Part shown: positions 1 to 64,000 of the stretch, piece after piece
Layout of the letters: each line of letters opens with the position of its first letter
How positions within the stretch are numbered: the stretch's first letter is position 1
Assembly: GCF_017635265.1 (NCBI RefSeq)
Contig: NZ_JAGBLU010000030.1
Location: 1 to 64,000, forward strand
Direction: 5' to 3'
From: Butyrivibrio sp.
GTDB lineage: Bacteria > Bacillota > Clostridia > Lachnospirales > Lachnospiraceae
DNA: 64,000 bases
Notes under the pieces: generated by a model
What the model saw: only the letters and a program-made list of their open reading frames with translations
What the model was told of the DNA's origin: nothing
Databases searched by the model: none
Translations under genes and position numbers: made by a program

Positions 1-41
1 GCCAGCGTGCATCCTGAGCCAGGATCGAACTCTCACGTTTA
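1..41 (-). rRNA. rrs: 16S rRNA, 5' end only (partial)
   Basis: The minus strand reads AGAGTTCGATCCTGGCTCAG followed by GATGCACGCTGGC, the conserved first bases of bacterial 16S rRNA. The gene continues off the left edge. The mature 5' end is placed near 41 by analogy with other 16S genes and is not proven. Two strong promoters lie upstream at 197-352. Confidence 0.93.
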
Positions 42-196
42 AAAGTTTGATCTGGTCAAAACTTAAGCTTGGCTTTCGTTCTGTCCGTTAATTTACTATC
101 TTTGTTCTGAATAATTCTCTTGGAATTTTTCAGGGTTGCATTACTGTTTATTTGTCAAGGTGCTTTGTTGTTGTGCTCTTCAGCAGCAACTCATTC

Positions 197-225
197 AGTA
201 TATCGCAGCTTCAGATGTTTGTCAA
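197..225 (-). promoter_or_regulatory. rRNA operon promoter, proximal
   Basis: On the minus strand the -35 TTGACA (220-225) and -10 TATACT (197-202) are separated by exactly 17 bases and point at the 16S start about 155 bases away. This is a near-consensus sigma-A promoter. No gene is seen in 42-360; the stretch is rRNA leader plus promoters. Confidence 0.85.
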
Positions 226-323
226 CAACTTTTTTAAATTATCTTTTTCGACTCATTGAAATGTTCAATTGTCGGAAATCCGCTTATTTACTGAGGTTGT
301 TCCCCTCACAGCGGGTAAAACAA

Positions 324-352
324 AGTATATCACTACTTTTTTTACAATGCAA
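324..352 (-). promoter_or_regulatory. rRNA operon promoter, distal
   Basis: The minus strand has -35 TTGCAT (347-352) and -10 TATACT (324-329) with a 17-base spacer, about 127 bases upstream of the stronger proximal promoter. Tandem promoters are usual for rRNA operons. It starts immediately after the stop of the cvpA-like gene. Confidence 0.7.
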
Positions 353-360
353 CAGTTTTT

Positions 361-828
361 TTAATTATTTATAAAACTTTCATTAAAAACCTTGTAAATA
401 CAAGCATACAGCTGCATTAAAACAGTCATTACACCGGTTATTATCTCTAAATCAGTAACATATTCTATGAGATAAATTATAGCTGCAGCTTCAACAGCTC
501 CAAGCACTGCCCCCAAAAACCTGTCCAGGGCTCCGAATATCGGAACATCTCTCATCTTCTTAAAAGCATCGCCAATAGCAGTCATGATCTTATAAACCAC
601 GAAAGCAACCAATAAATATCCCACCTTAGGTATTATTACTCCGTAGTTCTGATCAAGTACACTCCCGGTAATATTTATAATGTAATATACCGAGGCAAAT
701 GCGGCAAAGACAGCAATAAGGCCTGTAGCTTCCGCAAACAGGCCATTATTTTTTCCATATGATATTCTCCAAAGGAACAGGCAGACAACAACTATAGTCA
801 AAACCACTTGTGAAATATCAAAATTCAT
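361..828 (-). CDS. CvpA family membrane protein
   Basis: A 155-residue protein with about four hydrophobic segments, at roughly residues 7-20, 36-55, 68-85 and 105-125. Between the third and fourth is a short polar loop with the FGALDRFLGAVLGAVEAA region typical of the CvpA (colicin V production) family of inner-membrane proteins. The biochemical role of this family in Firmicutes is not settled; in Proteobacteria it affects colicin V export and envelope robustness. It is the last gene of a minus-strand run, nine bases after the DUF5711 gene, so the two are probably co-transcribed. The stop lies right beside the distal rRNA promoter. Family assignment is from the hydrophobic pattern and length, not an alignment. 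Confidence 0.75.
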   Translation of the reverse strand: MNFDISQVVLTIVVVCLFLWRISYGKNNGLFAEATGLIAVFAAFASVYYIINITGSVLDQNYGVIIPKVGYLLVAFVVYKIMTAIGDAFKKMRDVPIFGALDRFLGAVLGAVEAAAIIYLIEYVTDLEIITGVMTVLMQLYACIYKVFNESFINN

Positions 829-837
829 AAATTTCCC

Positions 838-2064
838 TTACTTTAATGTATATGTATCAACACTGTCAGCTGTAACAAGTATAAACTTATTTCTGATATT
901 TGTTGGAACCATAGTCCTTACAGGTTCTTCAAATGTTCCGGTGAATTTGTCGTGCCCACTCATATCTTTTATGATACATTCGTCTTCATTATATATAACA
1001 ATCTGTTTGTTGTTAAATATAATCTCAGAATAATCAATATCAAAGTATGTATTAAGAACGAGTTCTCCGGAGTTATTATAGACCTGAAGTCTATAATTCC
1101 CTTCATCAGTACTGTTTGAGAAGACCAGCCCCACGTAAGACTCATTAAAAAACACAGATCTTACCTGTTCGGTTCCTGTAAAGTTTTCACTGAGACTTAC
1201 CGGCTTTTCCTCACCGGAATAAAACATTATTCTGTCATCGGAAACCGCAAATGCCGAGCTTGAGTTCATAAACTGTACATATGGAACAACCACTCCCGGG
1301 TAATCATATCCGCTTGCATAGTTATCAATTGAGTTCTGTCCTACCGATCCAAAGTTAAAAAACGCTACGCTTGTCTTTACAGTTCCGTCTTCAGGGTAGA
1401 TATATGAAACACAAACCAGTTCTCCATTTGGTGAAATGCTGACACTGATAGGATATCCACTGTCTTTCATAGTGGTTTTGAAATTAGCAATAGTATTTCC
1501 CTTCGAATCATAAAGATAAATCCAGGTAACGTCTGTTCCATCAAGCACAACTGCCACTACACCCTGAGCCGATACACAAAAGTCTCTTATAGGAAGATTG
1601 GTGTCAATTTCACCCAATGCGCCGGATGAGTTACTGACATAAACGTTATGTCCATTGTAGTCGCCCACAGCAATTACATTCTGACATGTACGGGCTATAG
1701 GATTCTGCATCTCATAAGTCTGATTCCAAAGAACCTTTCCGCTTTCATCGATACAGCTGATACCATCCTTACTATACTGAACTATATATCCGCCAAGACC
1801 GATAACCTTGGCATCTGCTCCGTTGGTTATTCCTGCACCCCGAGTGACAGTAGCTTCTGAATATTCTTTATCGCGCCAACTGATATAGATTGCAGAAGCC
1901 AAAAGAACTACTATAGCAGCTATGCTCACGGTTCTAAAAAAAACTGCCAGCTTATGACTTCGTATTTTTTCCTTATATGAAGTCTCCCTGTTAGAGTTTC
2001 CTTTATCATCACCGCTATTATTCAATTTTCCGGCATAAGCGCTAAAATCTCTTACTTCCGCCAA
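838..2064 (-). CDS. DUF5711 family membrane-anchored beta-propeller-like protein
   Basis: A 408-residue protein with a short cytoplasmic N-terminus, one transmembrane segment at about residues 42-60 and a long extracytoplasmic part made of repeated beta-strand units (phrases such as WNQTYEMQNP, VIAVGDYNGHNVYV and YDSKGNTIANF). This matches DUF5711, a PQQ/WD-like propeller family common in Lachnospiraceae with no known function. The start is TTG with GGAGAG seven bases upstream, giving MAEVRDFSAY. It sits between galM and the cvpA-like gene on the same strand. A sensory or cell-wall-associated role is only an inference from the topology. Confidence 0.75.
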   Translation of the reverse strand: MAEVRDFSAYAGKLNNSGDDKGNSNRETSYKEKIRSHKLAVFFRTVSIAAIVVLLASAIYISWRDKEYSEATVTRGAGITNGADAKVIGLGGYIVQYSKDGISCIDESGKVLWNQTYEMQNPIARTCQNVIAVGDYNGHNVYVSNSSGALGEIDTNLPIRDFCVSAQGVVAVVLDGTDVTWIYLYDSKGNTIANFKTTMKDSGYPISVSISPNGELVCVSYIYPEDGTVKTSVAFFNFGSVGQNSIDNYASGYDYPGVVVPYVQFMNSSSAFAVSDDRIMFYSGEEKPVSLSENFTGTEQVRSVFFNESYVGLVFSNSTDEGNYRLQVYNNSGELVLNTYFDIDYSEIIFNNKQIVIYNEDECIIKDMSGHDKFTGTFEEPVRTMVPTNIRNKFILVTADSVDTYTLK

Positions 2065-2093
2065 AATATATCTCTCCGTTAAAATATTGTGTT

Positions 2094-3134
2094 TTAACAG
2101 AACTGGTATACAGTCTCTGTATCATATTCTCTGCTTGGTCCAAATACAGGCTCCGGGAAAGAAGGCTGATTAATCGAATCCGGATAGAACTGTGTTTCAA
2201 GGCAGAATCCATTTCTCGGTGCATACGTTGCGCCTTCTTTTGCATTGTCTGCCTTTAAAAAGTTACCTACATAGAGCTGGAATCCCAGAAGAGTTGTAAA
2301 ACACTTCATTGTGATTCCTGTATCAGGAGAAGAAGCTACAGCAAATTCTTTTAAAGTTCCATCGGCCCCATCAACTACAAAATTATGATCATAACCACCG
2401 ACAAACTTTAACTGCTCATTGTCTGCATCAATATCCTGTCCTATTGTCTTGGCTGAAGTAAAGTCAAAAGGCGTATTATCAACAGATGCAATTTCTCCTG
2501 TCGGAATTGCAGCAGAATCAATTACAGGTGTATACTTTTTGGCATTCAGTTTAAGCATATGACCAAGGATACTTCCTGAATTGTGTCCGCCCAAATTGAA
2601 ATATGAATGATTGGTCATGTTGATTAACGTCTTTGCATCACTGCTTGCATGATAGCGAAGTGATAACTCATTATCTTTTGACAAAGATATTGTAAGTGTA
2701 AATACCCTGTTTCCGGAAAAGCCCATATCTCCATCGGGAGAATTTAGCGTGAATTTAACTGAATTATCGCTTTCTTCTCCATTCCATACACGCTTATGAA
2801 AACCTTTATTCATATCAGTATGCAGGTTGTTAGGGCCATCATTTACCGGAAGCTTAAATTCTTTTCCATCAATGCAGTATTTAGCATTTGCAATCCTATT
2901 AGCGCTGGGGCCTACTGTAGCGCCAAGAAAACAATCATTGACAAAATATCCCTCAAGATTATCAAATCCTAAAGCAACATCTACTTTATTTCCATTTTTA
3001 TCAGGAACAATAATATTTCTGATTATGCAACCATAATCCAATACGACAACTTCCATATTGTCGTTGCTAATGTGATAAGCATGTACCTGCTCTCCACTTG
3101 GTGCTTTTCCAACAAGTTCTTTTCTTACTCCCAT
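2094..3134 (-). CDS. galM: Aldose 1-epimerase (galactose mutarotase)
   Basis: A 346-residue GalM-type mutarotase that interconverts alpha and beta anomers of aldoses, mainly galactose and glucose, in the cytoplasm. The catalytic acid lies in the conserved NHSYFNLGGH stretch near residue 175 and the catalytic base Glu in FCLETQFYPDS near residue 313. The family motifs GPSANRIA and GYDHNFV are also present. Length is normal. AGGA lies upstream of the ATG. It lies just downstream of recR, with no other Leloir-pathway genes beside it, so a dedicated galactose operon is not indicated here. Confidence 0.95.
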   Translation of the reverse strand: MGVRKELVGKAPSGEQVHAYHISNDNMEVVVLDYGCIIRNIIVPDKNGNKVDVALGFDNLEGYFVNDCFLGATVGPSANRIANAKYCIDGKEFKLPVNDGPNNLHTDMNKGFHKRVWNGEESDNSVKFTLNSPDGDMGFSGNRVFTLTISLSKDNELSLRYHASSDAKTLINMTNHSYFNLGGHNSGSILGHMLKLNAKKYTPVIDSAAIPTGEIASVDNTPFDFTSAKTIGQDIDADNEQLKFVGGYDHNFVVDGADGTLKEFAVASSPDTGITMKCFTTLLGFQLYVGNFLKADNAKEGATYAPRNGFCLETQFYPDSINQPSFPEPVFGPSREYDTETVYQFC

Positions 3135-3158
3135 AGTTTTCCTCCGATTTAAGTGCGA

Positions 3159-3758
3159 TTATAGTTCTGTTCTTCCCTCTAGCGCTCTTAAAAGTGTAAC
3201 TTCATCAATATATTCAAGATCACCACCAACCGGAACTCCACTGGCTATCCTCGTAACCTTAATCCCCGTAGGTTTAACGAGTTTACTGATATACATAGCA
3301 GTTGTCTCGCCTTCAAGACTTGAATTAGTTGCAACAATCACTTCTCTCACATCTTCAGTCTGAAGCCTTTGCATAAGTTCTGTCAAACGTATATCACCAG
3401 GTCCTATTCCGAGCATAGGTGAAATTGCTCCATGCAACACATGATATACACCTTCAAACTTACCTGTCTTTTCATATGCAGCCAAATCCCTGGCATTTTC
3501 TACAACCATAATTGTTTTATGATCTCTGTTAGGATTATTACATATTGGACAGATATCATCATCGGTAAGTGTACAGCACACCTTACAATAGTGTACATTT
3601 TCACGAGCATTGGTTATTGAGTCCGCAAGCTTTTTAACTCTGTCCTTGGGAAGACCGATTATATAAAAAGCAAGTCTCTGTGCTGACTTACCGCCTATCC
3701 CGGGCAGAGAAGCAAGTTCATCAATCAGTCGGTTAATATGTCCGCTGTATAAATCCAT
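3159..3758 (-). CDS. recR: Recombination mediator protein RecR
   Basis: A 199-residue RecR. An N-terminal helix-hairpin-helix (LASLPGIGGKSAQRLAFYI, residues 16-34) is followed by a four-cysteine zinc finger (CKVC at 58-61 and CPIC at 70-73) and a TOPRIM domain with VVENARDLAAYEKTG. With RecF and RecO it loads RecA on gapped single-stranded DNA. The gene overlaps the ybaB stop by one base and follows dnaX, the classic dnaX-ybaB-recR order in Firmicutes, which fixes the start and the identity. Confidence 0.97.
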   Translation of the reverse strand: MDLYSGHINRLIDELASLPGIGGKSAQRLAFYIIGLPKDRVKKLADSITNARENVHYCKVCCTLTDDDICPICNNPNRDHKTIMVVENARDLAAYEKTGKFEGVYHVLHGAISPMLGIGPGDIRLTELMQRLQTEDVREVIVATNSSLEGETTAMYISKLVKPTGIKVTRIASGVPVGGDLEYIDEVTLLRALEGRTEL

Positions 3759-4105
3759 TAGAAAGGAAATCCTCCGCCAAGACCGCCTGTCATCTTGCCA
3801 AGCATTGCTCCACTGGCTTCATCAGCCTGCTTCATGGCTTCATTTACGGCTGCAACTATCATGTCCTGAAGCATTTCTACATCATCAGGATCAACTGCAT
3901 CAGGTGAGATTACAATACTTTTAACACTCTTATTGCCAAATACAGTAGCTTCTACCGCTCCGCCACCGGCTTTTGCAGTAAACTCTTTTGTCTCAAGTTC
4001 TTTTTGGCTTTCTTCCATCTGACGCTGCATTCTTTGCGCCTGTTTCATTAAATTGCTCATGTTACCGGGCATTCCTCCGCCCGGAAATCCACCACGTTTT
4101 GCCAT
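3758..4105 (-). CDS. YbaB/EbfC family nucleoid-associated protein
   Basis: A 115-residue protein. Its Gly/Met-rich ends flank the diagnostic YbaB core: MKQAQRMQRQMEESQKELE, then the beta-strands AGGGAVEATVFGNKSVKSI and a C-terminal helix. The family forms tweezer-like dimers that bind DNA without strong sequence preference. It lies between dnaX and recR, three bases after dnaX and sharing one base with recR, so translation is probably coupled. Confidence 0.95.
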   Translation of the reverse strand: MAKRGGFPGGGMPGNMSNLMKQAQRMQRQMEESQKELETKEFTAKAGGGAVEATVFGNKSVKSIVISPDAVDPDDVEMLQDMIVAAVNEAMKQADEASGAMLGKMTGGLGGGFPF

Positions 4106-4108
4106 TAG

Positions 4109-5713
4109 TTAATTCTCCTTTTCTTCGTCATCCTCAGTAACTATATTAAAATTGATAGCCTGTAGATTTACATAATTTTCTTCAAATACAACCTGCGGTT
4201 CAATAAACCTTGTTTCAAATTCCACATGTTTACCAAGCGCCTGGTCCAGCACATTCTGAAGTTCCTCAGAAGATGCGCCGTTTGAATATTTATCCGATAA
4301 CTGCTTATTGTCAAAAACAATCTGCAAAATATCTCCATTTCCAAGGCTTAACCTTGCTTTTTGCAAGTAAGTCTTCATTGGATTGTCCATTCGGGAAAGA
4401 ATTTTAGGCCAATCATTCACAAGTCTTTTTATGTCATCCGGGACAGCCCTGTCAAGAGTTTTCTTTTGTCCCTGTGTCATCGCTGCATTTAAAGGAGCTG
4501 CCGCACTATTTGAAGCAACAGTAACCTGCCCTGTCTGAATTTCCTTTAAAAGTCTGCTGTTTTCCTCATCATGCTGTTCAAGAATTCTAAGTCGGTCTTC
4601 AAAAGCATCTTCAGCCTTATCCATTTGGGGCTTACACATTTTTATCAGCGTTATTTCTATTAAAATACGTTTTTGCGTAGCATAACGAAGCTGCGATGAC
4701 AGTTCCGAAAAAATTCTGATATATCTTAATATTGTATCAGTATCTGCACCTTCCGCCTGCTCTTTTAATGCTTTCAGATTGTCAGATGATATATCGATAA
4801 CGTCCTCCATCTGATCCGAAGCCTGAACAAGCATAAGGTTTCTTAAATACCAGACAAAATCATTGACAAATTGATTAAGCTCTCTGCCCTGTATTACTAT
4901 ATCTGCCAAAATTGTAAGCGCATCATTGGCATCCTGTTTATACAGCGCGTTGAACAGTCTGCTGAAAACTTCAGTGTCTACAGCTCCAAGCACTCCAAGC
5001 ACCTTGTCATAAGTCAATTCCTGACCGTAGTTAAAAGCAAGGCACTGATCAAGAAGGCTCAAAGAATCTCTCATGGAGCCATCAGCAGTCTTGGCAATAT
5101 ATCTGAGAGCTTTCTCTTCAACAGTTATGCCTTCTGCATCTACAACTTCACGGAGCCTTCCCTCTATTGTTTCTATCGTTATCCTGTGGAAATCATATCT
5201 TTGGCATCTGGATAAAATAGTAATTGGAATCTTCTGAACTTCTGTAGTAGCCAGAATAAACATAACATAAGAAGGAGGTTCTTCAAGTGTCTTTAGCAGT
5301 GCATTAAATGCTCCTGCCGAAAGCATATGCACCTCGTCGATTATATATACTTTTCTTTTACCTTTAGTTGGTGAATAGGAAACTTCGTCGATGATTTCTC
5401 TGACGTTATCAACACCATTATTGGATGCAGCATCAATTTCTATAACGTTCATGCTATTTCCTGCTGCAATCTCTCTGCACATCTCACACTCACCACAAGG
5501 GCTGCCATCAACAGGATGCTCACAGTTAACTGCCTTGGCAAGAATCTTCGCAACAGAAGTCTTACCTGTTCCGCGAGTTCCACAGAACAGGTAAGCGTGT
5601 CCAACTCTATCAGATTTAATCTGGTTCTTAAGTGTTGTAACTATATGATCCTGTCCTTTAACATCTTCAAAAACAGGAGGTCTGAATTTTCTGTAAAGAG
5701 CTACATAACCCAT
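4109..5713 (-). CDS. dnaX: DNA polymerase III subunits gamma and tau
   Basis: A 534-residue clamp-loader ATPase. The Walker A motif is GTRGTGKTS near residue 45, the zinc module is CEHPVDGSPCGECEMC near 64-79, and Walker B and sensor parts are IIDEVHML and LATTEVQKIP. The AAA+ core and lid end near residue 370, and a shorter tau-type tail follows. The protein loads the sliding clamp and organises the replisome. ATG is preceded by a modest GGTGG-type site. It heads the dnaX-ybaB-recR operon. No obvious A-rich frameshift site for making gamma was noticed, though this was not exhaustively checked. Confidence 0.96.
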   Translation of the reverse strand: MGYVALYRKFRPPVFEDVKGQDHIVTTLKNQIKSDRVGHAYLFCGTRGTGKTSVAKILAKAVNCEHPVDGSPCGECEMCREIAAGNSMNVIEIDAASNNGVDNVREIIDEVSYSPTKGKRKVYIIDEVHMLSAGAFNALLKTLEEPPSYVMFILATTEVQKIPITILSRCQRYDFHRITIETIEGRLREVVDAEGITVEEKALRYIAKTADGSMRDSLSLLDQCLAFNYGQELTYDKVLGVLGAVDTEVFSRLFNALYKQDANDALTILADIVIQGRELNQFVNDFVWYLRNLMLVQASDQMEDVIDISSDNLKALKEQAEGADTDTILRYIRIFSELSSQLRYATQKRILIEITLIKMCKPQMDKAEDAFEDRLRILEQHDEENSRLLKEIQTGQVTVASNSAAAPLNAAMTQGQKKTLDRAVPDDIKRLVNDWPKILSRMDNPMKTYLQKARLSLGNGDILQIVFDNKQLSDKYSNGASSEELQNVLDQALGKHVEFETRFIEPQVVFEENYVNLQAINFNIVTEDDEEKEN

Positions 5714-5751
5714 TTAAAACAACTTCCACCTATAACAAAACTTTTTTATAA

Positions 5752-6825
5752 TCAATCCCCAAAGCAAACTCCCAGCATTTTGGCTTCCCTGATAATGCTG
5801 GCATCCGGCGATACATATTTGAGCTTGCCGGCAATCTCTGAAAGAGGAACCTTAACGATTTCTCTGTTCTTGTAAGCCACCATAAAACCATATTCTTTAT
5901 TTAAAATAAGCTGTCCCGCCTCTGCCCCAAGTCTTGAAGCGAATACTCTGTCATAAGGATCAGGCGCTCCGCCTCTTTGCATGTGCCCGGGAACAGTAAC
6001 TCTTACTTCGTGTCCACTCTTTTTCTGAATTGCCTCAGCTATTTCATACGACACAGAAGGATACTTGTAATTGGCCATCTTCTCCTTGTATTCTTTCTTG
6101 GAAAGTTTGGCATCTTTTTTAGAAATTGCACCTTCTGCAACCGCTATGATAGTAAATCTGCTGCCGCGTTTATCTCTTGCCTGGATTGCTTCGCAAATCT
6201 TGCCAATATCGTAAGGAATCTCCGGAATAAGGATAACATCCGCGCCACCTGCAAGTCCTGCATTGAGCGTAAGCCATCCAACCTTATGTCCCATTACTTC
6301 TATTATAAATACACGGCCATGAGAATCTGCTGTTGTATGTATATTATCGATGACCTGTGTAGCTACATCTACAGCACTCTGGAAACCGAAAGTCATATCT
6401 GTTCCCCAAAGGTCATTGTCTATAGTCTTGGGAAGTGATACAACATTGAGTCCCTCTTCGCTTAAAAGATTAGCTGTCTTCTGAGACCCATTTCCGCCGA
6501 GAACCACAAGGCAATCAAGTTGCAGCTTATAGTAGTTCTGCTTCATAGCCTCTACTTTATCAAGGCCGTTCTCATCAGGCTCTCTGATAGTCTTAAAAGG
6601 AGTTCTTGAACTTCCAAGAATTGTCCCTCCCTTAGTCAGAATACCTGAAAAGTCGTGAGACGACAGCATTCTAAAATCGCCATAGATAAGCCCTTTATAG
6701 CCATTTTTGAAGCCGTAAAACTCAACTTCCTCACCGCTGTGCGCAATACACTTAACCACTCCGCGCATCGCTGCATTCAAAGCCTGACAGTCACCACCAC
6801 TGGTCAACATACCGATTCTCATCAT
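5752..6825 (-). CDS. 6-phosphofructokinase family protein (variant active site)
   Basis: A 357-residue phosphofructokinase that phosphorylates fructose 6-phosphate in glycolysis. The N-terminal loop TSGGDCQALNAAMRG and the catalytic TIDND (residues 134-138) are intact. The nucleotide loop reads GGNGS (110-114), with Asn where E. coli PfkA has Asp103. PKTIDND has Lys where ATP-dependent PfkA has Gly124. The combination Gly104/Lys124 is known from ATP-using 'mixed' clade enzymes, whereas Lys124 is also typical of PPi enzymes, so the phosphoryl donor cannot be told from sequence. AGGAGG lies nine bases before the first of two adjacent ATGs. Confidence 0.88.
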   Translation of the reverse strand: MMRIGMLTSGGDCQALNAAMRGVVKCIAHSGEEVEFYGFKNGYKGLIYGDFRMLSSHDFSGILTKGGTILGSSRTPFKTIREPDENGLDKVEAMKQNYYKLQLDCLVVLGGNGSQKTANLLSEEGLNVVSLPKTIDNDLWGTDMTFGFQSAVDVATQVIDNIHTTADSHGRVFIIEVMGHKVGWLTLNAGLAGGADVILIPEIPYDIGKICEAIQARDKRGSRFTIIAVAEGAISKKDAKLSKKEYKEKMANYKYPSVSYEIAEAIQKKSGHEVRVTVPGHMQRGGAPDPYDRVFASRLGAEAGQLILNKEYGFMVAYKNREIVKVPLSEIAGKLKYVSPDASIIREAKMLGVCFGD

Positions 6826-6942
6826 GTGAAAAGGCCTCCTTTGAATTAATATGCTAAAAAGTTATTTGTAAACGCACATACTACTGACAATTATACAAAA
6901 AAAAGTAATCAATGCCAAGTAATACGCAAACCTGTTTCCGAG

Positions 6943-7896
6943 CTATTCTCCTGTATTTTTCACGCCACTGCGATCAAAAAAAGTAATAGCAGAGCCACAG
7001 ATCTTTTTACTCTTATAAGCGCTGTTGTCAGCTCGTTTATATAACTCTCCAAAAGAAAATGAATCTGTCGGATAGTAAATTGCCGCACCGACGCTAATAT
7101 CAATTTTCCTGTCTGACAGCCTTTCTATATTAAGGTTATGGATACTGTCAATCAAGCGCTTCATTATGAGTTCTCCATCTTCTCTGCTGTATACTCCCGG
7201 CATATAAGCAGCAAACTCATCTCCGCCAAGTCTCATTACTATATCTTTATCTCTGAAAACACGGACCATCTTCTCTGCTATACCAATCAGAACCTCATCT
7301 CCAACGTCATGTCCGTAGTTATCATTAACCTCTTTAAACTTATCAACATCAAAAAGGAAAAACAAGCCTCCAATATTCTGCTGCAATAAGTCACGAATTT
7401 TCTTTTCCCCGCTTCCCCTGTTGTTAATACCGGTAAGCTGATCGGTTTCTGCCAGAAATTTTAATTTGTCTCTTGTTCTTTTCTCCTCATCAATTGATTC
7501 CGTTGCAAAAATCACGCAGATGACATTTTTGTCAGAATCTCTTTCTTCTACGATAAAGCGGGCGCGATACCATATATGATCATAATTAAGAAACTCTAAT
7601 GTGATTGTCTCTTTTCCTAACAGTCTCTTGTTCAAAGTGGACAGATCCATGAATTCATGCATGTCGTCCAAGGATCTTGACTCAACAAAGCTATTTGTCA
7701 CTTCTTCCACAATCCGGGCGGCGTTATGGCGTCCCTTTGCAAGCTTTTCGGTTATTCCGTAGTCAGTGGATATTATGATTTCCAGATCATCATGAGCAAG
7801 ATCGATCCTGACCATTGTTCCATAAATATTAGCAATAGCTCTTAATCCTCTTGCCTTAACAAAAGAATCCAAAAATCTAAAAATTTTATTTGACAT
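6943..7896 (-). CDS. PAS-like/GGDEF diguanylate cyclase
   Basis: A 317-residue soluble protein. Residues about 1-145 look like a PAS-type sensor (WYRARFIVEERDSDKNVICVI resembles the end of a PAS/PAC fold). Residues 150-310 form a GGDEF domain with an intact GGDEF at 224-228 and a canonical inhibitory site RDKD at 215-218, five residues upstream. It should make c-di-GMP from GTP with product inhibition. The start is ATG with AAGGAGAG upstream. The signal sensed is unknown. Expression looks monocistronic, and the gene points away from tRNA-Ser. Confidence 0.9.
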   Translation of the reverse strand: MSNKIFRFLDSFVKARGLRAIANIYGTMVRIDLAHDDLEIIISTDYGITEKLAKGRHNAARIVEEVTNSFVESRSLDDMHEFMDLSTLNKRLLGKETITLEFLNYDHIWYRARFIVEERDSDKNVICVIFATESIDEEKRTRDKLKFLAETDQLTGINNRGSGEKKIRDLLQQNIGGLFFLFDVDKFKEVNDNYGHDVGDEVLIGIAEKMVRVFRDKDIVMRLGGDEFAAYMPGVYSREDGELIMKRLIDSIHNLNIERLSDRKIDISVGAAIYYPTDSFSFGELYKRADNSAYKSKKICGSAITFFDRSGVKNTGE

Positions 7897-8005
7897 TTCT
7901 CTCCTTAATACTGATTACCATTCACACAACTATTGTATTATGTTTTTTCGATCGCTTCTATTACAAAACAATAATAAAAATAGAAATAAAGTATAAACGT
8001 TCTCA

Positions 8006-8034
8006 TTGACGACAGTTTAGGAAAAACGTATAAT
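8006..8034 (+). promoter_or_regulatory. tRNA-Ser promoter
   Basis: The -35 TTGACG (8006-8011) and -10 TATAAT (8029-8034) are separated by 17 bases, an almost perfect sigma-A promoter. The predicted start, near 8041, is about 30 bases before the tRNA. Confidence 0.85.
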
Positions 8035-8040
8035 AAAAAT

Positions 8041-8067
8041 CGCTGCAGTTATTCTGCAGCGTCATTT
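8041..8067 (+). other. Hairpin at the 5' end of the tRNA-Ser transcript
   Basis: An 8-bp perfect stem, CGCTGCAG / CTGCAGCG, with a TTATT loop is followed by TCATTTTT. It begins where transcription should start and ends just before the tRNA. It has terminator shape but would block its own tRNA, so it may be a processing or stability element, or a terminator for transcripts entering from the left. Confidence 0.6.
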
Positions 8068-8069
8068 TT

Positions 8070-8158
8070 GGAGTTGTACCCAAGTGGTTGAAGGGTCCGG
8101 ATTCGAAATCCGGTAGGTCGGCTCGTCCGGCGCAGGGGTTCAAATCCCCTCAACTCCG
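8070..8158 (+). tRNA. tRNA-Ser (anticodon CGA)
   Basis: An 89-base class II tRNA. The acceptor stem GGAGTTG pairs with CAACTCC, and the discriminator is G. The anticodon stem-loop CCGGA-TTCGAAA-TCCGG carries CGA. A long variable arm (GTCGGCTCGTCCGGC) and the T-loop GGTTCAAATC are present. It reads UCG serine codons. CCA is not encoded. Confidence 0.97.
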
Positions 8159-8199
8159 CTCTATATGATGTTCGTGCTTTCATGCTTCCACTCTCAATA

Positions 8200-8748
8200 T
8201 CAAACACTGTTAAGCGATATCACCATCTCTGCAGCCTCAAGCATTGTTGTGCCTGAGTTCATGGCGCACTTTTGCAGGTACTTGTGTGCTTCGGGTTCAG
8301 ACATATGATGTCTCTCCATCAAAAGTTCTTTGGCTTTGGTTATGGTCTTCATATCGGCTTCACTTTTATGAAGCCTTTTTTGTTTAGCCTTTTTTCTGGA
8401 TAAAGTAACACCTTCAAGCATCATGTTGATAGTTGAATAAAAGTCTGCTTTTGAAAATGGAGATGGAAGAAATACCAGTTTTTCTCCATATTTATCAAAA
8501 GGAGCCTTATCCGCAGATGCAATCATCAGCATCTGAAAATAACCGGGAAGGTCCTGCGCAAGTTCAGAAAAGAGCATGTCATTTAAGCGGTAGCCACATA
8601 CTATGACTCCGCTCCCGAGATCCTCCATGGCAGAAAGCGCCTTCACACCTGTTGTACAGACAATTACGTTATCATATCCGCCACGCAGCAATATGCTTTT
8701 TATATGCTGAGCATCCTCTGCTCTTGAAAAAGCTACGATTATATTCAC
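8200..8748 (-). CDS. ANTAR-domain RNA-binding antiterminator with degenerate receiver
   Basis: A 182-residue protein. Residues 1-115 resemble a response-regulator receiver, but the phospho-acceptor position in GVIVCGYRL carries Gly instead of Asp, so phosphorylation there is unlikely. Residues about 120-182 match the three-helix ANTAR domain (ITKAKELLMERHHMSEPEAHKYLQ...AAEMVISL). ANTAR proteins bind paired RNA hairpins and stop terminators from forming. It lies 15 bases after glnA, whose leader carries a terminator with an alternative hairpin (10101-10157). The simplest reading is autogenous nitrogen control by antitermination. How the signal reaches a receiver without Asp is unknown; glutamine synthetase itself may be the partner. 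Confidence 0.88.
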   Translation of the reverse strand: MNIIVAFSRAEDAQHIKSILLRGGYDNVIVCTTGVKALSAMEDLGSGVIVCGYRLNDMLFSELAQDLPGYFQMLMIASADKAPFDKYGEKLVFLPSPFSKADFYSTINMMLEGVTLSRKKAKQKRLHKSEADMKTITKAKELLMERHHMSEPEAHKYLQKCAMNSGTTMLEAAEMVISLNSV

Positions 8749-8763
8749 TCAAGCTGCCCCGAA

Positions 8764-10080
8764 TCAGAAATTATTGAGATACTTATCGATTTCCCACTTT
8801 GTCACACAGGTTCTAAACTCTTTCCACTCAGTTTTCTTGGCTTCAAGAATCTTGTTATGAACATCCGCTCCAAGAACTTCTCTGGTAAAAGAGTCTGTCT
8901 GATATGAATAAAGCGCCTCTCCAAGTGTGTGCGGAAGCACATCAAGATCCATTCCTTTGTTGTCATCTTTTTCAGATACTGCTTCCGGAGGTGTCATCTT
9001 TTTCTCTATTCCATCAAGACCTGCTGCCAGCAAAAGAGCTATTGCAAGATATGGATTGCAGGTGGCATCGGGATTTCTCACTTCAATTTGTGGATTTAAG
9101 TCAAGGTCTTTTGAAATTCGAATAAGGGCACTTCTGTTAGCCGAATTAGAAGACCATGATATATTAACAGGCGCATCATAACCGGGAACCAATCTTTTAT
9201 ATGAGTTAACAATAGGATTGGTTATCAGTGTCATCCCCTTCACATGGCAGAGAACACCGGCAACAAACTGCTTTGCTGTATCTGAAAGCTGTCCATCATC
9301 GCATGTAAAGAGATTTTTTCCATTTTCATCAGCACATACAAAGCTCATATGCATTCCGGATCCGCTTATACCTTCTACAGGCTTAGGCATAAAAGTTGCA
9401 TAAAGTCCGTGCTTCTTGGCAATTGTCTTTACTGCCATTCTAAAGGTCATAATCATATCAGCCGCCCTCACAGGTTCCTCTCCGGAAAACTGAATTTCAT
9501 GCTGTGCAGCCGCTATCTCATGATGTGAGGAAGCAATATCAAATCCCATTTCCTCCAGATTAAGGATTATTTCTCTTCTGACATTCTCCCCCTGATCAAG
9601 AGGTGCAACATCAAAATATCCGGCTCTTTCCTTGGTAGTGGTTGTGGGCTGACCATTATCATCATAATCGAACAAAAAGAACTCGGGCTGAGGATTTACT
9701 TTGAAATTGAGCCCCATTTCCTTTGCTTTTTCAACCACTTGTTTAAGCACATTTCTGGGATCTCCGGAAAATGGCCTGTTATCTGCGGTATAAACATTGC
9801 AGAACATTCTGGCAACCTTCCCCGCCTGTGGTCTCCATGGATATATCTCAAAACTGTCAAGATCAGGATAAAGATACATATCACTCTCTTCATTTCTTAC
9901 AAATCCCTCAACAGATATTCCATCAAAGGCGTACTTGTTGTCCAAGGCCTTTTCAAGACCACTTGAAGGTATGGCAATATTTTTGGGTACTCCAAAAAGA
10001 TCACAGAACTGGAGCCTTATAAAAGCCACATCCTCTTCATCAACGATACGTATAATATCCTCTCTGGTGTATTTGCTCAT
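8764..10080 (-). CDS. glnA: Glutamine synthetase, type I
   Basis: A 438-residue glutamine synthetase that makes glutamine from glutamate, ammonia and ATP. It has the beta-grasp N-terminus (IRLQFCDLFGVPKN), the metal and substrate residues in EFFLF, SSHHEIAAAQHEIQF, GSGMHMSF and NPIVNSYKRLVPGYDAPV, and ends near RTCVTKWEIDKYL. The C-terminal adenylylation tyrosine motif of Gram-negative enzymes is not seen, as expected for the Firmicutes GSI-alpha type. The start MSKYTRED was chosen because GGAGGG lies six bases upstream; a longer frame upstream has no site. It is followed by the ANTAR gene. Regulation is probably by leader termination plus feedback. Confidence 0.96.
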   Translation of the reverse strand: MSKYTREDIIRIVDEEDVAFIRLQFCDLFGVPKNIAIPSSGLEKALDNKYAFDGISVEGFVRNEESDMYLYPDLDSFEIYPWRPQAGKVARMFCNVYTADNRPFSGDPRNVLKQVVEKAKEMGLNFKVNPQPEFFLFDYDDNGQPTTTTKERAGYFDVAPLDQGENVRREIILNLEEMGFDIASSHHEIAAAQHEIQFSGEEPVRAADMIMTFRMAVKTIAKKHGLYATFMPKPVEGISGSGMHMSFVCADENGKNLFTCDDGQLSDTAKQFVAGVLCHVKGMTLITNPIVNSYKRLVPGYDAPVNISWSSNSANRSALIRISKDLDLNPQIEVRNPDATCNPYLAIALLLAAGLDGIEKKMTPPEAVSEKDDNKGMDLDVLPHTLGEALYSYQTDSFTREVLGADVHNKILEAKKTEWKEFRTCVTKWEIDKYLNNF

Positions 10081-10100
10081 TTTTCCCTCCATACAAATAA

Positions 10101-10157
10101 CAAAAATGGCGCACAAAACAAACGATCCCTCTGATCATTGTCTTGGCGCCCTTGCCA
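10101..10157 (-). promoter_or_regulatory. glnA leader: terminator with competing ANTAR-type hairpin
   Basis: On the minus strand, a 4-bp stem TGGC/GCCA closes the six-base loop AAGGGC (10144-10157), with A at loop position 1 and G at position 4, the ANTAR signature. A second hairpin, AATGATC-AGAGG-GATCGTT, lies at 10121-10139. The GGCGCC of the first hairpin can instead pair with GCGCC at 10108-10112 to give a long, nearly continuous stem around the second hairpin, followed by ATTTTT, which is an intrinsic terminator. The two folds exclude each other. Confidence 0.7.
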
Positions 10158-10165
10158 CTATTTTT

Positions 10166-10194
10166 ATATTATTTATTTTTGTCGTCACTGTCAA
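10166..10194 (-). promoter_or_regulatory. glnA promoter
   Basis: The minus strand has -35 TTGACA (10189-10194) and -10 TAATAT (10166-10171) with a 17-base spacer. The predicted start is near 10159, so the first leader hairpin would form at the very 5' end of the transcript. Confidence 0.8.
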
Positions 10195-10202
10195 CGAACA
10201 AA

Positions 10203-10904
10203 TCAGAAACTATACTGTAAAACCAAGTCACTTATAATCCTGTAAGTCCCTCTTGGAACCGCAAACTCTATCCCGTCTTCCATTGTCAGAGCATCCTTTG
10301 TTATTCTTAGTACTTTTTTTAAGTTTACAATGACGTTCTTGCCCAAAAGATAAAAGTATGAAACATCCCCAAGGTCATCCATCAGCATTTGCATTGTACT
10401 TCTTACAAGGTAACTTCTATTTACTGTCACAATCCGCTTATAATGGTCCTCTGATTGAATATAAATTATATCATCTACAGAGACTTTACTGACTTCGCCG
10501 CTGTCCCTGACTGTGATGTAGTGAATCTCTTCTTCAACGCACACCCTATCCATAGCAGCAAAAAACTCTTCCTCAAGAATTGGCTTTTCCAGATAATGAA
10601 CGGCATGTATTCTGAAAGCCTCTTTATAGAATGCATTAGAAGAAGTCATAAAGATAATCTGACCGCCACTATCTTTTTTCCTGATTGCATCTGCTATTTC
10701 TATGCCATTCATCTTATCAATATAGATGTCCAAAAGATATATGTCATAGCTGTCTTTTTCCATAGCGCCAAGAAGTTCTATAGATGAGTTAAAGATATCC
10801 ACTTTAAAATCAACACCTGATTTTGATCTTTTATATCTTTCCAAAAGCTTTGCCGCCTCAGCAGCTGAGCTTTTTTCATCATCACAAATTGCAACCTTGT
10901 ACAT
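10203..10904 (-). CDS. LytTR-family response regulator
   Basis: A 233-residue regulator. The receiver domain (residues 1-120) has the acidic pair ICDDE at its start, phospho-acceptor Asp in YLLDIYI, the Thr/Ser of FMTSSN and Lys of LEKP. A LytTR DNA-binding domain follows (residues about 130-233: YIQSEDHYKRIVTVNRSYLVRSTM and IVNLKKVLRI). Such proteins usually act with a 5TM or HPK10 histidine kinase, but no kinase is nearby. The start MYKVAIC has GGGGGA upstream; the longer frame begins inside upstream DNA without a site. It lies 29 bases after a lipoprotein gene, which may belong to the same transcript. Confidence 0.9.
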   Translation of the reverse strand: MYKVAICDDEKSSAAEAAKLLERYKRSKSGVDFKVDIFNSSIELLGAMEKDSYDIYLLDIYIDKMNGIEIADAIRKKDSGGQIIFMTSSNAFYKEAFRIHAVHYLEKPILEEEFFAAMDRVCVEEEIHYITVRDSGEVSKVSVDDIIYIQSEDHYKRIVTVNRSYLVRSTMQMLMDDLGDVSYFYLLGKNVIVNLKKVLRITKDALTMEDGIEFAVPRGTYRIISDLVLQYSF

Positions 10905-10932
10905 AAAATCCCCCGGTTTTTCTATTGTTACT

Positions 10933-12552
10933 TTATTTTTCAGCACTGAATTCTTCAGATTCAACGACTTCTCCGGTCTCATAATCTACCTTGCTAAAAA
11001 TAATCTTATTCTCCGTTTTGTCATATTCTTTTTTATACACATAACGGATTCCTTCTTCAATAGCTTCACGGTAGCCATACCACATCGGGCATCTATTTAT
11101 GAAACTGTTTGAGCTTTGAACCTCGCTGATCTCATTGGACACTTCTTCGGGTATTCCGTAATCGCTGTCATATTCGTATTCAAAATCAGCATAATCACCT
11201 ACTTCAGCATCTTCTCTTTCTATACCGGAAACATACTCCTGAGCATAGCCTCGCTCTAACTTATTAAGCTCGTTGAAATCATCTTCATCGGTAGTTATGC
11301 ATCTGGCCCAAAGATCTTCAGGGAACATTCTTTTTATTGAAGGAACAAAGTTACTTCCGTCTTCAGCCTCTTCATAACTTACAAGAGTGTATTCCTTTGA
11401 ATCATTCAACACAAATGTGATAACCGTAGGTATAGCTCCGCTGCCCGAGCACTTTACAAAATTGCCATTCTGGAACTCATACTCGCCATACATTGCAAGG
11501 CAATACGCTTTCACCTGCGGTCCATCCTCCTCACTGCTCATAAGGATATGTCCCTCTGCTGCAAGTTCTCCCTGAGAATACATTCCTGCATTTGACTTAA
11601 GGATTGCAGAAGAAATAGCATCATCCAGCGCCGTTGGATTATCAAGGGATACCTGGTTGTAGGCAAGAGCAGATAATGCCTTGATCTCGAAATCATTATA
11701 AACGCCATCGCTTCCCATTGTAGGCACTAAAGTTCCTATAATAGTCGGCATGTTCTCATAGTCCGCTTCTGAGCTTCCCGTTGTCTTAATACCGGGTGTA
11801 ACCTTGACTATCAGGTCATTTCCCGCATTCAGTGTATAACTGATATGATCACCAATGCAGATACTTTCTACATCTCCCGGATTATTGATCTCGCAGAGAT
11901 TATTTCCATCACTGTTAAAAGAAATCTTGTCTTCAGTTACATTTAATGTAATCATTTCAAGCAGTTTTTCCTGAACAAGTACAGGATCAACCGCATAAAT
12001 CATCTCAGACTTATCTGTTCCGATTGAGAAATAATACGGAATTTCTGCATGAACACCATTTTCTGAAATCGCTTCACCAACAAGCCACATGGTATTGTCA
12101 TCATAGTCTACACCTACAGCCGGGCATCTTCCATGCCTTACTTCAGGATAAGCTGTCTTATACTTGCCGGAGCCTGTCACAACCACTGTTCCATAGTCGT
12201 TGTAATCCTTGTTTCCTTCGCCAACGCTTAATAAATCCCACACGCTGACTTCCATACTAAGATCTCCATATACCCTCTGAAATCTGCTGTCATCATCAAG
12301 TTCAGCTATTTCCTCTTTTTCCAGAATGTTAGACATTTCACCGTAATCTTCATCAGAAATGTGATCGGTAGCCCATCCATACTCAAGAGTACCTTCAAGT
12401 TTTATTTCCGGTATGTTATTTACGGTCTCGTCAACACTTGCCTCTACAGATGAACTATCTGCAGCAGTTTCTTCGCTCACCTGGCTTCCACATCCCACAG
12501 CCATAACAATCATCATTACAGATAATAACCCTGACACAATTTTCTTCTTCAT
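10933..12552 (-). CDS. Large secreted lipoprotein, function unknown
   Basis: A 539-residue protein with a lipoprotein signal peptide (MKKKIVSGLLSVMMIVMAVGC, lipidation at Cys21) and a Ser/Glu-rich linker. The extracellular remainder is acidic and probably mostly beta (VVTGSGKYKTAYPEVRHGR, GDHISYTLNAGNDLIVKV). No family was recognised. AAAAAGGAG precedes ATG. It lies between the LytTR regulator and an FRG-domain gene, all on the minus strand with gaps of about 20-30 bases, so the three may form an operon. It could be a target of the LytTR regulator or a sensor for it; neither is shown by the sequence. Confidence 0.8.
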   Translation of the reverse strand: MKKKIVSGLLSVMMIVMAVGCGSQVSEETAADSSSVEASVDETVNNIPEIKLEGTLEYGWATDHISDEDYGEMSNILEKEEIAELDDDSRFQRVYGDLSMEVSVWDLLSVGEGNKDYNDYGTVVVTGSGKYKTAYPEVRHGRCPAVGVDYDDNTMWLVGEAISENGVHAEIPYYFSIGTDKSEMIYAVDPVLVQEKLLEMITLNVTEDKISFNSDGNNLCEINNPGDVESICIGDHISYTLNAGNDLIVKVTPGIKTTGSSEADYENMPTIIGTLVPTMGSDGVYNDFEIKALSALAYNQVSLDNPTALDDAISSAILKSNAGMYSQGELAAEGHILMSSEEDGPQVKAYCLAMYGEYEFQNGNFVKCSGSGAIPTVITFVLNDSKEYTLVSYEEAEDGSNFVPSIKRMFPEDLWARCITTDEDDFNELNKLERGYAQEYVSGIEREDAEVGDYADFEYEYDSDYGIPEEVSNEISEVQSSNSFINRCPMWYGYREAIEEGIRYVYKKEYDKTENKIIFSKVDYETGEVVESEEFSAEK

Positions 12553-12574
12553 AATTTCACTCCTTTTTGATAAA

Positions 12575-13381
12575 TCACTTGACGTAATAGTGACGTGCTA
12601 TCCACTTGGAAAGTCCTTCAAGTCCAGGATAAACAATTCGCTCACTCATATTGAGCTGGTCGAGCATATCTCGAACTCTCCACCTTAGCTTTTTATCAAT
12701 AATATATTTAACGGTGTCCTCTGTATTGTCCGAAAGGAACTTTTCTATATCCTTAATACCTGTCGGAACTACCGCGAAAAACGAGTGCTGATTAATGATT
12801 CTCTGATTGAGAGATGGCGGCTCGATTATAACCATTGATGAATCTCCCATATCCGTATCATACTGTTTTAAGCTGTTTCCTGTAAGTTCTTTTAGCATAT
12901 CTACTGTAAAAATCGTTGAGTGTTTTCTGTTTACCGCATATTTATACGGTTCGGGAAGATGATCAACCATTTCGGACATATTGATTCTCCAAACCATACA
13001 ATCATGTTTGTCCATCTCTTCCAGATTCTCTTCTGTCATAGCAAAATTCAGCCCTACCAGTGCCGATTGTGTCCAGTCCAATAACCTTGTAGGAAGTCCG
13101 TAGTGCTGTCCCAGAATCATCTGTCTCCAAACAGAGTGCCCTATGGAAGGCTCATCATTTATGGCATACTTGGCAAAATTCTCCAGAATCGCCGGTTCCA
13201 GCTGTTTTTGAAGATCTTTGCAATTTCTGCTAAGACTTGTGTACATCTTAAATGACGAATCAGACATTCCCCTGTATACATATGGGCTTCTGTTTCTATC
13301 AAGATCTGGCCTGTACTCCTGTTCTGTCAAAAGAGGCAACAGCTCTTCCAAAGTATCAATATGTATTTCTTTAATCATCAT
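12575..13381 (-). CDS. FRG-domain protein
   Basis: A 268-residue soluble protein with an FRG domain near its N-terminus. The name-giving motif appears as YRGMSDSSF at about residues 36-44, and the second conserved block LGQHYGLPTRLLDWTQSALVGLNFA is at about 90-114. FRG proteins are widespread in phages, mobile DNA and defense loci, but their activity is not established. Start options are two adjacent ATGs preceded by AAAGGG. It is the first gene of the run FRG-lipoprotein-LytTR. The C-terminus is rich in charged residues and lacks a recognised second domain. Confidence 0.85.
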   Translation of the reverse strand: MMIKEIHIDTLEELLPLLTEQEYRPDLDRNRSPYVYRGMSDSSFKMYTSLSRNCKDLQKQLEPAILENFAKYAINDEPSIGHSVWRQMILGQHYGLPTRLLDWTQSALVGLNFAMTEENLEEMDKHDCMVWRINMSEMVDHLPEPYKYAVNRKHSTIFTVDMLKELTGNSLKQYDTDMGDSSMVIIEPPSLNQRIINQHSFFAVVPTGIKDIEKFLSDNTEDTVKYIIDKKLRWRVRDMLDQLNMSERIVYPGLEGLSKWIARHYYVK

Positions 13382-13423
13382 TTATCCCTTTCAGTATATC
13401 TCCGGTCAAGATAAGTATAGCAT

Positions 13424-13457
13424 AAAAAAGGAAAACCCCACAGCATACGCCGTGGGG
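13424..13457 (-). terminator. Intrinsic terminator after the 13540 lipoprotein gene
   Basis: On the minus strand the stem CCCCAC/GTGGGG with a ten-base loop is followed by TTTTCCTTTTTT. It closes the monocistronic lipoprotein transcript before the FRG gene. The surrounding 13382-13539 holds no gene. Confidence 0.85.
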
Positions 13458-13539
13458 CCCATAAATCATTTAGATTGTTATCACTTTCTCACACAGCCTG
13501 CAAAATAACAACGGCTGTTTACTAAATAATAACTTTAGA

Positions 13540-14346
13540 TTACTTTACAGTAACTTTTGTGATGTGTGGATTAGCTCCTTCATACCAGTAAAGGAAACCT
13601 TCAACATCTACAACTGTGCCGGCTTCAAGACCACTTACAAGGTTGTAGAATTCTTCATCGCTGCCGTTTAAGTAGTACTCAAGGCAGAAATCGTAGCTAG
13701 CTCCATCCTTTGAAAGTGTAACATAGATATCATCGCCGGGCTGATCATTCTTAAACGCAACAGACTCAACTGTCATATCAGAGAAAGAAACAAGCTGATT
13801 CTGAAGGTCAATGAGTTCGTCCTTGCCAAGGAGATCTGTAGCATCCTTAGCTTCTGCTACGAAATTACCCTCTTCAATTTCATATGTAGCATCAACAATC
13901 TCAACTTCGCCTGACCACTCTGACTTAACACCAGTAACCTTAATCTTTGTACCCGGTACAAGCTTGTTATAATCGTCTTCTGAGCATGCCATTTCATAGA
14001 TGAAGTAAGCGCCATCCTGATCCTGTGTATAGAATGTTGCTTTATCTTCCCACCATGACTGCTTAGCCTGTACATAAGTCTCAACTACAACCTCTGTTTC
14101 AAGCTCAGCTGCTGCGAACTCAGCGTATGTCATAACGCCTTCTGACTTAGCATCATCTGCTACTGCCTCTGATGCCTCTGAAACTGCCTCTGCAGCTACT
14201 TCTGATGCAGCTTCTGTTGCTGTCTCAACTGCCTCTGATACAGCCTCTGTTGCTGTTTCTGCAGTCTCTGTTGTTGCCTTGCTTCCACATCCTACAAATG
14301 AAAGAGCAAGACCCATTGTCAAAACTACTGCTAATGTCTTTTTCAT
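13540..14346 (-). CDS. Lipoprotein with Ala/Glu-rich spacer and OB-fold-like domain
   Basis: A 268-residue lipoprotein. The signal peptide MKKTLAVVLTMGLALSFVGC leads to Cys20, then a low-complexity spacer of short units (TEAVSEA, VETATEA, AAEAVSEASEA) at about 25-60. Residues about 70-268 contain two similar beta-rich stretches, VETYVQAKQSWWEDKATFYT...KIKVTGVKS and VSFSDMTVESVAF...TVVDVEGFLYW, that read like OB-fold (BOF-type) modules. The start was chosen at MKKTLA because GGAGGG precedes it; the longer frame has none. It stands alone with its own terminator. The function is unknown; ligand or cation binding at the surface is inference. Confidence 0.78.
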   Translation of the reverse strand: MKKTLAVVLTMGLALSFVGCGSKATTETAETATEAVSEAVETATEAASEVAAEAVSEASEAVADDAKSEGVMTYAEFAAAELETEVVVETYVQAKQSWWEDKATFYTQDQDGAYFIYEMACSEDDYNKLVPGTKIKVTGVKSEWSGEVEIVDATYEIEEGNFVAEAKDATDLLGKDELIDLQNQLVSFSDMTVESVAFKNDQPGDDIYVTLSKDGASYDFCLEYYLNGSDEEFYNLVSGLEAGTVVDVEGFLYWYEGANPHITKVTVK

Positions 14347-14445
14347 AATATCCCTCCATGAAAAAAAGTTATGAGACATCCACTATAGATGTCTAACAAT
14401 ACCAAACAAAGAAATTATACTAAATAATAATTAAAATACAAATAT

Positions 14446-16041
14446 TTATTTGGATTTACCACTAATTTTGTCTCTGATTGCAAAAGCACCTATAATCACC
14501 CAGGCTGAAAACAAGAGGATTAAGAACACTACTGATTCGGAAGGGAGCGCACCAAGTTCTTTTTTCTGTCCGCCTATGGCCCCACTGCTTCCGCCCTGAT
14601 CAAGATGATAGAGAGATTTCACCTCTTCATAAAGATCATCAATAAACTTATCATCTACTGTTTTCTTTCTTCGAACAGCTTTTGTAACATTTTCGATCAT
14701 CTGCCCGGCGGCATCTCTAACAGATGTTGAACCGTTAAATACCGGTGTGACAAAAGTATTCTCAGTATTGTCCATAAGAAGCTTTGCAGCATCTATTTTC
14801 ACCTGATAATGATCATCATTATCAGTTCCGGCTTTAGCGATATAATCCTGATATTCAGATGCGTTCTGGGCTTTTAACGTAACAGGAACATATCCTTCTG
14901 TTTCTGAATAAGCTATCTGAACATCATTAGTCAAAAGATATTGAGCAAAAAGCCAAGACGCCAAGACTTCCTGTGAGTCAGACTTATTAAATACACAAAC
15001 AGACGGTCCCTGTGATATCATCTTTGGATTTTCAGGATCATATTGTGGAATTGTCATTACCTTAGTCTCAAAATCCACCAGTTTATCTTCAGCAATATCT
15101 ACAAGAGGCGCATCACTTCCCATCCAGGTAGCACCTGCTGTTGAATCAATAGCAAATATACACTGTCCGGCATTTAAGAAATTTGCAGGATATCCGGAAA
15201 TCTTAAAGGTTGAAAATGCTCCTGATTTAGTGTGCTCTGAAATGGTATTCAGGATTTCTTTTGTCGTATCGTTAAATAACAATATATTACCGTCGGAGTC
15301 AGAATAAGGAGCCCCCTTTTGCCACAGGCTCTGTATCATCATATTGTCAGTGGACTTATAAATGAATGGAATCATAACCTGCTGCCCATTTATCTTAAAG
15401 GTTCCATCTGCATTTTTTTCCATGGCTTTCTCTGATACTTCCCAGACAAAATCCCATGTAAGAGTTTCGGGAAGTTCGTATCCAAGAGCCTCAACATAAG
15501 TCTTGTTCACATAGCATGCCTCAGTTGATCTCATGTATGGAACAGCATAGTGATAGTCCCCTATTACGCACTCATTCAAAAATTCCGGCACAATCTCATC
15601 GACTTTTACCGAATCAAACTTTACTTCACTTCCGCCAAGACCGTATTTCTCATCTGCAAACAAACCATCAAGCGGCACCACAGTATTGCTGCCTGTCAGA
15701 TATGTAGCAATGTGATCCGGATATGTAATGCAGACATTCGGCGTTGTATTGGTTGATATATTCGTGATTACGTCATTATAGATCTTGCCATAATCCGTAT
15801 ACAGTCTCATATTCACAGTTATGTTCGGATATATATTCTCAAAGTCCTCTATCGCTTTATTGTATATCTCTGTCTGGACCTTATTTGTATCATTTTTTGC
15901 CCAAAATGTTATCTCTATATTCTTCGATTCATCAAATGATTCCGGTATATTAAACTCACTTCCACCTTTAGAACCATGACATCCCGTTAGCACAATTGCT
16001 GCAAATATTGATAAAGTTATAGTTTTCACATTTATAGTCAT
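14446..16041 (-). CDS. Sugar ABC transporter substrate-binding lipoprotein with C-terminal membrane anchor
   Basis: A 531-residue family 1 extracellular solute-binding protein. The lipoprotein signal ends at LTGC (Cys21), and the mature part opens with NIEITFWAKNDTNKVQTEIY, typical of the maltose/oligosaccharide cluster. The last 30 residues add an unusual feature, a transmembrane helix (VVFLILLFSAWVIIGAFAI) followed by positive residues, giving an anchor at both ends. It is the last gene of an ABC importer operon, 236 bases after the second permease, with a large hairpin in the gap (16093-16157). The sugar cannot be told from sequence. Confidence 0.9.
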   Translation of the reverse strand: MTINVKTITLSIFAAIVLTGCHGSKGGSEFNIPESFDESKNIEITFWAKNDTNKVQTEIYNKAIEDFENIYPNITVNMRLYTDYGKIYNDVITNISTNTTPNVCITYPDHIATYLTGSNTVVPLDGLFADEKYGLGGSEVKFDSVKVDEIVPEFLNECVIGDYHYAVPYMRSTEACYVNKTYVEALGYELPETLTWDFVWEVSEKAMEKNADGTFKINGQQVMIPFIYKSTDNMMIQSLWQKGAPYSDSDGNILLFNDTTKEILNTISEHTKSGAFSTFKISGYPANFLNAGQCIFAIDSTAGATWMGSDAPLVDIAEDKLVDFETKVMTIPQYDPENPKMISQGPSVCVFNKSDSQEVLASWLFAQYLLTNDVQIAYSETEGYVPVTLKAQNASEYQDYIAKAGTDNDDHYQVKIDAAKLLMDNTENTFVTPVFNGSTSVRDAAGQMIENVTKAVRRKKTVDDKFIDDLYEEVKSLYHLDQGGSSGAIGGQKKELGALPSESVVFLILLFSAWVIIGAFAIRDKISGKSK

Positions 16042-16092
16042 AGTAACGTCTCCGTTCTGAAATATCAGAAGCTATCATAAACCATTCATTAG

Positions 16093-16157
16093 CAGATGAT
16101 GGTTTCATAATCAGTCTTTGTGGGAACGTCCCCAAAGCGATTATGTAACTTCATCTG
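16093..16157 (-). repeat. Large imperfect hairpin between permease and binding-protein genes
   Basis: A 65-base inverted repeat. The outer arms CAGATGA/TCATCTG, middle arms TTTCATAATC/GATTATGTAA (9 of 10 pairing) and inner arms CTTTG..GGG/CCC..CAAAG close a six-base tip. No T-run follows on the minus strand, so it is more like an RNA-stability or processing element than a simple terminator. The rest of 16042-16277 has no gene. Confidence 0.75.
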
Positions 16158-16277
16158 CCCATCAATACTTATAAAGCTTCTTCCACCACTTGAGAGGAAC
16201 AAGGAAGTTAAACCTCACTGTGTTCGGTTTAACACGTTCGAACTAGCTTCGAAAATACCTCAGCAAGTTCTCACAGC

Positions 16278-17108
16278 TCAGCCCTTCGTGCCGCCTCTTG
16301 CAACTCCTTCCATGATCTTATCCCTGAATACCAGGAAAAGAACCACAAGTGGCACAGATATTACAACTACTGCTGCCATCATTGCAGGAACATTCTCTCG
16401 TCCAAAACCATTCTCTCTTATCTCCTGAATACCGTTTGAAACAAGGAAATAATTCTGATCATCGGTAATGAGCCTTGGCCATACATAGGAGTTCCAACAT
16501 TCAATAACCTTAAGAATCGTAATCGTAACTATGGTAGGCTTTGAAATAGGGATCATGACTCTGAAAAGATATCTGAAATCCGAGGTTCCATCTACTTTAG
16601 CAGCCTTATAAAGGTTTTCCGGTATCTGCTCAAAGTTTTCTTTTAAAAGATAGATGTAAAACACTGAAGTTACAGACGGTAAAATCAGTCCCGAAAATGT
16701 ATTTCTCATATTCAAATTGGTAATAGTAACAAAATTTGTGATAATAACCAGTTCATTTGGAATCATCATAAGAGAGAGGAAAAGAGAAAACAAAAGGTCT
16801 TTCCCCTTAAAATCAAGCCTCGCAAAGGCAAATGCCGAAAGCACAACAACCACCAGCATCATTCCTGTTGTAATTACTGTGAAAACAATAGTATTAAGGA
16901 AATACTTGGCAAGCGGAACTGCTGTAAATGCTGTTACATAGTTCTCAACAGTTGGACTTAGAGCTATGAACTTCGGGACATATTCAGAATTGTATGAGCT
17001 GTAGCTTTTTATAGAGGTTAATATCATCCAATAAAAGGGAAACAGCACTATAATTGCCCACAACGTGAGAAAAGCATAAATTATCACATTTCTGGTTTTA
17101 TTTTTCAT
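16278..17108 (-). CDS. Sugar ABC transporter permease (MalG type)
   Basis: A 276-residue inner-membrane permease with six predicted helices. The short N-terminal cytoplasmic stretch (MKNKTRNVIIYAFLTLWAIIVLFPFYWM) is typical of MalG-type subunits. The EAA coupling loop is near residues 165-190 (EQIPENLYKAAKVDGTSDFRYLFRVMIPIS). It pairs with the MalF-type permease upstream, overlapping its stop by four bases, and uses the 17992 ATPase. It ends in basic/glycine residues (MEGVARGGTKG) common in this family. Confidence 0.95.
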   Translation of the reverse strand: MKNKTRNVIIYAFLTLWAIIVLFPFYWMILTSIKSYSSYNSEYVPKFIALSPTVENYVTAFTAVPLAKYFLNTIVFTVITTGMMLVVVVLSAFAFARLDFKGKDLLFSLFLSLMMIPNELVIITNFVTITNLNMRNTFSGLILPSVTSVFYIYLLKENFEQIPENLYKAAKVDGTSDFRYLFRVMIPISKPTIVTITILKVIECWNSYVWPRLITDDQNYFLVSNGIQEIRENGFGRENVPAMMAAVVVISVPLVVLFLVFRDKIMEGVARGGTKG

Positions 17109-17995
17109 TGATAATACACCGTCTTTCTACTTACCATGAGGTTTATGGTTGTAATTGTAAATACTATTGCAAAAAGAATAAGCGCTGCAGCTGATGCATA
17201 TGAAGGGTAGCCGCCGCTGTTTCCGTAGAGCATATCATATACATATCCAACAATCGTATTCATCCCTGCTGCATTAAGGTCAGTTCCAAACAAAGCAACC
17301 TCATCGCTGTATGCCTTAAAAGCTCCGATGAATCCCGTGATAACCAGATAAAAAACCATAGGAGAAATCATAGGAAGTGTTATCTTGTAAAAAATCCTCC
17401 ATTTAGGCGTGTCATCCACAATTGCCGCCTTATAGTACATCTCATTTACTGATGCCAAAGCACTTGTAAGGATCAGTATCTTAAATGGCATAACTATCCA
17501 AATTGTATAGAAGCACATAACGAACATTTTGGCGGCATATGGTCCGTCAATAAAATCAACGGAGGGACCTCCAAAAAACTGGATAAGAATGGAAATAAGT
17601 CCATCCGAGTACGCAGTCTTTTTAAATAGGATCATAAATACCAGTCCTACTGCCAGTGTGTTGGTAACATAAGGAAGGAAATATACAGTCTGAAAGAAAT
17701 CCCTTAAAACCTTGATTCTGCTAAGCTCTAAGGATATTAAAAGAGCGATTCCGGTAGATAACGGAACCGTAATTATTACTATTATAAAGGTGTTTTTAAG
17801 AGCCTGAATAAAAAACGGATCATGAAGAACATAGGAATAGTTGTATAGACCTGTCCCCCAAAAACTCTGCGATGCAAAGTTATAGCCCTCTTCAAAGGAA
17901 TAAACAAATACATCAAATAAAGGGTAAACCATAAAAATACCCAAAAACAATATAGCCGGCAAAAGGCAAAGCCACGCAGTCAGGTTCTTCTTCAT
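17105..17995 (-). CDS. Sugar ABC transporter permease (MalF/UgpA type)
   Basis: A 296-residue inner-membrane permease with about six helices. It opens with a long first helix (LTAWLCLLPAILFLGIFMVYPLFDVFVYSF) and has an EAA loop near residues 185-215 (SVNEMYYKAAIVDDTPKWRIFYKITLPMISP). It forms the transmembrane channel with the MalG-type subunit. Its start overlaps the ATPase stop by four bases and its stop overlaps the next start, indicating tight translational coupling. Substrate unknown. Confidence 0.95.
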   Translation of the reverse strand: MKKNLTAWLCLLPAILFLGIFMVYPLFDVFVYSFEEGYNFASQSFWGTGLYNYSYVLHDPFFIQALKNTFIIVIITVPLSTGIALLISLELSRIKVLRDFFQTVYFLPYVTNTLAVGLVFMILFKKTAYSDGLISILIQFFGGPSVDFIDGPYAAKMFVMCFYTIWIVMPFKILILTSALASVNEMYYKAAIVDDTPKWRIFYKITLPMISPMVFYLVITGFIGAFKAYSDEVALFGTDLNAAGMNTIVGYVYDMLYGNSGGYPSYASAAALILFAIVFTITTINLMVSRKTVYYQ

Positions 17996-19086
17996 AGCCT
18001 TATCCTCTCTTTTGTATTTCCATCAAAAACATGTACCTTGCCCCTCTTTAGTGAAAATCTCACTTTCCCGTCTGATATCTTGACTTCAGCATCGGAAGGA
18101 ATTATTCCTCTTATCTTCTCGCCCGTAAAATCAGGGTGAGTAACAATTAAACTTGTGTCTCTTCCCATGATCTCGCGGTTTTCGTAACCACATTCAAATG
18201 GTCCATCCTCATCAAGAATAAATCCTTCAGGACGAACAGCCACAAAAACCTCACCATCCTTTGCCCCTTTGACATCAAGGACAACGGCGTCTCCAATCAA
18301 GACCTTTTCGTTTCTTATCCTGCCGTTAAATACATTTATCTGAGGCGTTCCAAGAAAGCTTGCCACAAAAAGATTATCAGGATCATCATATATATCCTGA
18401 GGTTTTCCCATCTGCTGAAGAACTCCCTCTTTCATCACAACAATCAGATCAGAAATGCTCATGGCCTCTTCCTGATCATGCGTTACGAATACTGTAGTTA
18501 TTCCTGTCTCAAGCTGGATTCGCTTAAGTTCTTCTCTTGTCTGAAGTCTGAGTCTGGCATCCAGATTGGAAAGGGGTTCATCCAGCAAAAGAACCTGCGG
18601 CCTTTTTACAAGAGCTCTGGCAATGGCCACTCTCTGCTGCTGTCCACCCGACATCTCATTTGGGCGTCTGTCCATAAGCTCTTCAATCTGAACAAGCTTT
18701 GCAGCCTCTTTTACCTTGGCATCCATCTCTTCCTTGGACAGTTTCTTGTCGCCTCTTAAGTTTTCCAATGGAAATTTGATATTCTCATAGACAGTCAGAT
18801 GCGGATAAAGCGCATAATTCTGGAACACCAGTCCGACTCCTCTTTTTTCAGGGGCCAGTTCTGTAACATCTGTGTCTCCAAAAATTATTTTCCCTTCTGA
18901 AGGCTTTTCCAATCCGCATATCAGATTAAGCGCTGTACTTTTTCCACAGCCGGAAGGTCCCAAAAGTCCGATGAGTTTTCCGTCGGGTATAGTAAAGTTA
19001 AAATCATTAACCGCAATGACGTCTCCCTTTATCTTTTTGTTCCTGTTTGGGAACCTCTTGGTCAAATGCTCTAAAACAATTTTCAT
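17992..19086 (-). CDS. ABC transporter ATP-binding protein (MsmK/UgpC family)
   Basis: A 364-residue ATPase that energises sugar import. Walker A is GPSGCGKST near residue 44, the signature MSGGQQQRVAIARAL near 144 and Walker B VLLLDEPLSNLD near 165, with an H-loop His in VFVTHDQEEA. A C-terminal TOBE-like domain follows from about 240. ATG is preceded by GGAGAG. It is the first gene of the importer operon ATPase-permease-permease-binding protein. In Firmicutes such ATPases can serve several importers, but here it is encoded together with its own permeases. Confidence 0.95.
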   Translation of the reverse strand: MKIVLEHLTKRFPNRNKKIKGDVIAVNDFNFTIPDGKLIGLLGPSGCGKSTALNLICGLEKPSEGKIIFGDTDVTELAPEKRGVGLVFQNYALYPHLTVYENIKFPLENLRGDKKLSKEEMDAKVKEAAKLVQIEELMDRRPNEMSGGQQQRVAIARALVKRPQVLLLDEPLSNLDARLRLQTREELKRIQLETGITTVFVTHDQEEAMSISDLIVVMKEGVLQQMGKPQDIYDDPDNLFVASFLGTPQINVFNGRIRNEKVLIGDAVVLDVKGAKDGEVFVAVRPEGFILDEDGPFECGYENREIMGRDTSLIVTHPDFTGEKIRGIIPSDAEVKISDGKVRFSLKRGKVHVFDGNTKERIRL

Positions 19087-19098
19087 ACTCTCCTCCAG

Positions 19099-19269
19099 TT
19101 ACATCTGATGTCTTACTACTTTATATTCATCATTATCCTGATAGTAGGGACATTCTAAGCGATTTCCAGACATCATTCTGTAATAGTCATCCTCATCCAT
19201 ATTTACCATGCATGTATAGCATTCCCAATCATCATCATACACATAATTGGCACAGGTATCACAGATCAT
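19099..19269 (-). CDS. DUF6472-like small Cys-rich protein
   Basis: A 56-residue peptide beginning MICDTCANYVYDDDWECYTC. Two CxxC pairs (Cys3/Cys6 and Cys17/Cys20) plus Cys40 suggest metal binding, embedded in an acidic, Tyr-rich sequence (MDEDDYYRMM). From memory this matches DUF6472, a small clostridial family without known function. Its ATG overlaps the TGA of the cupin gene as ATGA, so it is translated by coupling. It lies between the cupin and the ABC importer; the 12-base gap to the importer ATPase start suggests it may be co-transcribed with the importer. Confidence 0.8.
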   Translation of the reverse strand: MICDTCANYVYDDDWECYTCMVNMDEDDYYRMMSGNRLECPYYQDNDEYKVVRHQM

Positions 19270-19598
19270 ACAAAATCCTCTCTCATAGGGTTAAAAATAT
19301 CCAGAAGGATACCCTTTTCAAGGCAAACACATCCATGCTCTACACTGTTTGTCTTAAGCATTGTATCGCCGGCCGTAACAATCTTTTTTTCTCCATCAAT
19401 GTTAAATTCAAATTTACCACTGACTACATATGTTATCTGAGTGTGCGGGTGATGATGGAGCGCCCCGATAGCCCCCTCTTCAAAAGTATTCTCTACACAC
19501 ATAAGGTCCTTACTGTAAGCAAGAACCCGCCTTACCACACCGTTTCCCTGATCTTCAGGTTTTACGTCTCCATGGAATACCCATCTTTCGTCTATCAT
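19266..19598 (-). CDS. Cupin-domain protein
   Basis: A 110-residue single-domain cupin. Metal-binding motif 1 is seen in GALHHHPHTQITYVVSGKFEF (three clustered His plus Gln/Tyr in place of the usual Glu), and motif 2 lies around NSVEHGCVCLEKG. The enzyme or sensor function is unknown; small cupins of this kind often bind sugars or act as isomerases. AAGGAG precedes ATG. It sits 14 bases after the ASKHA gene and overlaps the DUF6472 start, so it belongs to that operon. Confidence 0.9.
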   Translation of the reverse strand: MIDERWVFHGDVKPEDQGNGVVRRVLAYSKDLMCVENTFEEGAIGALHHHPHTQITYVVSGKFEFNIDGEKKIVTAGDTMLKTNSVEHGCVCLEKGILLDIFNPMREDFV

Positions 19599-19612
19599 CT
19601 TTTATCTCCTTA

Positions 19613-21001
19613 CTAAAAATTGATTGCTTCTATATATTCGCTGTCAAACCGGTCAAGCTCCGCCAGTTGCACAACCTGTGAAACCTCACATATTTTCTCT
19701 ATATCCCAAAGAGCTTTCCTGCTATTTCCTGTGAGATGCTCCACCACATACCTTATACATCCTTTTAAAGAAGTATTTCCCGCTGCAAGAATATTCCCTG
19801 TTATATCCTTTGGAAACATCTTGAGATTCATGATTTTATCCATATGGATGTGGGATCCAAATCCACCGGCAACAAAGAGATTGTCCACGTTTTCCCCGTT
19901 TGTCACAGTATAAAGGCCTGAGTAAATCGCAGCTTTGGCAAGCTGTACACTTCTTATGTCATTCTGCAACAGCTTTATATCTCCGGTAACAGTAAGAGGA
20001 TAGCCTTTTTCAAAATATTTTTCACTTAAAAGCCCCGTATCATCAATGATTCCCACTCTCAAGAGCTCTGATACCGCTTCAAGAACTCCGGTACCGCACA
20101 GACCAATCGGCTCAACACCTCCTATTATATCCAATTCCGGGGAAAAATTCTTAATATTTATATGTTTTATTGCCCCTTTTACGGCAGGTACTCCGCAACT
20201 AATCCCGACTCCTTCAAACACAGGACCTGCCGCAGTAGACGTAGCATGAATGACACTCCCGTCAAAAAATGCTATTTCTCCGTTTGTTCCAAGGTCAAGC
20301 AGTAGGCTACTTCTGTCCGGATTGCTCAAAACATCAAGCGCATATAGTCCTGCAACGATATCTCCTCCCACAAAAGCAGCGATTCCCGGAAATATAAATA
20401 CAGTACTTTCTGACAGCGCATCGTCAAATTCCATTCCCGATAACACTTCATACTCAAGGGACTGCGGTGTATACGGATACTTTCCAAGTCCCGAAACATC
20501 ATACTTTCTTAAAAGGTGAATCATTGTGGTGTTTCCGGCAATGCATATTATATCTATGGAAGATCTGACCTTTCGGGAAAGCTCTTTTACCAAGCCTGAA
20601 ATATCTCGTTTTACCAGCATTTGCATATCTGATGCCGCAAAGCTGTCTGATGCTTTGTCAATGCGACTGATGACATCGCCGCCATAGCGCCTCTGATGAT
20701 TGACACAAGATGCTGTATCCAAAACTTCACCTGTGTTGTCCTCATTGCTAATTCCCACAAGAGCCGCTGCAATGGTTGTGGTTCCAAGGTCAACTGCTAT
20801 ACCGTAAGCATCATAGTTTTTATCAAAAGATCCATCTATGAGCGTGCTCTGAATTTCTATTGCTTCTGCATCGCTGCACTTCCTGGGACACTTATAACAA
20901 TTTCCCATGCAGCCATGGGCCTTGTATATATTCATTTTTCTTTGGGAAATACTTGTATTTTTCATCCTCATAATTGTATCAGCATCAGTAGATTTGGGCA
21001 A
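19613..21001 (-). CDS. ASKHA-domain protein (DUF4445/RACo-like) with N-terminal Cys cluster
   Basis: A protein of up to 462 residues related to reductive activators of corrinoid proteins (RACo C-terminal DUF4445). The N-terminal cluster CMGNCYKCPRKC could hold an iron-sulfur cluster. Residues from about 65 carry the ASKHA phosphate loops (AVDLGTTTIAAALVG and LLLDLGTNGEIAFF), and GIAAFVGGDIVAGLYAL and LFVAGGFGSHIHMDK follow. The 2Fe-2S ferredoxin domain of true RACo is absent. The longest frame starts at TTG (21001) with no good ribosome site; ATGs at MRMKNTS or MNIYKAHG are possible. It may activate a corrinoid or other metalloprotein; no corrinoid protein is nearby. Confidence 0.82.
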   Translation of the reverse strand: MPKSTDADTIMRMKNTSISQRKMNIYKAHGCMGNCYKCPRKCSDAEAIEIQSTLIDGSFDKNYDAYGIAVDLGTTTIAAALVGISNEDNTGEVLDTASCVNHQRRYGGDVISRIDKASDSFAASDMQMLVKRDISGLVKELSRKVRSSIDIICIAGNTTMIHLLRKYDVSGLGKYPYTPQSLEYEVLSGMEFDDALSESTVFIFPGIAAFVGGDIVAGLYALDVLSNPDRSSLLLDLGTNGEIAFFDGSVIHATSTAAGPVFEGVGISCGVPAVKGAIKHINIKNFSPELDIIGGVEPIGLCGTGVLEAVSELLRVGIIDDTGLLSEKYFEKGYPLTVTGDIKLLQNDIRSVQLAKAAIYSGLYTVTNGENVDNLFVAGGFGSHIHMDKIMNLKMFPKDITGNILAAGNTSLKGCIRYVVEHLTGNSRKALWDIEKICEVSQVVQLAELDRFDSEYIEAINF

Positions 21002-21097
21002 AAAAAAATAGTATTTTGAATGTTTTTGTGAGAAAATAATAACTGTCTACACAAAATATCAGACAATTACTGTTTTTTAGTATGAAAGGAGATTGTT

Positions 21098-22288
21098 ATG
21101 GGGCTTATTCAGGCTGCACTTGCTGCAGGTGGTAATGTTTTAGCAGATCAGTGGAGGGAGTATTTTTATTGTCCATCTCTTACAAATGACGTACTCCTTA
21201 CAAAGGCTGAGAAAAAGGCCGGAAAGGGAGCAAACAAAAAGGGCTCTGACAACATTATTTCTAACGGCTCTGTCATCGCAGTAAATGAAGGACAGTGTGC
21301 CATTTTAGTTGACCAGGGACAGATAACAGAAATTTGTGCTGAAGCCGGTGAATTTGTATATGATACTTCAGCTGAACCTTCTGTATTCTTCGGTGATTTA
21401 AGCGACTCTATCGCTGAAAGCTTTAAGGAATTTGCCAAGCGTGTCGGCTTTGGCGGAACTGCTGCAAAGGATCAGAGAGTTTACTACTTTAACACAAAAG
21501 AAATTATCGGAAACAAATATGGCACTGTTAATCCTGTTCCTTTCCGTGTAGTTGATACAAACATCGGACTTGACCTTGATGCAAGCATTAAGTGCCATGG
21601 TGAATATAGCTACAAAATTGTTGATCCTATTCTTTTCTATAAAAATATATGCGGAAACATTGAAGGTGAGTATCGAAAAGATAAAATTGAATCTCAGCTT
21701 AAAAGCGAGCTTTTAACAGCTCTTCAGCCGGCATTTGCAAAAATTTCAGCAATGGGAATCCGTTACAGCCAGCTTCCTGCACATACGAATGAGATTGCAG
21801 ATGCTCTTAACGAAGTTCTCTCAGATAAATGGACAAAAGTTTACGGAATCAAGATTTCAAGTTTTGGAATAAGCTCCGTAGTTGCATCTGAAGAAGATGA
21901 AAAAACAATCAAAGAGCTGCAGAGAGCCGGTGCGCTCCGAAATCCCAATATGGCTGCAGCAACTCTGGCAAGTGCACAGGCTCAGGCAATGCAGGACGCT
22001 GCAAAAAATACTGCTACAGGTCCAATGATGGCATTTGCAGGTATGAACATGGCTGCTCAGACCGGTGGAATGAATGCAGGTCAGCTCTTTAATATGGGTA
22101 CTCAGCAACAGCCACAGGTTCAGGCTCCATCTGCTTCTTCAGCATGGACATGCTCATGCGGAGCAACCTCTACAGGTAATTTCTGTTCTAATTGCGGAAA
22201 ACCAAAGCCATCAGCAAACTGGACGTGTTCCTGCGGTGCTGTTAACTCAGGTAATTTCTGCTCCAACTGTGGAAGTCCGAGACCTTAA
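21098..22288 (+). CDS. SPFH-domain protein with C-terminal zinc ribbons (YdjI-like)
   Basis: A 396-residue protein. Residues 1-290 are the YdjI/'virion core protein' type SPFH (band 7) domain, opening MGLIQAALAAGGNVLADQWREYF. After an Ala/Met/Gln-rich linker come two near-identical zinc ribbons, WTCSCGATSTGNFCSNCG and WTCSCGAVNSGNFCSNCG. AGGAG precedes ATG. It heads a three-gene plus-strand operon with the zinc-ribbon membrane protein and the TPM protein. In Bacillus subtilis the pspA-ydjGHI products form a membrane-protection complex; pspA is not present here. Confidence 0.9.
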   Translation: MGLIQAALAAGGNVLADQWREYFYCPSLTNDVLLTKAEKKAGKGANKKGSDNIISNGSVIAVNEGQCAILVDQGQITEICAEAGEFVYDTSAEPSVFFGDLSDSIAESFKEFAKRVGFGGTAAKDQRVYYFNTKEIIGNKYGTVNPVPFRVVDTNIGLDLDASIKCHGEYSYKIVDPILFYKNICGNIEGEYRKDKIESQLKSELLTALQPAFAKISAMGIRYSQLPAHTNEIADALNEVLSDKWTKVYGIKISSFGISSVVASEEDEKTIKELQRAGALRNPNMAAATLASAQAQAMQDAAKNTATGPMMAFAGMNMAAQTGGMNAGQLFNMGTQQQPQVQAPSASSAWTCSCGATSTGNFCSNCGKPKPSANWTCSCGAVNSGNFCSNCGSPRP

Positions 22289-22328
22289 TACTTAACACTT
22301 AATATTAGATTTTTATTCAGAGGATAAT

Positions 22329-23363
22329 ATGGCTTTACAAGAATATGAATGCCCCGCCTGTGGCGGGGCTATGGAGTTTAATCCCCATACTCAAAAGTTG
22401 AAATGTCCTTTCTGCGATTCTGAGTTTGATGTAAAAGATTATGTCGCAAACCATAATTCTGAAAGCAGTGGTACTCAGTCAGAATCCAATGAAGAAATGT
22501 ACATATACAGCTGTGGTTCCTGCGGTGGAGAAATACTGGCCACAGAGTCGCTCGGTTCACTTAAATGCCCCTTTTGCAGCAACAACGTTGTTGTAAAGGA
22601 AAAATTCACAGGTGAATTCAAGCCGGATTACATTATTCCATTTAAACTCACCAAGGATGATGCTGTAAAAACATATACAGATTATGTCAAAGGAAAGCGC
22701 CTTGTTCCGAAGGTCTTCCTTGAAAAGAATCATATTGATGAAATAAAGGGTGTCTATGTTCCATTCTGGCTCTTTAATGCAACCCAGAACTACTCCGGTT
22801 CTTTTGAAGGAACCAAAGTCAGAACCTGGTCAGACAGTAAATACTTGTATACCGAAACCAAATATTTCGACATAGTAAGATCAGGTAATGAGAGATTTGA
22901 AAGAGTACCTGTTGATGGTTCCAAAGAAATGCCCGATGATCTTATGGAGTCACTTGAGCCATTTGACCATAATAAAATGGTTCCTTTTAATATGGGATAT
23001 TTAGCCGGCTTTTTGGCAAACAAGTACAACGTCGAATCGGATACATGTAAAAACAGAGCGTTCGAAAGGATGTCTGCTTCTGCTTCTGCAGATTTCAGAA
23101 ATACAATAGTCGGATATGACTCACTAAAAACCAGGCATGAAAGCTGCAGCACCGGCAACTCATCTTGCAAGTATGCACTATACCCTGTGTATATTTTAAA
23201 CACAACCTGGAATGGCAAAAACTTTCTCTTTGCAATGAACGGACAAACCGGAAAGTTTATCGGAGACCTGCCTTTTAGTATTACGCAGGCATTAAAATAT
23301 TACATTCCAATTGGATTAATTGCTACAATCATCATTTACATTATTATTATTGCATTTATTTAA
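22329..23363 (+). CDS. Membrane-anchored zinc-ribbon protein (YdjG-like)
   Basis: A 344-residue protein. Two TFIIB-like zinc ribbons open it: CPACGG...CPFCDSEF at about residues 8-36 and CGSCGG...CPFCSNNV at about 62-88. A middle domain with conserved YVPFWLFNATQNYSG follows, and a single C-terminal transmembrane helix (YYIPIGLIATIIIYIIIIAFI) ends the protein. This is the YdjG layout. It lies 40 bases after the SPFH gene and 21 before the TPM gene. It is probably the membrane anchor of the complex. Confidence 0.88.
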   Translation: MALQEYECPACGGAMEFNPHTQKLKCPFCDSEFDVKDYVANHNSESSGTQSESNEEMYIYSCGSCGGEILATESLGSLKCPFCSNNVVVKEKFTGEFKPDYIIPFKLTKDDAVKTYTDYVKGKRLVPKVFLEKNHIDEIKGVYVPFWLFNATQNYSGSFEGTKVRTWSDSKYLYTETKYFDIVRSGNERFERVPVDGSKEMPDDLMESLEPFDHNKMVPFNMGYLAGFLANKYNVESDTCKNRAFERMSASASADFRNTIVGYDSLKTRHESCSTGNSSCKYALYPVYILNTTWNGKNFLFAMNGQTGKFIGDLPFSITQALKYYIPIGLIATIIIYIIIIAFI

Positions 23364-23384
23364 TACCGGAAAGATTGGCCAGAT

Positions 23385-24245
23385 ATGAACAAAATCAATA
23401 AGGTTTTATTATTATTTTTAGCTCTTTTTATATTCACTTCTTTTAATATAACTGCATACGCTGACTATGATGAGCTTTGGAACAGTTATTCCATTCCTTC
23501 GTCCAGACAAAAAGAGCTTCTTTTAGATGAAGCCGATCTTCTGTCTGATGATGAGGAACAGACTATTTTGCAAAAGCTTTACACAGTCAGTCAAAATAGA
23601 GAGTGTAACATCGCCATACTTACTGTAGATGACCACACCGGTCCTATTCAGGACTTTTCCGACGATTATTTTGATTACAATGCCATGGGTGCGGATTACG
23701 ATGGGAATGGTATCCTTTTTATGCTCAGCATGTATGACAGAGAATGGGCTATAAGCACTGCCGGAAAAGCCAAATATGCCTTTACCGATTATGGGCAGGA
23801 AGAGCTTGTGGATAGAATGTCCCCTTATCTTTCCAATGACGAGTATTATGATGCATTTATGTCATATGCAGATATCTGCGACATTTATTTGCAGGAATAC
23901 GACAATGGCTATGCCATCGATGTCAATAACCCCTATCATACACAGTATGATTACCTTAAATTACTGCTTATCAGCCTTCTTTGCGGCTTTGGCGTTGCTC
24001 TTATTCCTATCCTTGTTATGAAATCACAGCTTCACACCGTTCACAGCAAATCCAATGCCTCAGGCTATCAGTCACATCAGGGATTAAATATGATATCCCA
24101 TGAAGACAGATTCATAACTTCCAGAATCACCCATACTCCGATTCCCCGAAACGATAATTCTTCGAGGGGCGGAGGGCACGGCGGCTCTACTATACACACA
24201 TCAAGTTCAGGCACTTCACATGGCGGAAGCCATGGTCATTTCTAA
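23385..24245 (+). CDS. TPM-domain membrane protein (YdjH-like)
   Basis: A 286-residue protein with a signal peptide (MNKINKVLLLFLALFIFTSFNITAYA). An extracytoplasmic TPM domain covers residues about 40-180 (LLDEADLLSDDEEQTILQKL, CNIAILTVDDHTG, YDGNGILFMLSMYDREWAISTAG), followed by one transmembrane helix (LLLISLLCGFGVALIPILVM). The cytoplasmic tail ends in a Gly/Ser/His-rich stretch (GGGHGGSTIHTSSSG...). It is the last gene of the trio with the SPFH and zinc-ribbon proteins. TPM domains have been reported as phosphatases or assembly factors; which applies here is unknown. Confidence 0.9.
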   Translation: MNKINKVLLLFLALFIFTSFNITAYADYDELWNSYSIPSSRQKELLLDEADLLSDDEEQTILQKLYTVSQNRECNIAILTVDDHTGPIQDFSDDYFDYNAMGADYDGNGILFMLSMYDREWAISTAGKAKYAFTDYGQEELVDRMSPYLSNDEYYDAFMSYADICDIYLQEYDNGYAIDVNNPYHTQYDYLKLLLISLLCGFGVALIPILVMKSQLHTVHSKSNASGYQSHQGLNMISHEDRFITSRITHTPIPRNDNSSRGGGHGGSTIHTSSSGTSHGGSHGHF

Positions 24246-24340
24246 TCAATAAATATTTTATCTTTTCTTTATTATCTATATACTGTTCATATTTTATTTT
24301 TTGGCTGTATACTATAAGTGAGATAATAGGAGAAGTGTAA

Positions 24341-26119
24341 GTGGGTATAAAAGCACGGATAAATGCTGTTCTCCTGACAATCCTGGGCTTTTTGATAATA
24401 GTCCTTACTGTGGGTGTTCTGGGAACAGCAAAGTTTAATACTCCAAGCGAATTTGAGCTTATCCAGCTGAATTCCGGCTGGACTATTTCTCGTGGAAACG
24501 AGTACCACTATATAGAGTCACTGGTAGACTCTTATACAGGACTTGCCAACAAGGGCGATTCTATTGTTATCAGCACCGTTCTCCCGGATTTATCAACTTA
24601 TACATCTGTACCTCTTGGTGTATGTTTCAGAAGTATTCTCTCAACCGTTGACGCCTATATAGACGATGAACTAATATATTCCTATGGGCATGATTATGTA
24701 GAAAAAGGCAGAATGGTGCCAAAAGTCTACAACTTTGTACCACTCCCCCAAAATTCCGGCAAAAAAACATTGACTATAAGATTCACAGCGCAGGAAAACA
24801 ATGCATTTTCCGGGTTTTCTCCGGTTTACCTTGGTTCATATAAAGATATTACCAATACGCTTATAGAGCCTAAAAGGCTTTCCATTGTCGTTGGCATCTT
24901 TCTTATGATGTTTGGATTTATTCTCCTTATAATGTCACCATTCATATTGTTTTCAGCAGGAAATGACTCATCACTTTTCTTTAGTTCTACTATATCCCTG
25001 ACTATGGGCGTGTATATTTTTTGCTTTAATGACCTGTTCTGGCTTATTTCAAGTAAACCTGCCATCTATACTTTTCTTGAATATCTTTCACTTTTTATGA
25101 TTCCTGCCAGTATAATCGGCTTCATACTCTTTACCGGAAAAGACCGAAATAAAAAAATTGTAACTTATGGATTTTTAGGAAATCTTCTGTTTATACTAAC
25201 AGTTTCCATGCTTCACATTTTTAACATTGCACATATTTGCCATTTCGTGACCTTTTTCCATTTCACAGTTTTTGTTGAAGGTATATATCTCGTAATAACT
25301 CTCGCCATTTCATTAAAAAAACTCATCCGTGAAAAAAATGAATTGCAAAGCATAACGCTTTCAAGTATCTTTCTCGTTTCAGGTCTCCTCTTATTCATGG
25401 TCTGCTCCATGATAGATATTATCGGTTTTAATATGCACAAGTACTCTGTAAGCGGAGAGCAATTAATCAATATCAACTTCACTACTGTTGGCGCTTTACT
25501 TTTTATGATATGTCTTTTCCTTAACTACTTTTTCAAGAGAATTGAGTTTTTCAGTGAGCTGACTGTTAAAGAAAAACTTGAGGGCATTGCTTATACAGAT
25601 GCCCTTACAAAAATTGCCAACAGAGCCAAATGTGAGCTTACTTTGGCACAGCTTGACGGAGATTATACAATAATTAGTCTTGATCTTGATTATCTTAAAT
25701 ATACCAACGATAACTATGGTCATGCAGAAGGTGACAAGCTTCTTAGTGGTTTTGCAAACATTTTAAAAGAAAGCTTTACTGAAGCCATCTTAATAGGCCG
25801 CATGGGTGGAGATGAATTCATAGTTGTGCTTCCTTTCATTAATGAAGAGCGGTGCGAAAGAGCAATAAAGTGCATGATTGACCTTATGATGTATAGAACC
25901 AGTAAAGAAGAGCATATTAGATATTCTGCATCATGGGGATCTGCCACAAGTTCAGACCTTAAATTTAAGCCGGACGCCACTGCCGGAGATGTATATCTTC
26001 TAGCGGACACCAAGATGTATGCCATGAAAAAGCAGCATCATAATCAGTCTCTCGGAAGGCTGTATGATGATTTGATAAAAAATATGAATAGTACAGGAGG
26101 TAGCGCAAATGAATCTTAA
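24341..26119 (+). CDS. 7TM-GGDEF diguanylate cyclase A
   Basis: A 592-residue membrane protein. An N-terminal helix leads to an extracellular beta-sandwich (residues about 35-165) like the DISM-type ligand-binding domains. About seven transmembrane helices (about 175-400) and a cytoplasmic GGDEF domain follow, with intact GGDEF at 489-493. The inhibitory RxxD site is absent (TEAILIGRM precedes the motif), so no classical product inhibition is expected. The start is GTG with AGGAG upstream. The gene overlaps the next, paralogous gene by 11 bases. It probably turns an extracellular ligand, perhaps a carbohydrate, into c-di-GMP; the ligand is unknown. Confidence 0.9.
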   Translation: MGIKARINAVLLTILGFLIIVLTVGVLGTAKFNTPSEFELIQLNSGWTISRGNEYHYIESLVDSYTGLANKGDSIVISTVLPDLSTYTSVPLGVCFRSILSTVDAYIDDELIYSYGHDYVEKGRMVPKVYNFVPLPQNSGKKTLTIRFTAQENNAFSGFSPVYLGSYKDITNTLIEPKRLSIVVGIFLMMFGFILLIMSPFILFSAGNDSSLFFSSTISLTMGVYIFCFNDLFWLISSKPAIYTFLEYLSLFMIPASIIGFILFTGKDRNKKIVTYGFLGNLLFILTVSMLHIFNIAHICHFVTFFHFTVFVEGIYLVITLAISLKKLIREKNELQSITLSSIFLVSGLLLFMVCSMIDIIGFNMHKYSVSGEQLININFTTVGALLFMICLFLNYFFKRIEFFSELTVKEKLEGIAYTDALTKIANRAKCELTLAQLDGDYTIISLDLDYLKYTNDNYGHAEGDKLLSGFANILKESFTEAILIGRMGGDEFIVVLPFINEERCERAIKCMIDLMMYRTSKEEHIRYSASWGSATSSDLKFKPDATAGDVYLLADTKMYAMKKQHHNQSLGRLYDDLIKNMNSTGGSANES

Positions 26120-27803
26120 AAAGCGAATATCTCCAATAATCACATCAATATTACTACTTTTTGCTATCGATATTTTATGCCATATTTTTCTTTCTTACAC
26201 CCCAAAGTATGCTATGTCAGCTTTGGATAACGGATGGGAAATTGATATTAACGGAAATCTATACGAAGATAAAAGTATTAATGAGTTTTATAAACTTCTC
26301 ACCAAGCCACTTGAAAGAGGAGATCGCGTCACTTTTAGAACAACTCTGCCGGATTTAGGTTTTTTGCCTTTCCCTGCAATTCAGCTTAGAAGCAGATATA
26401 CCACACTTGAATGCTATGTAGGAGATTTCCTTGTTTACGAATATGCCCCAGATATGTATGAAAAGGGTGCTTTTATAGGTAAAAGTTATCAACTTATAAC
26501 TCTTCCAAGAGACTATGCAAAAAAAATACTCACAATAAAAATGGTTGTCTCAGAATATAATGCTGCCACCAATTATAAAGCACCAATTCTGGGAAACAGC
26601 GATGATCTGAAAACAGGTTTTATCCATGATAATATAGTTGTTATTGCCACCGGTGTATTTATGACTATATTCGGAGTTATTTACCTGTTTCTTTCATTAT
26701 TGTTTTTCTCTGTGATCCCAAACAGTAAGGCTCAGGTATTTGAGTCTTTCCTTTGCATGAATCTTGGTGCGTGGCTGCTGAGTTATTACAATTTATTCTC
26801 TCTTTTTTACAATACAAAATTAGAAACGCAAATAGAGTATTTTACCCTTTATCTGATTGTGCCGTATTTTTACCTGATTTTGCTATCGATACAACCAATA
26901 AGTAAGAAACGTGCTTTCTACACTATTACCTTTATAAGTTGTCTCATTCCGGCCATTCAATATATGCTCCACTATGTATTTAACATACACATGCGTCGTA
27001 CTGTTTTTGTTTATCACATTGATGCTTTTGTTTGCTTTTGTATAATCCTCTACTTCCTATACAACAATATTAAAAATCACAATATTGAAAAATCTGACAT
27101 GATACAGATGAATGGAATATCAGCATTCGCAATTGCCCTGTTTATACATTTCATATCCTATATTCTTGATATGGCTCATCTTGATTCATTTTACCGCATA
27201 AACAAAACAATCATGTGCTTTGGATATCTTATTCTTGCAGTTTCTATGCTGGCTAACTATTTTATCTTCATTACAAGATCCTATGCACAAAAGCAGGAAC
27301 ATGCATCTTTATCACACCTTGCCTACGCAGATGGACTGACCAATCTTCCTAACAGAGCAAAAGCTGATAAAGAACTAAGCGAGCTTAAGAATGAGACTAA
27401 TGACTATTGTATTGTCAGTATTGATCTCAATGGTCTCAAAACTGTAAATGATAAATTCGGTCATCCGACAGGGGACAAATATATAAAAGATTTTGCAAAA
27501 GTTCTTTCCACTACTTTTGGGGAAAATGATTTTTGCGGAAGAATCGGCGGCGATGAATTTATTGCAATTATAAAGAATGCATCCAACAAAGATATTCCTT
27601 CAATGATTGACAGAATGAACAGTGCATTAAATGTAATGAATGTTATTTATTCGGAATATCACAGAAGTGTTGCATCAGGATTTGCTTTCCTTCATGAGTT
27701 TAGTGATAATGACCCTCACGAAGTATATTTGCTGGCAGATCAGAGAATGTACGAAAATAAAAAAATCATGCATGAACAACTGGGAATCCACTTAAGACTG
27801 TAA
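26109..27803 (+). CDS. 7TM-GGDEF diguanylate cyclase B
   Basis: A 564-residue paralog of the preceding protein with the same order: N-terminal helix, extracellular beta-sandwich (shared phrases such as TLPDLGF and YEKGAFIGKSYQLITLP), seven transmembrane helices and GGDEF (intact at 480-484, GRIGGDEF). It too lacks the RxxD inhibitory site (the aligned residues are GEND). ATG is preceded by AGGAGG inside the end of gene A. The two are co-translated tandem duplicates whose sensor halves have diverged more than their catalytic halves. Confidence 0.9.
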   Translation: MNLKKRISPIITSILLLFAIDILCHIFLSYTPKYAMSALDNGWEIDINGNLYEDKSINEFYKLLTKPLERGDRVTFRTTLPDLGFLPFPAIQLRSRYTTLECYVGDFLVYEYAPDMYEKGAFIGKSYQLITLPRDYAKKILTIKMVVSEYNAATNYKAPILGNSDDLKTGFIHDNIVVIATGVFMTIFGVIYLFLSLLFFSVIPNSKAQVFESFLCMNLGAWLLSYYNLFSLFYNTKLETQIEYFTLYLIVPYFYLILLSIQPISKKRAFYTITFISCLIPAIQYMLHYVFNIHMRRTVFVYHIDAFVCFCIILYFLYNNIKNHNIEKSDMIQMNGISAFAIALFIHFISYILDMAHLDSFYRINKTIMCFGYLILAVSMLANYFIFITRSYAQKQEHASLSHLAYADGLTNLPNRAKADKELSELKNETNDYCIVSIDLNGLKTVNDKFGHPTGDKYIKDFAKVLSTTFGENDFCGRIGGDEFIAIIKNASNKDIPSMIDRMNSALNVMNVIYSEYHRSVASGFAFLHEFSDNDPHEVYLLADQRMYENKKIMHEQLGIHLRL

Positions 27804-27904
27804 ATGATATTAATATTTAATGCCAACTCCGTAACATATTTTTTTCTTTCATAATTGTTCATTCAAAATAGATGGTTGCTCAAACCATTTTGCATTTTAG
27901 AAGT

Positions 27905-27932
27905 ACTGCGAAGGCTCATACTCCTTCGCAGT
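27905..27932 (-). terminator. Hairpin at the 3' end of the radical SAM gene
   Basis: A 10-bp perfect stem, ACTGCGAAGG/CCTTCGCAGT, spans the stop codon of the radical SAM gene. No clear T-run follows on either strand, so termination is plausible but weak. 27804-27904 otherwise has no gene. Confidence 0.5.
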
Positions 27933-28851
27933 TAAAATCCGGTATGAAGCTTTCATCGGCAGTTTCTCCAAACTGAATAAAGCCGTTGGTAAGTCCCATG
28001 TTTTCTGCATACTTTATGAGACTATGGTATTCGCTTTCTTTAACAGGTCTGTTTATTTCAGGGTAATCAGAAAGCTCTCCATTTGGTGTAAACTGGTTCA
28101 TAAGGCTTATATATATACTGTCTCCATATTTCTCATAGAGATATTTTATTATCATCTTGGCCTGAATAACTTTACCCGGCATTAAAAGATGCCTTACTAT
28201 AACCCCGTTTTTCATAAGATGCTGACCTTTTTCATCGTCATAGAAGATACATTCCGGCTGCTGCCTTACCATTTCATCAATTGCATCTTTGGCAGACTCC
28301 ACATATCCCGGCGCTCTACTGTACCTTATAGCATCTTCATTTTTTATGTACTTAAAATCAGGAAGGTAGATGTCTATTAAGCCTTCCAAGCTCTTTAATG
28401 TTTCAACATTTATATAGGATGCTGTATTTAGTAAAAAGGGGATTTTCAAATTCCTTTCTTTGGCACTTTCAATAGCTCTTTTTACTGTAGGAATGAACAT
28501 ATCTGCGGTAACAAGATTGATATTGTTTGCACCTTTTTCCTGTAATTCAAAGAAGATATCCACAAGTCTTTGCGTGGAAATATTTTTTCCTACCTCACCA
28601 CGACTAATTTTCCTATTCTGACAAAAAACACAGCCCATATTACAGCCTGAAAAAAAAACTGTTCCGGAGCCATTGGTTCCGGAAATACATGGTTCTTCCC
28701 ACATATGAAGTGCTGCCCGGCTCACATGTAAAACATCTTTTTCTCTGCAAAAACCTGCTGCTTTAGTTCGGTCAACTTTGCAGTTTCTCGGGCATAAGGT
28801 ACAGGAAGTATATTCCTTTAATATTTCCGATTTGAAATCAATATGATTCAT
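27916..28851 (-). CDS. PflX-like radical SAM protein
   Basis: A 311-residue Fe-S protein. The radical SAM cysteines are in SGCNMGCVFCQN (CxxxCxxC) at about residues 69-76. An extra cysteine set, CTLCPRNCKVDR...GFCREKD, precedes it, as in the COG1313 (PflX) group related to pyruvate formate-lyase activases. Substrates for this group are not firmly known. It lies 27 bases after the CobW-like gene on the same strand, so they may be co-expressed. The start ATG has only a weak upstream site. Confidence 0.88.
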   Translation of the reverse strand: MNHIDFKSEILKEYTSCTLCPRNCKVDRTKAAGFCREKDVLHVSRAALHMWEEPCISGTNGSGTVFFSGCNMGCVFCQNRKISRGEVGKNISTQRLVDIFFELQEKGANNINLVTADMFIPTVKRAIESAKERNLKIPFLLNTASYINVETLKSLEGLIDIYLPDFKYIKNEDAIRYSRAPGYVESAKDAIDEMVRQQPECIFYDDEKGQHLMKNGVIVRHLLMPGKVIQAKMIIKYLYEKYGDSIYISLMNQFTPNGELSDYPEINRPVKESEYHSLIKYAENMGLTNGFIQFGETADESFIPDFNCEGV

Positions 28852-28878
28852 TATATCTTTTTACCAATTCTGTTTTTT

Positions 28879-29829
28879 TTACAACGAAACTACCGAGCAG
28901 TAATCTTTCCAGATTTCGTTGATGTAAGCCTTATCAAGATGCTCTCCGATTATAATTATCGCATTTCTACTACTATTAACCGGCTCAATTTTTATTTCTT
29001 TTTCTGTGGCATTTATTTCAACCTGCGTGGAGTCGGATGTTTTAGCAAACCCTTTTATTCTTATGACCTTTCCGGCTTTTTTATCGCCTATAAGGTCATG
29101 CGCTGTTTTCCTTAAAAGCGCCTCATCCATAGCCACATCAAAGTAAAACAGGGGTTGATAATGCGAATCATCTACCTGAATCTTCGTGTATGATGAGCGG
29201 CGATAGCCTGCGTTTTCCAAGGAACTAAAATCATCTTGAGAAAGCTTATCAAAACGCTTACTTACGATATCACTGCGTTCAAATCTGGCACTGCAACCAT
29301 ATTCTTCCATGGTTTCATTTATAAAATTGCATATCTTTTCCGAATCTGTATCTTCACTTATTTTACTTAGCAGCAGCTTTCCTGCCCAAGCTATCTCTGA
29401 CATAAACAGATATTTTGAAGTTCCTTCAAGAAGAAGCACTGACTCCGAATCGACTATAGAAATAACACTTCCTATCTCATACCACCTGTCCAAAGGTTCA
29501 TCATAAAGTACATCAAAAAATTCATCTGCGTCATAGATTCCCGACGGCTCTATTATCACTCTGTCGTATCCGCTCATCCCCATAGAAATAAGCTTGGTCC
29601 TAAATCGTCTTCTATGAGCTTCTTTTCCATCTCCACCAACAATCATCTCAAGGTTACAGTTTTCACCCAGCAGATCCTGAAGAAGTACCATATCTATATT
29701 TACTGCACCATAATCGTTTTCAATTATGCAGATCTTTTCGCCCTTTGATATAAGGTATTTTGCATATTCTCTTATGAAAGTTGTCTTCCCGGATCCCAGA
29801 AATCCGGTTATCAGATCTATTTTTATCAT
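28879..29829 (-). CDS. CobW/P47K-family GTP-binding protein lacking the CxCC motif
   Basis: A 316-residue G3E GTPase. The P-loop GFLGSGKTT is at residues 9-17, Mg-binding and switch parts appear in EPSGIYD, and a C-terminal CobW_C-like domain begins near 215 with VIRIKGFAKT around 255. Most COG0523 metallochaperones carry a metal-binding CxCC in switch I. Here that place reads MIVGGDGKEAHRRR with no cysteines, so zinc handling by the usual mechanism is unlikely. It is upstream of the PflX-like gene. It may serve a different metal or a maturation step; this is inference. Confidence 0.85.
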   Translation of the reverse strand: MIKIDLITGFLGSGKTTFIREYAKYLISKGEKICIIENDYGAVNIDMVLLQDLLGENCNLEMIVGGDGKEAHRRRFRTKLISMGMSGYDRVIIEPSGIYDADEFFDVLYDEPLDRWYEIGSVISIVDSESVLLLEGTSKYLFMSEIAWAGKLLLSKISEDTDSEKICNFINETMEEYGCSARFERSDIVSKRFDKLSQDDFSSLENAGYRRSSYTKIQVDDSHYQPLFYFDVAMDEALLRKTAHDLIGDKKAGKVIRIKGFAKTSDSTQVEINATEKEIKIEPVNSSRNAIIIIGEHLDKAYINEIWKDYCSVVSL

Positions 29830-29958
29830 TGCAATTACTTCCTTACAGACTATGATTCATCTCTTGCGTTGCTTTAAAATAATCATGCCCTGTACTATAT
29901 ATTCACATGTACATATCCGGCTTGCTCAAAACAAACTTAAACATTGACTAAAGAATGC

Positions 29959-30438
29959 TTACTCAGAGCATATATCCGCAAATGTATATCTTACAACCTT
30001 TTCTATATCTTTTACTGAAACTTCTACCTGGTAGCCCACTTTTCCTGCAGAAAAGAATATCTCCTCATAGCTTGAAGCGCTCGCGTGGATAACTGTAGGA
30101 AAGGACTTTTTCATTCCTATGGGTGAACATCCTCCATGAACATACCCTGTAAGAGGTAACAGCTCTTTTTGGTGTATCATGGAAACTGACTTCTCCGATA
30201 CTGCTTTCGCAGCTTTTTTTAGGTCAAGCTCCGCTTTAACCGGAATAACAAAAACGTAATACTGCCCTGTTTTGCCTTGTGTCACAAGAGTTTTAAAAAC
30301 TCTGTCGGCATCCTCTCCAAGAATTTCTGCTATTTCTTCTCCGCTAAGTCTTGCATCAGGTTCATACATATGACTTTTATAGGATATCTTTTTACCATCA
30401 AGAACTCTCATTACATTTGTCTTTTCATCTTTTGCCAT
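29959..30438 (-). CDS. ybaK: Cys-tRNA(Pro) deacylase YbaK/EbsC
   Basis: A 159-residue editing enzyme that hydrolyses Cys-tRNA(Pro). Typical blocks include FKTLVTQGK, YYVFVIPVKAELDLKKAAKA (with the catalytic Lys), GYVHGGCSPIGMKK and the C-terminal DLIK-like region. Length is normal. GGAGATG lies upstream of ATG. It stands alone between the CobW gene and a zone of decayed genes, and appears to be the last core gene before the accessory region. Confidence 0.93.
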   Translation of the reverse strand: MAKDEKTNVMRVLDGKKISYKSHMYEPDARLSGEEIAEILGEDADRVFKTLVTQGKTGQYYVFVIPVKAELDLKKAAKAVSEKSVSMIHQKELLPLTGYVHGGCSPIGMKKSFPTVIHASASSYEEIFFSAGKVGYQVEVSVKDIEKVVRYTFADICSE

Positions 30439-30516
30439 TTAATTTCATCTCCGGTTTTAACTTTTTAATCAGCATTTCGTCTTACTGATCTCTGAACTGC
30501 TTCATTATTAAGATTA

Positions 30517-30575
30517 CATCCAATGGACTTCATTGTCTATTGGATGCAAAATCATTTACACCTTTATGATTTTGC
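30517..30575. repeat. Two adjacent strong hairpins
   Basis: The first has 12-base arms, CATCCAATGGAC/GTCTATTGGATG (30517-30546, one G-T pair). The second has perfect 10-base arms, GCAAAATCAT/ATGATTTTGC (30546-30575). They share one base. They lie in the 170-base gap between ybaK and decayed genes. No T-run makes either an obvious terminator. They may mark the edge of the accessory region. Confidence 0.6.
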
Positions 30576-30610
30576 AAATTTTATTAAAATCACAGTGAAA
30601 ATGCCCGAGA

Positions 30611-31294
30611 TCATGCGCTTTTCACAAGGTCTTGGGCATTTCCCAACTTTGATGATAATTCGTTTCTGACAATATCTACCTTACTCTGGTCGATATCTTT
30701 TGGAACATTGAAACCAAGATAACAATCATCATATCCATCAAATAAGGCAGACTCTCCGTTCAAGCACATGTTCTTAGCATCTATCAAAGCATCAACCGCA
30801 TTTTCATCAGAAACTACAATAATCTCTTTGCCAAAAAGTCCCATGGATGGATCAAATGTCTCTACAAGACATTCGTTTCCAATTTTCTCTTTGACCTGAT
30901 AATCCTTACCAAATATTGAAAAGCTGCCTTCTTTCACCTTATCCGCAGAACTATAGCGGAATATCTCATCTTCACCAAGGCTTATGTTTTCACCTGTGTA
31001 TTCATTATACTGGTCGGCTGTGATCAGATACATGACACGCATCTGAGAGTAATCTGCAGTCCTTGCTTTCCTAAAAATGGTAACAAAAAAGGAAATGCCT
31101 TGCCTTTTATTTGGCTTACATTTCCTGTAACTTAGCTTACGTTTTTGTAAGAAATCCAGAGTATGGGCATGTTCTTCCTTACGAATTATGGCGATTACAT
31201 AATCCAGTAACGCAGTACCATAACCTTGGTTTTGTAATTCGGGCAGCACATACAAGTCTTCTATCAGACCGCCTGTGATGGATACTACTGCCAT
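30611..31294 (-). pseudogene. Remnant: GNAT acetyltransferase tail joined to FtsX-type ABC permease fragment
   Basis: The open frame reads a GNAT acetyl-CoA block at its start (LIEDLYVLPELQNQGYGTALLDYV). After about 60 residues it becomes the middle extracellular part of a large FtsX/MacB-type permease (YLITADQYNEYTGENISLG...FSIFGKDYQVKEKIGNECL), without any membrane helices. Neither part is a complete gene, and they belong to unrelated families. The frame stops inside an inverted repeat (AAATGCCC...GGGCATTT, about 30598-30645). The best reading is two fused remnants; a functional chimera is unlikely. Confidence 0.75.
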
Positions 31295-31558
31295 GATACG
31301 GAATGTATATGTGCAGCAGCGATGAGGTTGTCTTCTTTTACCGGAACGACCATATATTCACTTATCAGCCATTTCATTGCTTCGTCACGGTTATAGAAGG
31401 TTATTACTTCTTTCTCCGGATATGTGGGTTCTATCCGCTTTCCAGAATAAATTATCCAGGTGATATATTGGCAATCCGGTTACGTCGTGAAGACTTCCTG
31501 CGAATATGCTTTTTCCGCTCCCGGAGCAACCAACGACAATAATCTTTTTTCTGTCCAT
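31285..31558 (-). pseudogene. Remnant: P-loop kinase (FlaR/AAA type) with internal deletion, fused to GNAT N-part
   Basis: The first 47 residues from the ATG at 31558 read MDRKKIIVVGCSGSGKSIFA...GLPIYHLDNLFWKADRTHI, the start of a small nucleotide/shikimate-like kinase with its P-loop. They break at ISGE. A shifted frame continues with KEVITFYNRDEAMKWL, which resembles the C-terminus of the same family, and then VVPVKEDNLIAAAHIHSV, which leads into the GNAT block of the next remnant. The middle of the kinase is gone. Stops occur at 31391 and 31285. Confidence 0.7.
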
Positions 31559-31773
31559 CTAGTTCCTCAATTCCATATTATGTCCGATAACAATCGCCTT
31601 AGAGTCTGCGCCATGCCCTATTTCGGCAGTTTCCGCCACACTATCTTGGCATATATATGCTCTGCAAACACAACCTCTATTCCTTGCTTATAAAGGATAG
31701 TTTCTAAGTCCTCATTCTGCTTTTTCCATTCTTTCAATTGCCCATCAGAGCATGCTGATATTCCATTTTTCAT
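31559..31773 (-). pseudogene. Remnant: LD-carboxypeptidase (S66) ends only
   Basis: The frame from ATG 31773 gives MKNGISACSDGQLKEWKKQNEDLETI...GIEVVFAEHIYAK, resembling the first 45 residues of S66 LD-carboxypeptidases. After a frame change it reads ETAEIGHGADSKAIVIGHNMELRN, which could be the last residues of that family. About 250 residues between are missing, including the catalytic Ser. It is out of use. The stop is one base from the kinase remnant's ATG. 31774-31885 holds nothing recognisable. Confidence 0.6.
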
Positions 31774-31885
31774 ATAGACCCTTCCATTTAGTCATATACA
31801 TATCAGTTTGCATCTTGAACCTGATTAATTTGAATTAAACTCGGTTATAACTCTGTAAATTCTATTCTAACGAGTTATAATCACT

Positions 31886-32668
31886 CTATATTCTCCATTT
31901 CCGTATATACCAGCTGTATCCATAGAATACCAGCTGTCTTTCTCTATCAGCAAAAACCGGCGCCAATGATTCCATCATCCATTCCCTTGTCTCATCAGCG
32001 CTGACGATTCCGCTCTCAATTTGAGCATTAACATTGGACTGGATCAACATAAAATCCACGAACTTATCAAGGGTAAAATGGTACTCCATGTCATATTCTG
32101 TCTGCTTTTCCATGACAAAGCCTTCAATCAGGTCAGCCTGAGTCCACTTGTTTTCTTTTCTTGGCGGCTTAGGAAATCTGCTCAGATACTCATCCCGGTA
32201 CCATTCGGTATATGCATCATTTCCCAGCATTCTGTCTGTAATCCCAAAATCATAGATTACAACAAGCCCATTATCATCTAGAATTTCAGCCATATTCTTC
32301 ATAAACTTCTTTTCATCAACCCAGTTGATGCATCCTGCTGCCGTTACAATATCGTATTTTTCATCCGGGATCATTGTTTCTTCCGCCTTAGCAGCATAAA
32401 AAGAGTATGACTTGTCTGTGCCATAAATCTCATCGCATACTTCAACCATCGATTCTGCTATATCTGTTCCTGTCACCTTATCGCATATGAGCCTCAGTGC
32501 CTTGGTTGAAAGCCCTGCTCCGCAACCCACGTCTAGACCATTTTTGAACATATAATCATCAGGAAGTCTTAAATCTTTCTTGAGCTGCTCTATCACTGAC
32601 TTGTGGAGCCAGGGTCTCTTGGCATAGCCATGCGCTATTCTTTTTGAGTCAAATGCCTTATTATCCAT
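31886..32668 (-). CDS. Class I SAM-dependent methyltransferase
   Basis: A 260-residue Rossmann methyltransferase. Motif I is GLDVGCGAGLSTKAL near residues 44-58, motif II contains GTDIAESMVEVC, and YDIVTAAGCINWVDEKKFM lies in the motif IV region. The rest is the methyltransferase type-11 fold with an extra C-terminal part. The substrate is unknown. AAGGAG lies 12 bases before the ATG. It is intact among remnants, with no same-strand partner closer than 290 bases. Confidence 0.88.
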   Translation of the reverse strand: MDNKAFDSKRIAHGYAKRPWLHKSVIEQLKKDLRLPDDYMFKNGLDVGCGAGLSTKALRLICDKVTGTDIAESMVEVCDEIYGTDKSYSFYAAKAEETMIPDEKYDIVTAAGCINWVDEKKFMKNMAEILDDNGLVVIYDFGITDRMLGNDAYTEWYRDEYLSRFPKPPRKENKWTQADLIEGFVMEKQTEYDMEYHFTLDKFVDFMLIQSNVNAQIESGIVSADETREWMMESLAPVFADRERQLVFYGYSWYIRKWRI

Positions 32669-32705
32669 GAATACCTTATACTCCTTACCAGTATCTTATA
32701 TTTTT

Positions 32706-32728
32706 AAAACCTCCGAATTCGAGGTTTT
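32706..32728. terminator. Intrinsic terminator-like hairpin
   Basis: The stem AAAACCTC/GAGGTTTT with loop CGAATTC has T-rich flanks on both strands. It lies in the 289-base gap 32669-32957 between the methyltransferase start and the BRO-N gene stop, so it could end the BRO-N transcript. No gene was found in that gap. Confidence 0.6.
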
Positions 32729-32957
32729 TAGAAAGTGCACAAGTCAGCGGATCTTCCCATTCAATTATGGCGAATTCGCAAATACAAATTTGCTATGAGG
32801 TGTAAAACATGATGTTTTCGTTTTTAAACAGTTCATTATTGAACGGTTTGAATGATTTCAATACATTTTTCCAGGATTGTATTGTCATTTTATTGTCACG
32901 TTGACAATGTGATTTTACTATATCCTATCTAAGAATCCGACAGTTTTATGAATCTTT

Positions 32958-33827
32958 TTAGCTTTCATTCTGGCCATCAGTTTTTCCGATATCCTCAATG
33001 AGACCAGTGACCAAGTTCTGTAATTCGTTAGCATTCTTGCTGGTTATTACAGACTTCCCTGTTCTCTTCTCAACAGCTACTCTGGCTTCTCCGGCAGCCG
33101 CTCCGCCTTCATTTGCCACAATGCGATTTTCTTCAAAAGTTTCAGGCTTCTTTTCCTTGGAAATCTCGGCAGTTGTTGCTTCTGCCAACATATTAAGTAC
33201 CAGCTCCAATGTTGACATGTTATCCCTGAGGTTTTCCTTCTTCAGACCTTTGAGGTTCTTATACTGTCTTGTTGTCATCCCGGACCATGCCTTTGTTATT
33301 TCATCAGTCAGAATGGCATACTCTACGCCTTTTTTGATGCCTCGTTTGCCCCACTCATCAGTAAGCTCTTTTCTTACCTGAATGCTCTGTAAACGTTGAT
33401 TGATCCATTCTCTTGAATAACCCTTTTTGGCATAGGTCTCAAGGGCGCGCTCTATTGTGAGCTCCGGATCTATTACTTCTTCCATCCTCTCACGCCCAAC
33501 CTGAGCAAGCCATAGTTTAAAGGGCTCGGCTTTTTTTGATGGGATGGACTGGATAATACGAAGAAGCTGCTCTGCATTAGCTACATCCGTGTTATATCTT
33601 TTTCCATCTTTAGGAGACTTCATTTTCAGTTGGTGACAATCTGTCACCAACTGACTTCCCTCGTCTTTAAGTCTCTGCTTTAGCTTATTCCAGTATTTTC
33701 TTCCATCTACACTTTCCGTAAGCGCCTGCACGACATCAACAACAGAGAAATACCACTCCTCTTCATCCTCTACCCAGGCTGTCCTTATCGGCTGATCTTC
33801 AAATAACTGTACTTTATCATTCCCCAT
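32958..33827 (-). CDS. BRO-N domain protein (phage antirepressor type)
   Basis: A 289-residue protein. An N-terminal BRO-N domain covers about residues 5-115 (IRTAWVEDEEEWYFSVVDVVQALTES...YWNKLKQRLKDEG...TDVANAEQLLRIIQSIPSKKAEPFKLWLAQVG). A charged C-terminal part carries ELTDEWGKRGIKKGVEYAILTDEITKAWSGMT. Related proteins are common in phages and islands, some as antirepressors and others of unknown role. It overlaps the end of the upstream 370-residue gene by 11 bases. The pair appears to be under the palindrome-controlled promoter near 34971. Confidence 0.85.
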   Translation of the reverse strand: MGNDKVQLFEDQPIRTAWVEDEEEWYFSVVDVVQALTESVDGRKYWNKLKQRLKDEGSQLVTDCHQLKMKSPKDGKRYNTDVANAEQLLRIIQSIPSKKAEPFKLWLAQVGRERMEEVIDPELTIERALETYAKKGYSREWINQRLQSIQVRKELTDEWGKRGIKKGVEYAILTDEITKAWSGMTTRQYKNLKGLKKENLRDNMSTLELVLNMLAEATTAEISKEKKPETFEENRIVANEGGAAAGEARVAVEKRTGKSVITSKNANELQNLVTGLIEDIGKTDGQNES

Positions 33828-34929
33828 TGCTCTTATTCCTCATCTCTTGACACTTTTTTCGAATAAATTGCATTATGTCATCTGGCAGGTCAATTTTGCC
33901 ATCATGTTTAATTATATAATCCGCTCCCATAAAATAATATTCTGTTTTGGTTGAAGATTCATACCATACCAATAGATAGTCTGTTGTAGCACGTTCCTTT
34001 CCACGCATTCTAGTCAGAAACCCTGCCCCAGGCAGATCTAATACGTTTTGGGGAGGGAACTTCCTCCTGCATTTCTTAAAATGCTCAAATGGCTGGTCAA
34101 GTATTCTCAGCGCATCGTCTAATGGTATAAAAGGATTTGTCGGAGATATGTTAATCCGAATGAAATCTGTATACGCTTTCTCTTCATTTACATCCTTAAT
34201 CTTTTCCATAATCTTTGATGTCTTGTTTATCAGATTCCGATACCTCTCCATTCCATAATTCGTATCGGAAGAAAAAGAGAGGTACTCATATTCCTTATAT
34301 ATCCTGGTGAGTTCTTCGGCTAGAGAAAGCACTTCTTCATTAGAAGTAAAGTATCTAAAAGCATCCTGCATTTTGCGATTGATAAGAAAACTATATACTT
34401 CAATAGAGGTTTGCATTACTGTCAGATGCTCCTTCGATAAATATAAAGTAGCACATACTCCTTCTTCTGTAGTTTCGCAAAACACAGATAAATCACCATT
34501 GCTTCCCCTAATCATAGGTGTATCATAGTCTACCATTATATCCCCCTCGGGGTTCTTGTACCAAGATAACTCATATCTAAGTCGCTGTTTTATATCATAT
34601 GCATTGATGGCCCTAATATCAGTTTTTTCACTCCAGATTCCCAAAGAACAGGATGAATAATCTCCCATCCCCAACAGAGACGGTATCAGGAGATTACGAA
34701 TCTCCTGAAAAACCCTATGTCTTCTCGATTCCTTATTCCACTTAGAATCTATATCATAAATATAAATTTCATCAATCCGATCATATTGTCCTATCCAAAT
34801 TCGGCTATACAAATCAAGCGCAGATATTACCATATTGCATTCTGCCTCCGTTAGAGTCAAAGCCAGAGTTGCTGGAAGTGCTGAAATTCTCTTTTCAATT
34901 TTATGGTCATAATCACTGTTTTTGTACAT
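33817..34929 (-). CDS. Unknown protein, co-translated with BRO-N
   Basis: A 370-residue soluble protein that I do not recognise. It has no signal peptide or membrane segment. It contains LTLTEAECNMVISALDLYSRIW near the start, a helix-rich middle, and a C-terminal third with RRKFPPQNVLDLPGAGFLTRMRGKERATTDYLLVWYESSTKTEYYFMGADYIIKHDG that may be a small alpha/beta domain. GAGAGG lies upstream of the ATG. Its last 11 bases overlap the BRO-N gene, and operator-like palindromes flank its promoter, so it is probably controlled by the XRE repressor at 35445. Confidence 0.75.
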   Translation of the reverse strand: MYKNSDYDHKIEKRISALPATLALTLTEAECNMVISALDLYSRIWIGQYDRIDEIYIYDIDSKWNKESRRHRVFQEIRNLLIPSLLGMGDYSSCSLGIWSEKTDIRAINAYDIKQRLRYELSWYKNPEGDIMVDYDTPMIRGSNGDLSVFCETTEEGVCATLYLSKEHLTVMQTSIEVYSFLINRKMQDAFRYFTSNEEVLSLAEELTRIYKEYEYLSFSSDTNYGMERYRNLINKTSKIMEKIKDVNEEKAYTDFIRINISPTNPFIPLDDALRILDQPFEHFKKCRRKFPPQNVLDLPGAGFLTRMRGKERATTDYLLVWYESSTKTEYYFMGADYIIKHDGKIDLPDDIMQFIRKKCQEMRNKSNGE

Positions 34930-34944
34930 ATTAATCCTCTCAAT

Positions 34945-34985
34945 TATGCACTGGCATATTGATAATACTTTATGCCATTGGCATA
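34945..34985 (-). promoter_or_regulatory. Operator palindromes upstream of the BRO-N operon
   Basis: A perfect 15-base palindrome, TATGCCATTGGCATA, is at 34971-34985 and an imperfect copy, TATGCACTGGCATA, at 34945-34958. On the minus strand they flank a possible -10, TATTAT. They resemble the palindromes at 35348-35389 next to the XRE gene (same CCAnTGG core), implying one repressor. Confidence 0.6.
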
Positions 34986-35025
34986 ATCGATATCGCCTAT
35001 TATTTTAGTTCTGTAAATCCTTTCC

Positions 35026-35050
35026 GTGAAATCACAAATTGTGATTTCAC
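35026..35050. repeat. Perfect 25-base palindrome
   Basis: Arms GTGAAATCACAA and TTGTGATTTCAC surround one central A, with no mismatches. It sits just beyond the stop of the 35071 gene and 97 bases before the start of the 33817 gene. It differs from the CCAnTGG operators. It could be a site for another dimeric regulator or a terminator stem without a T-run. Confidence 0.7.
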
Positions 35051-35070
35051 AGAATGCTGCTATATCTGCA

Positions 35071-35301
35071 CTAAAAAAAGTCTTTAAATATACCGCCAAA
35101 AGCATTGCTCATATCCATCTGCACTCTATGCTTTCCGTTAGAATTTCGATAGATTTTAAAACCCATTCCTTTTATCACATCCAATAATTCCATGTACTTT
35201 TCAGAATCAGTCCAATACAATGTGTTCAATCTGTTCTCCATATCTTTTATATTCGGTGCCAACGTTTGATTCCTCCTCATCCGCTCCATCAAAGCCTTCA
35301 C
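35071..35301 (-). CDS. Small hypothetical protein
   Basis: A protein of 72-76 residues (MERMRRNQTLAPNIKDMENRLNTLYW...). A helical N-terminus with paired leucines is followed by LDVIKGMGFKIYRNSNGKHRVQMDM, a short beta-like stretch. No family recognised. Either a GTG at 35301 or an ATG at 35289 may start it; AAGG precedes the latter. It is the first gene transcribed leftward from the face-to-face promoter at 35367-35395, and may encode a partner of the divergent XRE repressor. Confidence 0.6.
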   Translation of the reverse strand: MKALMERMRRNQTLAPNIKDMENRLNTLYWTDSEKYMELLDVIKGMGFKIYRNSNGKHRVQMDMSNAFGGIFKDFF

Positions 35302-35347
35302 CCCTCCAATGTCAGAGGATTTGCTTTGGGATCAAAATTTATTCTAT

Positions 35348-35395
35348 ATACCATTGGTATGTGTTGATGATATCATATTCCAATGGTATAATCAA
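35348..35395. promoter_or_regulatory. Overlapping face-to-face promoters with two operators
   Basis: Rightward promoter: TTGATG (35364-35369), 17 bases, TATAAT (35387-35392). Leftward promoter: TTGATT (35390-35395), 17 bases, TATCAT (35367-35372). The -10 of each overlaps the -35 of the other, so only one polymerase can bind. Operator-like palindromes ATACCATTGGTAT (35348-35360) and ATTCCAATGGTAT (35377-35389) lie at one edge and across the core. Confidence 0.72.
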
Positions 35396-35444
35396 CAGAT
35401 AACACCGAAATCAAATACTGTTTTCGAAGGAGTTTTCAGAAAGT

Positions 35445-35792
35445 ATGAGTATTTCACTGAATATAAACAGATTAAAAGAGTGCAGAGAAAAACTTGGGAT
35501 CAGCAAGATGGAAGCAGCCAAAAGAATGCAGCTCTCTCAACCTGCTTATCTGAGGTACGAATCAGGCGCCAGAACACCTTCTATACAGACTTTAGAAGTA
35601 ATTGCTCAGGTTTTGGATACTTCCAAAGAATACCTGATGAACCTTACCGATGATTCCAGTCCCATATCCTATACCATATCAAGAGCATCAGATCCGGAAC
35701 TATTCGAAATCATCAAATTATGCCAAAATCCGGAAACCGAAATGAGAAAACGGTTAATTGCATACGCAAACAAAATAGCAGGCATAAGCTAA
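35445..35792 (+). CDS. XRE-family repressor-like protein
   Basis: A 115-residue DNA-binding protein. The helix-turn-helix covers about residues 9-63 (LKECREKLGISKMEAAKRMQLSQPAYLRYESGARTPSIQTLEVIAQVL), and the C-terminal 50 residues probably dimerise. AAGGAG lies 12 bases before the ATG. It is transcribed rightward from the face-to-face promoter and ends at a strong hairpin. The position of the CCAnTGG palindromes over its own promoter and that of the BRO-N operon suggests it represses both. Confidence 0.88.
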   Translation: MSISLNINRLKECREKLGISKMEAAKRMQLSQPAYLRYESGARTPSIQTLEVIAQVLDTSKEYLMNLTDDSSPISYTISRASDPELFEIIKLCQNPETEMRKRLIAYANKIAGIS

Positions 35793-35795
35793 AAG

Positions 35796-35841
35796 AACAG
35801 ACCTTGGAAAGGAGCCTCGTTAGTCCTTTTCAAGGTCTGTT
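35796..35841 (+). terminator. Hairpin terminator after the XRE gene
   Basis: Long arms AACAGACCTTGGAAAGGA and TCCTTTTCAAGGTCTGTT with a ten-base loop follow the stop codon by three bases. The T-run after it is weak (TACTTATGTT), but the stem is very strong. 35842-35990 holds nothing else recognised. Confidence 0.7.
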
Positions 35842-35990
35842 ACTTATGTTCTATTTAATTCTTTAGGGATAAAACAGTTTACCTCTTGGAGGATAATCTG
35901 CTTTGCCCTATGACACATATGTCCTCACTGAGGCATCATTTAACATCTCTTCAAATGCATGGCACATAATAACCCTCATCAAAACTGCAC

Positions 35991-36230
35991 TTACAACAGT
36001 AATAGCGCTTCCGGTCTCCCTTCAAACTCTTCTTTCAAAGAATCTAGCACTGATTCTCTTGATTCTAAAAACACTTCCGTTGAAGGATCTGTCAGTGCTG
36101 CATATACTGTGGTCTCCATCAGTAACTCCACAGCCTCATCTCTGGAACATTTTTTAATTTCCATGATCATTTCCACTAAATAGGCTGACGTTTCCCTAAT
36201 GATCCTGTTTTGTTCTGAACTTGTTATCAT
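35991..36230 (-). CDS. Small helical protein, third member of a DUF3990/DUF3791-type cassette
   Basis: A 79-residue protein (MITSSEQNRIIRETSAYLVEMIMEIKKCSRDEAVELLMETTVYAALTDPSTEVFLESRESV...). The pattern of a helix, then 'YAAL' and 'ESRESVLD', resembles small proteins that I recall accompanying DUF3990 genes; this is a memory-based match. Its ATG overlaps the ancestral stop of the decayed DUF3990 gene as ATGA, so it was translated by coupling. With DUF3990 broken, its present use is doubtful. Confidence 0.6.
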   Translation of the reverse strand: MITSSEQNRIIRETSAYLVEMIMEIKKCSRDEAVELLMETTVYAALTDPSTEVFLESRESVLDSLKEEFEGRPEALLLL

Positions 36231-36607
36231 CCAACCACCTGCCTTTTCAACTTGTCAAACGACAGTGTCTTAACTGCTTTTTCGGTTCTGAAGAAGTATT
36301 GTTTCGGTAAGTTTTCAGGCTTTAACTTTGAAATGACTTTCTCACATATTTCTCCCTAAAAATCATTTTGAACCAGTTCGTCATAATACTGATTGGTAAT
36401 AGCAGTTGTTTCTGCATCAGCTGTAGGGCCTATCACTATATCATATTCATGCGTGCTGGTTTTGCAGTTTCTATTTGCAATAATAAACCTTAACCACTCG
36501 CTATCCGCTTTAGTAAATGATTTTACCAACAGCCACTCAACTTGTTCATCAAAGATATTGTCCCATGATATAGATTCTTCAATCGATGCGACCTCCCTGC
36601 ATTTCAA
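36227..36607 (-). pseudogene. Decayed DUF3990 (ADP-ribosyltransferase-like) gene
   Basis: The first frame (36607-36356) contains VKSFTKADSEWLRFIIANR and YDIVIGPTADAETTAITNQYYDEL, the second half of DUF3990. An in-frame TAG at 36356-36358 is followed, without frameshift, by GEICEKVISKLKPENLPKQY and FFRTEKAVKTL, the expected C-terminus. The N-terminal half, with the LYHGS and FG-GFY motifs of the ART-like fold, is missing. DUF3990 is placed by Pfam, as I recall, in the ADP-ribosyl clan. The toxin-like member of this cassette is therefore dead, unless the amber codon is suppressed, which would still leave no N-terminus. Confidence 0.75.
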
Positions 36608-36803
36608 TATACTCTTTCAAATCCTCAATTATCCCCTGATTACCCGTAGAATTATAGCTCTCATAACATGTATCAATATAACTTAGAACATTATATTTTC
36701 TGAACAACTTTGAAAGCTCAGAATATGAATACTTCCATGCTTCTGCCAGCATAGGTATCAGAACTAACTGCATATTTAAGACTTCTTTTTCCCTAGTATT
36801 CAT
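36579..36803 (-). CDS. DUF3791 family protein
   Basis: A 74-residue protein with the DUF3791 pattern (YSELSKLFRKYNVLSYIDTCYESYNSTGNQGIIEDLKEYI). These small proteins occur beside DUF3990 genes in Clostridia and are thought to form toxin-antitoxin-like cassettes. The start MNTREKEV was chosen because GGAGG lies eight bases upstream; a GTG overlapping the XRE stop (36833) is the alternative. It is followed by the decayed DUF3990 gene and preceded by an XRE gene, the usual order. Confidence 0.75.
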   Translation of the reverse strand: MNTREKEVLNMQLVLIPMLAEAWKYSYSELSKLFRKYNVLSYIDTCYESYNSTGNQGIIEDLKEYIEMQGGRID

Positions 36804-36829
36804 TAAGTCTTCCTCCATCAGGCATGCAC

Positions 36830-37030
36830 TCACTCAGCTACATCAGTTGTAATCAACTGCTCAATCCGAGCCTTATATTCCATCAATCTAAAAAGATACT
36901 CCGGCATCTTACGTTTACCCGCTTCCCAATCGACCATAGTTCTGTATGGGATGGCATAGTATTCACAGAACTCTTTACGGTTCATTCCCATCTCATCTCT
37001 AAGGTTTCTTACTTCATTCGCAATATCCAT
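36830..37030 (-). CDS. Small XRE-like regulator of the DUF3791/DUF3990 cassette
   Basis: A 66-residue helix-turn-helix protein (VRNLRDEMGMNRKEFCEYYAIPYRTMVDWEAGKRKMPEYLFRLM). The pattern NRKEFCEYYxIPYRTMxDWExGxRxMPEYL is typical of the regulators paired with DUF3791/DUF3990 genes. GAGGTG precedes ATG. Its promoter is at 37058-37086. It may repress itself through the ATGCATTGCAT palindrome within that promoter. Confidence 0.85.
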   Translation of the reverse strand: MDIANEVRNLRDEMGMNRKEFCEYYAIPYRTMVDWEAGKRKMPEYLFRLMEYKARIEQLITTDVAE

Positions 37031-37057
37031 ACAATATCACCTCATTCTTGTGACACT

Positions 37058-37086
37058 ATGATATCATATTTTATGCATTGCATCAA
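37058..37086 (-). promoter_or_regulatory. Promoter of the XRE-DUF3791 operon with internal palindrome
   Basis: The minus strand has -35 TTGATG (37081-37086) and -10 TATCAT (37058-37063), with a 17-base spacer. The palindrome ATGCATTGCAT (37073-37083) sits across the -35 and spacer, suiting autorepression. Confidence 0.65.
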
Positions 37087-37103
37087 TGTATACTCAGTTA
37101 TAA

Positions 37104-38345
37104 TTACATGATATGCTTCTCTACATTGATCATACTTGTACTTGCCACCTGCTTTACAACATCAAATACTGAGCCCATCATGCCCATAATGCCTCCAGAC
37201 TCTCCACCATTCTCACCAGGTTTGAGTGATCCCACCATAGCAACGTTCTTAGCTACAGTATGAACAGCACTTTCCTGTTCATCTGTGCAGGAGACTTTTG
37301 CGCAGTTCTTAATCTGAAGCCTGTCACAGATAAGCTGTGGTTCTACATCCTTATCTATGGAAAGCAGAGCGCAGTTTACTACTCTCACGCCTTTTTCATT
37401 AGCCATAAGAAGTGATCTGTCAACTATTGCCTTAGCACTGTTGACTATGCTCTTTCCTTCAAATAAATACTCCACTACATCCGCGTCAATATCAACATGT
37501 TTCATATCCTGATACATGCTCTCCCTTACAATTAGGGTCCCTGTTACAGTGAGCTTTTCCAACTTATCAAGCCTTGTAAATTCTGTTGATACCGTAAGAT
37601 CTCCGTCAACATACAACCTGCTTCCACTTTTATCAAACAGGGCATCATTTAGTTCTGCATCGCCTTTTACAAAAGTCATTTCTTCAGGGATTACATTTAT
37701 CCTGGTTGAAATATCAAACAATCCGGCAAGCTTCTCCACCTTGCTCTCACGCATGACCACGCAGGGAGTCTCAAATCTCACATTCTTCTCCACTAACTTG
37801 TCTGCGTCAACTGCGTCTTCGATAATAAGCTTTTTAGCGATATAATACTTTTCGTTTTCCTTAACCCGGAGCGGAAAGAACTTATCCATAACAAATTTTG
37901 AATCAAGCATGACTGCATCCTCAGGATAAATTACTGTTGGCCCATTTATGAGCATTTTGTCAGTATACCTTTTCATACTTCTCGGGCAGTATAATGGACC
38001 ATTTACAAGCATATATACATACTGTTCCATTACCTCCTCAGAGCCGGGCTCGATTGTGACTTTTCCATTAGCGAGCAGGATTACCTTATTCTGTGGTTTT
38101 GACCCCTTTGAAATAACTTCTTTTCCATTACTAATCCTACTCTCAACAATCTCATCCTCAGCCACATCGACAATCGCCTCACTATTGATAACAGCCCCAA
38201 GCTTGTTCAGGATCTCCCTGCTCCTTGGGCTGGCAATAAGCACTTCTGCATTTATGATTATCCTCTTATATCCTTCGTAAACATCTTCCTTCATCTGTCT
38301 TGAATCACATACTTCTGCATTTATAACAAGATTTTCTTTTGACAT
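37104..38345 (-). CDS. Beta-solenoid-like protein of an ECF sigma operon, function unknown
   Basis: A 413-residue protein without signal peptide. It consists of repeated short beta units with Asn-Gly or Asp-Gly turns (VILLANGKVTIEPGS, VYMLVNGPLYCPRSM, MLINGPTVIYPEDA, RLYVDGDLTVSTEF, KLTVTGTLIVRESM), which suggests a right-handed beta-solenoid like that of bactofilins, though much longer. A Gly/Met-rich segment (GENGGESGGIMGMMGSVFDVV) near the C-terminus could be membrane-associated. GAGGTGAAGAGG precedes ATG. It follows the sigma factor by only six bases, so the two form an operon. It may be a structural polymer or a regulator of the sigma factor; not shown. Confidence 0.7.
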   Translation of the reverse strand: MSKENLVINAEVCDSRQMKEDVYEGYKRIIINAEVLIASPRSREILNKLGAVINSEAIVDVAEDEIVESRISNGKEVISKGSKPQNKVILLANGKVTIEPGSEEVMEQYVYMLVNGPLYCPRSMKRYTDKMLINGPTVIYPEDAVMLDSKFVMDKFFPLRVKENEKYYIAKKLIIEDAVDADKLVEKNVRFETPCVVMRESKVEKLAGLFDISTRINVIPEEMTFVKGDAELNDALFDKSGSRLYVDGDLTVSTEFTRLDKLEKLTVTGTLIVRESMYQDMKHVDIDADVVEYLFEGKSIVNSAKAIVDRSLLMANEKGVRVVNCALLSIDKDVEPQLICDRLQIKNCAKVSCTDEQESAVHTVAKNVAMVGSLKPGENGGESGGIMGMMGSVFDVVKQVASTSMINVEKHIM

Positions 38346-38351
38346 TCCTCT

Positions 38352-38828
38352 TCACCTCTTCCAATAGTTTTTCATTGATGTTCTCAGTGTTTTTCTCGCC
38401 ATACTGATCTCATATCTGACCGTACCTGATGGCATCTCAAGTATCTTTCCGATATCTTCAGCAGTATAGCCTTCCACATATCTCATGTACATTATTACGC
38501 CCTGCCTGCCCGGAAGTTCTTCAAAAAGCTGCGACCACTCTATCCTGGAATAATCCTCTGACTCTTCCATCGATTCCGGAATATCATCATCCGGACTTTC
38601 CCTTAGTGTTCCGGCTCTTACTGTATCTATGTAGATGTTGCGTGCTGTTCTATAGAGCCATGATTTCACCTGATTTTTATGAAGTGTTTTCAGCAGCTCC
38701 TGATTTACAGTTGCTCTGACAAATGTTTCCTGAACAACATCTTCCGAAAGCAGTCTGCTGTCGCACATTATGTAGATGTATGCAAGCAGATCTTTATTGA
38801 ATTGTTGAAAAATCTTTTCAAGTTCCAT
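38352..38828 (-). CDS. ECF-type sigma-70 factor
   Basis: A 158-residue sigma factor with region 2 (FNKDLLAYIYIMCDSRLLSEDVVQETFVRA...VKSWLYRTARNIYIDTVR) and region 4 (LPGRQGVIMYMRYVEGYTAEDIGKILEMPSGTVRYEISMARKTLR). It directs RNA polymerase to a small regulon. The start MELEKIFQQ is chosen; AGGGAAAAG lies upstream. No classical anti-sigma with a membrane helix is next to it; the following beta-solenoid gene or the overlapping upstream ORF could play that part. The target promoter is unknown. Confidence 0.88.
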   Translation of the reverse strand: MELEKIFQQFNKDLLAYIYIMCDSRLLSEDVVQETFVRATVNQELLKTLHKNQVKSWLYRTARNIYIDTVRAGTLRESPDDDIPESMEESEDYSRIEWSQLFEELPGRQGVIMYMRYVEGYTAEDIGKILEMPSGTVRYEISMARKTLRTSMKNYWKR

Positions 38829-38989
38829 CGTTTTCTTTTCCCTACAGCACTCTCTCCCATCCTCCATATTTCTGCAAGCGGCACAGAATACTCAAGCCGC
38901 TCGCTCTTGGCCCATGCTGGTACAGAGTATGCATTCCCCTTAACGCAGCCAGAGCCATATATTTCCATGTACATATTTCGGGTATCCAT
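38768..38989 (-). CDS. Possible small protein upstream of the sigma factor
   Basis: A 73-residue frame (MDTRNMYMEIYGSGCVKGNAYSVPAWAKSERLEYSVPLAEIW...). Its ATG has one of the best ribosome sites in the region (AAGGAGG, seven bases before ATG). Its last 20 residues overlap the sigma gene start in another frame, so translation could be coupled. No family recognised. The first 50 residues read as a plausible protein; the overlapping end may be only read-through. A frameshift that once fused it with the sigma factor cannot be excluded. Confidence 0.4.
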   Translation of the reverse strand: MDTRNMYMEIYGSGCVKGNAYSVPAWAKSERLEYSVPLAEIWRMGESAVGKRKRWNLKRFFNNSIKICLHTST

Positions 38990-39274
38990 GACGGTGCCTC
39001 CTTCATGTGAAATACCCTTCGGCCGAAAGGTCTTTTTGTCCTTCTATTAGTTAAGACGTAATGGATAGAAAAAGTGTTGGAAAATTTTTAAAAAATTTAA
39101 AAAAGCGGCAAGAACCAGTCCTGTCGCCCTGTATGCCTCTAAAATATGAACACAATCACAAAGATTTTGCCATCGTCAAGTCTAACGTTGTCAGAATTCC
39201 CATCATACACCACCCAATATTTGTGCCCATCCTCTTCATACTCCATTGTTCCATCATAATGAGTCAGGGTAATA

Positions 39275-39316
39275 AAAGCCTTATAAACCGCTTAAAATCA
39301 CGTTTTGTAAGGCTTT
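39275..39316. repeat. Inverted repeat in the gene-poor stretch 38990-39459
   Basis: Arms AAAGCCTTA/TAAGGCTTT (perfect 9 bp) flank 24 bases. On the minus strand just beyond it is an open fragment (MEYEEDGHKYWVVYDGNSDN..., about 39140-39240) that may be a gene remnant without a start region. Otherwise the 470-base stretch holds no recognised gene. A small hairpin, CCTTTCGGCCGAAGG, lies near 39017. Confidence 0.45.
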
Positions 39317-39459
39317 AGTGTATTATTCCAGCTCTAGAAAAGCATCAATATTTTGCGAAATTAATTTTCTTTTGTAGCTATATGTTGTTGTGGTTTTACG
39401 TTTACTCCGTCAATTCGTTTGCTTTTTATGGCTTTTTGCAACCAAAGTGCAACCGGGAA

Positions 39460-39780
39460 TTAATAATCTTCTTTCAGTCGCTTTTCAATATCAGAGGCAC
39501 TGTATAATACTCTACTTACCGTGACAACCTCTTCCTTGAATACATAAAATACCGAGTAATTATCTACTAGCATTCGCCTAAGTCCTTGTGAGCGTTCCGG
39601 CTCAAAATCTACTAGTCTAAATTTCTCTGGAAAGAAGCCAAGTTCAAGTACACGATCAGCTATTCTGTTATACTGCCCCATAGCATTTTCCGGTGATTGC
39701 AAATTAACTGCGATATACTCATATATCCCATTCATATCACCCAATGCTTTTTCAGTAATTTTTACCGGATATTCTCTCAT
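39460..39780 (-). CDS. RelE/ParE-family toxin
   Basis: A 106-residue toxin of the RelE/ParE fold (YPVKITEKALGDMNGIYEYIAVNLQSPENAMGQYNRIADRVLELGFFPEKFRLVDFEPERSQGLRRMLVDNYSVFYVF...SRVLYSASDIEKRL). The C-terminal VSRVLYSASD block is diagnostic. Members cleave mRNA in the ribosome or poison gyrase; the subgroup cannot be decided here. Its ATG overlaps the antitoxin stop by four bases. It should be held in check by the antitoxin protein. Confidence 0.92.
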   Translation of the reverse strand: MREYPVKITEKALGDMNGIYEYIAVNLQSPENAMGQYNRIADRVLELGFFPEKFRLVDFEPERSQGLRRMLVDNYSVFYVFKEEVVTVSRVLYSASDIEKRLKEDY

Positions 39781-40082
39781 CTGTGGCTCTCTCTAAAAGC
39801 TGCAAATGCGGCCTTTGCATCCTGTACTCGTCCAGCTTCAATATCCTCAAAGCCTTCCTGTAATTTTGTATGAATCTCTGCAGTCGTCATAAGATCCATA
39901 TTAATAGCCTCCGGTGCCTGAGGTAATGAAACTCTAAAAGGAATTCCTCCTGTAAGAGTAATCTGTCTTAAATACATATCAATAGCTGTAGACATAGGAA
40001 TTCCAAGACGTGAAAGCACATCTTCAGCTGATTTTTTCGTTGTAGGATTAACTCGTAAATTGAGTGTTGCTGTTTTCTCCAT
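39777..40082 (-). CDS. RelB/DinJ-family antitoxin
   Basis: A 101-residue antitoxin. The N-terminal ribbon-helix-helix (TATLNLRVNPTTKKSAEDVLSRLGIPMSTAIDMYLRQITLTGGIPF) is the classic RelB/DinJ motif. The C-terminal tail (EIHTKLQEGFEDIEAGRVQDAKAAFAAF) should wrap the toxin. The start METATL-type (MEKTATLNLR) is fixed by AAAGGAG upstream; a longer frame crosses the operator and is rejected. Autorepression through the palindrome at 40105-40129 is likely. Confidence 0.92.
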   Translation of the reverse strand: MEKTATLNLRVNPTTKKSAEDVLSRLGIPMSTAIDMYLRQITLTGGIPFRVSLPQAPEAINMDLMTTAEIHTKLQEGFEDIEAGRVQDAKAAFAAFRESHR

Positions 40083-40104
40083 ATGTATCAACTCCTTTTT
40101 ATTT

Positions 40105-40133
40105 ATTGTAACGCAATTTGCGTTACAATTCAA
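40105..40133 (-). promoter_or_regulatory. Toxin-antitoxin promoter with perfect operator
   Basis: The minus strand has -35 TTGAAT (40128-40133) and -10 TACAAT (40105-40110) with a 17-base spacer. A perfect palindrome with 12-base arms ATTGTAACGCAA/TTGCGTTACAAT around one T covers 40105-40129, that is, the -10 and whole spacer. Confidence 0.82.
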
Positions 40134-40212
40134 GATGCGCTGCAAATTTCTTTCGCTCAAAATATTACTTGTAAGCGACAAGATAAAGTTTTCACACTGC
40201 ATATATTCCGTC

Positions 40213-40968
40213 TTATTGTCTTTCTAGAAACTGCTCAAGCATATCCATTTGGGTATCCGGTATTCTTCTTACCATGCTATCTCTCACTTGCGACCAATTG
40301 TATCTATAGTTACAAGTTTGATCAATTTTTATCAATAATGCATCGATCAATGCTAACGGTTCTTGTATCTGCTTTGAAAGTTTCCGCAAAACTAAATTGG
40401 CATTGCCGTCTATTCTACCCTCTCTTTTATTTATTTCATCAGTAAGAACTGCCACCTCAAACATTCTGCAATCCCGAAGAAAACCTTGAACAACTGGAAA
40501 CACAATCCTGTTATAGTTCTCTTTCTCAATTAAAATGGCATTATTGCTTTTATATGGAGCATAATCAATATAGAATACTGTATTCATCTCAGCTTCAGAA
40601 TTATAGATTAATTGCTTTAATGCGTCTTTTTGTATAACCTCATTATGCTCCACAAGAAAATCAATATTCTTCAGCATGACTTGTAACTGTCCATATAAAT
40701 AATTTAGATGTGAATAGAGGAATGTTTCTGTACTTTCGCGATTCTCATAATACTTTGAGATTTCACAAATCAAAACTACGAGCATGCTGGCGAATGCTCC
40801 TCCAAAAACAGCAACCAAAAAGGTATCAGGTAGCCATTTTATTTCGTCTAATCCCCAAACACTTTTGATGGAAACTAAATATGTTATAACAGCCAAAATC
40901 AGCGATAATCTAGTTGTCAGTCTAATTGTTTTTACATTCGATCTCATGTTTTTAATCCTCTGCTCCAT
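40213..40968 (-). CDS. Unknown membrane protein with two N-terminal helices
   Basis: A 251-residue protein. Two transmembrane helices lie at about residues 22-40 (LSLILAVITYLVSIKSVWG) and 50-70 (FLVAVFGGAFASMLVVLICEI), and a long, mostly helical cytoplasmic part follows (HLNYLYGQLQVMLKNIDFLVEHNEVIQ...). No catalytic motif is evident and no family was recognised. It lies between the toxin-antitoxin pair and a broken AlbA_2 gene. A two-helix anchor plus cytoplasmic domain is a shape seen in abortive-infection effectors, but that is only analogy. Confidence 0.7.
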   Translation of the reverse strand: MEQRIKNMRSNVKTIRLTTRLSLILAVITYLVSIKSVWGLDEIKWLPDTFLVAVFGGAFASMLVVLICEISKYYENRESTETFLYSHLNYLYGQLQVMLKNIDFLVEHNEVIQKDALKQLIYNSEAEMNTVFYIDYAPYKSNNAILIEKENYNRIVFPVVQGFLRDCRMFEVAVLTDEINKREGRIDGNANLVLRKLSKQIQEPLALIDALLIKIDQTCNYRYNWSQVRDSMVRRIPDTQMDMLEQFLERQ

Positions 40969-41233
40969 ATACGCCTTATCACGTTGCTTATACTATTTGA
41001 AACAATATTTGTTGTTTCTCTGTTGCAATTATTCATATTATGCCCATAATATTCCAATCACAGTAAATACATAATGTTATTTGCTCCACCTTCTGACGTA
41101 ATAAACCCTATGTCTACCAATATTTTTCAACTATCACAAGGTTATAAGAAATGAAGCTTTCCTGCAATTTTATCTTTCTCATTAGGTTATTTAAGTTACT
41201 TATTCCTTCTGTTCCTCATTATTTATCGCTTAC

Positions 41234-42615
41234 TTATTTCAAGCGATATTTTCTGGTCCTATTTGCTCCTTCAGCAATTATAATTCCATCATCTACCATT
41301 TTAGACAAAATTGCCCTTGTTCTCTGTGGGCTAAGGCCGGAAAACTTCGCCATTTCAGCCGTTGTAGACATCCCATGTTGTGACATATATTCTTCAAACA
41401 TAGTTCTACTATCGCTTGATTTTATCGCTTGTCGCTTGCTTGTTATCGCTTACTTTTATCGTTTGCTTTTCATCTTCTGGAAGAGCACGATACATATTAA
41501 CTCTAAGGGCATTTTCCATATCGATAAACTCAACCTCTGGAAGTCCATACTCTTTAGTCTGTGCTAATATCTTTGGAATACCACTCCCCATTGTTCGATA
41601 AGATTCATATAAACAAAAGCATTCGCGATACCATGATTTCTAACCTTCAAAAAAGCCCTCTTTCATCTTCTCAATCGTAACTCCCGGCATCAATCCGCCA
41701 GGAGACGAAATTTCAAGTCTATTATCATATATTGCCACCTGCACAAGACTTCCCTGCAGGTAACTGCAATTAACAACAGCATTGATAATAAGCTCTCGTA
41801 TACTCTCCGGTGGCAGTTCATAAACATCCTGTCAGTGAATACCCTTGATTCTTGCTCCAAGATGAATCTTACGAAGAACAAACTGATATGCCTGCTCTAC
41901 CTGATCCCAGAGATTACCTCCGTACTCTCGTTTATCTACAAAAATACCACGTGTATTTCCTTTAAAAACTGCACACTGTATCTGAGACATAACATCATCT
42001 AGGCCTCTCAGATAATAATATGCATACGTTGGACGAACAACTCCGTTCTCTTCCTTAAGAATTCCCCAGGTTAACAGATTATTCTTGGTAGGCGTTTTTA
42101 CCTTTTCAGCATCTTTCTCGTTCAAGCAATTACGCTGTGCCTCTTTTCTGTTACTTCAATGTCTTTATTAACAACATTATCAAAGGATCTATTTTCATCC
42201 TCATAATACATTTCCTGAATAAAAGGTCTGTCTGCAAGCCTGGTCGGCCCGCTGTACGTATAAATGTACCCTTATCCATTCCAAGAGATTTAAGATAATA
42301 AGTTCTCTGCCTTCCTGCACTGATTTCTACAACAATAACCGTTTTATCTCCCACTGCTTGTGGTGCAATATCCGGAATAATCAAAGGTTCACAACTATCA
42401 CTAATGGCATTGGTAATCTTATCAAGCATAGTAAATACCGCCGTCTTATCAACCCCCACAACCTTTCAGTCATCATTGACACCAATGATAAGTCTGCCAC
42501 CATCACCATTAGAAAAGGCAACAATCGTCTTCATATATTTTTTACTGTCTTCCGGCAGTTTTTCTTTGAACTCCAAGTCTTTTGATTCACCTTGGAGAAT
42601 TTCTTCAACTGTCAT
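41234..42615 (-). pseudogene. Broken AlbA_2 (Schlafen-like) ATP-binding/winged-helix protein gene
   Basis: Starting at ATG 42615 the frame reads MTVEEILQGESKDLEFKEKLP...FSNGDGGRLIIGVNDD, an AlbA_2 domain, then a TGA. After it come ATPase-like segments (ILKEENGVVRPTYAYYYLRG, LPPESIRELIINAVVNCSYLQ, GSGIPKILAQTKEYGLPEVEF) and a C-terminal winged helix (EEYMSQHGMSTTAEMAKFSGLSPQRTRAILSKMVDDGII). At least two in-frame TGA codons and three frameshifts separate them, so no functional protein is possible. The intact family is a putative transcriptional regulator or RNA/DNA-binding protein of about 470 residues. Confidence 0.85.
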
Positions 42616-42709
42616 ATATACTGTCACCCTTTCTATAAATTCAAAAAATCTTCCTTTAATACCTCGTCAGAAGTATCTGGTGGTATATTCATATACTCAC
42701 TCAAATCGA

Positions 42710-42886
42710 TTAATCTTCCTTTGGAGATGTCTCATAGCTTCTACGAAGATAATCATGTCCTCCATCTACACTACATGCCCCACAACTACAGGTCACATAA
42801 TCGTGCACATTTACTGATTCTAATGTTTCGCCGCAATGTTTACACTGAATGGCATTTCTTATTATCTTGCACATACTATTCTCCAT
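42710..42886 (-). CDS. DUF7695-like small zinc-ribbon protein
   Basis: A 58-residue protein: MENSMCKIIRNAIQCKHCGE, then VHDYVTCSCGACSVDGGHDYLRR. Two CxxC/CxC pairs form a zinc ribbon. The core KIIRNAIxCKHCG...SVDGGHDYLRR fits DUF7695, which I recall as a common small protein in islands and phages with unknown role. After its TAA a +1 frame continues with IDLSEYMNIPPDTSDEVLKE to 42640, which looks like the natural C-terminus, so one indel may have shortened it. It lies 12 bases after the rloC-like gene and before the broken AlbA_2 gene. Confidence 0.72.
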   Translation of the reverse strand: MENSMCKIIRNAIQCKHCGETLESVNVHDYVTCSCGACSVDGGHDYLRRSYETSPKED

Positions 42887-42897
42887 TATTATCTGAA

Positions 42898-45306
42898 TTA
42901 AACAGATATTGCTTTACACCATGCCTCTATTATTTCTATTGCATTTTCTTTATCCTGCAAATGAGCTTGAACATGTAGCGGGTTTATTTTATATAGAAAG
43001 CAAATAACATCTCTTGCTGTTCTTTGTTTATCTGCATCTGAAATGTAATCAAAGAAGTTCATATCATCTATTGTTTTCACCTTTTCTTCCATGTGACTGC
43101 CAGTATTCAATACAAGCCTATACATTAAGTTCTCGTAATATGTCTGATCTTCTTTTGAAAGATTTGCCATAATGCTTTCATCTGTTGAAAGCTGAGACAT
43201 TCCTTTCTTATATACAAATGTACCGAATGCTTCCATTACTTTTCGCATAACATTCCCAATACTTACAGAGTATTGCGCATCTATCTCCTTGGCATAATCA
43301 AAGACCGTTCCCAGTAAAGCAGTATATTCATTCCTCTTTTGTATGTCTATTTTATCGACACCTGTATTCTTAAGCTCCCAATCTCTAACATACTTGCTTG
43401 CTTTGTTTTCAGAAACACAATATTTTGTGCTTAACAATTCAAGCACAAAATGACGCATATCATAAAATGTCTGCATATCATGCGTAAATAGCAGAAATTT
43501 TGATTTATCATTTCCCTTCAGATATTGCCCCAATTTATATTTCAAATAGGATAATATACCTATGCGATTTTCCATATCGAAACTCGACACTGGATCGTCG
43601 ATAACCAGCAAATACCTAGAATTAAAGACTTTCTCTTCATCCTTGTTTTCCATTATTCTATTAAAGAAATAGCAAAGCCCTATTGCATTTCTTTCTCCAA
43701 CCGAAACGTTTCCGGGTTCCACTAATCTTTCATGTGAATAAAGAACATATTTATCATGATCATAATCAATCCTTAGTCTTGTCTTAGAAAAGAAAATATA
43801 GGCCAAATCGTCATTAATAGCTTTCATGGCTATACGTGCATTTTTCTTCTCCTGCTCTAATACCTCAATTTGCTTCCTAAGATCATTTGCAGTTTGATTT
43901 AATTTCTTAGATTTTTCCTCTTCTGCTTTCTTCTCTGCAATTTGCTTTTGATACTTTTCGTGTAATTCCTTCAAATCATAATATGCAATCTCATTATTTA
44001 CATTAGTAAGCTCATTTATAAGAGGTTTGGTATCCGTGGCTTTTTCATTATAATCTTTTCGTGCCTTCTCTAACTCTTCCAAAGAAGCTACACACTCATC
44101 GTACTTATTCTTTAAACAAAAACCTTCGTTCAATATCGGTTCATACACATTTTCGATCTTCTGATTAATCAACTCATTTACTTGTTCTATCGAAGAATTA
44201 AGTACCTCGATTTTTTTCTCACACTCTTTGACTTTTTCTGGTGATAATTCATTAAAGACCATGAGGTTTACCTCAAAAATAGATAATCTGGCTTTCAACA
44301 GTTTACCTTGATGTTCTTCGACCTTTTTACTAAGAATCTTCTCTATACTCTGCACCAAATCATCCGCATACTTCTCATCAACATCTTGGAAACAAAATGG
44401 ACAAGTTGTTTTCTGGGTTCCAGCAAAATAAGCTTTTATATTAGTCAATCTTTGATTACCGTTATTATCCTGAAGAATATGAAATAGTGATTTCTCCCTC
44501 TCTGATAAAACAGGTTTTTCTATTTTTTCTTTAAGGAGATTCACTATATCGTTCTCTTTATCCTCAAACGTTTTTAAAGTTGGAACAACAGTCTCAATTC
44601 TTTTACTACCACTTTTTGCAGCCTCTAACTTTTTCATCGTAGCATCATAATCCACAATCAACTCATCTCTGCTTTTTGTTGGATGCAATCCTACAAACTG
44701 AGTATACGTATCGCGTCTAACTTGACTATTAGTCTTTTTTTCATGAATCCTTGCATCTCTTGACGCCCAACTATTATCACCTTTTAGCACTTTCTGCATT
44801 TCGTTTATATAATACTCTGGGCAAAGAACATTACCGATGTCTACGTATTTGTTTAAAACTTCTTGCTGTGCTTGTGCTTCAGATAAACTCTTCTCATAAG
44901 TAGGCTGAATCTTCTTTATCTTGTCGTCAACATCTTTAACTGCGCCCATGACAACTATTGCACTTAAGCCGTCATCATCTATTTTAATATTGTCTTCTAT
45001 AAATTCTTCATTAAATACATAAATATTATTTTTTTCTTCTTCAGAGACCACTATAGTAGATCCGTCCGCGTCGAGTAGTTCCATTGATTCGATTTGCAAC
45101 TCCTCAGCGCCAGTAATCTTTCTAAATCCACGCGATATGGTACTCTTGCCACTTCCGTTTTTTCCATAAATCAGAGAAAAATTCTGTTCTGGATTGTTGG
45201 GCTTTTCTTTTTCAAATATAGGCAAATCTATCTCTGTTTCAAAAATGCCTCCTTTTATCTTTATTGATGAAATATCTTCTAGCATTTCCTTGTTGTCTCC
45301 CTCCAA
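42898..45306 (-). CDS. RloC/PrrC-like ATPase, candidate anticodon nuclease
   Basis: An 802-residue AAA_13-type protein (TTG start; an ATG 21 bases on is the alternative). Walker A is GKNGSGKS at 48-55. Long coiled-coils surround a zinc hook CPFC (Cys302, Cys305), and an ABC-type Walker B follows in LLVIDDPVSSFD. The C-terminal part has RKVME (Arg688, Glu692) and His738 in NTGSH, an Arg-x3-Glu...His arrangement like the catalytic triad of the anticodon nucleases PrrC and RloC. RloC was first named from genes linked to type I restriction loci, and here it follows hsdM by 37 bases. It likely acts as a backup that cuts tRNA when restriction fails. Confidence 0.78.
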   Translation of the reverse strand: MEGDNKEMLEDISSIKIKGGIFETEIDLPIFEKEKPNNPEQNFSLIYGKNGSGKSTISRGFRKITGAEELQIESMELLDADGSTIVVSEEEKNNIYVFNEEFIEDNIKIDDDGLSAIVVMGAVKDVDDKIKKIQPTYEKSLSEAQAQQEVLNKYVDIGNVLCPEYYINEMQKVLKGDNSWASRDARIHEKKTNSQVRRDTYTQFVGLHPTKSRDELIVDYDATMKKLEAAKSGSKRIETVVPTLKTFEDKENDIVNLLKEKIEKPVLSEREKSLFHILQDNNGNQRLTNIKAYFAGTQKTTCPFCFQDVDEKYADDLVQSIEKILSKKVEEHQGKLLKARLSIFEVNLMVFNELSPEKVKECEKKIEVLNSSIEQVNELINQKIENVYEPILNEGFCLKNKYDECVASLEELEKARKDYNEKATDTKPLINELTNVNNEIAYYDLKELHEKYQKQIAEKKAEEEKSKKLNQTANDLRKQIEVLEQEKKNARIAMKAINDDLAYIFFSKTRLRIDYDHDKYVLYSHERLVEPGNVSVGERNAIGLCYFFNRIMENKDEEKVFNSRYLLVIDDPVSSFDMENRIGILSYLKYKLGQYLKGNDKSKFLLFTHDMQTFYDMRHFVLELLSTKYCVSENKASKYVRDWELKNTGVDKIDIQKRNEYTALLGTVFDYAKEIDAQYSVSIGNVMRKVMEAFGTFVYKKGMSQLSTDESIMANLSKEDQTYYENLMYRLVLNTGSHMEEKVKTIDDMNFFDYISDADKQRTARDVICFLYKINPLHVQAHLQDKENAIEIIEAWCKAISV

Positions 45307-45342
45307 AATGTATTATTACTTCCCCGGCTATTATATTAATTA

Positions 45343-47454
45343 TTAAGATTTTATTGTTTCCTCAATCGATAAGATTCCTTCTACAATTGATATGCATCTG
45401 CAATTATATAAAATGTTTACCGCTCGCATAAATGTATCTTCTGATAGTTCATCATAGAAATACTCTCGTAAAATAGCATTTGTTGCTCGCAAACAGTCTT
45501 CCTCTGTCTTGCTGCCGTTCTGTAACGCAAGAAGAATTGCTGTTTCATTCTCTGAAAAGTTGATCTTAGTTAATGATAGTGCACTAAATACCGCTCCCAA
45601 TATTGACGCAACAGAAACGAGTTTATTGTCAGATGTAGCCAATCCTGCACTACTAATACCAAGTCCAATAACAGCAGAAGCTATTTCCTCAAGCATCCCA
45701 TTCTTCAAGTTAATAACAACATTAAAAGGCTTTCTATCCCTACTAGTTAACCCATTCTTTGTGTTTATAGTTAAATAACAAAATTCCAGAGTTCTTGAAT
45801 GGATTAGTTCATCTCCAGCAGTAATCTCTAAAAAGCCTATCTTTTCTAACTGCTTCTCAAATGTATCAGCTTTTGCAAGTGACACATTATAACGAGCAGA
45901 TAACTCTCTAATAATTACATTAGCTGGCGAGTTATAACTATAGTCCTTATCTTCTTGTATACTACGTCTCTTCAACTGCTCCTGCAGTTCCTGAAAGCTC
46001 TCTAGTGCACTCTGCAGGTTTTCGATAATGTCATCCGCAAGTTCATCCGGAGATGGCAGATTATCGAGATCCGCAAGGGATTTATCCTTGATCCAAAAGA
46101 TATCAAGGCTCGTCTTATCTCTTTCTAAAATGTCGTCGATCTTATACTTGCGCCAACGTCCATCTAGATTCTCTTCCGACCAGGTTTCATGACGCTCATA
46201 ACGATTCTCGGGATTATAACATTTAATAAAGTCCTGCAGATCAGCGTAGTTCATCGGATGCTGTTTCAACGTAAAATGCACATTGGTTCTGAAGTCATAA
46301 ATCCAGACTTCTTTTGTCTGCATCTCAGGGCTAGCTGGTTTCTTATCAAAGAATATAACGTTAGCTTTAACACCGGGCTTATAGAAAATACCTGTAGGCA
46401 ATCTCAATATCGTATGCAGGTCTGTTGTCTCAAGCAGTTTCTTTCTGACTATTTCTCCGGCTCCACCTTCAAAAAGGACGTTATCAGGTACAACAACAGC
46501 TGCCTTACCAGTTGCTTTCAAAATAGTATTGATATGCTGCACAAAGTTCAGCTGCTTATTTGAGCTTGTAGTCCAGAAATCCTGTCGATTATATACAAGA
46601 TCTTCTTCCTCTGTCTCATCATTCTCGTTAGTAAATGTAATGGATGACTTCTTACCAAAAGGAGGATTTGTCAGAACATAATCTACGCGATAACCTGGGT
46701 CTGATAATAATGCATCACCAAGAGTTACCGGAATTTCTCCGTATATATCTCCAATATTATGAAGGTATAAATTCATAAGTGCTGTCTTAAATGTAGCTGC
46801 TACAATCTCGTTACCATAGAATGTTTCATTCTTAAGAAACTCCTTCTGCTCACGGTCAAGTGTATAATTCTTTGGATCTGCAAGATAAGCCTGTGCTGCA
46901 AGGAAAAATCCACCACTACCACAACAAGGATCTGCTATAGTTTTTCCCGGCTCAGGACACATGCATTCCACCATCGCCTGAATCAATGGTCTCGGCGTGA
47001 AATACTGACCTGCTCCACTTTTGATATCTTCAGCATTTTTCTGAAGTAACCCTTCATAGATTTCACCTTTTACATCAGATGACATAGCTACCCATTTTTC
47101 ACCATCAATCATCTGGACAACTTTATATAGAATTGCAACATTGCTGATTTTGTTTACGGCTCCCTTGAATATCTGCCCAAGAATACCTTTCTGTTCACCA
47201 AGCTTTTCAAGAGTATTTTTATATTGAGTCTCAAGCTCTGCACCCTTAAGTGTATTCATATCGGACCAAGTATATCCTACTGGTATACCTGTCTCTCTTT
47301 TATAAGGAGGCTTTGAATACTCATCTGACATCTTAAGAAAAATAAGATATGTCAGCTGTTCTAAATAATCTCCATATGAAATACCATCATCTCTAAGGGG
47401 ATTGCAGAGCCCCCATACCTTAGAAACGATTGCTGATGTATTTCCTCCTGCCAT
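45343..47454 (-). CDS. hsdM: Type I restriction-modification methyltransferase with extra C-terminal domain
   Basis: A 703-residue HsdM. The core (1-495) has the N-terminal helical domain (VWGLCNPLRDDGISYGDYLEQLTYLIFLKMSDE), SAM motif DPCCGSGGFFLAAQAYL and catalytic NPPFG (N6-adenine). The usual end is near LQSALESFQELQEQLKRR. About 208 further residues follow. Within them are two short hydrophobic stretches (IASAVIGLGISSAGL and VSVASILGAVFSALSL) and a helical tail with FSENETAILLALQNGSKTEEDC that looks like a winged helix. The extension is in frame, with no sign of a broken neighbour. The gene overlaps the hsdS stop by one base. Confidence 0.93.
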   Translation of the reverse strand: MAGGNTSAIVSKVWGLCNPLRDDGISYGDYLEQLTYLIFLKMSDEYSKPPYKRETGIPVGYTWSDMNTLKGAELETQYKNTLEKLGEQKGILGQIFKGAVNKISNVAILYKVVQMIDGEKWVAMSSDVKGEIYEGLLQKNAEDIKSGAGQYFTPRPLIQAMVECMCPEPGKTIADPCCGSGGFFLAAQAYLADPKNYTLDREQKEFLKNETFYGNEIVAATFKTALMNLYLHNIGDIYGEIPVTLGDALLSDPGYRVDYVLTNPPFGKKSSITFTNENDETEEEDLVYNRQDFWTTSSNKQLNFVQHINTILKATGKAAVVVPDNVLFEGGAGEIVRKKLLETTDLHTILRLPTGIFYKPGVKANVIFFDKKPASPEMQTKEVWIYDFRTNVHFTLKQHPMNYADLQDFIKCYNPENRYERHETWSEENLDGRWRKYKIDDILERDKTSLDIFWIKDKSLADLDNLPSPDELADDIIENLQSALESFQELQEQLKRRSIQEDKDYSYNSPANVIIRELSARYNVSLAKADTFEKQLEKIGFLEITAGDELIHSRTLEFCYLTINTKNGLTSRDRKPFNVVINLKNGMLEEIASAVIGLGISSAGLATSDNKLVSVASILGAVFSALSLTKINFSENETAILLALQNGSKTEEDCLRATNAILREYFYDELSEDTFMRAVNILYNCRCISIVEGILSIEETIKS

Positions 47455-48659
47455 TATACAAGTCTCCCTTCGAATGCTTCTTTTAAAATGCTCTGGCGCA
47501 TTGCTTCTGATTGCTTTAATGCCATATCTACAGTCTCATCAATTGCATCACATTCAGATAATCGCGAATCAATCATATCAACTATAAATTTTTGTTCGTC
47601 TAATGAACAATATGGAATCATTAGATTTTCTAAAGTTGTTAGATTTATATTCTTTTGAGCAGTCGCTGGAGCAAATGCCCATAGTCTTAGTTTTGATGCC
47701 TCTATAAAATACCTTACATACTCTTTATTAACTTTATCTTCATCTGGTGTAAATCCAACAATGCTGTCAGGAAAACAGCCATCCACACCTAAAAAGCAAG
47801 TTTCAGCAATATTAGCTGCAATTGTTATACATAACGTTCCAGCAGGCCAGAGTTTACTCTGCTGCAATCCAAATTCACCATACATTTTTTCACAATCGAC
47901 CAATTCCCTTCTAGCCGATTTAACATCTCCTGTTTGAAAGAAAGGGTACTTTCCATCTTCAAATAATCTACTATCATTTCTAGGACGATGCTTAGATTTT
48001 CCTCTGCTCAAATCTCCCAAGCTCGATAAATATACATATTTCCACTCTTTAGGCAAATCAACTTCACCGTTATTCAGCGGAATAGCCTTCATGTCATCAG
48101 TTAATTTAGCCTCTGTTCTATAGTTATAATTCCATTTTCCTTCAAAAGCATCTTTTAGCACAGCCTGTCGATATATTGCCAGCTGTTTTTTTGTTTTATT
48201 CAATGTTTCAACAGCATTATCAAGAGAAGAAAGACGTTCTTCTATCCTTGAAACTATTTCTTTCTGAGCAGAAACCGATGGTACATTTATTTCTTGCTTT
48301 TCAACATCTTGGTAATGCCTTGCATATCCCTTGTCACGTATTTTAGCTGCAAGATACTTAGTCGCATAAAAAAGGTATTCTATGTACAAAGAATCATCTG
48401 CCGGTCTAATAACTTTAATTCCATCTGCTCCTGGGGCGAAAGGCTTCTTAATGAGTTTTACGCAACGTGTGTGATCTCCGAACACAATAGCTGGCAAATC
48501 ACATTCTACCCTTTTAGAAAGATCATCCGTGTAGCCACCAATTATTTTCTGTCCCTGATCAATTATAGGCAATAAACCTTCGTTCATATATTCTTTCTGC
48601 TTAGTTTTCTTTTCAGCCTGAACTGGAATTTTCTTTACAATATCTTTATATAATGCCAT
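47454..48659 (-). CDS. hsdS: Type I restriction specificity subunit
   Basis: A 401-residue HsdS. Two target-recognition domains cover about 1-130 and 205-345, each followed by a helical spacer (QKEIVSRIEERLSSLDNAVETLNKTKKQLAIYRQAVLKDAFEG and EQKFIVDMIDSRLSECDAIDETVDMALKQSEAMRQSILKEAFEG). Both spacers end in the near-identical phrase KDAFEG or KEAFEG, the usual internal repeat. It sets the bipartite DNA target of the methylase and nuclease. The start directly follows hsdR (no gap). No inverted partial hsdS copy or recombinase is seen, so no sign of phase variation. Confidence 0.95.
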   Translation of the reverse strand: MALYKDIVKKIPVQAEKKTKQKEYMNEGLLPIIDQGQKIIGGYTDDLSKRVECDLPAIVFGDHTRCVKLIKKPFAPGADGIKVIRPADDSLYIEYLFYATKYLAAKIRDKGYARHYQDVEKQEINVPSVSAQKEIVSRIEERLSSLDNAVETLNKTKKQLAIYRQAVLKDAFEGKWNYNYRTEAKLTDDMKAIPLNNGEVDLPKEWKYVYLSSLGDLSRGKSKHRPRNDSRLFEDGKYPFFQTGDVKSARRELVDCEKMYGEFGLQQSKLWPAGTLCITIAANIAETCFLGVDGCFPDSIVGFTPDEDKVNKEYVRYFIEASKLRLWAFAPATAQKNINLTTLENLMIPYCSLDEQKFIVDMIDSRLSECDAIDETVDMALKQSEAMRQSILKEAFEGRLV

Positions 48660-51407
48660 TTATGCCACCAACTCTATATTCATCTCATTTAATATTGCTT
48701 CATACTGATCACCAAAAGCATCATAAAAAGCCGCCAATCCACCATGTTTATCAAATGGTGTTAGATCAAGATCCTCTGGCAAAATGCTTAATGATGCAAT
48801 TATGTGATCCTTAATAAGCCTCAGCCACTCCATCTGCTCTTCCGTGAAGTGAACAGCACCGGTATTCTTGCGGAATGTCCATTGCATGAAGTTATAATTT
48901 ACCTTATCCGCAAATGGTGACAGATTATCTGCGTATCCCATTTCAAATCTGATCAAGGCAATCAAGTCCGTAACCTGACCCAGTGTACCTTTCTTGACCA
49001 TATCAGGCTTCTTCATTGCATAGGAATCCCACAAACGTTCTACAGTTATACCCTTGAATTGAAGCTTTTCATATAAAGCTTTGAGGCCTTCTATCGCCAT
49101 CGGTCTATCTTTGTATGTCTGATTATAGATAATACGAAGAGCTATAATTTCATTCTTATTCTCTTCAATAAACTCATGGAAGGACTTGATCACATTGTCG
49201 GCATTATTAGCCTTTTGTGTATCGAATCCCGAGAATAAAACATGGTCAATGTTTTCATCATCTATAATCTGATCATGACTTCTGCGGACGTTCTCAATAT
49301 ATTCTCTGACATCCGGATTATGAAAAGGCTCTGTAGCTTCTTTTATCAGTTCTCTCTTAGCCTCTTCGAGTTCTTTCTCATCAGGCTCATCTTTGCTTGT
49401 TGTCAGAACTGCCCTATCATGGATTACATCTACATCAAAGGCATTTAACAATTTCTCTGCAACAATTCCAGCAGACTCTCCAACTACTTTGGAAAAATTC
49501 TTCTGCTCGGAAACTGTCATCTGTGCATTCAGACGGATTACTCTATTAGCCAATGAAGTAAGCGTATCTTCGTCTTTGGCACCAAGAGCCACATTCATCA
49601 TAAGTTCCTTCATAGACACAGTTGGCTTTCTTTCAAGCGGTCTCGTATCAGTTTTTTTAGATGATGTAACACCTACAGCATCAACTATTACAAAGTGATC
49701 TTTATTACCGGTAGCTGACGGGGTAACCTTCTGAAGGTCATCAGCCTTTAACGTTCTGGTGCCTCTGCCCTTCATCTGCTCAAAATAATTTCTGCTTCTT
49801 ACATCACGCATAAATATCAGACATTCAATAGGCTTGACATCTGTACCTGTAGCAATCATATCTACAGTTACAGCAATACGCGGATAGTAATCATTCCTGA
49901 ATGCGCTAAGCACAGATTCAGGATTATCTGCCTGATAAGTAATCTTCTTACAGAACTCATTACCTTCACCAAACTCTTCTCTAACAATCTGGATGATATC
50001 GTCTGCATGACTGTCCGTCTTTGCAAATATCAGTGTCTTAGGCACTTCTTTTCTATGTGGAAACAAGTTTGTAAACAAGTTTTCCTTAAATTCATGAATG
50101 ACAGCTCTAATCTGGCTTGGATTTACAACCTCTTTATCAAGTTTTCCCTTTTTGCTTCCTGAATAATCTTCTTCCTCATCCATTTGCTGCCAGCGCATCT
50201 CTCGAGACAGTCTGTCCCTATACTCAATCAAGCGCTTCATTATTTTGGCACCATTCTTAGTAATATCTGTCTCGATCAGGAATATATCTTCTCCGACATT
50301 GACACCGTCAACAATAGCCTGCTCTCTTGGATACTCACTTACAATATTTTCATTAAAGAATGCAAATGTTCTCTTATCTGGAGTAGCTGTCAGACCTATA
50401 ATAAACGCATCAAAATATGTCAACACCTGGCTCCACACGTTGTATATAGATCTATGACATTCATCAACAATAATGACATCAAAAAACTCAGGGGGATACT
50501 TCTCGTTATAGACCACTTCCTTCGGTACTTTTGATTCCGCTGTTACATATTCATCAAAAGGTACTTCTTCTGCACCTTCATCAAGTTCCTCCCCCTTCAG
50601 TATGGAGTACATTCTCTGAATTGTACTAACGCATATCTGAATGTCATTAGGAATGTAAGAGTTCTTTAACCGTCTTACACCATAGAGCTGTGAAAAATTT
50701 CTGGGATCATCATTAGGCGTGTAGGCAAGGAATTCTCTTTCTGCCTGTTCACCCAGACTCTTTGTATCAACAAGGAAAAGAATCCTGTTAATCTTGGCAT
50801 ACTTAAGTAACCGATACGCAGCTGTAATAGCTGTAAAGGTTTTTCCCGCGCCTGTTGCCATCTGAACCAATGCCTTTGGTCTGTTATCCGCAAATGACTT
50901 ATCTAGGTTATTAATAGCGTTAATCTGACACTTTCTGAATCCGTTGGTATCAAGTTCCGGAAAATGTTTCATATTATTTCTAATGGTATCCTGCGCTGCC
51001 AGAAGAGTCTTCAAGGTCTCTGGTCTATGAAATGAAAAAACTGTTCTGGAGCGATACTTGATATCTTTGTAATCTGTAAACCTTACAAGCTTATCTGTAG
51101 CTTCATAAGCAAATCGAATCTGATAATCCTGCTGTACCCATTTAAAGGTACTGTTGGCATATCTGGCCGACTGGCCTTCAACAACTGTTATGTTTTCTCC
51201 AGCTTCTGTCTTCTTGGCTTCGACCACACCCACAGGAGTTCCTTCTACAAAAAGAGCATAGTCCACCGGGCCTGTACTGGTAGGGAATTCTCTAACAGCC
51301 ACGCCTATACCTGCAGTAAGGTTTAACCTCTTCATATCCTGGATAATCCATCCGGACGTAACAAGCTTCTTGTCAATTTCCTCTCTTGCTTTCGCTTCAG
51401 GACTCAT
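48660..51407 (-). CDS. hsdR: Type I restriction endonuclease subunit
   Basis: A 915-residue HsdR. The N-terminal nuclease site is PVDYALFV...GVVEAKK (Asp49, Glu63, Lys65). Motor motifs are MATGAGKT (184-190), IIVDECHRS and IGLTATPD, and the later helicase block IATGTDVKPIECLIFMRDVRSRNYFEQMKGRGTR. It translocates DNA and cuts unmethylated targets away from the recognition site. The start MSPEAKAREE was chosen because AGAGGGGG lies upstream; the longer frame overlaps the XRE gene and has no site. It begins 11 bases inside the end of the XRE gene. Confidence 0.95.
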   Translation of the reverse strand: MSPEAKAREEIDKKLVTSGWIIQDMKRLNLTAGIGVAVREFPTSTGPVDYALFVEGTPVGVVEAKKTEAGENITVVEGQSARYANSTFKWVQQDYQIRFAYEATDKLVRFTDYKDIKYRSRTVFSFHRPETLKTLLAAQDTIRNNMKHFPELDTNGFRKCQINAINNLDKSFADNRPKALVQMATGAGKTFTAITAAYRLLKYAKINRILFLVDTKSLGEQAEREFLAYTPNDDPRNFSQLYGVRRLKNSYIPNDIQICVSTIQRMYSILKGEELDEGAEEVPFDEYVTAESKVPKEVVYNEKYPPEFFDVIIVDECHRSIYNVWSQVLTYFDAFIIGLTATPDKRTFAFFNENIVSEYPREQAIVDGVNVGEDIFLIETDITKNGAKIMKRLIEYRDRLSREMRWQQMDEEEDYSGSKKGKLDKEVVNPSQIRAVIHEFKENLFTNLFPHRKEVPKTLIFAKTDSHADDIIQIVREEFGEGNEFCKKITYQADNPESVLSAFRNDYYPRIAVTVDMIATGTDVKPIECLIFMRDVRSRNYFEQMKGRGTRTLKADDLQKVTPSATGNKDHFVIVDAVGVTSSKKTDTRPLERKPTVSMKELMMNVALGAKDEDTLTSLANRVIRLNAQMTVSEQKNFSKVVGESAGIVAEKLLNAFDVDVIHDRAVLTTSKDEPDEKELEEAKRELIKEATEPFHNPDVREYIENVRRSHDQIIDDENIDHVLFSGFDTQKANNADNVIKSFHEFIEENKNEIIALRIIYNQTYKDRPMAIEGLKALYEKLQFKGITVERLWDSYAMKKPDMVKKGTLGQVTDLIALIRFEMGYADNLSPFADKVNYNFMQWTFRKNTGAVHFTEEQMEWLRLIKDHIIASLSILPEDLDLTPFDKHGGLAAFYDAFGDQYEAILNEMNIELVA

Positions 51408-51627
51408 TTTTGCTAGCCCCCTCTTCATCATTAACAAATTCACAGACGTCTTCTATATTACAATTAAGCGTTTTACAGATTTTTTCTAAAACCTGCGTAC
51501 TTATATGCTCATTTTTCCCTAATTTAGCCAACGCATTTGTAGTGATTCCTGATTTAATTCTGAGGTCCTTTTTCATCATGTCTTTATCAATCAGGAGTTT
51601 CCAAAGTTTGTTATAACGAATTGCCAT
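51397..51627 (-). CDS. Small XRE/Cro regulator of the restriction locus
   Basis: A 76-residue helix-turn-helix protein (MAIRYNKLWKLLIDKDMMKKDLRIKSGITTNALAKLGKNEHISTQVLEKICKTLNCNIEDV) of the YozG/Cro type. AGGTAAAA-type spacing lies upstream of the ATG. Its end overlaps the hsdR start, so it is co-translated with it and heads the operon XRE-hsdR-hsdS-hsdM-rloC. Such small proteins can act as control proteins that delay restriction; that is inference from position. Confidence 0.88.
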   Translation of the reverse strand: MAIRYNKLWKLLIDKDMMKKDLRIKSGITTNALAKLGKNEHISTQVLEKICKTLNCNIEDVCEFVNDEEGASKNES

Positions 51628-51915
51628 AACTTTTTACCTTTCATGTTTGCTTACAAACCTCGATTTTGAGGCATTTCACCACAAATATAATTATAACAGA
51701 GCAGTCAGCTTTCATCAATCTAAAATTGAATATTTCAATCTGCGTGAAAACTCTTCAATAACAGCATCTTCTCACAACTTCACACAAGCAGTATGCCAAG
51801 AATTGATCCGACACATCAACTCCGGTAACAAAGAAAAATAAAAAAAGGCAATTAACGCATTAACCATTATCCGTGAGTACAACAACATCTTTACTTTGGA
51901 ATCGTCAAATTTTAG

Positions 51916-52329
51916 TCCTGGGAAATACAGCATGCTTTCGCTGATCAAGAGCTTCTTGTTCGGTTGGCCAAGGAACGCCGTTACAAAAAGCAACTTTTAA
52001 TCACTAATGATCGTAGCCTTAGTAAAGATGCCTGCAATCTAAATCTTCTTCAGTCATGTAAGGGAAAGAAAATTTCCGTATGCTACATGAATTATTATGG
52101 TCAGCTGAACCCTAGCAAGCTCGAAAGTGAATCTATTTCAGACATGGGTTCTACTCCGATCAATCCTATTCCTGTTCAAGAAGCTCTCTACACCGAGAAG
52201 GATGTATCAAGTTATACAAATAGCTCTATTCTTGGATATCTTGGAGTCGCTCTAGGTGCCTTTGCCCTTGGCATCGGATCATCACTATACGGCAAAAACA
52301 TTATAGCTAATGTTAAATCATTATTATGA
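51916..52329 (+). pseudogene. Remnant: PIN-like protein with C-terminal membrane anchor
   Basis: The open frame after a TAG at 51913 reads AFADQELLVRLAKERRYKKQ and LLITNDRSLSKDA, the last acidic strand and loop of a PIN-type nuclease fold. Then comes a conserved-looking block (LLQSCKGKKISVCYMNYYGQLNP), a polar linker and a transmembrane helix (ILGYLGVALGAFALGIGSSLYG). The N-terminal half with the other acidic residues is not found in any frame upstream. It lies divergent to the restriction operon. Because a TTG at 51964 could initiate, a short anchored product is possible but would not be an active nuclease. Confidence 0.55.
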
Positions 52330-52343
52330 AAGGAAGTTATGTT

Positions 52344-52589
52344 ATGACAAACCAAATTTTACTTACTCTTTCCCAGTCGCTCTCTGGCAAAAATGGTAGA
52401 CTCTTGATTGGAGTGGGTGCCATTTCAGCCCTAACCATCTGTTCTATGCTGTTGGACAATGGATATTCCCTCGAAACCCCAAAAGCAGTATCCAAGCTCC
52501 AAACAATACCAATATCAGATCTATTACCTAAGCATAAAAAGATCAGAACATTGCCGGCGAATGTTCTGATCTTGCTACAAATCTTCTAA
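52344..52589 (+). CDS. Small hypothetical protein with one membrane segment
   Basis: An 81-residue frame (MTNQILLTLSQSLSGKNGRLLIGVGAISALTICSMLLDNG...). One hydrophobic segment lies at about 20-40. AAGGAAG precedes ATG, and the gene directly follows the PIN-TM remnant on the plus strand. Its last 17 codons run through the terminator of the opposing XRE gene and slightly into that gene, which suggests its natural end was lost. No family recognised. Confidence 0.4.
   Translation: MTNQILLTLSQSLSGKNGRLLIGVGAISALTICSMLLDNGYSLETPKAVSKLQTIPISDLLPKHKKIRTLPANVLILLQIF
52536..52573 (-). terminator. Terminator of the 52575 XRE gene
   Basis: Perfect 14-base arms AAGATCAGAACATT/AATGTTCTGATCTT, a seven-base loop and TTTTT on the minus strand, directly after the XRE stop codon. 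Confidence 0.88.
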
Positions 52590-52898
52590 CTTAGAAAGTA
52601 CCCTAAGGTATTCTAAAGCTGCTTCTTTACATTTTGGGGTTTTAATACCCCTTAAAATATTGTCTCCTTCAATAATAAAGGAACTATCTTCTTTTCCAAA
52701 TAGGATATAATCTGTAGTCATTTGGAACACATCTGCCAGTGCACTGACAGTCTCAGCATATAATCCCGACTTGCCGTTTTCAATCTCTGAGATCGATGAC
52801 TTATTCTCAAAATTGACCATATGAGCCAACTGCTCTTGAGAGTAGCCATTCTTTTTTCTCAGATCTCAGATGCGCTGTCCAACGACATATGGATCATA
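52575..52898 (-). pseudogene. XRE regulator interrupted by a TGA in the DNA-binding domain
   Basis: The frame reads YDPYVVGQRI, then TGA (52866-52868), then DLRKKNGYSQEQLAHMVNFENKSSISEIENG and a C-terminal part to the stop. Before the TGA no ATG is present in frame. Normal proteins of this kind read GQRIRxLRKKxGYSQEQLA, so the TGA replaces an Arg codon (CGA or AGA). Initiation at the later ATG (MAHMVNF) would omit the first helices. A complete terminator still follows it, suggesting recent loss. Confidence 0.65.
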
Positions 52899-52899
52899 C

Positions 52900-53046
52900 T
52901 TATACGTCCTCTACGTCAGAATCTTCGTCAATAAGAGAATATTCCGCTCCACATGACGGGCATTCTACGTCCCAATCTCCATTGAGCCACATACCAATAT
53001 GGCCACAACGCTTACACCGGATCTCGTCTTCATCTATCAGAGACAT
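52900..53046 (-). CDS. Small acidic zinc-ribbon protein
   Basis: A 48-residue protein (MSLIDEDEIRCKRCGHIGMW, then DWDVECPSCGAEYSLIDEDS). Two CxxC pairs separated by 15 residues form a rubredoxin/zinc-ribbon knuckle, and the ends are strongly acidic. AAAGGAGG lies eight bases before the ATG, which decides the start over a longer frame. It is close downstream of the 482-residue gene (102-base gap) and is probably co-transcribed with it. No family recognised. Confidence 0.7.
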   Translation of the reverse strand: MSLIDEDEIRCKRCGHIGMWLNGDWDVECPSCGAEYSLIDEDSDVEDV

Positions 53047-53147
53047 ACTTTGTTCCTCCTTTCGATTGAATTGATCGATCTGAAAGAAGCTTAACTCATA
53101 TATGCACCGCCTCCATCCCGGTGTTAAAATTGAAAAAGTGGGGGCTA

Positions 53148-54596
53148 TCAATACTTATCGAAATACTCGGCCAGTAAAATCTTATGATACTTCGCATAGA
53201 CCCTCTTTAAGTTCTTAGATATTTGGATCTCATCATATCCAGTAAAAGCAGATAGGATATCCTCATATATACATTTTTGTACTTTATTCTTCTTTATATA
53301 TAAAGCTGCAAGTCCTACTTCCCTGAACAACCCTCGACTAATCTTTTCCCGGAGAAAAATAGTAGAACTTAATTCCTCATATAATGGTGTCTCAGGTTTA
53401 TTAATGTGCCTTGCTATTGTATTTGCTGTTTGGATCTTTTCAGAAGAAATCTCATACTGAAGATCATCTTCGATAACTTCTCTATAAACCACTTTTGCAT
53501 GTTGCAAATGTTCTGAACCAAGATCTCGTCCAGCAGTGAGCAATAAAATATCTATTAGATTTTGCATCTCTGCAAATCTCTTGTTGAAACGTTCTTCTTT
53601 TTCTTCTTTGCCTTCTAAGAATATTTTACGCAGCTCTTTTTTTGTAGGTACTTCATCAATACTCTTATAACTGTATTTACAGTCTTCTGGTACCTCCATT
53701 ACATAACTTGGATCATTCATTTGTTGTTCCAACAATTCCTGAACATTCAGTTCTGTTGCAAATGAATTTCTTCTTGTCAGGAAGAATAAATATATAGCAA
53801 ATGACCAAAGTATTTCCTGCTTTGAACCTTCTTTGAAATCAATCTTGCTTTCCTTAGCCTCTAAATATATATTCTCCAAAACCTTTTCTTTTTCTGCGTA
53901 ATCGATTTTGTCTGACATCATAATGCAATAGTTTATTGTCTGCAGCAATAAACTCGCAAAAATGTCAATATATACATCAATCATATATATGCATTCTACA
54001 GGGTTGTATAATCCTGTATTCACCTTCTGATCATTATGTCTTGCTATTTCAGCCAGGTACACCTTCATATAATTATGATAGAGGTTATCGAAATCACCAA
54101 AATTTCTAATACGAAACCGAATATCCGCTGTAGCTTCATTTCTGTAATTTATAGATTCCTTTCTTGAATATCTATAATTGCAAATAAAGCTGGGGTCACC
54201 ATTGCTCAATATACATCTATGATTAGCTTCATTCCTGATAAACAAATCGCTTATGAACTGATCCAGATATAAATCCGCATCCTTTTTACTAAGGTTATAC
54301 AAAAGCTTCCTATTAGGGCTTTTCTGCTTTGATTCTTTACTTATAAAATATCTCTGTAAAACCGGTGTTTCTAATTCTAAGATTTCTATTAAAGATTCCA
54401 AGAATATTTTCTTTTCACCGATTGAAAACAGGGAAAAATCAAATTCATTTTCATCAATGGCATCAAGTGCCTTTAAGATACGTTCAACCCTATCATGCAC
54501 ATTCTTATTTTCACTTTTTGTCGATTGGGTTCGATTAATGATAACTGGTTCAATCGAATTAGCTATGAAATCAATTTCATCTGAAGATAATCCCAT
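53148..54596 (-). CDS. Unknown 482-residue island protein
   Basis: A 482-residue, largely helical, soluble protein with no signal peptide. I recognise no domain. Notable parts are a central ECIYMIDVYIDIFASLLLQTINYCIMMSDK helix pair, a charged EGKEEKEERFNKRFAEMQNL coiled-coil-like segment near 345-365, and a C-terminal AALYIKKNKVQKCIYEDILSAFTGYDE. Its ATG lies over 100 bases after the DUF6462 gene; AGGAGG precedes the start. It is followed by the zinc-ribbon gene. Its place between excisionase-like and restriction genes suggests an island-specific, perhaps defensive, role; this is inference only. Confidence 0.65.
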   Translation of the reverse strand: MGLSSDEIDFIANSIEPVIINRTQSTKSENKNVHDRVERILKALDAIDENEFDFSLFSIGEKKIFLESLIEILELETPVLQRYFISKESKQKSPNRKLLYNLSKKDADLYLDQFISDLFIRNEANHRCILSNGDPSFICNYRYSRKESINYRNEATADIRFRIRNFGDFDNLYHNYMKVYLAEIARHNDQKVNTGLYNPVECIYMIDVYIDIFASLLLQTINYCIMMSDKIDYAEKEKVLENIYLEAKESKIDFKEGSKQEILWSFAIYLFFLTRRNSFATELNVQELLEQQMNDPSYVMEVPEDCKYSYKSIDEVPTKKELRKIFLEGKEEKEERFNKRFAEMQNLIDILLLTAGRDLGSEHLQHAKVVYREVIEDDLQYEISSEKIQTANTIARHINKPETPLYEELSSTIFLREKISRGLFREVGLAALYIKKNKVQKCIYEDILSAFTGYDEIQISKNLKRVYAKYHKILLAEYFDKY

Positions 54597-54663
54597 TTTT
54601 CAAACCTCCTATCTCTGAATTCCATATATTTATTATATCGGTTATGAATTTGCTAGTCTTCAA

Positions 54664-54698
54664 CAAAAAGATCCACCAGTCATATAAACTGATGGACC
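54664..54698 (-). terminator. Terminator after the DUF6462 gene
   Basis: On the minus strand the stem GGTCCATCAGT/ACTGGTGGATC (with G-T pairs) and a seven-base loop are followed by TTTTTGTT. It lies 15 bases after the DUF6462 stop and separates it from the 482-residue gene. Confidence 0.8.
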
Positions 54699-54712
54699 TT
54701 ATCTTGATCATC

Positions 54713-54892
54713 TTATTTTCGAAACTTCTCCAGGTATGCCTCAAACACATCACACTTAACCAGCGGAGGCATTCCTTCGATTCTATATACGGCACCGGCC
54801 TCATTCGCTAGACGCTGAAAAGCTGTCAACCCCATACTATATAACTCAGCTCCTTCGCTGTATCGAACCATCTTTTTGTTATTCTTCCTCAT
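54713..54892 (-). CDS. DUF6462 family excisionase-like protein
   Basis: A 59-residue protein (MRKNNKKMVRYSEGAELYSM, then GLTAFQRLANEAGAVYRIEG). The pattern RYxEGAxLYSxGxTxFxxLAxxAGAVYxI...CDxFExYLExFR is that of DUF6462, a small winged-helix group found beside integrases in clostridial mobile elements. It probably binds DNA as an excisionase or regulator. The gene overlaps the end of the sigma-like gene by 14 bases and ends at a terminator. No integrase was found next to it. Confidence 0.82.
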   Translation of the reverse strand: MRKNNKKMVRYSEGAELYSMGLTAFQRLANEAGAVYRIEGMPPLVKCDVFEAYLEKFRK

Positions 54893-55487
54893 CGCTTGCC
54901 CTCCGATGTATAAAGCTATACTTCAAATCAATACATTCAACCGTTGAAAGAATTACGGATTTCTTGATGTTATAGATTTGTTTCTTGAAATTTGCTAAGT
55001 CCATGTGGAACTCTGTTGCTAGATCCTGAAGAGTCTCATCTTCCTTTAGTAAATACCTTAGGAACATTTCTTCCTCTTTCTTACCTAATGCATGGATAGC
55101 GTTTCGCATAATTGTGTAATCATCCTGCATATCTTGGATAATAAGTTTCTCTCTAATATGCTGATCTAGATTGTCCGTTCCTCTCAAAACAAGACGTAAT
55201 TCACTTTCTGAGTGTGCCTCTTCAATTTCGATATTTGCGATTGCCTCATTCATCGTCGGATTACTCGTCCCGCTCTTTTGAACTCTTACCCCAAGATCAC
55301 CTTTATCTGCTTCCTGGTTATAACGCTTCTCCGCCTTTATAATTATTTCCCAATTTGACTGATATCCTTCGACCATCTTCGGAAAACGCTCATAATTCTT
55401 AAGAATATACTTAGCCTTACATTCAGGATCAGACCTAGAGTAATAATGTAACTTTTTCACATAAGAATATTGTGCTTCAGCACCCAT
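54879..55487 (-). CDS. Sigma-region-4-like protein of the mobile element
   Basis: A 202-residue soluble protein. Residues about 1-90 are charged (YVKKLHYYSRSDPECKAKYILKNYERFPKMVEGY). Residues 145-190 look like a sigma-70 region 4 or ArpU-type helix-turn-helix (LGKKEEEMFLRYLLKEDETLQDLATEFHMDLANFKKQIYNIKKSV). In mobile elements such proteins activate late or transfer genes. A good AGGAGG precedes the ATG. It overlaps the DUF6462 gene, so both are expressed together. Confidence 0.6.
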   Translation of the reverse strand: MGAEAQYSYVKKLHYYSRSDPECKAKYILKNYERFPKMVEGYQSNWEIIIKAEKRYNQEADKGDLGVRVQKSGTSNPTMNEAIANIEIEEAHSESELRLVLRGTDNLDQHIREKLIIQDMQDDYTIMRNAIHALGKKEEEMFLRYLLKEDETLQDLATEFHMDLANFKKQIYNIKKSVILSTVECIDLKYSFIHRRASDEEE

Positions 55488-55696
55488 AAACAGCCTCCTT
55501 ATCTGAGTTGTATGATTGCCAAAGCCGCGCGCCGCTTTGTTCTTACATGCTCTATTTTATGTATAATATCCGATTCTGTCGTTTCACATCTGCCAACTAT
55601 AGCTACCAAAAGTTGGCGATTTGCCAACAATTGAAAAGGAGCCATGCATTTCTGCACGACTCCCTAATTGGCGTTGATTTCAATTTTCTACTTACG

Positions 55697-56065
55697 TTAA
55701 TTCTTATTTCTATTCATTATTTCTTCTATTTCTGAATACGACTTTCTGTATTCACATTTCTTACATGTATCCGCTGTTGGTTCTTTAGCGGTACAAACTC
55801 CTTTTAATAGATAATCTGCCGATACGTCGAAGTACTCTGTAAGAGCAATTATCTTTTCTGCATCAGGAGACCTTTTACCAGTTTCCCAGTCAGATATTGT
55901 TGACTTGTTATCATACCCTAAATCCAAAGCCAAGTTCTCTTGTGAAAGATCTCTTGATTTCCTTAATTCCTCAATACGTAAACCGATGGCCTTCGCATGA
56001 GGTCTTTTGATCCCCGGTACCGTAGAACATCGCTGACTACTAATACCTAAATCCTTCTTATCTTG
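55697..56065 (-). pseudogene. XRE regulator without an evident start codon
   Basis: The frame contains a full helix-turn-helix (AKAIGLRIEELRKSRDLSQENLALDLGYDNKSTISDWETGKRSPD) and a C-terminal part with CxxC (CKKCEYRKSY). It is open back to a TAG at 56066 but has no ATG, GTG or TTG before the domain. The first usable start (TTG 55933) would remove the first two helices. It may have lost its start, or be read by coupling from the small ORF that ends at 56058. Confidence 0.55.
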
Positions 56066-56168
56066 CTAATCTCACCGGAGGACAATTAACAAGCTGCGTC
56101 ATTCCTACTGTTGAACTCTGTTTCTCACTTAACGAACTACATATAAAACAAAAACTAAGTGTCATCAT
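56058..56168 (-). CDS. 36-residue ORF with strong ribosome site
   Basis: MMTLSFCFICSSLSEKQSST, then VGMTQLVNCPPVRLAR. GAAAGGAGG lies six to seven bases before two tandem ATGs, far stronger than expected by chance. There is no family and little structure beyond a CFIC pair. It overlaps the open start of the XRE frame by eight bases and could be a leader peptide for it. Confidence 0.35.
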   Translation of the reverse strand: MMTLSFCFICSSLSEKQSSTVGMTQLVNCPPVRLAR

Positions 56169-56674
56169 AGGCTGCCCTCCTTTCCCCAACGAAAACATCC
56201 GCCGGTTCGACGCAAAAACAAGAAAGGGGGATTATATACTCCTTTTTTAACATAAATCTTTGTTGTAACTAGATCTATGCTTTCTTTCGTAAATCATTAC
56301 TGATTCTCCGTCCCCTAGTAAAAAGTCAACGCCCCCTCTTTACGTCGGGTTTCTTCATTCCGCAAAGTTTACCTGCAATCTTTGCTCCTTAGGCTCCTGC
56401 AGGGAGTGTAATGGCATTCAACCATATAGTCCATTACCCCTTTCTCTCCGGTACACATGTCACCACCTGCCCGAAATGGCCTCGATCTTATACTGGCTCA
56501 CCTAGAGGTACGGTTGATGAGTCATTTTGTTTCCCCGTACAGTCGCAATCTTTTCGGCAATAGGCGCTGCGATTCCATGCCCCTCACACAAAAGCCTTAC
56601 TTGGATGCCTCTCTTGTGCAAGATGCCTGACTATTTGCATCCAATTATCATTATATTCCAAACAATTTCCCGAA
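56169..56674. other. 506-base stretch without recognised genes
   Basis: No gene was identified in six frames. On the minus strand there are short fragments (MQIVRHLAQERHPSKAFV, then a TGA; GIAAPIAEKIATVRGNKMTH; and MCTGEKGVMDYMVECHYTPC) that look like pieces of one or more decayed genes. No terminal repeats typical of an IS were seen. Confidence 0.5.
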
Positions 56675-56976
56675 TCAACTTTTCTCAAAAGCCGCTAGAA
56701 TCTGAATTTGTTTTATGGCAGCCTCCCTAAGTTTTTGACTTTTTATTCCTTTAAAAGCACTAATCAAAATTTCAATGTCACTGTCATCCATACTATCTCC
56801 GCTCAAAATATAATCAACGGTTGTATTAAGTTTCGAAGCTAATTCTACCAAAATATCGTGAGATGCCTCTCTTTTATCATTTTCATAGCTGCTTATGGTG
56901 GATTTGCTTTCAAGATTAAGCTCAAAGGCTAATTCTTCCTGTGTTAATCCTGCCTTTTTACGAAGATTCTTTATTC
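56675..56976 (-). pseudogene. XRE regulator whose start is cut off at the guaA stop
   Basis: The frame runs from the last bases of gua[41 protein letters not shown] and on to EKS and TGA. The helix-turn-helix is complete except for its first few residues, and the start codon is missing because guaA occupies that DNA. Without a start it should not be translated alone. The cut at guaA fits recombination at the guaA 3' end. Confidence 0.65.
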
Positions 56977-58521
56977 AAACTCTACCGTTCCCGGTGGCTT
57001 ACTTGTGAGATCGTACATTACGCGGTTAACACCTTTAACCTCGTTTATGATACGGCTCATGACTTTCTGAAGTACTGCAAAAGGAATCTCTGAAGCTTCA
57101 GCTGTCATGAAGTCCACTGTCTCAACTGCACGAAGAACCACAGCATAGTCATATGTACGCTCATCTCCCATTACGCCTACCGAACGCATATTGGAAAGAG
57201 CTGCAAAGTACTGATCAGGAAGTTTCTCGAGCCCTGCGTTTGCAAGTTCTTCCCTGTAGATGAAGTCAGCGTCTTGAACTATTCTTACCTTCTCTGCTGT
57301 AACTTCACCAATAATTCTGATTCCAAGGCCGGGGCCGGGGAAAGGCTGACGGAAAACTAGATATTCAGGAAGACCAAGTTCAAGGCCCGCCTTACGCACT
57401 TCATCCTTAAACAGAGAGCGCAGTGGCTCGATTATCTCTTTGAAGTCAACATAATCCGGAAGTCCTCCAACATTGTGATGAGACTTGATAACAACGGACT
57501 CTCCGCCAAGTCCCGACTCAACGACATCAGGATAGATAGTTCCCTGTGCAAGGAAATCAACAGTTCCAATCTTTTTAGCTTCTTCCTCAAAAACTCTGAT
57601 GAACTCTTCTCCGATTATTTTACGCTTACGTTCAGGCTCTTCTACGCCCTTTAACTTATCATAGTAGCGCTGTGCTGCATTTACTCTGATAAAGTTTATA
57701 TCGAAATTACCATTTGGTCCAAAAACACTCTCGACCTCATCTCCCTCATTCTTACGAAGAAGACCATGATCTACAAATACACATGTGAGCTGTTTACCAA
57801 TTGCTCTTGCAAGGAGCGCTGCCAGAACTGAAGAATCAACACCACCGGAAAGTGCCAGCAGTACTTTGCCATCGCCAACCTTATCACGGATTTCGCTGAT
57901 GGTATTCTCAACAAAAGAATCCATTCTCCATGTTCCTGCTGTCTTACAGATATTTCTAACAAAATTGTGAAGTATCTCTTTACCCTTTACTGTATGAAGT
58001 ACCTCGGGATGGAACTGAATCGCATAGAGTTTTTTCTCCTCGCATGCCGCTGCCGCAACAGGGCAATCGGATGTATGAGCAATTATTTCAAATCCGGGAG
58101 CGACCTTGCTGATATAGTCAAAATGGCTCATCCAAACTATTGTCTTCTCTTCTATGTCAGCAAAAAGAGAATTCTTAGCACCATCAATAAATGTTTCAGT
58201 CTTTCCATATTCACGAACAGGAGCCTTCTCAACCTTTCCGCCGAGAACATGCATCATAAGCTGCGCCCCGTAGCAAAGGCCCAAGACAGGAATTCCGAGT
58301 TCAAAAAGTTCTTTGGTATAAGTAGGTGCGCCTTCTTCATAACAGGAATTAGGGCCACCTGTTAAAATAATTCCCTTAGGGTTCATCGCCTTAATCTGTT
58401 CAATCGGTGTACGATATGAATAAATTTCACAATAAACATTACATTCTCTGACTCTTCTGGCAACAAGCTGATTGTATTGCCCACCAAAGTCAATTACTAT
58501 TACCTTTTCTTCTGTAGCCAT
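56971..58521 (-). CDS. guaA: GMP synthase (glutamine-hydrolysing)
   Basis: A 516-residue enzyme that makes GMP from XMP, ATP and glutamine. The glutaminase domain has GLCYGAQ (Cys near 83) and His/Glu in AIQFHPEV. The ATP pyrophosphatase has [11 protein letters not shown] near 224-234, and the dimer domain ends [20 protein letters not shown], identical in style to intact guaA, so insertion did not damage it. GGAGGA precedes ATG. Its 3' end is a well-known site for integrative elements. The leader (58522-58636) contains short repeats of ATCAGTA/TACTGAT but no purine riboswitch consensus. Confidence 0.97.
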
Positions 58522-58636
58522 GTTTCCTCCATAAACAGAGTTAATAGTTGCGATATCAATACATCATCAGTAATCCACTACTGATACTGTCTATCCTCAT
58601 ATCATACGTCAGTTACTGATGCCATATAACCTTTAA

Positions 58637-60034
58637 TCAGATATATCTTCTAACAGAAATTATTGATCTATATGTTGCACTGGTAATTTTTATTCCGGTT
58701 TTTTGGGTACTGGCGTGAACTATTTGTCCCCCACCAATATATATACCAACATGTCCACCATAGTATAACACATCACCCGGCTGAGCATTTTCATATGAAA
58801 CCTCTGTTCCATATGAACCTTGTGCCCATGATGTTCTTGGAACCGATATTCCAAATGCCTGATAAACAGCCATTACAAACCCGGAACAGTCTGCTCCGTC
58901 AGTAAGGCTTGTTCCACCTGCTACATAGGGATTACCCACAAACTGGCATGCAAACTTTGCAATATTGGAGCCGGTTGCACTTCCTGCTGAAGCGTAACTT
59001 TTGGTAGAACCAGATGAATTATCTGAGTCATCATCATCATCGTCATCTGAATCTGATGATGTTGTATCTGTATACGTTGTTCCTGACGAAGTTGTCCCGG
59101 TACCGGTCGAATATCCGGAATCTTCATCATCTTCATTTTCAGCATTGGCAGCTTCTTCTGCGGCTCTTCTTGCTTCCTCTTCTGCCTTTAATGCTTCTTC
59201 TTTTGCTTTCTTGGTTTCCTGAACCTGTTTTTCTTTGGCTTCTATCTGTTTCTGAAGCGACGCTATACTTGACTGCTGACTCTTAACCTGCGCTGTATAT
59301 ACTGCAGCTTCCTGTTTAACCTTGGCAAGTTTAACTTCATAATCAGCATAAGTCGCCTTGTACTCAGCCAGAACTTCCTCCATGTACGCTTCTTCTTCTT
59401 CAAGCTCATACTTGGAAGTTTCAAGCTCCGCCTTTTCCTCCTCCAGCTGCTTGCCATAAGCTTCAGCTTTTTCTTTGGCTGAAACATACTCCGCAAGTTT
59501 TATTCTGTCATATTCATAAAGCTGTTCAACATATTGGGCCTTATTAAGCGCATCAGCATAGCTTGTTGCAGTTAAAAGAATCTGCACATACGACAGGTTT
59601 CCCTTTTCGTACATAAACTTAACTCGCTGAACCATCGCTTCATACAAGGTCTCTTCCTGCTTTTTGGCCTCATCATACTCTTGCTGGGTTATCTCGATCT
59701 GCTCTTGCGTCCTGTCAATGTCTTCCTTGATGAGCTCTATATCTGTCATGAGACCAACAATAACTGCATTGGTCTCATCAATGGCCTCTTTTGTTTCCCC
59801 TTTGGCTTCTGAGATACTGCCTATCTGACTGTTGGCATTGTTTAACTTGTTCTGACTGTCTTTTTGTTGTGACTGGAGTGATTTCTGCTGGGACTCCAGT
59901 GCTTTCTGTTCTTGTTCAAGCTTATTCTGTTTTTGCTGTAAATCAGTACTGGTGGTAGCCCATACAGGGTCTGCCACCAGTAAACTCATAACAAGAGACA
60001 TAGCTATTACTACAAAAAAACTACTTTTTTTCAT
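58637..60034 (-). CDS. Secreted coiled-coil NlpC/P60 peptidoglycan hydrolase
   Basis: A 465-residue secreted cell-wall endopeptidase. A signal peptide (MKKSSFFVVIAMSLVMSLLVADPVWA) leads into a long coiled-coil (residues about 30-290), a Ser/Thr/Asp-rich linker with an uninterrupted acidic run, and an NlpC/P60 domain (from about 355). The catalytic residues are Cys383 in ADCSGF, His428 in GHVGIYIG and His440 in IVHAS. It resembles PcsB/CwlO-type hydrolases, which act in cell division or elongation and are often activated by FtsEX. It lies upstream of guaA. Confidence 0.92.
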   Translation of the reverse strand: MKKSSFFVVIAMSLVMSLLVADPVWATTSTDLQQKQNKLEQEQKALESQQKSLQSQQKDSQNKLNNANSQIGSISEAKGETKEAIDETNAVIVGLMTDIELIKEDIDRTQEQIEITQQEYDEAKKQEETLYEAMVQRVKFMYEKGNLSYVQILLTATSYADALNKAQYVEQLYEYDRIKLAEYVSAKEKAEAYGKQLEEEKAELETSKYELEEEEAYMEEVLAEYKATYADYEVKLAKVKQEAAVYTAQVKSQQSSIASLQKQIEAKEKQVQETKKAKEEALKAEEEARRAAEEAANAENEDDEDSGYSTGTGTTSSGTTYTDTTSSDSDDDDDDDSDNSSGSTKSYASAGSATGSNIAKFACQFVGNPYVAGGTSLTDGADCSGFVMAVYQAFGISVPRTSWAQGSYGTEVSYENAQPGDVLYYGGHVGIYIGGGQIVHASTQKTGIKITSATYRSIISVRRYI

Positions 60035-60125
60035 ACCTATCCCCCTTGCTCCTAATTAAGATTTTACTTCAATATCATTATACAACAATATTGACTTATA
60101 TATGTGTCCAACTCTCAAATGATCA

Positions 60126-61517
60126 TCAGAGTTCACAGTTACCAACTGTTCTTGGGAATGACTCAACGTCACGAATGTTACCCATTCCTGTAAGATACAT
60201 TACGCAACGCTCAAATCCAAGACCAAATCCTGCGTGACGAACACTACCGTACTTACGAAGATCAAGATAGAACTGATACTCGTCCTTCTTCATTCCAAGT
60301 TCATCCATACGGCTCTCAAGAAGCTGAAGATCATCCTCTCTCTGGCTTCCTCCAATGATCTCTCCGATTCCTGGAACAAGACAGTCAGCTGCTGCTACAG
60401 TCTTTCCATCTGGATTAAGTTTCATATAGAATGCCTTGATTTCCTTTGGATAATCAGTTACAAATACAGGCTTTTTGAAGATCTCTTCTGTAAGATATCT
60501 CTCATGCTCAGTCTGAAGGTCACATCCCCATGAAACCTTGTAATCAAACTTATCATTGTGCTTTTCCAAAAGCTCAATAGCTTCTGTATATGTAATACGG
60601 CCAAACTCGTTGTTTACTACGTTGTTAAGTCTATCGATAAGTCCCTTATCAATGAACTCGTTAAAGAATGCCATCTCTTCAGGGCAGTGCTCAAGAACAT
60701 AGCTGATAACATACTTAAGCATTGCTTCTGCTGTATCACAGTCATCCTTAAGATCTGCAAAACACATCTCAGGCTCGATCATCCAGAACTCTGCGGCATG
60801 TCTTGTTGTGTTAGAATTCTCTGCACGGAATGTAGGTCCAAATGTGTAAACATTCTTAAATGCAAATGCATATGTCTCAACGTTAAGCTGTCCACTAACT
60901 GTAAGATTTACAGGCTTTCCGAAGAAGTCTTTTGAGTAATCAACTGCTCCATCTTCAGTCTTTGGAACGTTGTTTAGATCCATTGTTGTAACCTGGAACA
61001 TTTCCCCTGCACCTTCACAGTCACTTCCTGTGATAAGTGGAGTGTGAACATATACGAAGTTTCTCTCCTGAAAGAAAGAGTGAATTGCATATGCGGCAAC
61101 TGAACGAACTCTGAATACAGCTTCAAATGTGTTTGTTCTTGCTCTCAAATGAGGAATTGTTCTGAGGTACTCAAGAGTATGTCTCTTTGGCTGAAGAGGA
61201 TAATCCGGAGTTGAAGGTCCCTCTATTTCAACTGAGTCTGCCTGCATCTCGAATGGCTGTTTTGCATTAGGAGTTGCAACAATACTACCAGTTACTATAA
61301 CTGCTGCGCCTACATTGAGCTTGCTGATGTCTGCAAAGTTTGCAAGTCCGTCAGTATAAACAACCTGTAAAGGCTTGAAATATGTACCATCATTAAGCAT
61401 GATGAAGCCGATAGTCTTTGAATCACGAATATTTCTGATCCATCCACCTACAGTAACTTTCTGTCCTGAATACTTTTCCTGCTGTTCAAACAGCGCTCTG
61501 ATATCAACTAATTCCAT
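60126..61517 (-). CDS. asnS: Asparaginyl-tRNA synthetase
   Basis: A 463-residue class IIb synthetase. The N-terminal OB-fold anticodon-binding domain ([21 protein letters not shown]) precedes the catalytic core with motif 2 ([22 protein letters not shown]) and motif 3 ([15 protein letters not shown]). The N-terminal FIxL and the ARTN/FRVRS region match AsnRS rather than AspRS. The start MELVDIRAL was chosen because GGAGG lies five bases upstream; a TTG start four codons earlier overlaps that site. It charges tRNA-Asn in the cytoplasm. Confidence 0.96.
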
Positions 61518-61546
61518 GGCGTCCTCCAATCTATGAAAAAGGTAAA

Positions 61547-62824
61547 TTATTCTCCTGCTGGCTCAACGACATTAGCATTTTCTACAAGGAAATCTAATAC
61601 CTTCTCTGCCATCAAACCTTCTCTGTAAACTTCAGGGTCAATTGTTGCTTTGAAGTCTTCATATGAGCTGTAAGCTGTTGTTGATGCTGTATCGTAAGCA
61701 TTCTTAAGATATGCATCTATATCATCATCTGTAACTTCAATTCCTTCAGCCTTTGCAACTGCTGCAAACATAACGAACTGCTGTGTAGAATTTGTTACCA
61801 TTTCTTTTAAATAGTCATCTCCTGAAAGAGCTGAGCCTTCATTCTGGATCATCATATTGACTATATCACTTGATGTAAGCTGCTTTCCAACGTACATAGA
61901 ATACATGCTTGCATAGTACTCAAGCTGTTCGTTCTGCTGCTTAAGATATCTGTTGTAGAGCTTCTCAGGAACTTCCTTAAACTCGCAATTTGACATAACT
62001 GCTGTAAGAACTTCGTTATCTACATTGTTATTGTAAGTATCCTTAGCGTCCTGTTCAAGTCCGCTTCTGATGTACTCTCTTAAATCTGCAAGATTTGTAA
62101 CTGCTCTGTCTTCGTAGCCTTCACCGATGTTGCTGAAGTTAGCACCAAGACCTGCTGCCCACTCATCTGTCATCTCATCTGACTTTACAGAGATGCTGTT
62201 GATTGTAACTGTAAAAATAACATCCTTGCCGGCAAGATCTGTAGCACCGTAATCCTCTGGGAAAGTAAGGTTAAGATCTACCGTATCACCAATATTTGCT
62301 CCAACAAGTCCGCTCTCAAAACCATCAATATATGAATTGGATCCGATAACGAGATCTGCTCCCTGAGCTGTACCGCCATCAAAAGCTTCACCGCTGTCAG
62401 CATATTTACCTACATAATCGATATTTACTGTATCTCCATCCTGAACTGCTCTGTCTGTAACCTCAGTCATAGGCGGGTTGCTTGAAAAGATGCTGCTGAG
62501 CTGGCTCTCTACATCTTCATCTGTAACATTTGGTGCTGCAACTTCTACTGTAACACCCTTGTACTCGCCAAGAGTAACAAACTCTTCAGGGTTGATCTCG
62601 GCAAGTGTCATTGTCTCAAGGTTTTCAAGATTCTCTAAAGCTGAAATTGTAGGTGTTGTCTCTGCTGAGCTATCTGAAGCAGCACCTGCAGCCTCATCTG
62701 AACTAACAGAGCTGGTCTCTGATGCTGCATTTGTAGCTGTTTCTGTATTATTTTTTCCGGTGCAGGCTGTAAGTGATGCAACGACTAAAACTCCAGTCAT
62801 TAATAACGCGATTTTGTTTCTCAT
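61547..62824 (-). CDS. FKBP-type/trigger-factor-like peptidyl-prolyl isomerase lipoprotein
   Basis: A 425-residue lipoprotein. The signal peptide ends at LTAC (Cys21) and a Ser/Ala/Glu-rich spacer runs to about 65. Residues about 75-215 contain an FKBP domain ([25 protein letters not shown] and [26 protein letters not shown]), and residues 220-415 a helical trigger-factor-like C domain ([28 protein letters not shown]). Cytosolic trigger factor has a ribosome-binding domain instead; here it is replaced by an export signal, so this is an extracytoplasmic folding factor. It is transcribed toward asnS. Confidence 0.88.
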
Positions 62825-62931
62825 TTCTAATTCTCCTCCAGTGAAATCGGTATAATTCCACCTTTCATAACATTTGTAAAAACAATATTTTTTATACTAC
62901 CACACCTTACAAACAGATTAAAGTATTTTAT

Positions 62932-62960
62932 TTGCTTATCTTCCTAAATAATGCTAAAAT
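62932..62960 (+). promoter_or_regulatory. Promoter of the 63001 gene
   Basis: The -35 TTGCTT (62932-62937), 17-base spacer and -10 TAAAAT (62955-62960) fit sigma-A. The start codon is 41 bases downstream. Confidence 0.65.
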
Positions 62961-63000
62961 ACAACTTGCTATATTTATATTTATTTTGGAGGATTATATT

Positions 63001-63474
63001 TTGAGTACAGGGGCTATTGTTGCTATTGTTATTTCAGTAATTCTGATTGCTGCCATCGTTGCACTTATCATTATCGGTAAGAAAGCTCAAAAGAAGCAGG
63101 CCGAACAACAGGTTCAGCTTGACGCTATGAAGCAGACAATCACTATGCTTATAATTGATAAAAAAAGAATGAAACTTAACGAATCAGGTCTTCCTCAGTC
63201 AGTTATCGAGCAGACACCTAAACTTCTTAGAAGATCCAAACTTCCAATCCTCAAGGTAAGAGTGGGAAACAGAGTTATGAGTCTTATCTGCGATGAAAAG
63301 ATTTATGATCAGGTTCCTGTAAAAAAGGAAGTAAAAGCTTCCGTAAGTGGCATTTATGTTACAGAAGTTAAGGGACTTCACGGAAAAGTTCAGGCACCGG
63401 AAAAGAAGAAAAGCTTCTTCAAGAACCTTGTTGCCAAGGCGCAGGAAAAAGCCGGAGCAAAAATGGTTAAATAA
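63001..63474 (+). CDS. Small membrane-anchored protein of unknown function
   Basis: A 157-residue protein. TTG start chosen: GGAGG lies eight bases upstream, giving MSTGAIVAIVISVILIAAIV, a single N-terminal transmembrane helix. A basic cytoplasmic part follows (KKAQKKQAEQQVQLDAMKQTITMLIIDKKRMKL...LRRSKLPILKVRVGNRVMSLICDEK) with a Lys-rich end. No family recognised with certainty; the architecture recalls small YajC- or Yqf-like membrane proteins. It ends at a strong terminator shared with the convergent DUF1934 gene. Confidence 0.75.
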   Translation: MSTGAIVAIVISVILIAAIVALIIIGKKAQKKQAEQQVQLDAMKQTITMLIIDKKRMKLNESGLPQSVIEQTPKLLRRSKLPILKVRVGNRVMSLICDEKIYDQVPVKKEVKASVSGIYVTEVKGLHGKVQAPEKKKSFFKNLVAKAQEKAGAKMVK

Positions 63475-63484
63475 TTGCAAAAAT

Positions 63485-63521
63485 AAAATGCTGGGACAGT
63501 TAAACTGTCTCAGCATTTTTT
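63485..63521. terminator. Bidirectional terminator between convergent genes
   Basis: Stem ATGCTGGGACAG/CTGTCTCAGCAT with loop TTAAA, AAAA before and TTTTTT after. It serves the plus-strand 63001 gene and, read on the other strand, the DUF1934 gene, whose stop codon it overlaps. Confidence 0.88.
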
Positions 63522-63952
63522 ATTTCAATAATTATCATCGAATCTGACAAAACTTCTCCGCCCATCTCAAGTTCATACTCTGCCATGAGCTTCATTTCCT
63601 CTTCATGTCTGATATTTATAAAGTCAAAACTGGTAGTTACAACTTTCATCTGCATTGTGCCATATGGCGTCTCATATGCTGTGTCGTACTCAAGCTCTTT
63701 TCCAAAGGCAAGTCTGGAACTCATATCCCCTCCACGGGTAATTTCCATGCTGTTGCCATCAGATGCAATGCAGACTTTATTGTGAATACAAAGCTCTCCG
63801 CTTCCTGTATCCTGTTTTTCATCATATTCTATAACTTTACTGCCATCATCAAGAGTTTCATACATTCCTGAAGACGTTGTAACTATTTTTTCTGTGGGCT
63901 CACCCGGTCTTGAATGAATGCCGGTTACATTAACATCTACGTTTTTTCTCAT
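63500..63952 (-). CDS. DUF1934 (YwiB-like) beta-barrel protein
   Basis: A 150-residue protein. The pattern VDVNVTGIHSRPGEPTEKIVTTSSGMYETLDDGSKVIEYDEKQ...MEITRGGDMSSRLAFGKELEYDTAYETPYGTMQM is that of DUF1934, a calycin-like barrel family with unknown role. The start MRKNVDVNV was chosen because GAGG lies five bases upstream; a GTG two codons earlier overlaps it. It ends in the shared terminator. In Bacilli the relative ywiB sits next to argS. Confidence 0.85.
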   Translation of the reverse strand: MRKNVDVNVTGIHSRPGEPTEKIVTTSSGMYETLDDGSKVIEYDEKQDTGSGELCIHNKVCIASDGNSMEITRGGDMSSRLAFGKELEYDTAYETPYGTMQMKVVTTSFDFINIRHEEEMKLMAEYELEMGGEVLSDSMIIIEIKNAETV

Positions 63953-63963
63953 ATTCACCTCGC

Positions 63964-64000
63964 TTATTCCTCTGGTGTGAGCGGTCCGGATAAAAAGAGT
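63964..64000 (-). CDS. Partial CDS, C-terminal end only
   Basis: The minus strand reads LFLSGPLTPEE and a TAA at 63964-63966, 12 bases upstream of the DUF1934 start. It is probably the end of a gene beyond the right edge, co-transcribed with DUF1934. Too short to identify. Confidence 0.4.
   Translation of the reverse strand, partial: LFLSGPLTPEE

Follow-up and report, generated by a model that had tools for sequence, protein, structure and literature searches.

Can an ANTAR protein release transcription of its own operon through one hexaloop hairpin, or does it need the pair of hexaloops described for ethanolamine utilization (eut) leaders? The question is raised by a glutamine synthetase locus in a 64,000-nucleotide stretch of Butyrivibrio sp. 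DNA (hereafter, the window), where an ANTAR gene directly follows glnA. Our preferred answer, to which we assign a probability of about 0.7, is that the glnA leader is an attenuator at which termination is the default, that the ANTAR protein holds a single hexaloop and so lets transcription pass, and that the same protein drives a nitrogen regulon.

The dual-hairpin model stems from Ramesh et al. (2012; PMC3369931), who include glutamate/glutamine synthase enzymes among the predicted targets and report that both hexaloops are required in vivo for EutV of Enterococcus faecalis; a comment on ANTAR targets likewise names glutamine synthetase and associated regulators (PMC3369936). In the revised definition of Walshe et al. 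(2022; PMC8934654), one hexaloop makes up the minimal site, although two were retained for EutV. They proposed that the first EutV hexaloop serves in recruitment, showed that an EutV dimer is unable to touch the two hexaloops of an RNA simultaneously, raised the question why there are two, and left the role of single hexaloops to further work.

Architecture of the glnA operon and its leader

All operon features lie on the minus strand. The type I glutamine synthetase gene glnA (8764..10080; 438 aa) was assigned by Pfam PF00120/PF03951 and by NCBIfam TIGR00653 (452 bits, cut-off 429). The ANTAR gene (8200..8748) begins 15 bases past the end of glnA and encodes a protein of 182 aa, in which PF03861 and alignments indicate a receiver-like part and an ANTAR domain. 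A terminator scan placed a terminator-like hairpin, CGCTGCAGAATAACTGCAGCG followed by ATTTTTATTA, behind the ANTAR gene (8041..8061), which we take as the end of a two-gene operon. The next gene on this strand of the window encodes a GGDEF protein, so that no gene for a sensor protein adjoins the ANTAR gene within the operon. A plus-strand tRNA gene (8070-8158) faces the operon end across this hairpin, which the scan lists on both strands.

The leader lies between a gene for a LytTR-type response regulator and glnA. The earlier note, made from the letters of the sequence, had described here a near-consensus promoter, an ANTAR-type hairpin, and a terminator that excludes this hairpin, and we could confirm all three. 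The promoter consists of the -35 box TTGACA (10189..10194) and the -10 box TAATAT (10166..10171), which are separated by 17 nt and together match the consensus at 10/12 positions; between 8000 and 11000, the promoter scan listed 8 promoter-like sites, no more than the 8.1 of shuffled sequences. From the spacing to the -10 box we infer a transcription start near 10159, about two bases 5' of the first hairpin.

Hairpin 1, UGGC-AAGGGC-GCCA (10144..10157), is formed by the pairs U10157-A10144, G10156-C10145, G10155-C10146 and C10154-G10147. Its loop AAGGGC (10153-10148) carries A at position 1 and G at position 4 above a C-G closing pair, and with a stem of at least three pairs it has the features of an ANTAR-type hexaloop. 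The RNA then continues as CAAUGAUC-AGAGG-GAUCGUUUG, where a second hairpin (10124..10136) is made of GAUC (10136-10133), the loop AGAGG (10132-10128) and again GAUC (10127-10124). This second hairpin is the tip of a long terminator stem (10108..10150), the base of which pairs GGCGC (10150-10146) with GCGCC (10112-10108) and is followed by AUUUUUGUUAUUU. After the stem come an A and then five U (10106-10102), within the U tract UUUUUGUUAUUU (10095..10106); the ribosome-binding site of glnA, GGAGGG, is found at 10085..10090. The 5' arm of the terminator, GGCGCC, overlaps the loop and the 3' arm of hairpin 1.

Folding the 86-nt leader gave -28.6 kcal/mol, compared to a mean of -13.6 for shuffled sequences (z -5.3; none of 200 shuffles was as low). 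The terminator was not listed by a simple consensus scan, but the fold shows it. If hairpin 1 is enforced, the best fold reaches only -13.9, at a cost of 14.7 kcal/mol; hairpin 1 and the terminator are therefore mutually exclusive. When prefixes of growing length were folded, hairpin 1 appeared at nt 16-20 and persisted at nt 44; it had changed at nt 48 and was displaced at nt 52, and the terminator stem was in place by nt 56.

Hairpin 1 is conserved in glnA leaders of relatives

We collected 29 loci of the same genus and 80 loci that represent the best 80 of 317 matches. The latter comprise 50 loci from Butyrivibrio and 30 others, mostly labelled Lachnospiraceae, and share many genomes with the 29-locus set; the nearest relatives among these best 80 matches are Butyrivibrio, with 87-88% ANTAR identity. 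Leaders were obtained from 107 of the 109 loci plus the window, and 82 of them are unique.

A CAADGGNG hairpin (loop AADGGN, at least three pairs) was found within 450 nt in 61 of the 82 unique leaders, that is, in 48/54 from the genus and 13/28 from outside. Among the 21 leaders without it in this range (6/54 and 15/28, respectively), L113, L117 and L137 carry the variant CAGGC-AGGGAG-GCCUG, L114 has GAAC-GGAGGG-GUUC, and the hexaloop site of L065 lies 2.2 kb upstream. For the remaining ones, nothing convincing was detected in 390-2670 nt of upstream DNA.

Since A1, G4 and the C-G closing pair belong to the searched core, their constancy is no independent evidence; the presence of such a hairpin in 48 of 54 genus leaders is a result in its own right. 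When cores were taken without the stem filter, 63 of 67 in the 82 glnA leaders close with at least three pairs, compared to 0/6 control cores read backwards and 2/5 from the antisense strand, which indicates that hairpin 1 occurs beyond chance; with the leaders of the ammonium transporter gene amt (see below) included, the controls give 0/8 and 5/12. The stem changes are compensatory (GGC/GCC, AAC/GUU, GAC/GUU, GAC/GUC, CAC/GUG). The covariation score of 0.478 compares to 0.212 for shuffled and at most 0.227 for slid stems and was reached by none of 500 shuffles. Over 48 distinct cores, which include chance cores and leave out those near a start codon, 98.6% of the cells are paired. Stem pairs beyond the third do not rise above shuffles in the glnA leaders.

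Of 62 glnA sites, 58 are followed by a terminator-like hairpin displacing the hexaloop, in contrast to 25% with shuffled downstream sequence. In 39 of the 52 sites with a promoter match, the hexaloop stem starts 6-14 nt past the -10 box, and the hexaloop is thus usually located at the 5' end of the RNA.

Hexaloop attenuators precede other nitrogen genes

Pattern searches and inspection revealed at least 14 hexaloops in 10 units of the window's genome, each with its own terminator-like hairpin; this number is a lower bound of accepted sites, drawn from the matches listed and the stretches chosen for inspection. The regulon is thus wider than glnA, a point absent from the earlier note. Two hexaloops in series precede the gene for an Amt-PII fusion, an ammonium transporter with a PII domain, behind which lie genes for asparagine synthase and GSIII. 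Tandem hexaloops also stand ahead of a CP-ATP-grasp gene (with a weak U tract at the second site), of an ArAE/FUSC-like gene with an amidohydrolase, and of an ABC transporter ATPase that resembles a polar amino-acid importer. One hexaloop each precedes glnA and the genes for a Peripla_BP_6 periplasmic binding protein, a LysR regulator, a PPDK_N-domain protein and a C26 peptidase of the glutamine amidotransferase class. A further single site lies before a small Nif11-like ORF, which scores 21.9 bits, below the cut-off of 23.8, and has a weak U tract. The accepted sites include a tandem pair at C119:31200 and a site at C119:44870. Within this one genome the stems vary (GGC/GCC, AAGAC/GUCUU, AAAC/GUUU, GAGAC/GUUUC, GAUGC/GCAUC, AAGC/GCUU) around a constant AADGGN loop.

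Some of these targets recur in other genomes. PPDK_N-domain genes (Pfam) that start with MAAF follow a hexaloop attenuator in L327 (G000 C8), L310 (G075) and L297 (G015), and such an attenuator precedes a GATase/phosphoribosyltransferase gene in L292 (G021). Nif11-like proteins (MxITExLDxLL...) are encoded behind hexaloop attenuators in two genomes (L308 of G021, assigned by eye, and L225:2152-2433 of G000 C84). The transporter in L228:7364-9247 (G000 C64) is an Amt protein with a C-terminal PII domain in one frame of 627 aa.

The Amt-PII protein has a match in 58 of 61 genomes of the genus, and we surveyed 59 upstream regions from 56 genomes; G010 and G082, with fragment matches only, were excluded. 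Within 420 nt upstream, two hexaloops are present in 36 of the 59 regions, one in 19 and none in four, all of the latter being second copies or divergent homologues. When no stem filter was applied, 91 of 95 amt cores close with at least three pairs. The covariation score is 0.723 (0.258 shuffled, at most 0.237 slid; reached by 0/500 shuffles), with 93.5% of the cells paired and 59 double-changed cells over 43 distinct cores, for which both sites were pooled without a stem filter and cores near the start codon were left out. A terminator-like hairpin displaces the hexaloop in 84 of 89 amt sites, compared to 13% with shuffled downstream sequence, and 21 of 35 second sites have no matching promoter. 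Over all 61 genomes the pattern search returned 381 matches against 103 for the backward control; as overlapping U-run variants are recounted, these values are not a number of sites.

The ANTAR protein is the likely reader of hairpin 1

The earlier note had also proposed that the ANTAR protein encoded behind glnA controls glnA and itself. Gene linkage and distribution are in favour of this protein as the likely reader. In all 80 loci taken as the best of 317 matches, the ANTAR gene follows glnA in the same orientation across a gap of 6-386 nt, and a run of four U occurs within 70 nt past the ANTAR gene in 47 of these 80. The ANTAR domain (PF03861, E 2.3e-17, 63 bits, cut-off 27.3) is the sole match in the window's assembly, which is 88% complete. 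One ANTAR match each was found in 57 of the 61 genus genomes (that of G068 being a fragment) and none in four.

Aligned with EutV (6wsh), the RNA contacts Met172, Lys149 and Glu160 reported in PMC8934654 correspond to M163, K140 and E151, which are invariant in 39 sequences. The tyrosine that stacks on base G4 in EutV, Tyr164, is replaced by His155 in 39/39 sequences, although a histidine might also stack on a base. Arg168 is replaced by Gln159 and Arg175 by Gly166; R177 occupies a variable position. In the N-terminal part, no Pfam receiver domain was detected at E 0.001, and the phospho-acceptor Asp54 of EutV aligns with Gly52, a feature that goes beyond the earlier note. Because the receiver-like part lacks the phospho-acceptor aspartate, the activating signal is probably not phosphorylation. 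The alignment is compatible with an AmiR-type pseudo-receiver plus ANTAR.

The attenuator could nevertheless be real and its reader another one, such as a different RNA-binding protein, a ligand or translation, with the ANTAR gene a mere neighbour. The exchange of the stacking tyrosine for histidine would fit such a situation, as would three genomes (G015, G021 and G075; 81, 83 and 95% complete) that keep attenuators before genes and in which no ANTAR gene was detected; a co-loss test on these three does not support the ANTAR-attenuator link, and they count against a strict link unless the gene was missed through incomplete assembly, as is likely. On the other hand, the loop and its closing pair fit the ANTAR consensus given in PMC3369931, each genome with an ANTAR gene has a single one, beside glnA, and no Rfam family matches the leader at the gathering threshold. 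Moreover, G077 (99% complete, no ANTAR match) has no leader-like match: its four distinct pattern matches are each inside a long open frame. Pfam assigns domains to three of these frames, of which one is on the strand of the match and two are antisense, and none to the fourth (L303). Three of the five matches taken for leaders in the other genomes (L292, L310 and L297) are located in long open frames as well, each at the beginning of the downstream gene's frame. G077 fits the link weakly, as it also lacks amt. Altogether, we consider a reader other than the ANTAR protein quite unlikely.

No second hexaloop is conserved

The earlier note had interpreted the GAUC-AGAGG-GAUC hairpin both as the upper part of the terminator and as the second ANTAR site of a EutV-like pair, noting its five-base loop as a deviation. 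Its role as the tip of the terminator stands, but the assignment as an ANTAR site does not. In the three nearest leaders (L061-L063), the position of the AGAGG loop reads CCGAGUA, CUGAGUA and CUGAGAA, and neither glnA nor amt leaders conserve a second hexaloop. A strict dual motif, with the second hexaloop within 2-25 nt, was found in 0 of 82 glnA and 1 of 59 amt leaders. Less strict searches returned downstream A1/G4 hexaloop matches at 15 of 62 glnA sites, compared to 4.6 expected from mononucleotide shuffles, and at 6 of 91 amt sites, compared to 5.9. Nearly all of the glnA matches are situated in the 3' arm of the terminator and differ between clades; the only convincing one is UAC-AGUGGA-GUA in L138, from an outside relative.

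The positive control consisted of 30 EutP-like loci from this order: the strict rule picked out a hexaloop pair in two of them, and pairs with variant first loops were recognized by eye in three more. The method can thus see pairs where they exist, and the glnA/amt leaders are a family without them. In the eut loci L360, L361 and L363, the first hexaloop varies (GGUGAA, GGCGAA and UGAGAA, respectively) while the second, AAUGAA, is constant.

Antitermination through a hexaloop pair, in which the ANTAR protein would use hairpin 1 and the AGAGG hairpin together, can still draw on several details. AGAGG has A at position 1 and G at position 4, the GAUC stem starts 7 nt past hairpin 1, in the range of the eut linkers (5-12 nt; PMC3369931), a five-base AAAGG loop also follows the hexaloop at C67, and L138 has the second hexaloop mentioned above. 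However, five-base A1/G4 loops number 10 of 62 against 4.5 expected for glnA and 5 of 91 against 6.3 for amt, the loop differs in the nearest relatives, and the strict motif is all but missing from a family that was searched with a rule that does find pairs in some eut leaders. We therefore regard use of the pair as improbable. The earlier interpretation is thus partly supported.

Highly improbable, and in effect ruled out by the covariation pattern and the tandem second sites, is a reading of GGC-N6-GCC at the transcription start as a DNA operator for a repressor with an incidental terminator: the motif does lie just past the -10 box, a usual repressor position, but its arms covary around a spacer that stays AADGGN, the reverse of a DNA dyad, tandem second sites are often away from a promoter match yet keep hexaloop and terminator, and the terminator displaces the hairpin in the amt sites as well (84/89).

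A model for single-hexaloop attenuation

According to the attenuator model with a single hexaloop, hairpin 1 would form first, once about 16-20 nt of RNA have been made. As the first element to leave the polymerase, it could be bound while about 30 more nt are transcribed. If the ANTAR protein captures it in time, the terminator could not close and RNA polymerase would continue through glnA and the ANTAR gene. If it stays uncaptured, the terminator would claim its loop and 3' arm around nt 52-56 and bring transcription to an end. One hexaloop per terminator would be sufficient, with no conserved partner resembling the first hairpin (P1) of EutV. The same protein would act on all hexaloop-terminator units of the nitrogen regulon, two of them in series before several operons, and nitrogen shortage may activate it by a route other than phosphorylation. 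Against this reading, one hexaloop may not suffice, given that both EutV hexaloops are needed in vivo (PMC3369931), or a cryptic second site may exist.

A bolder version adds to a regulon of single hexaloops without a recruitment hairpin that the ANTAR protein is switched by direct contact with glutamine synthetase. With no phospho-acceptor and glnA as the constant neighbour, such control is a natural idea, but we hold it as tentative and on balance doubtful. If true, glutamine synthetase itself would report the glutamine status to nascent RNA. In Bacillus, feedback-inhibited glutamine synthetase acts on TnrA/GlnR. The Butyrivibrio circuit would similarly couple the state of glutamine synthetase to nitrogen gene expression, but its regulator is a putative RNA-binding protein and contact with glutamine synthetase is hypothetical. 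A clostridial glnA followed by an ANTAR gene named nitR has been described.

The system shares with EutV and the eut leaders the ANTAR domain and the A1/G4 hexaloop on a stem of at least three pairs, and, as at the second EutV hairpin (P2), the glnA hexaloop overlaps the 5' arm of an intrinsic terminator. Unlike the eut leaders, those of glnA conserve one hexaloop, at the 5' end of the RNA, and the targets are nitrogen assimilation rather than ethanolamine genes. Unlike EutV, the protein has a receiver without phospho-Asp, no kinase gene in its operon and histidine for Tyr164. A receiver-like domain without phosphorylation residues, and hence another route of control, is also known from the pseudo-REC of AmiR (PMC8934654), but the operon in the window has no AmiC-like sensor gene, and the co-encoded partner is glutamine synthetase. 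The nitrogen regulons of Ramesh et al. (2012), such as that of Desulfotomaculum acetoxidans with at least 13 sites in six units, also place many attenuators before nitrogen genes. They were found with a dual-hairpin model, in contrast to the genus-wide single AADGGN hexaloops and the one ANTAR gene beside glnA reported here.

ANTAR control of nitrogen genes, including glutamine synthetase, is therefore already known. Natural single-hexaloop attenuators have been raised previously only as a possibility (Walshe et al., 2022), and a search of literature mostly outside subscription papers retrieved no description of ANTAR attenuators with a single hexaloop, nor of an ANTAR leader of Butyrivibrio glnA. 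The new element is putative ANTAR attenuation that dispenses with the hexaloop pair throughout a genus and a regulon. Many members of the leader family are candidates for natural single-hexaloop attenuators backed by covariation, and several occur in cultured Butyrivibrio, so that the question of Walshe et al. (2022) becomes directly testable. It also suggests a nitrogen circuit for a rumen genus, in which one ANTAR protein per genome would act on glnA, Amt-PII and other nitrogen genes.

Additional observations

Several matches with a stem or a terminator-like fold were judged unconvincing (L215, L217, L219, the minus strand of L177, L322, L338, L350, L384 and L390). C128:2674 (L188) was rejected as a target, since it is located beyond the end of an NRPS-like gene and faces a convergent neighbour. 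Three similar tandem pairs, with AAAC/GUUU followed by GARAC/GUUUC stems, precede different operons: L227:4633-4758, L228 at about 2182-2270 (G000 C64) and the minus strand of L223 (G000 C119:31200). They likely reflect duplication of a regulatory unit.

Five loci (L144-L148, from G007, G032, G004, G003 and G018, respectively) belong to a second, divergent lineage of glutamine synthetases with 40-42% identity and have no leader directly 5' of glnA. In L146, an ANTAR gene follows the divergent glutamine synthetase gene. An aminotransferase-like gene, recognized by eye, adjoins the divergent gene upstream in four of the five, the exception being G018.
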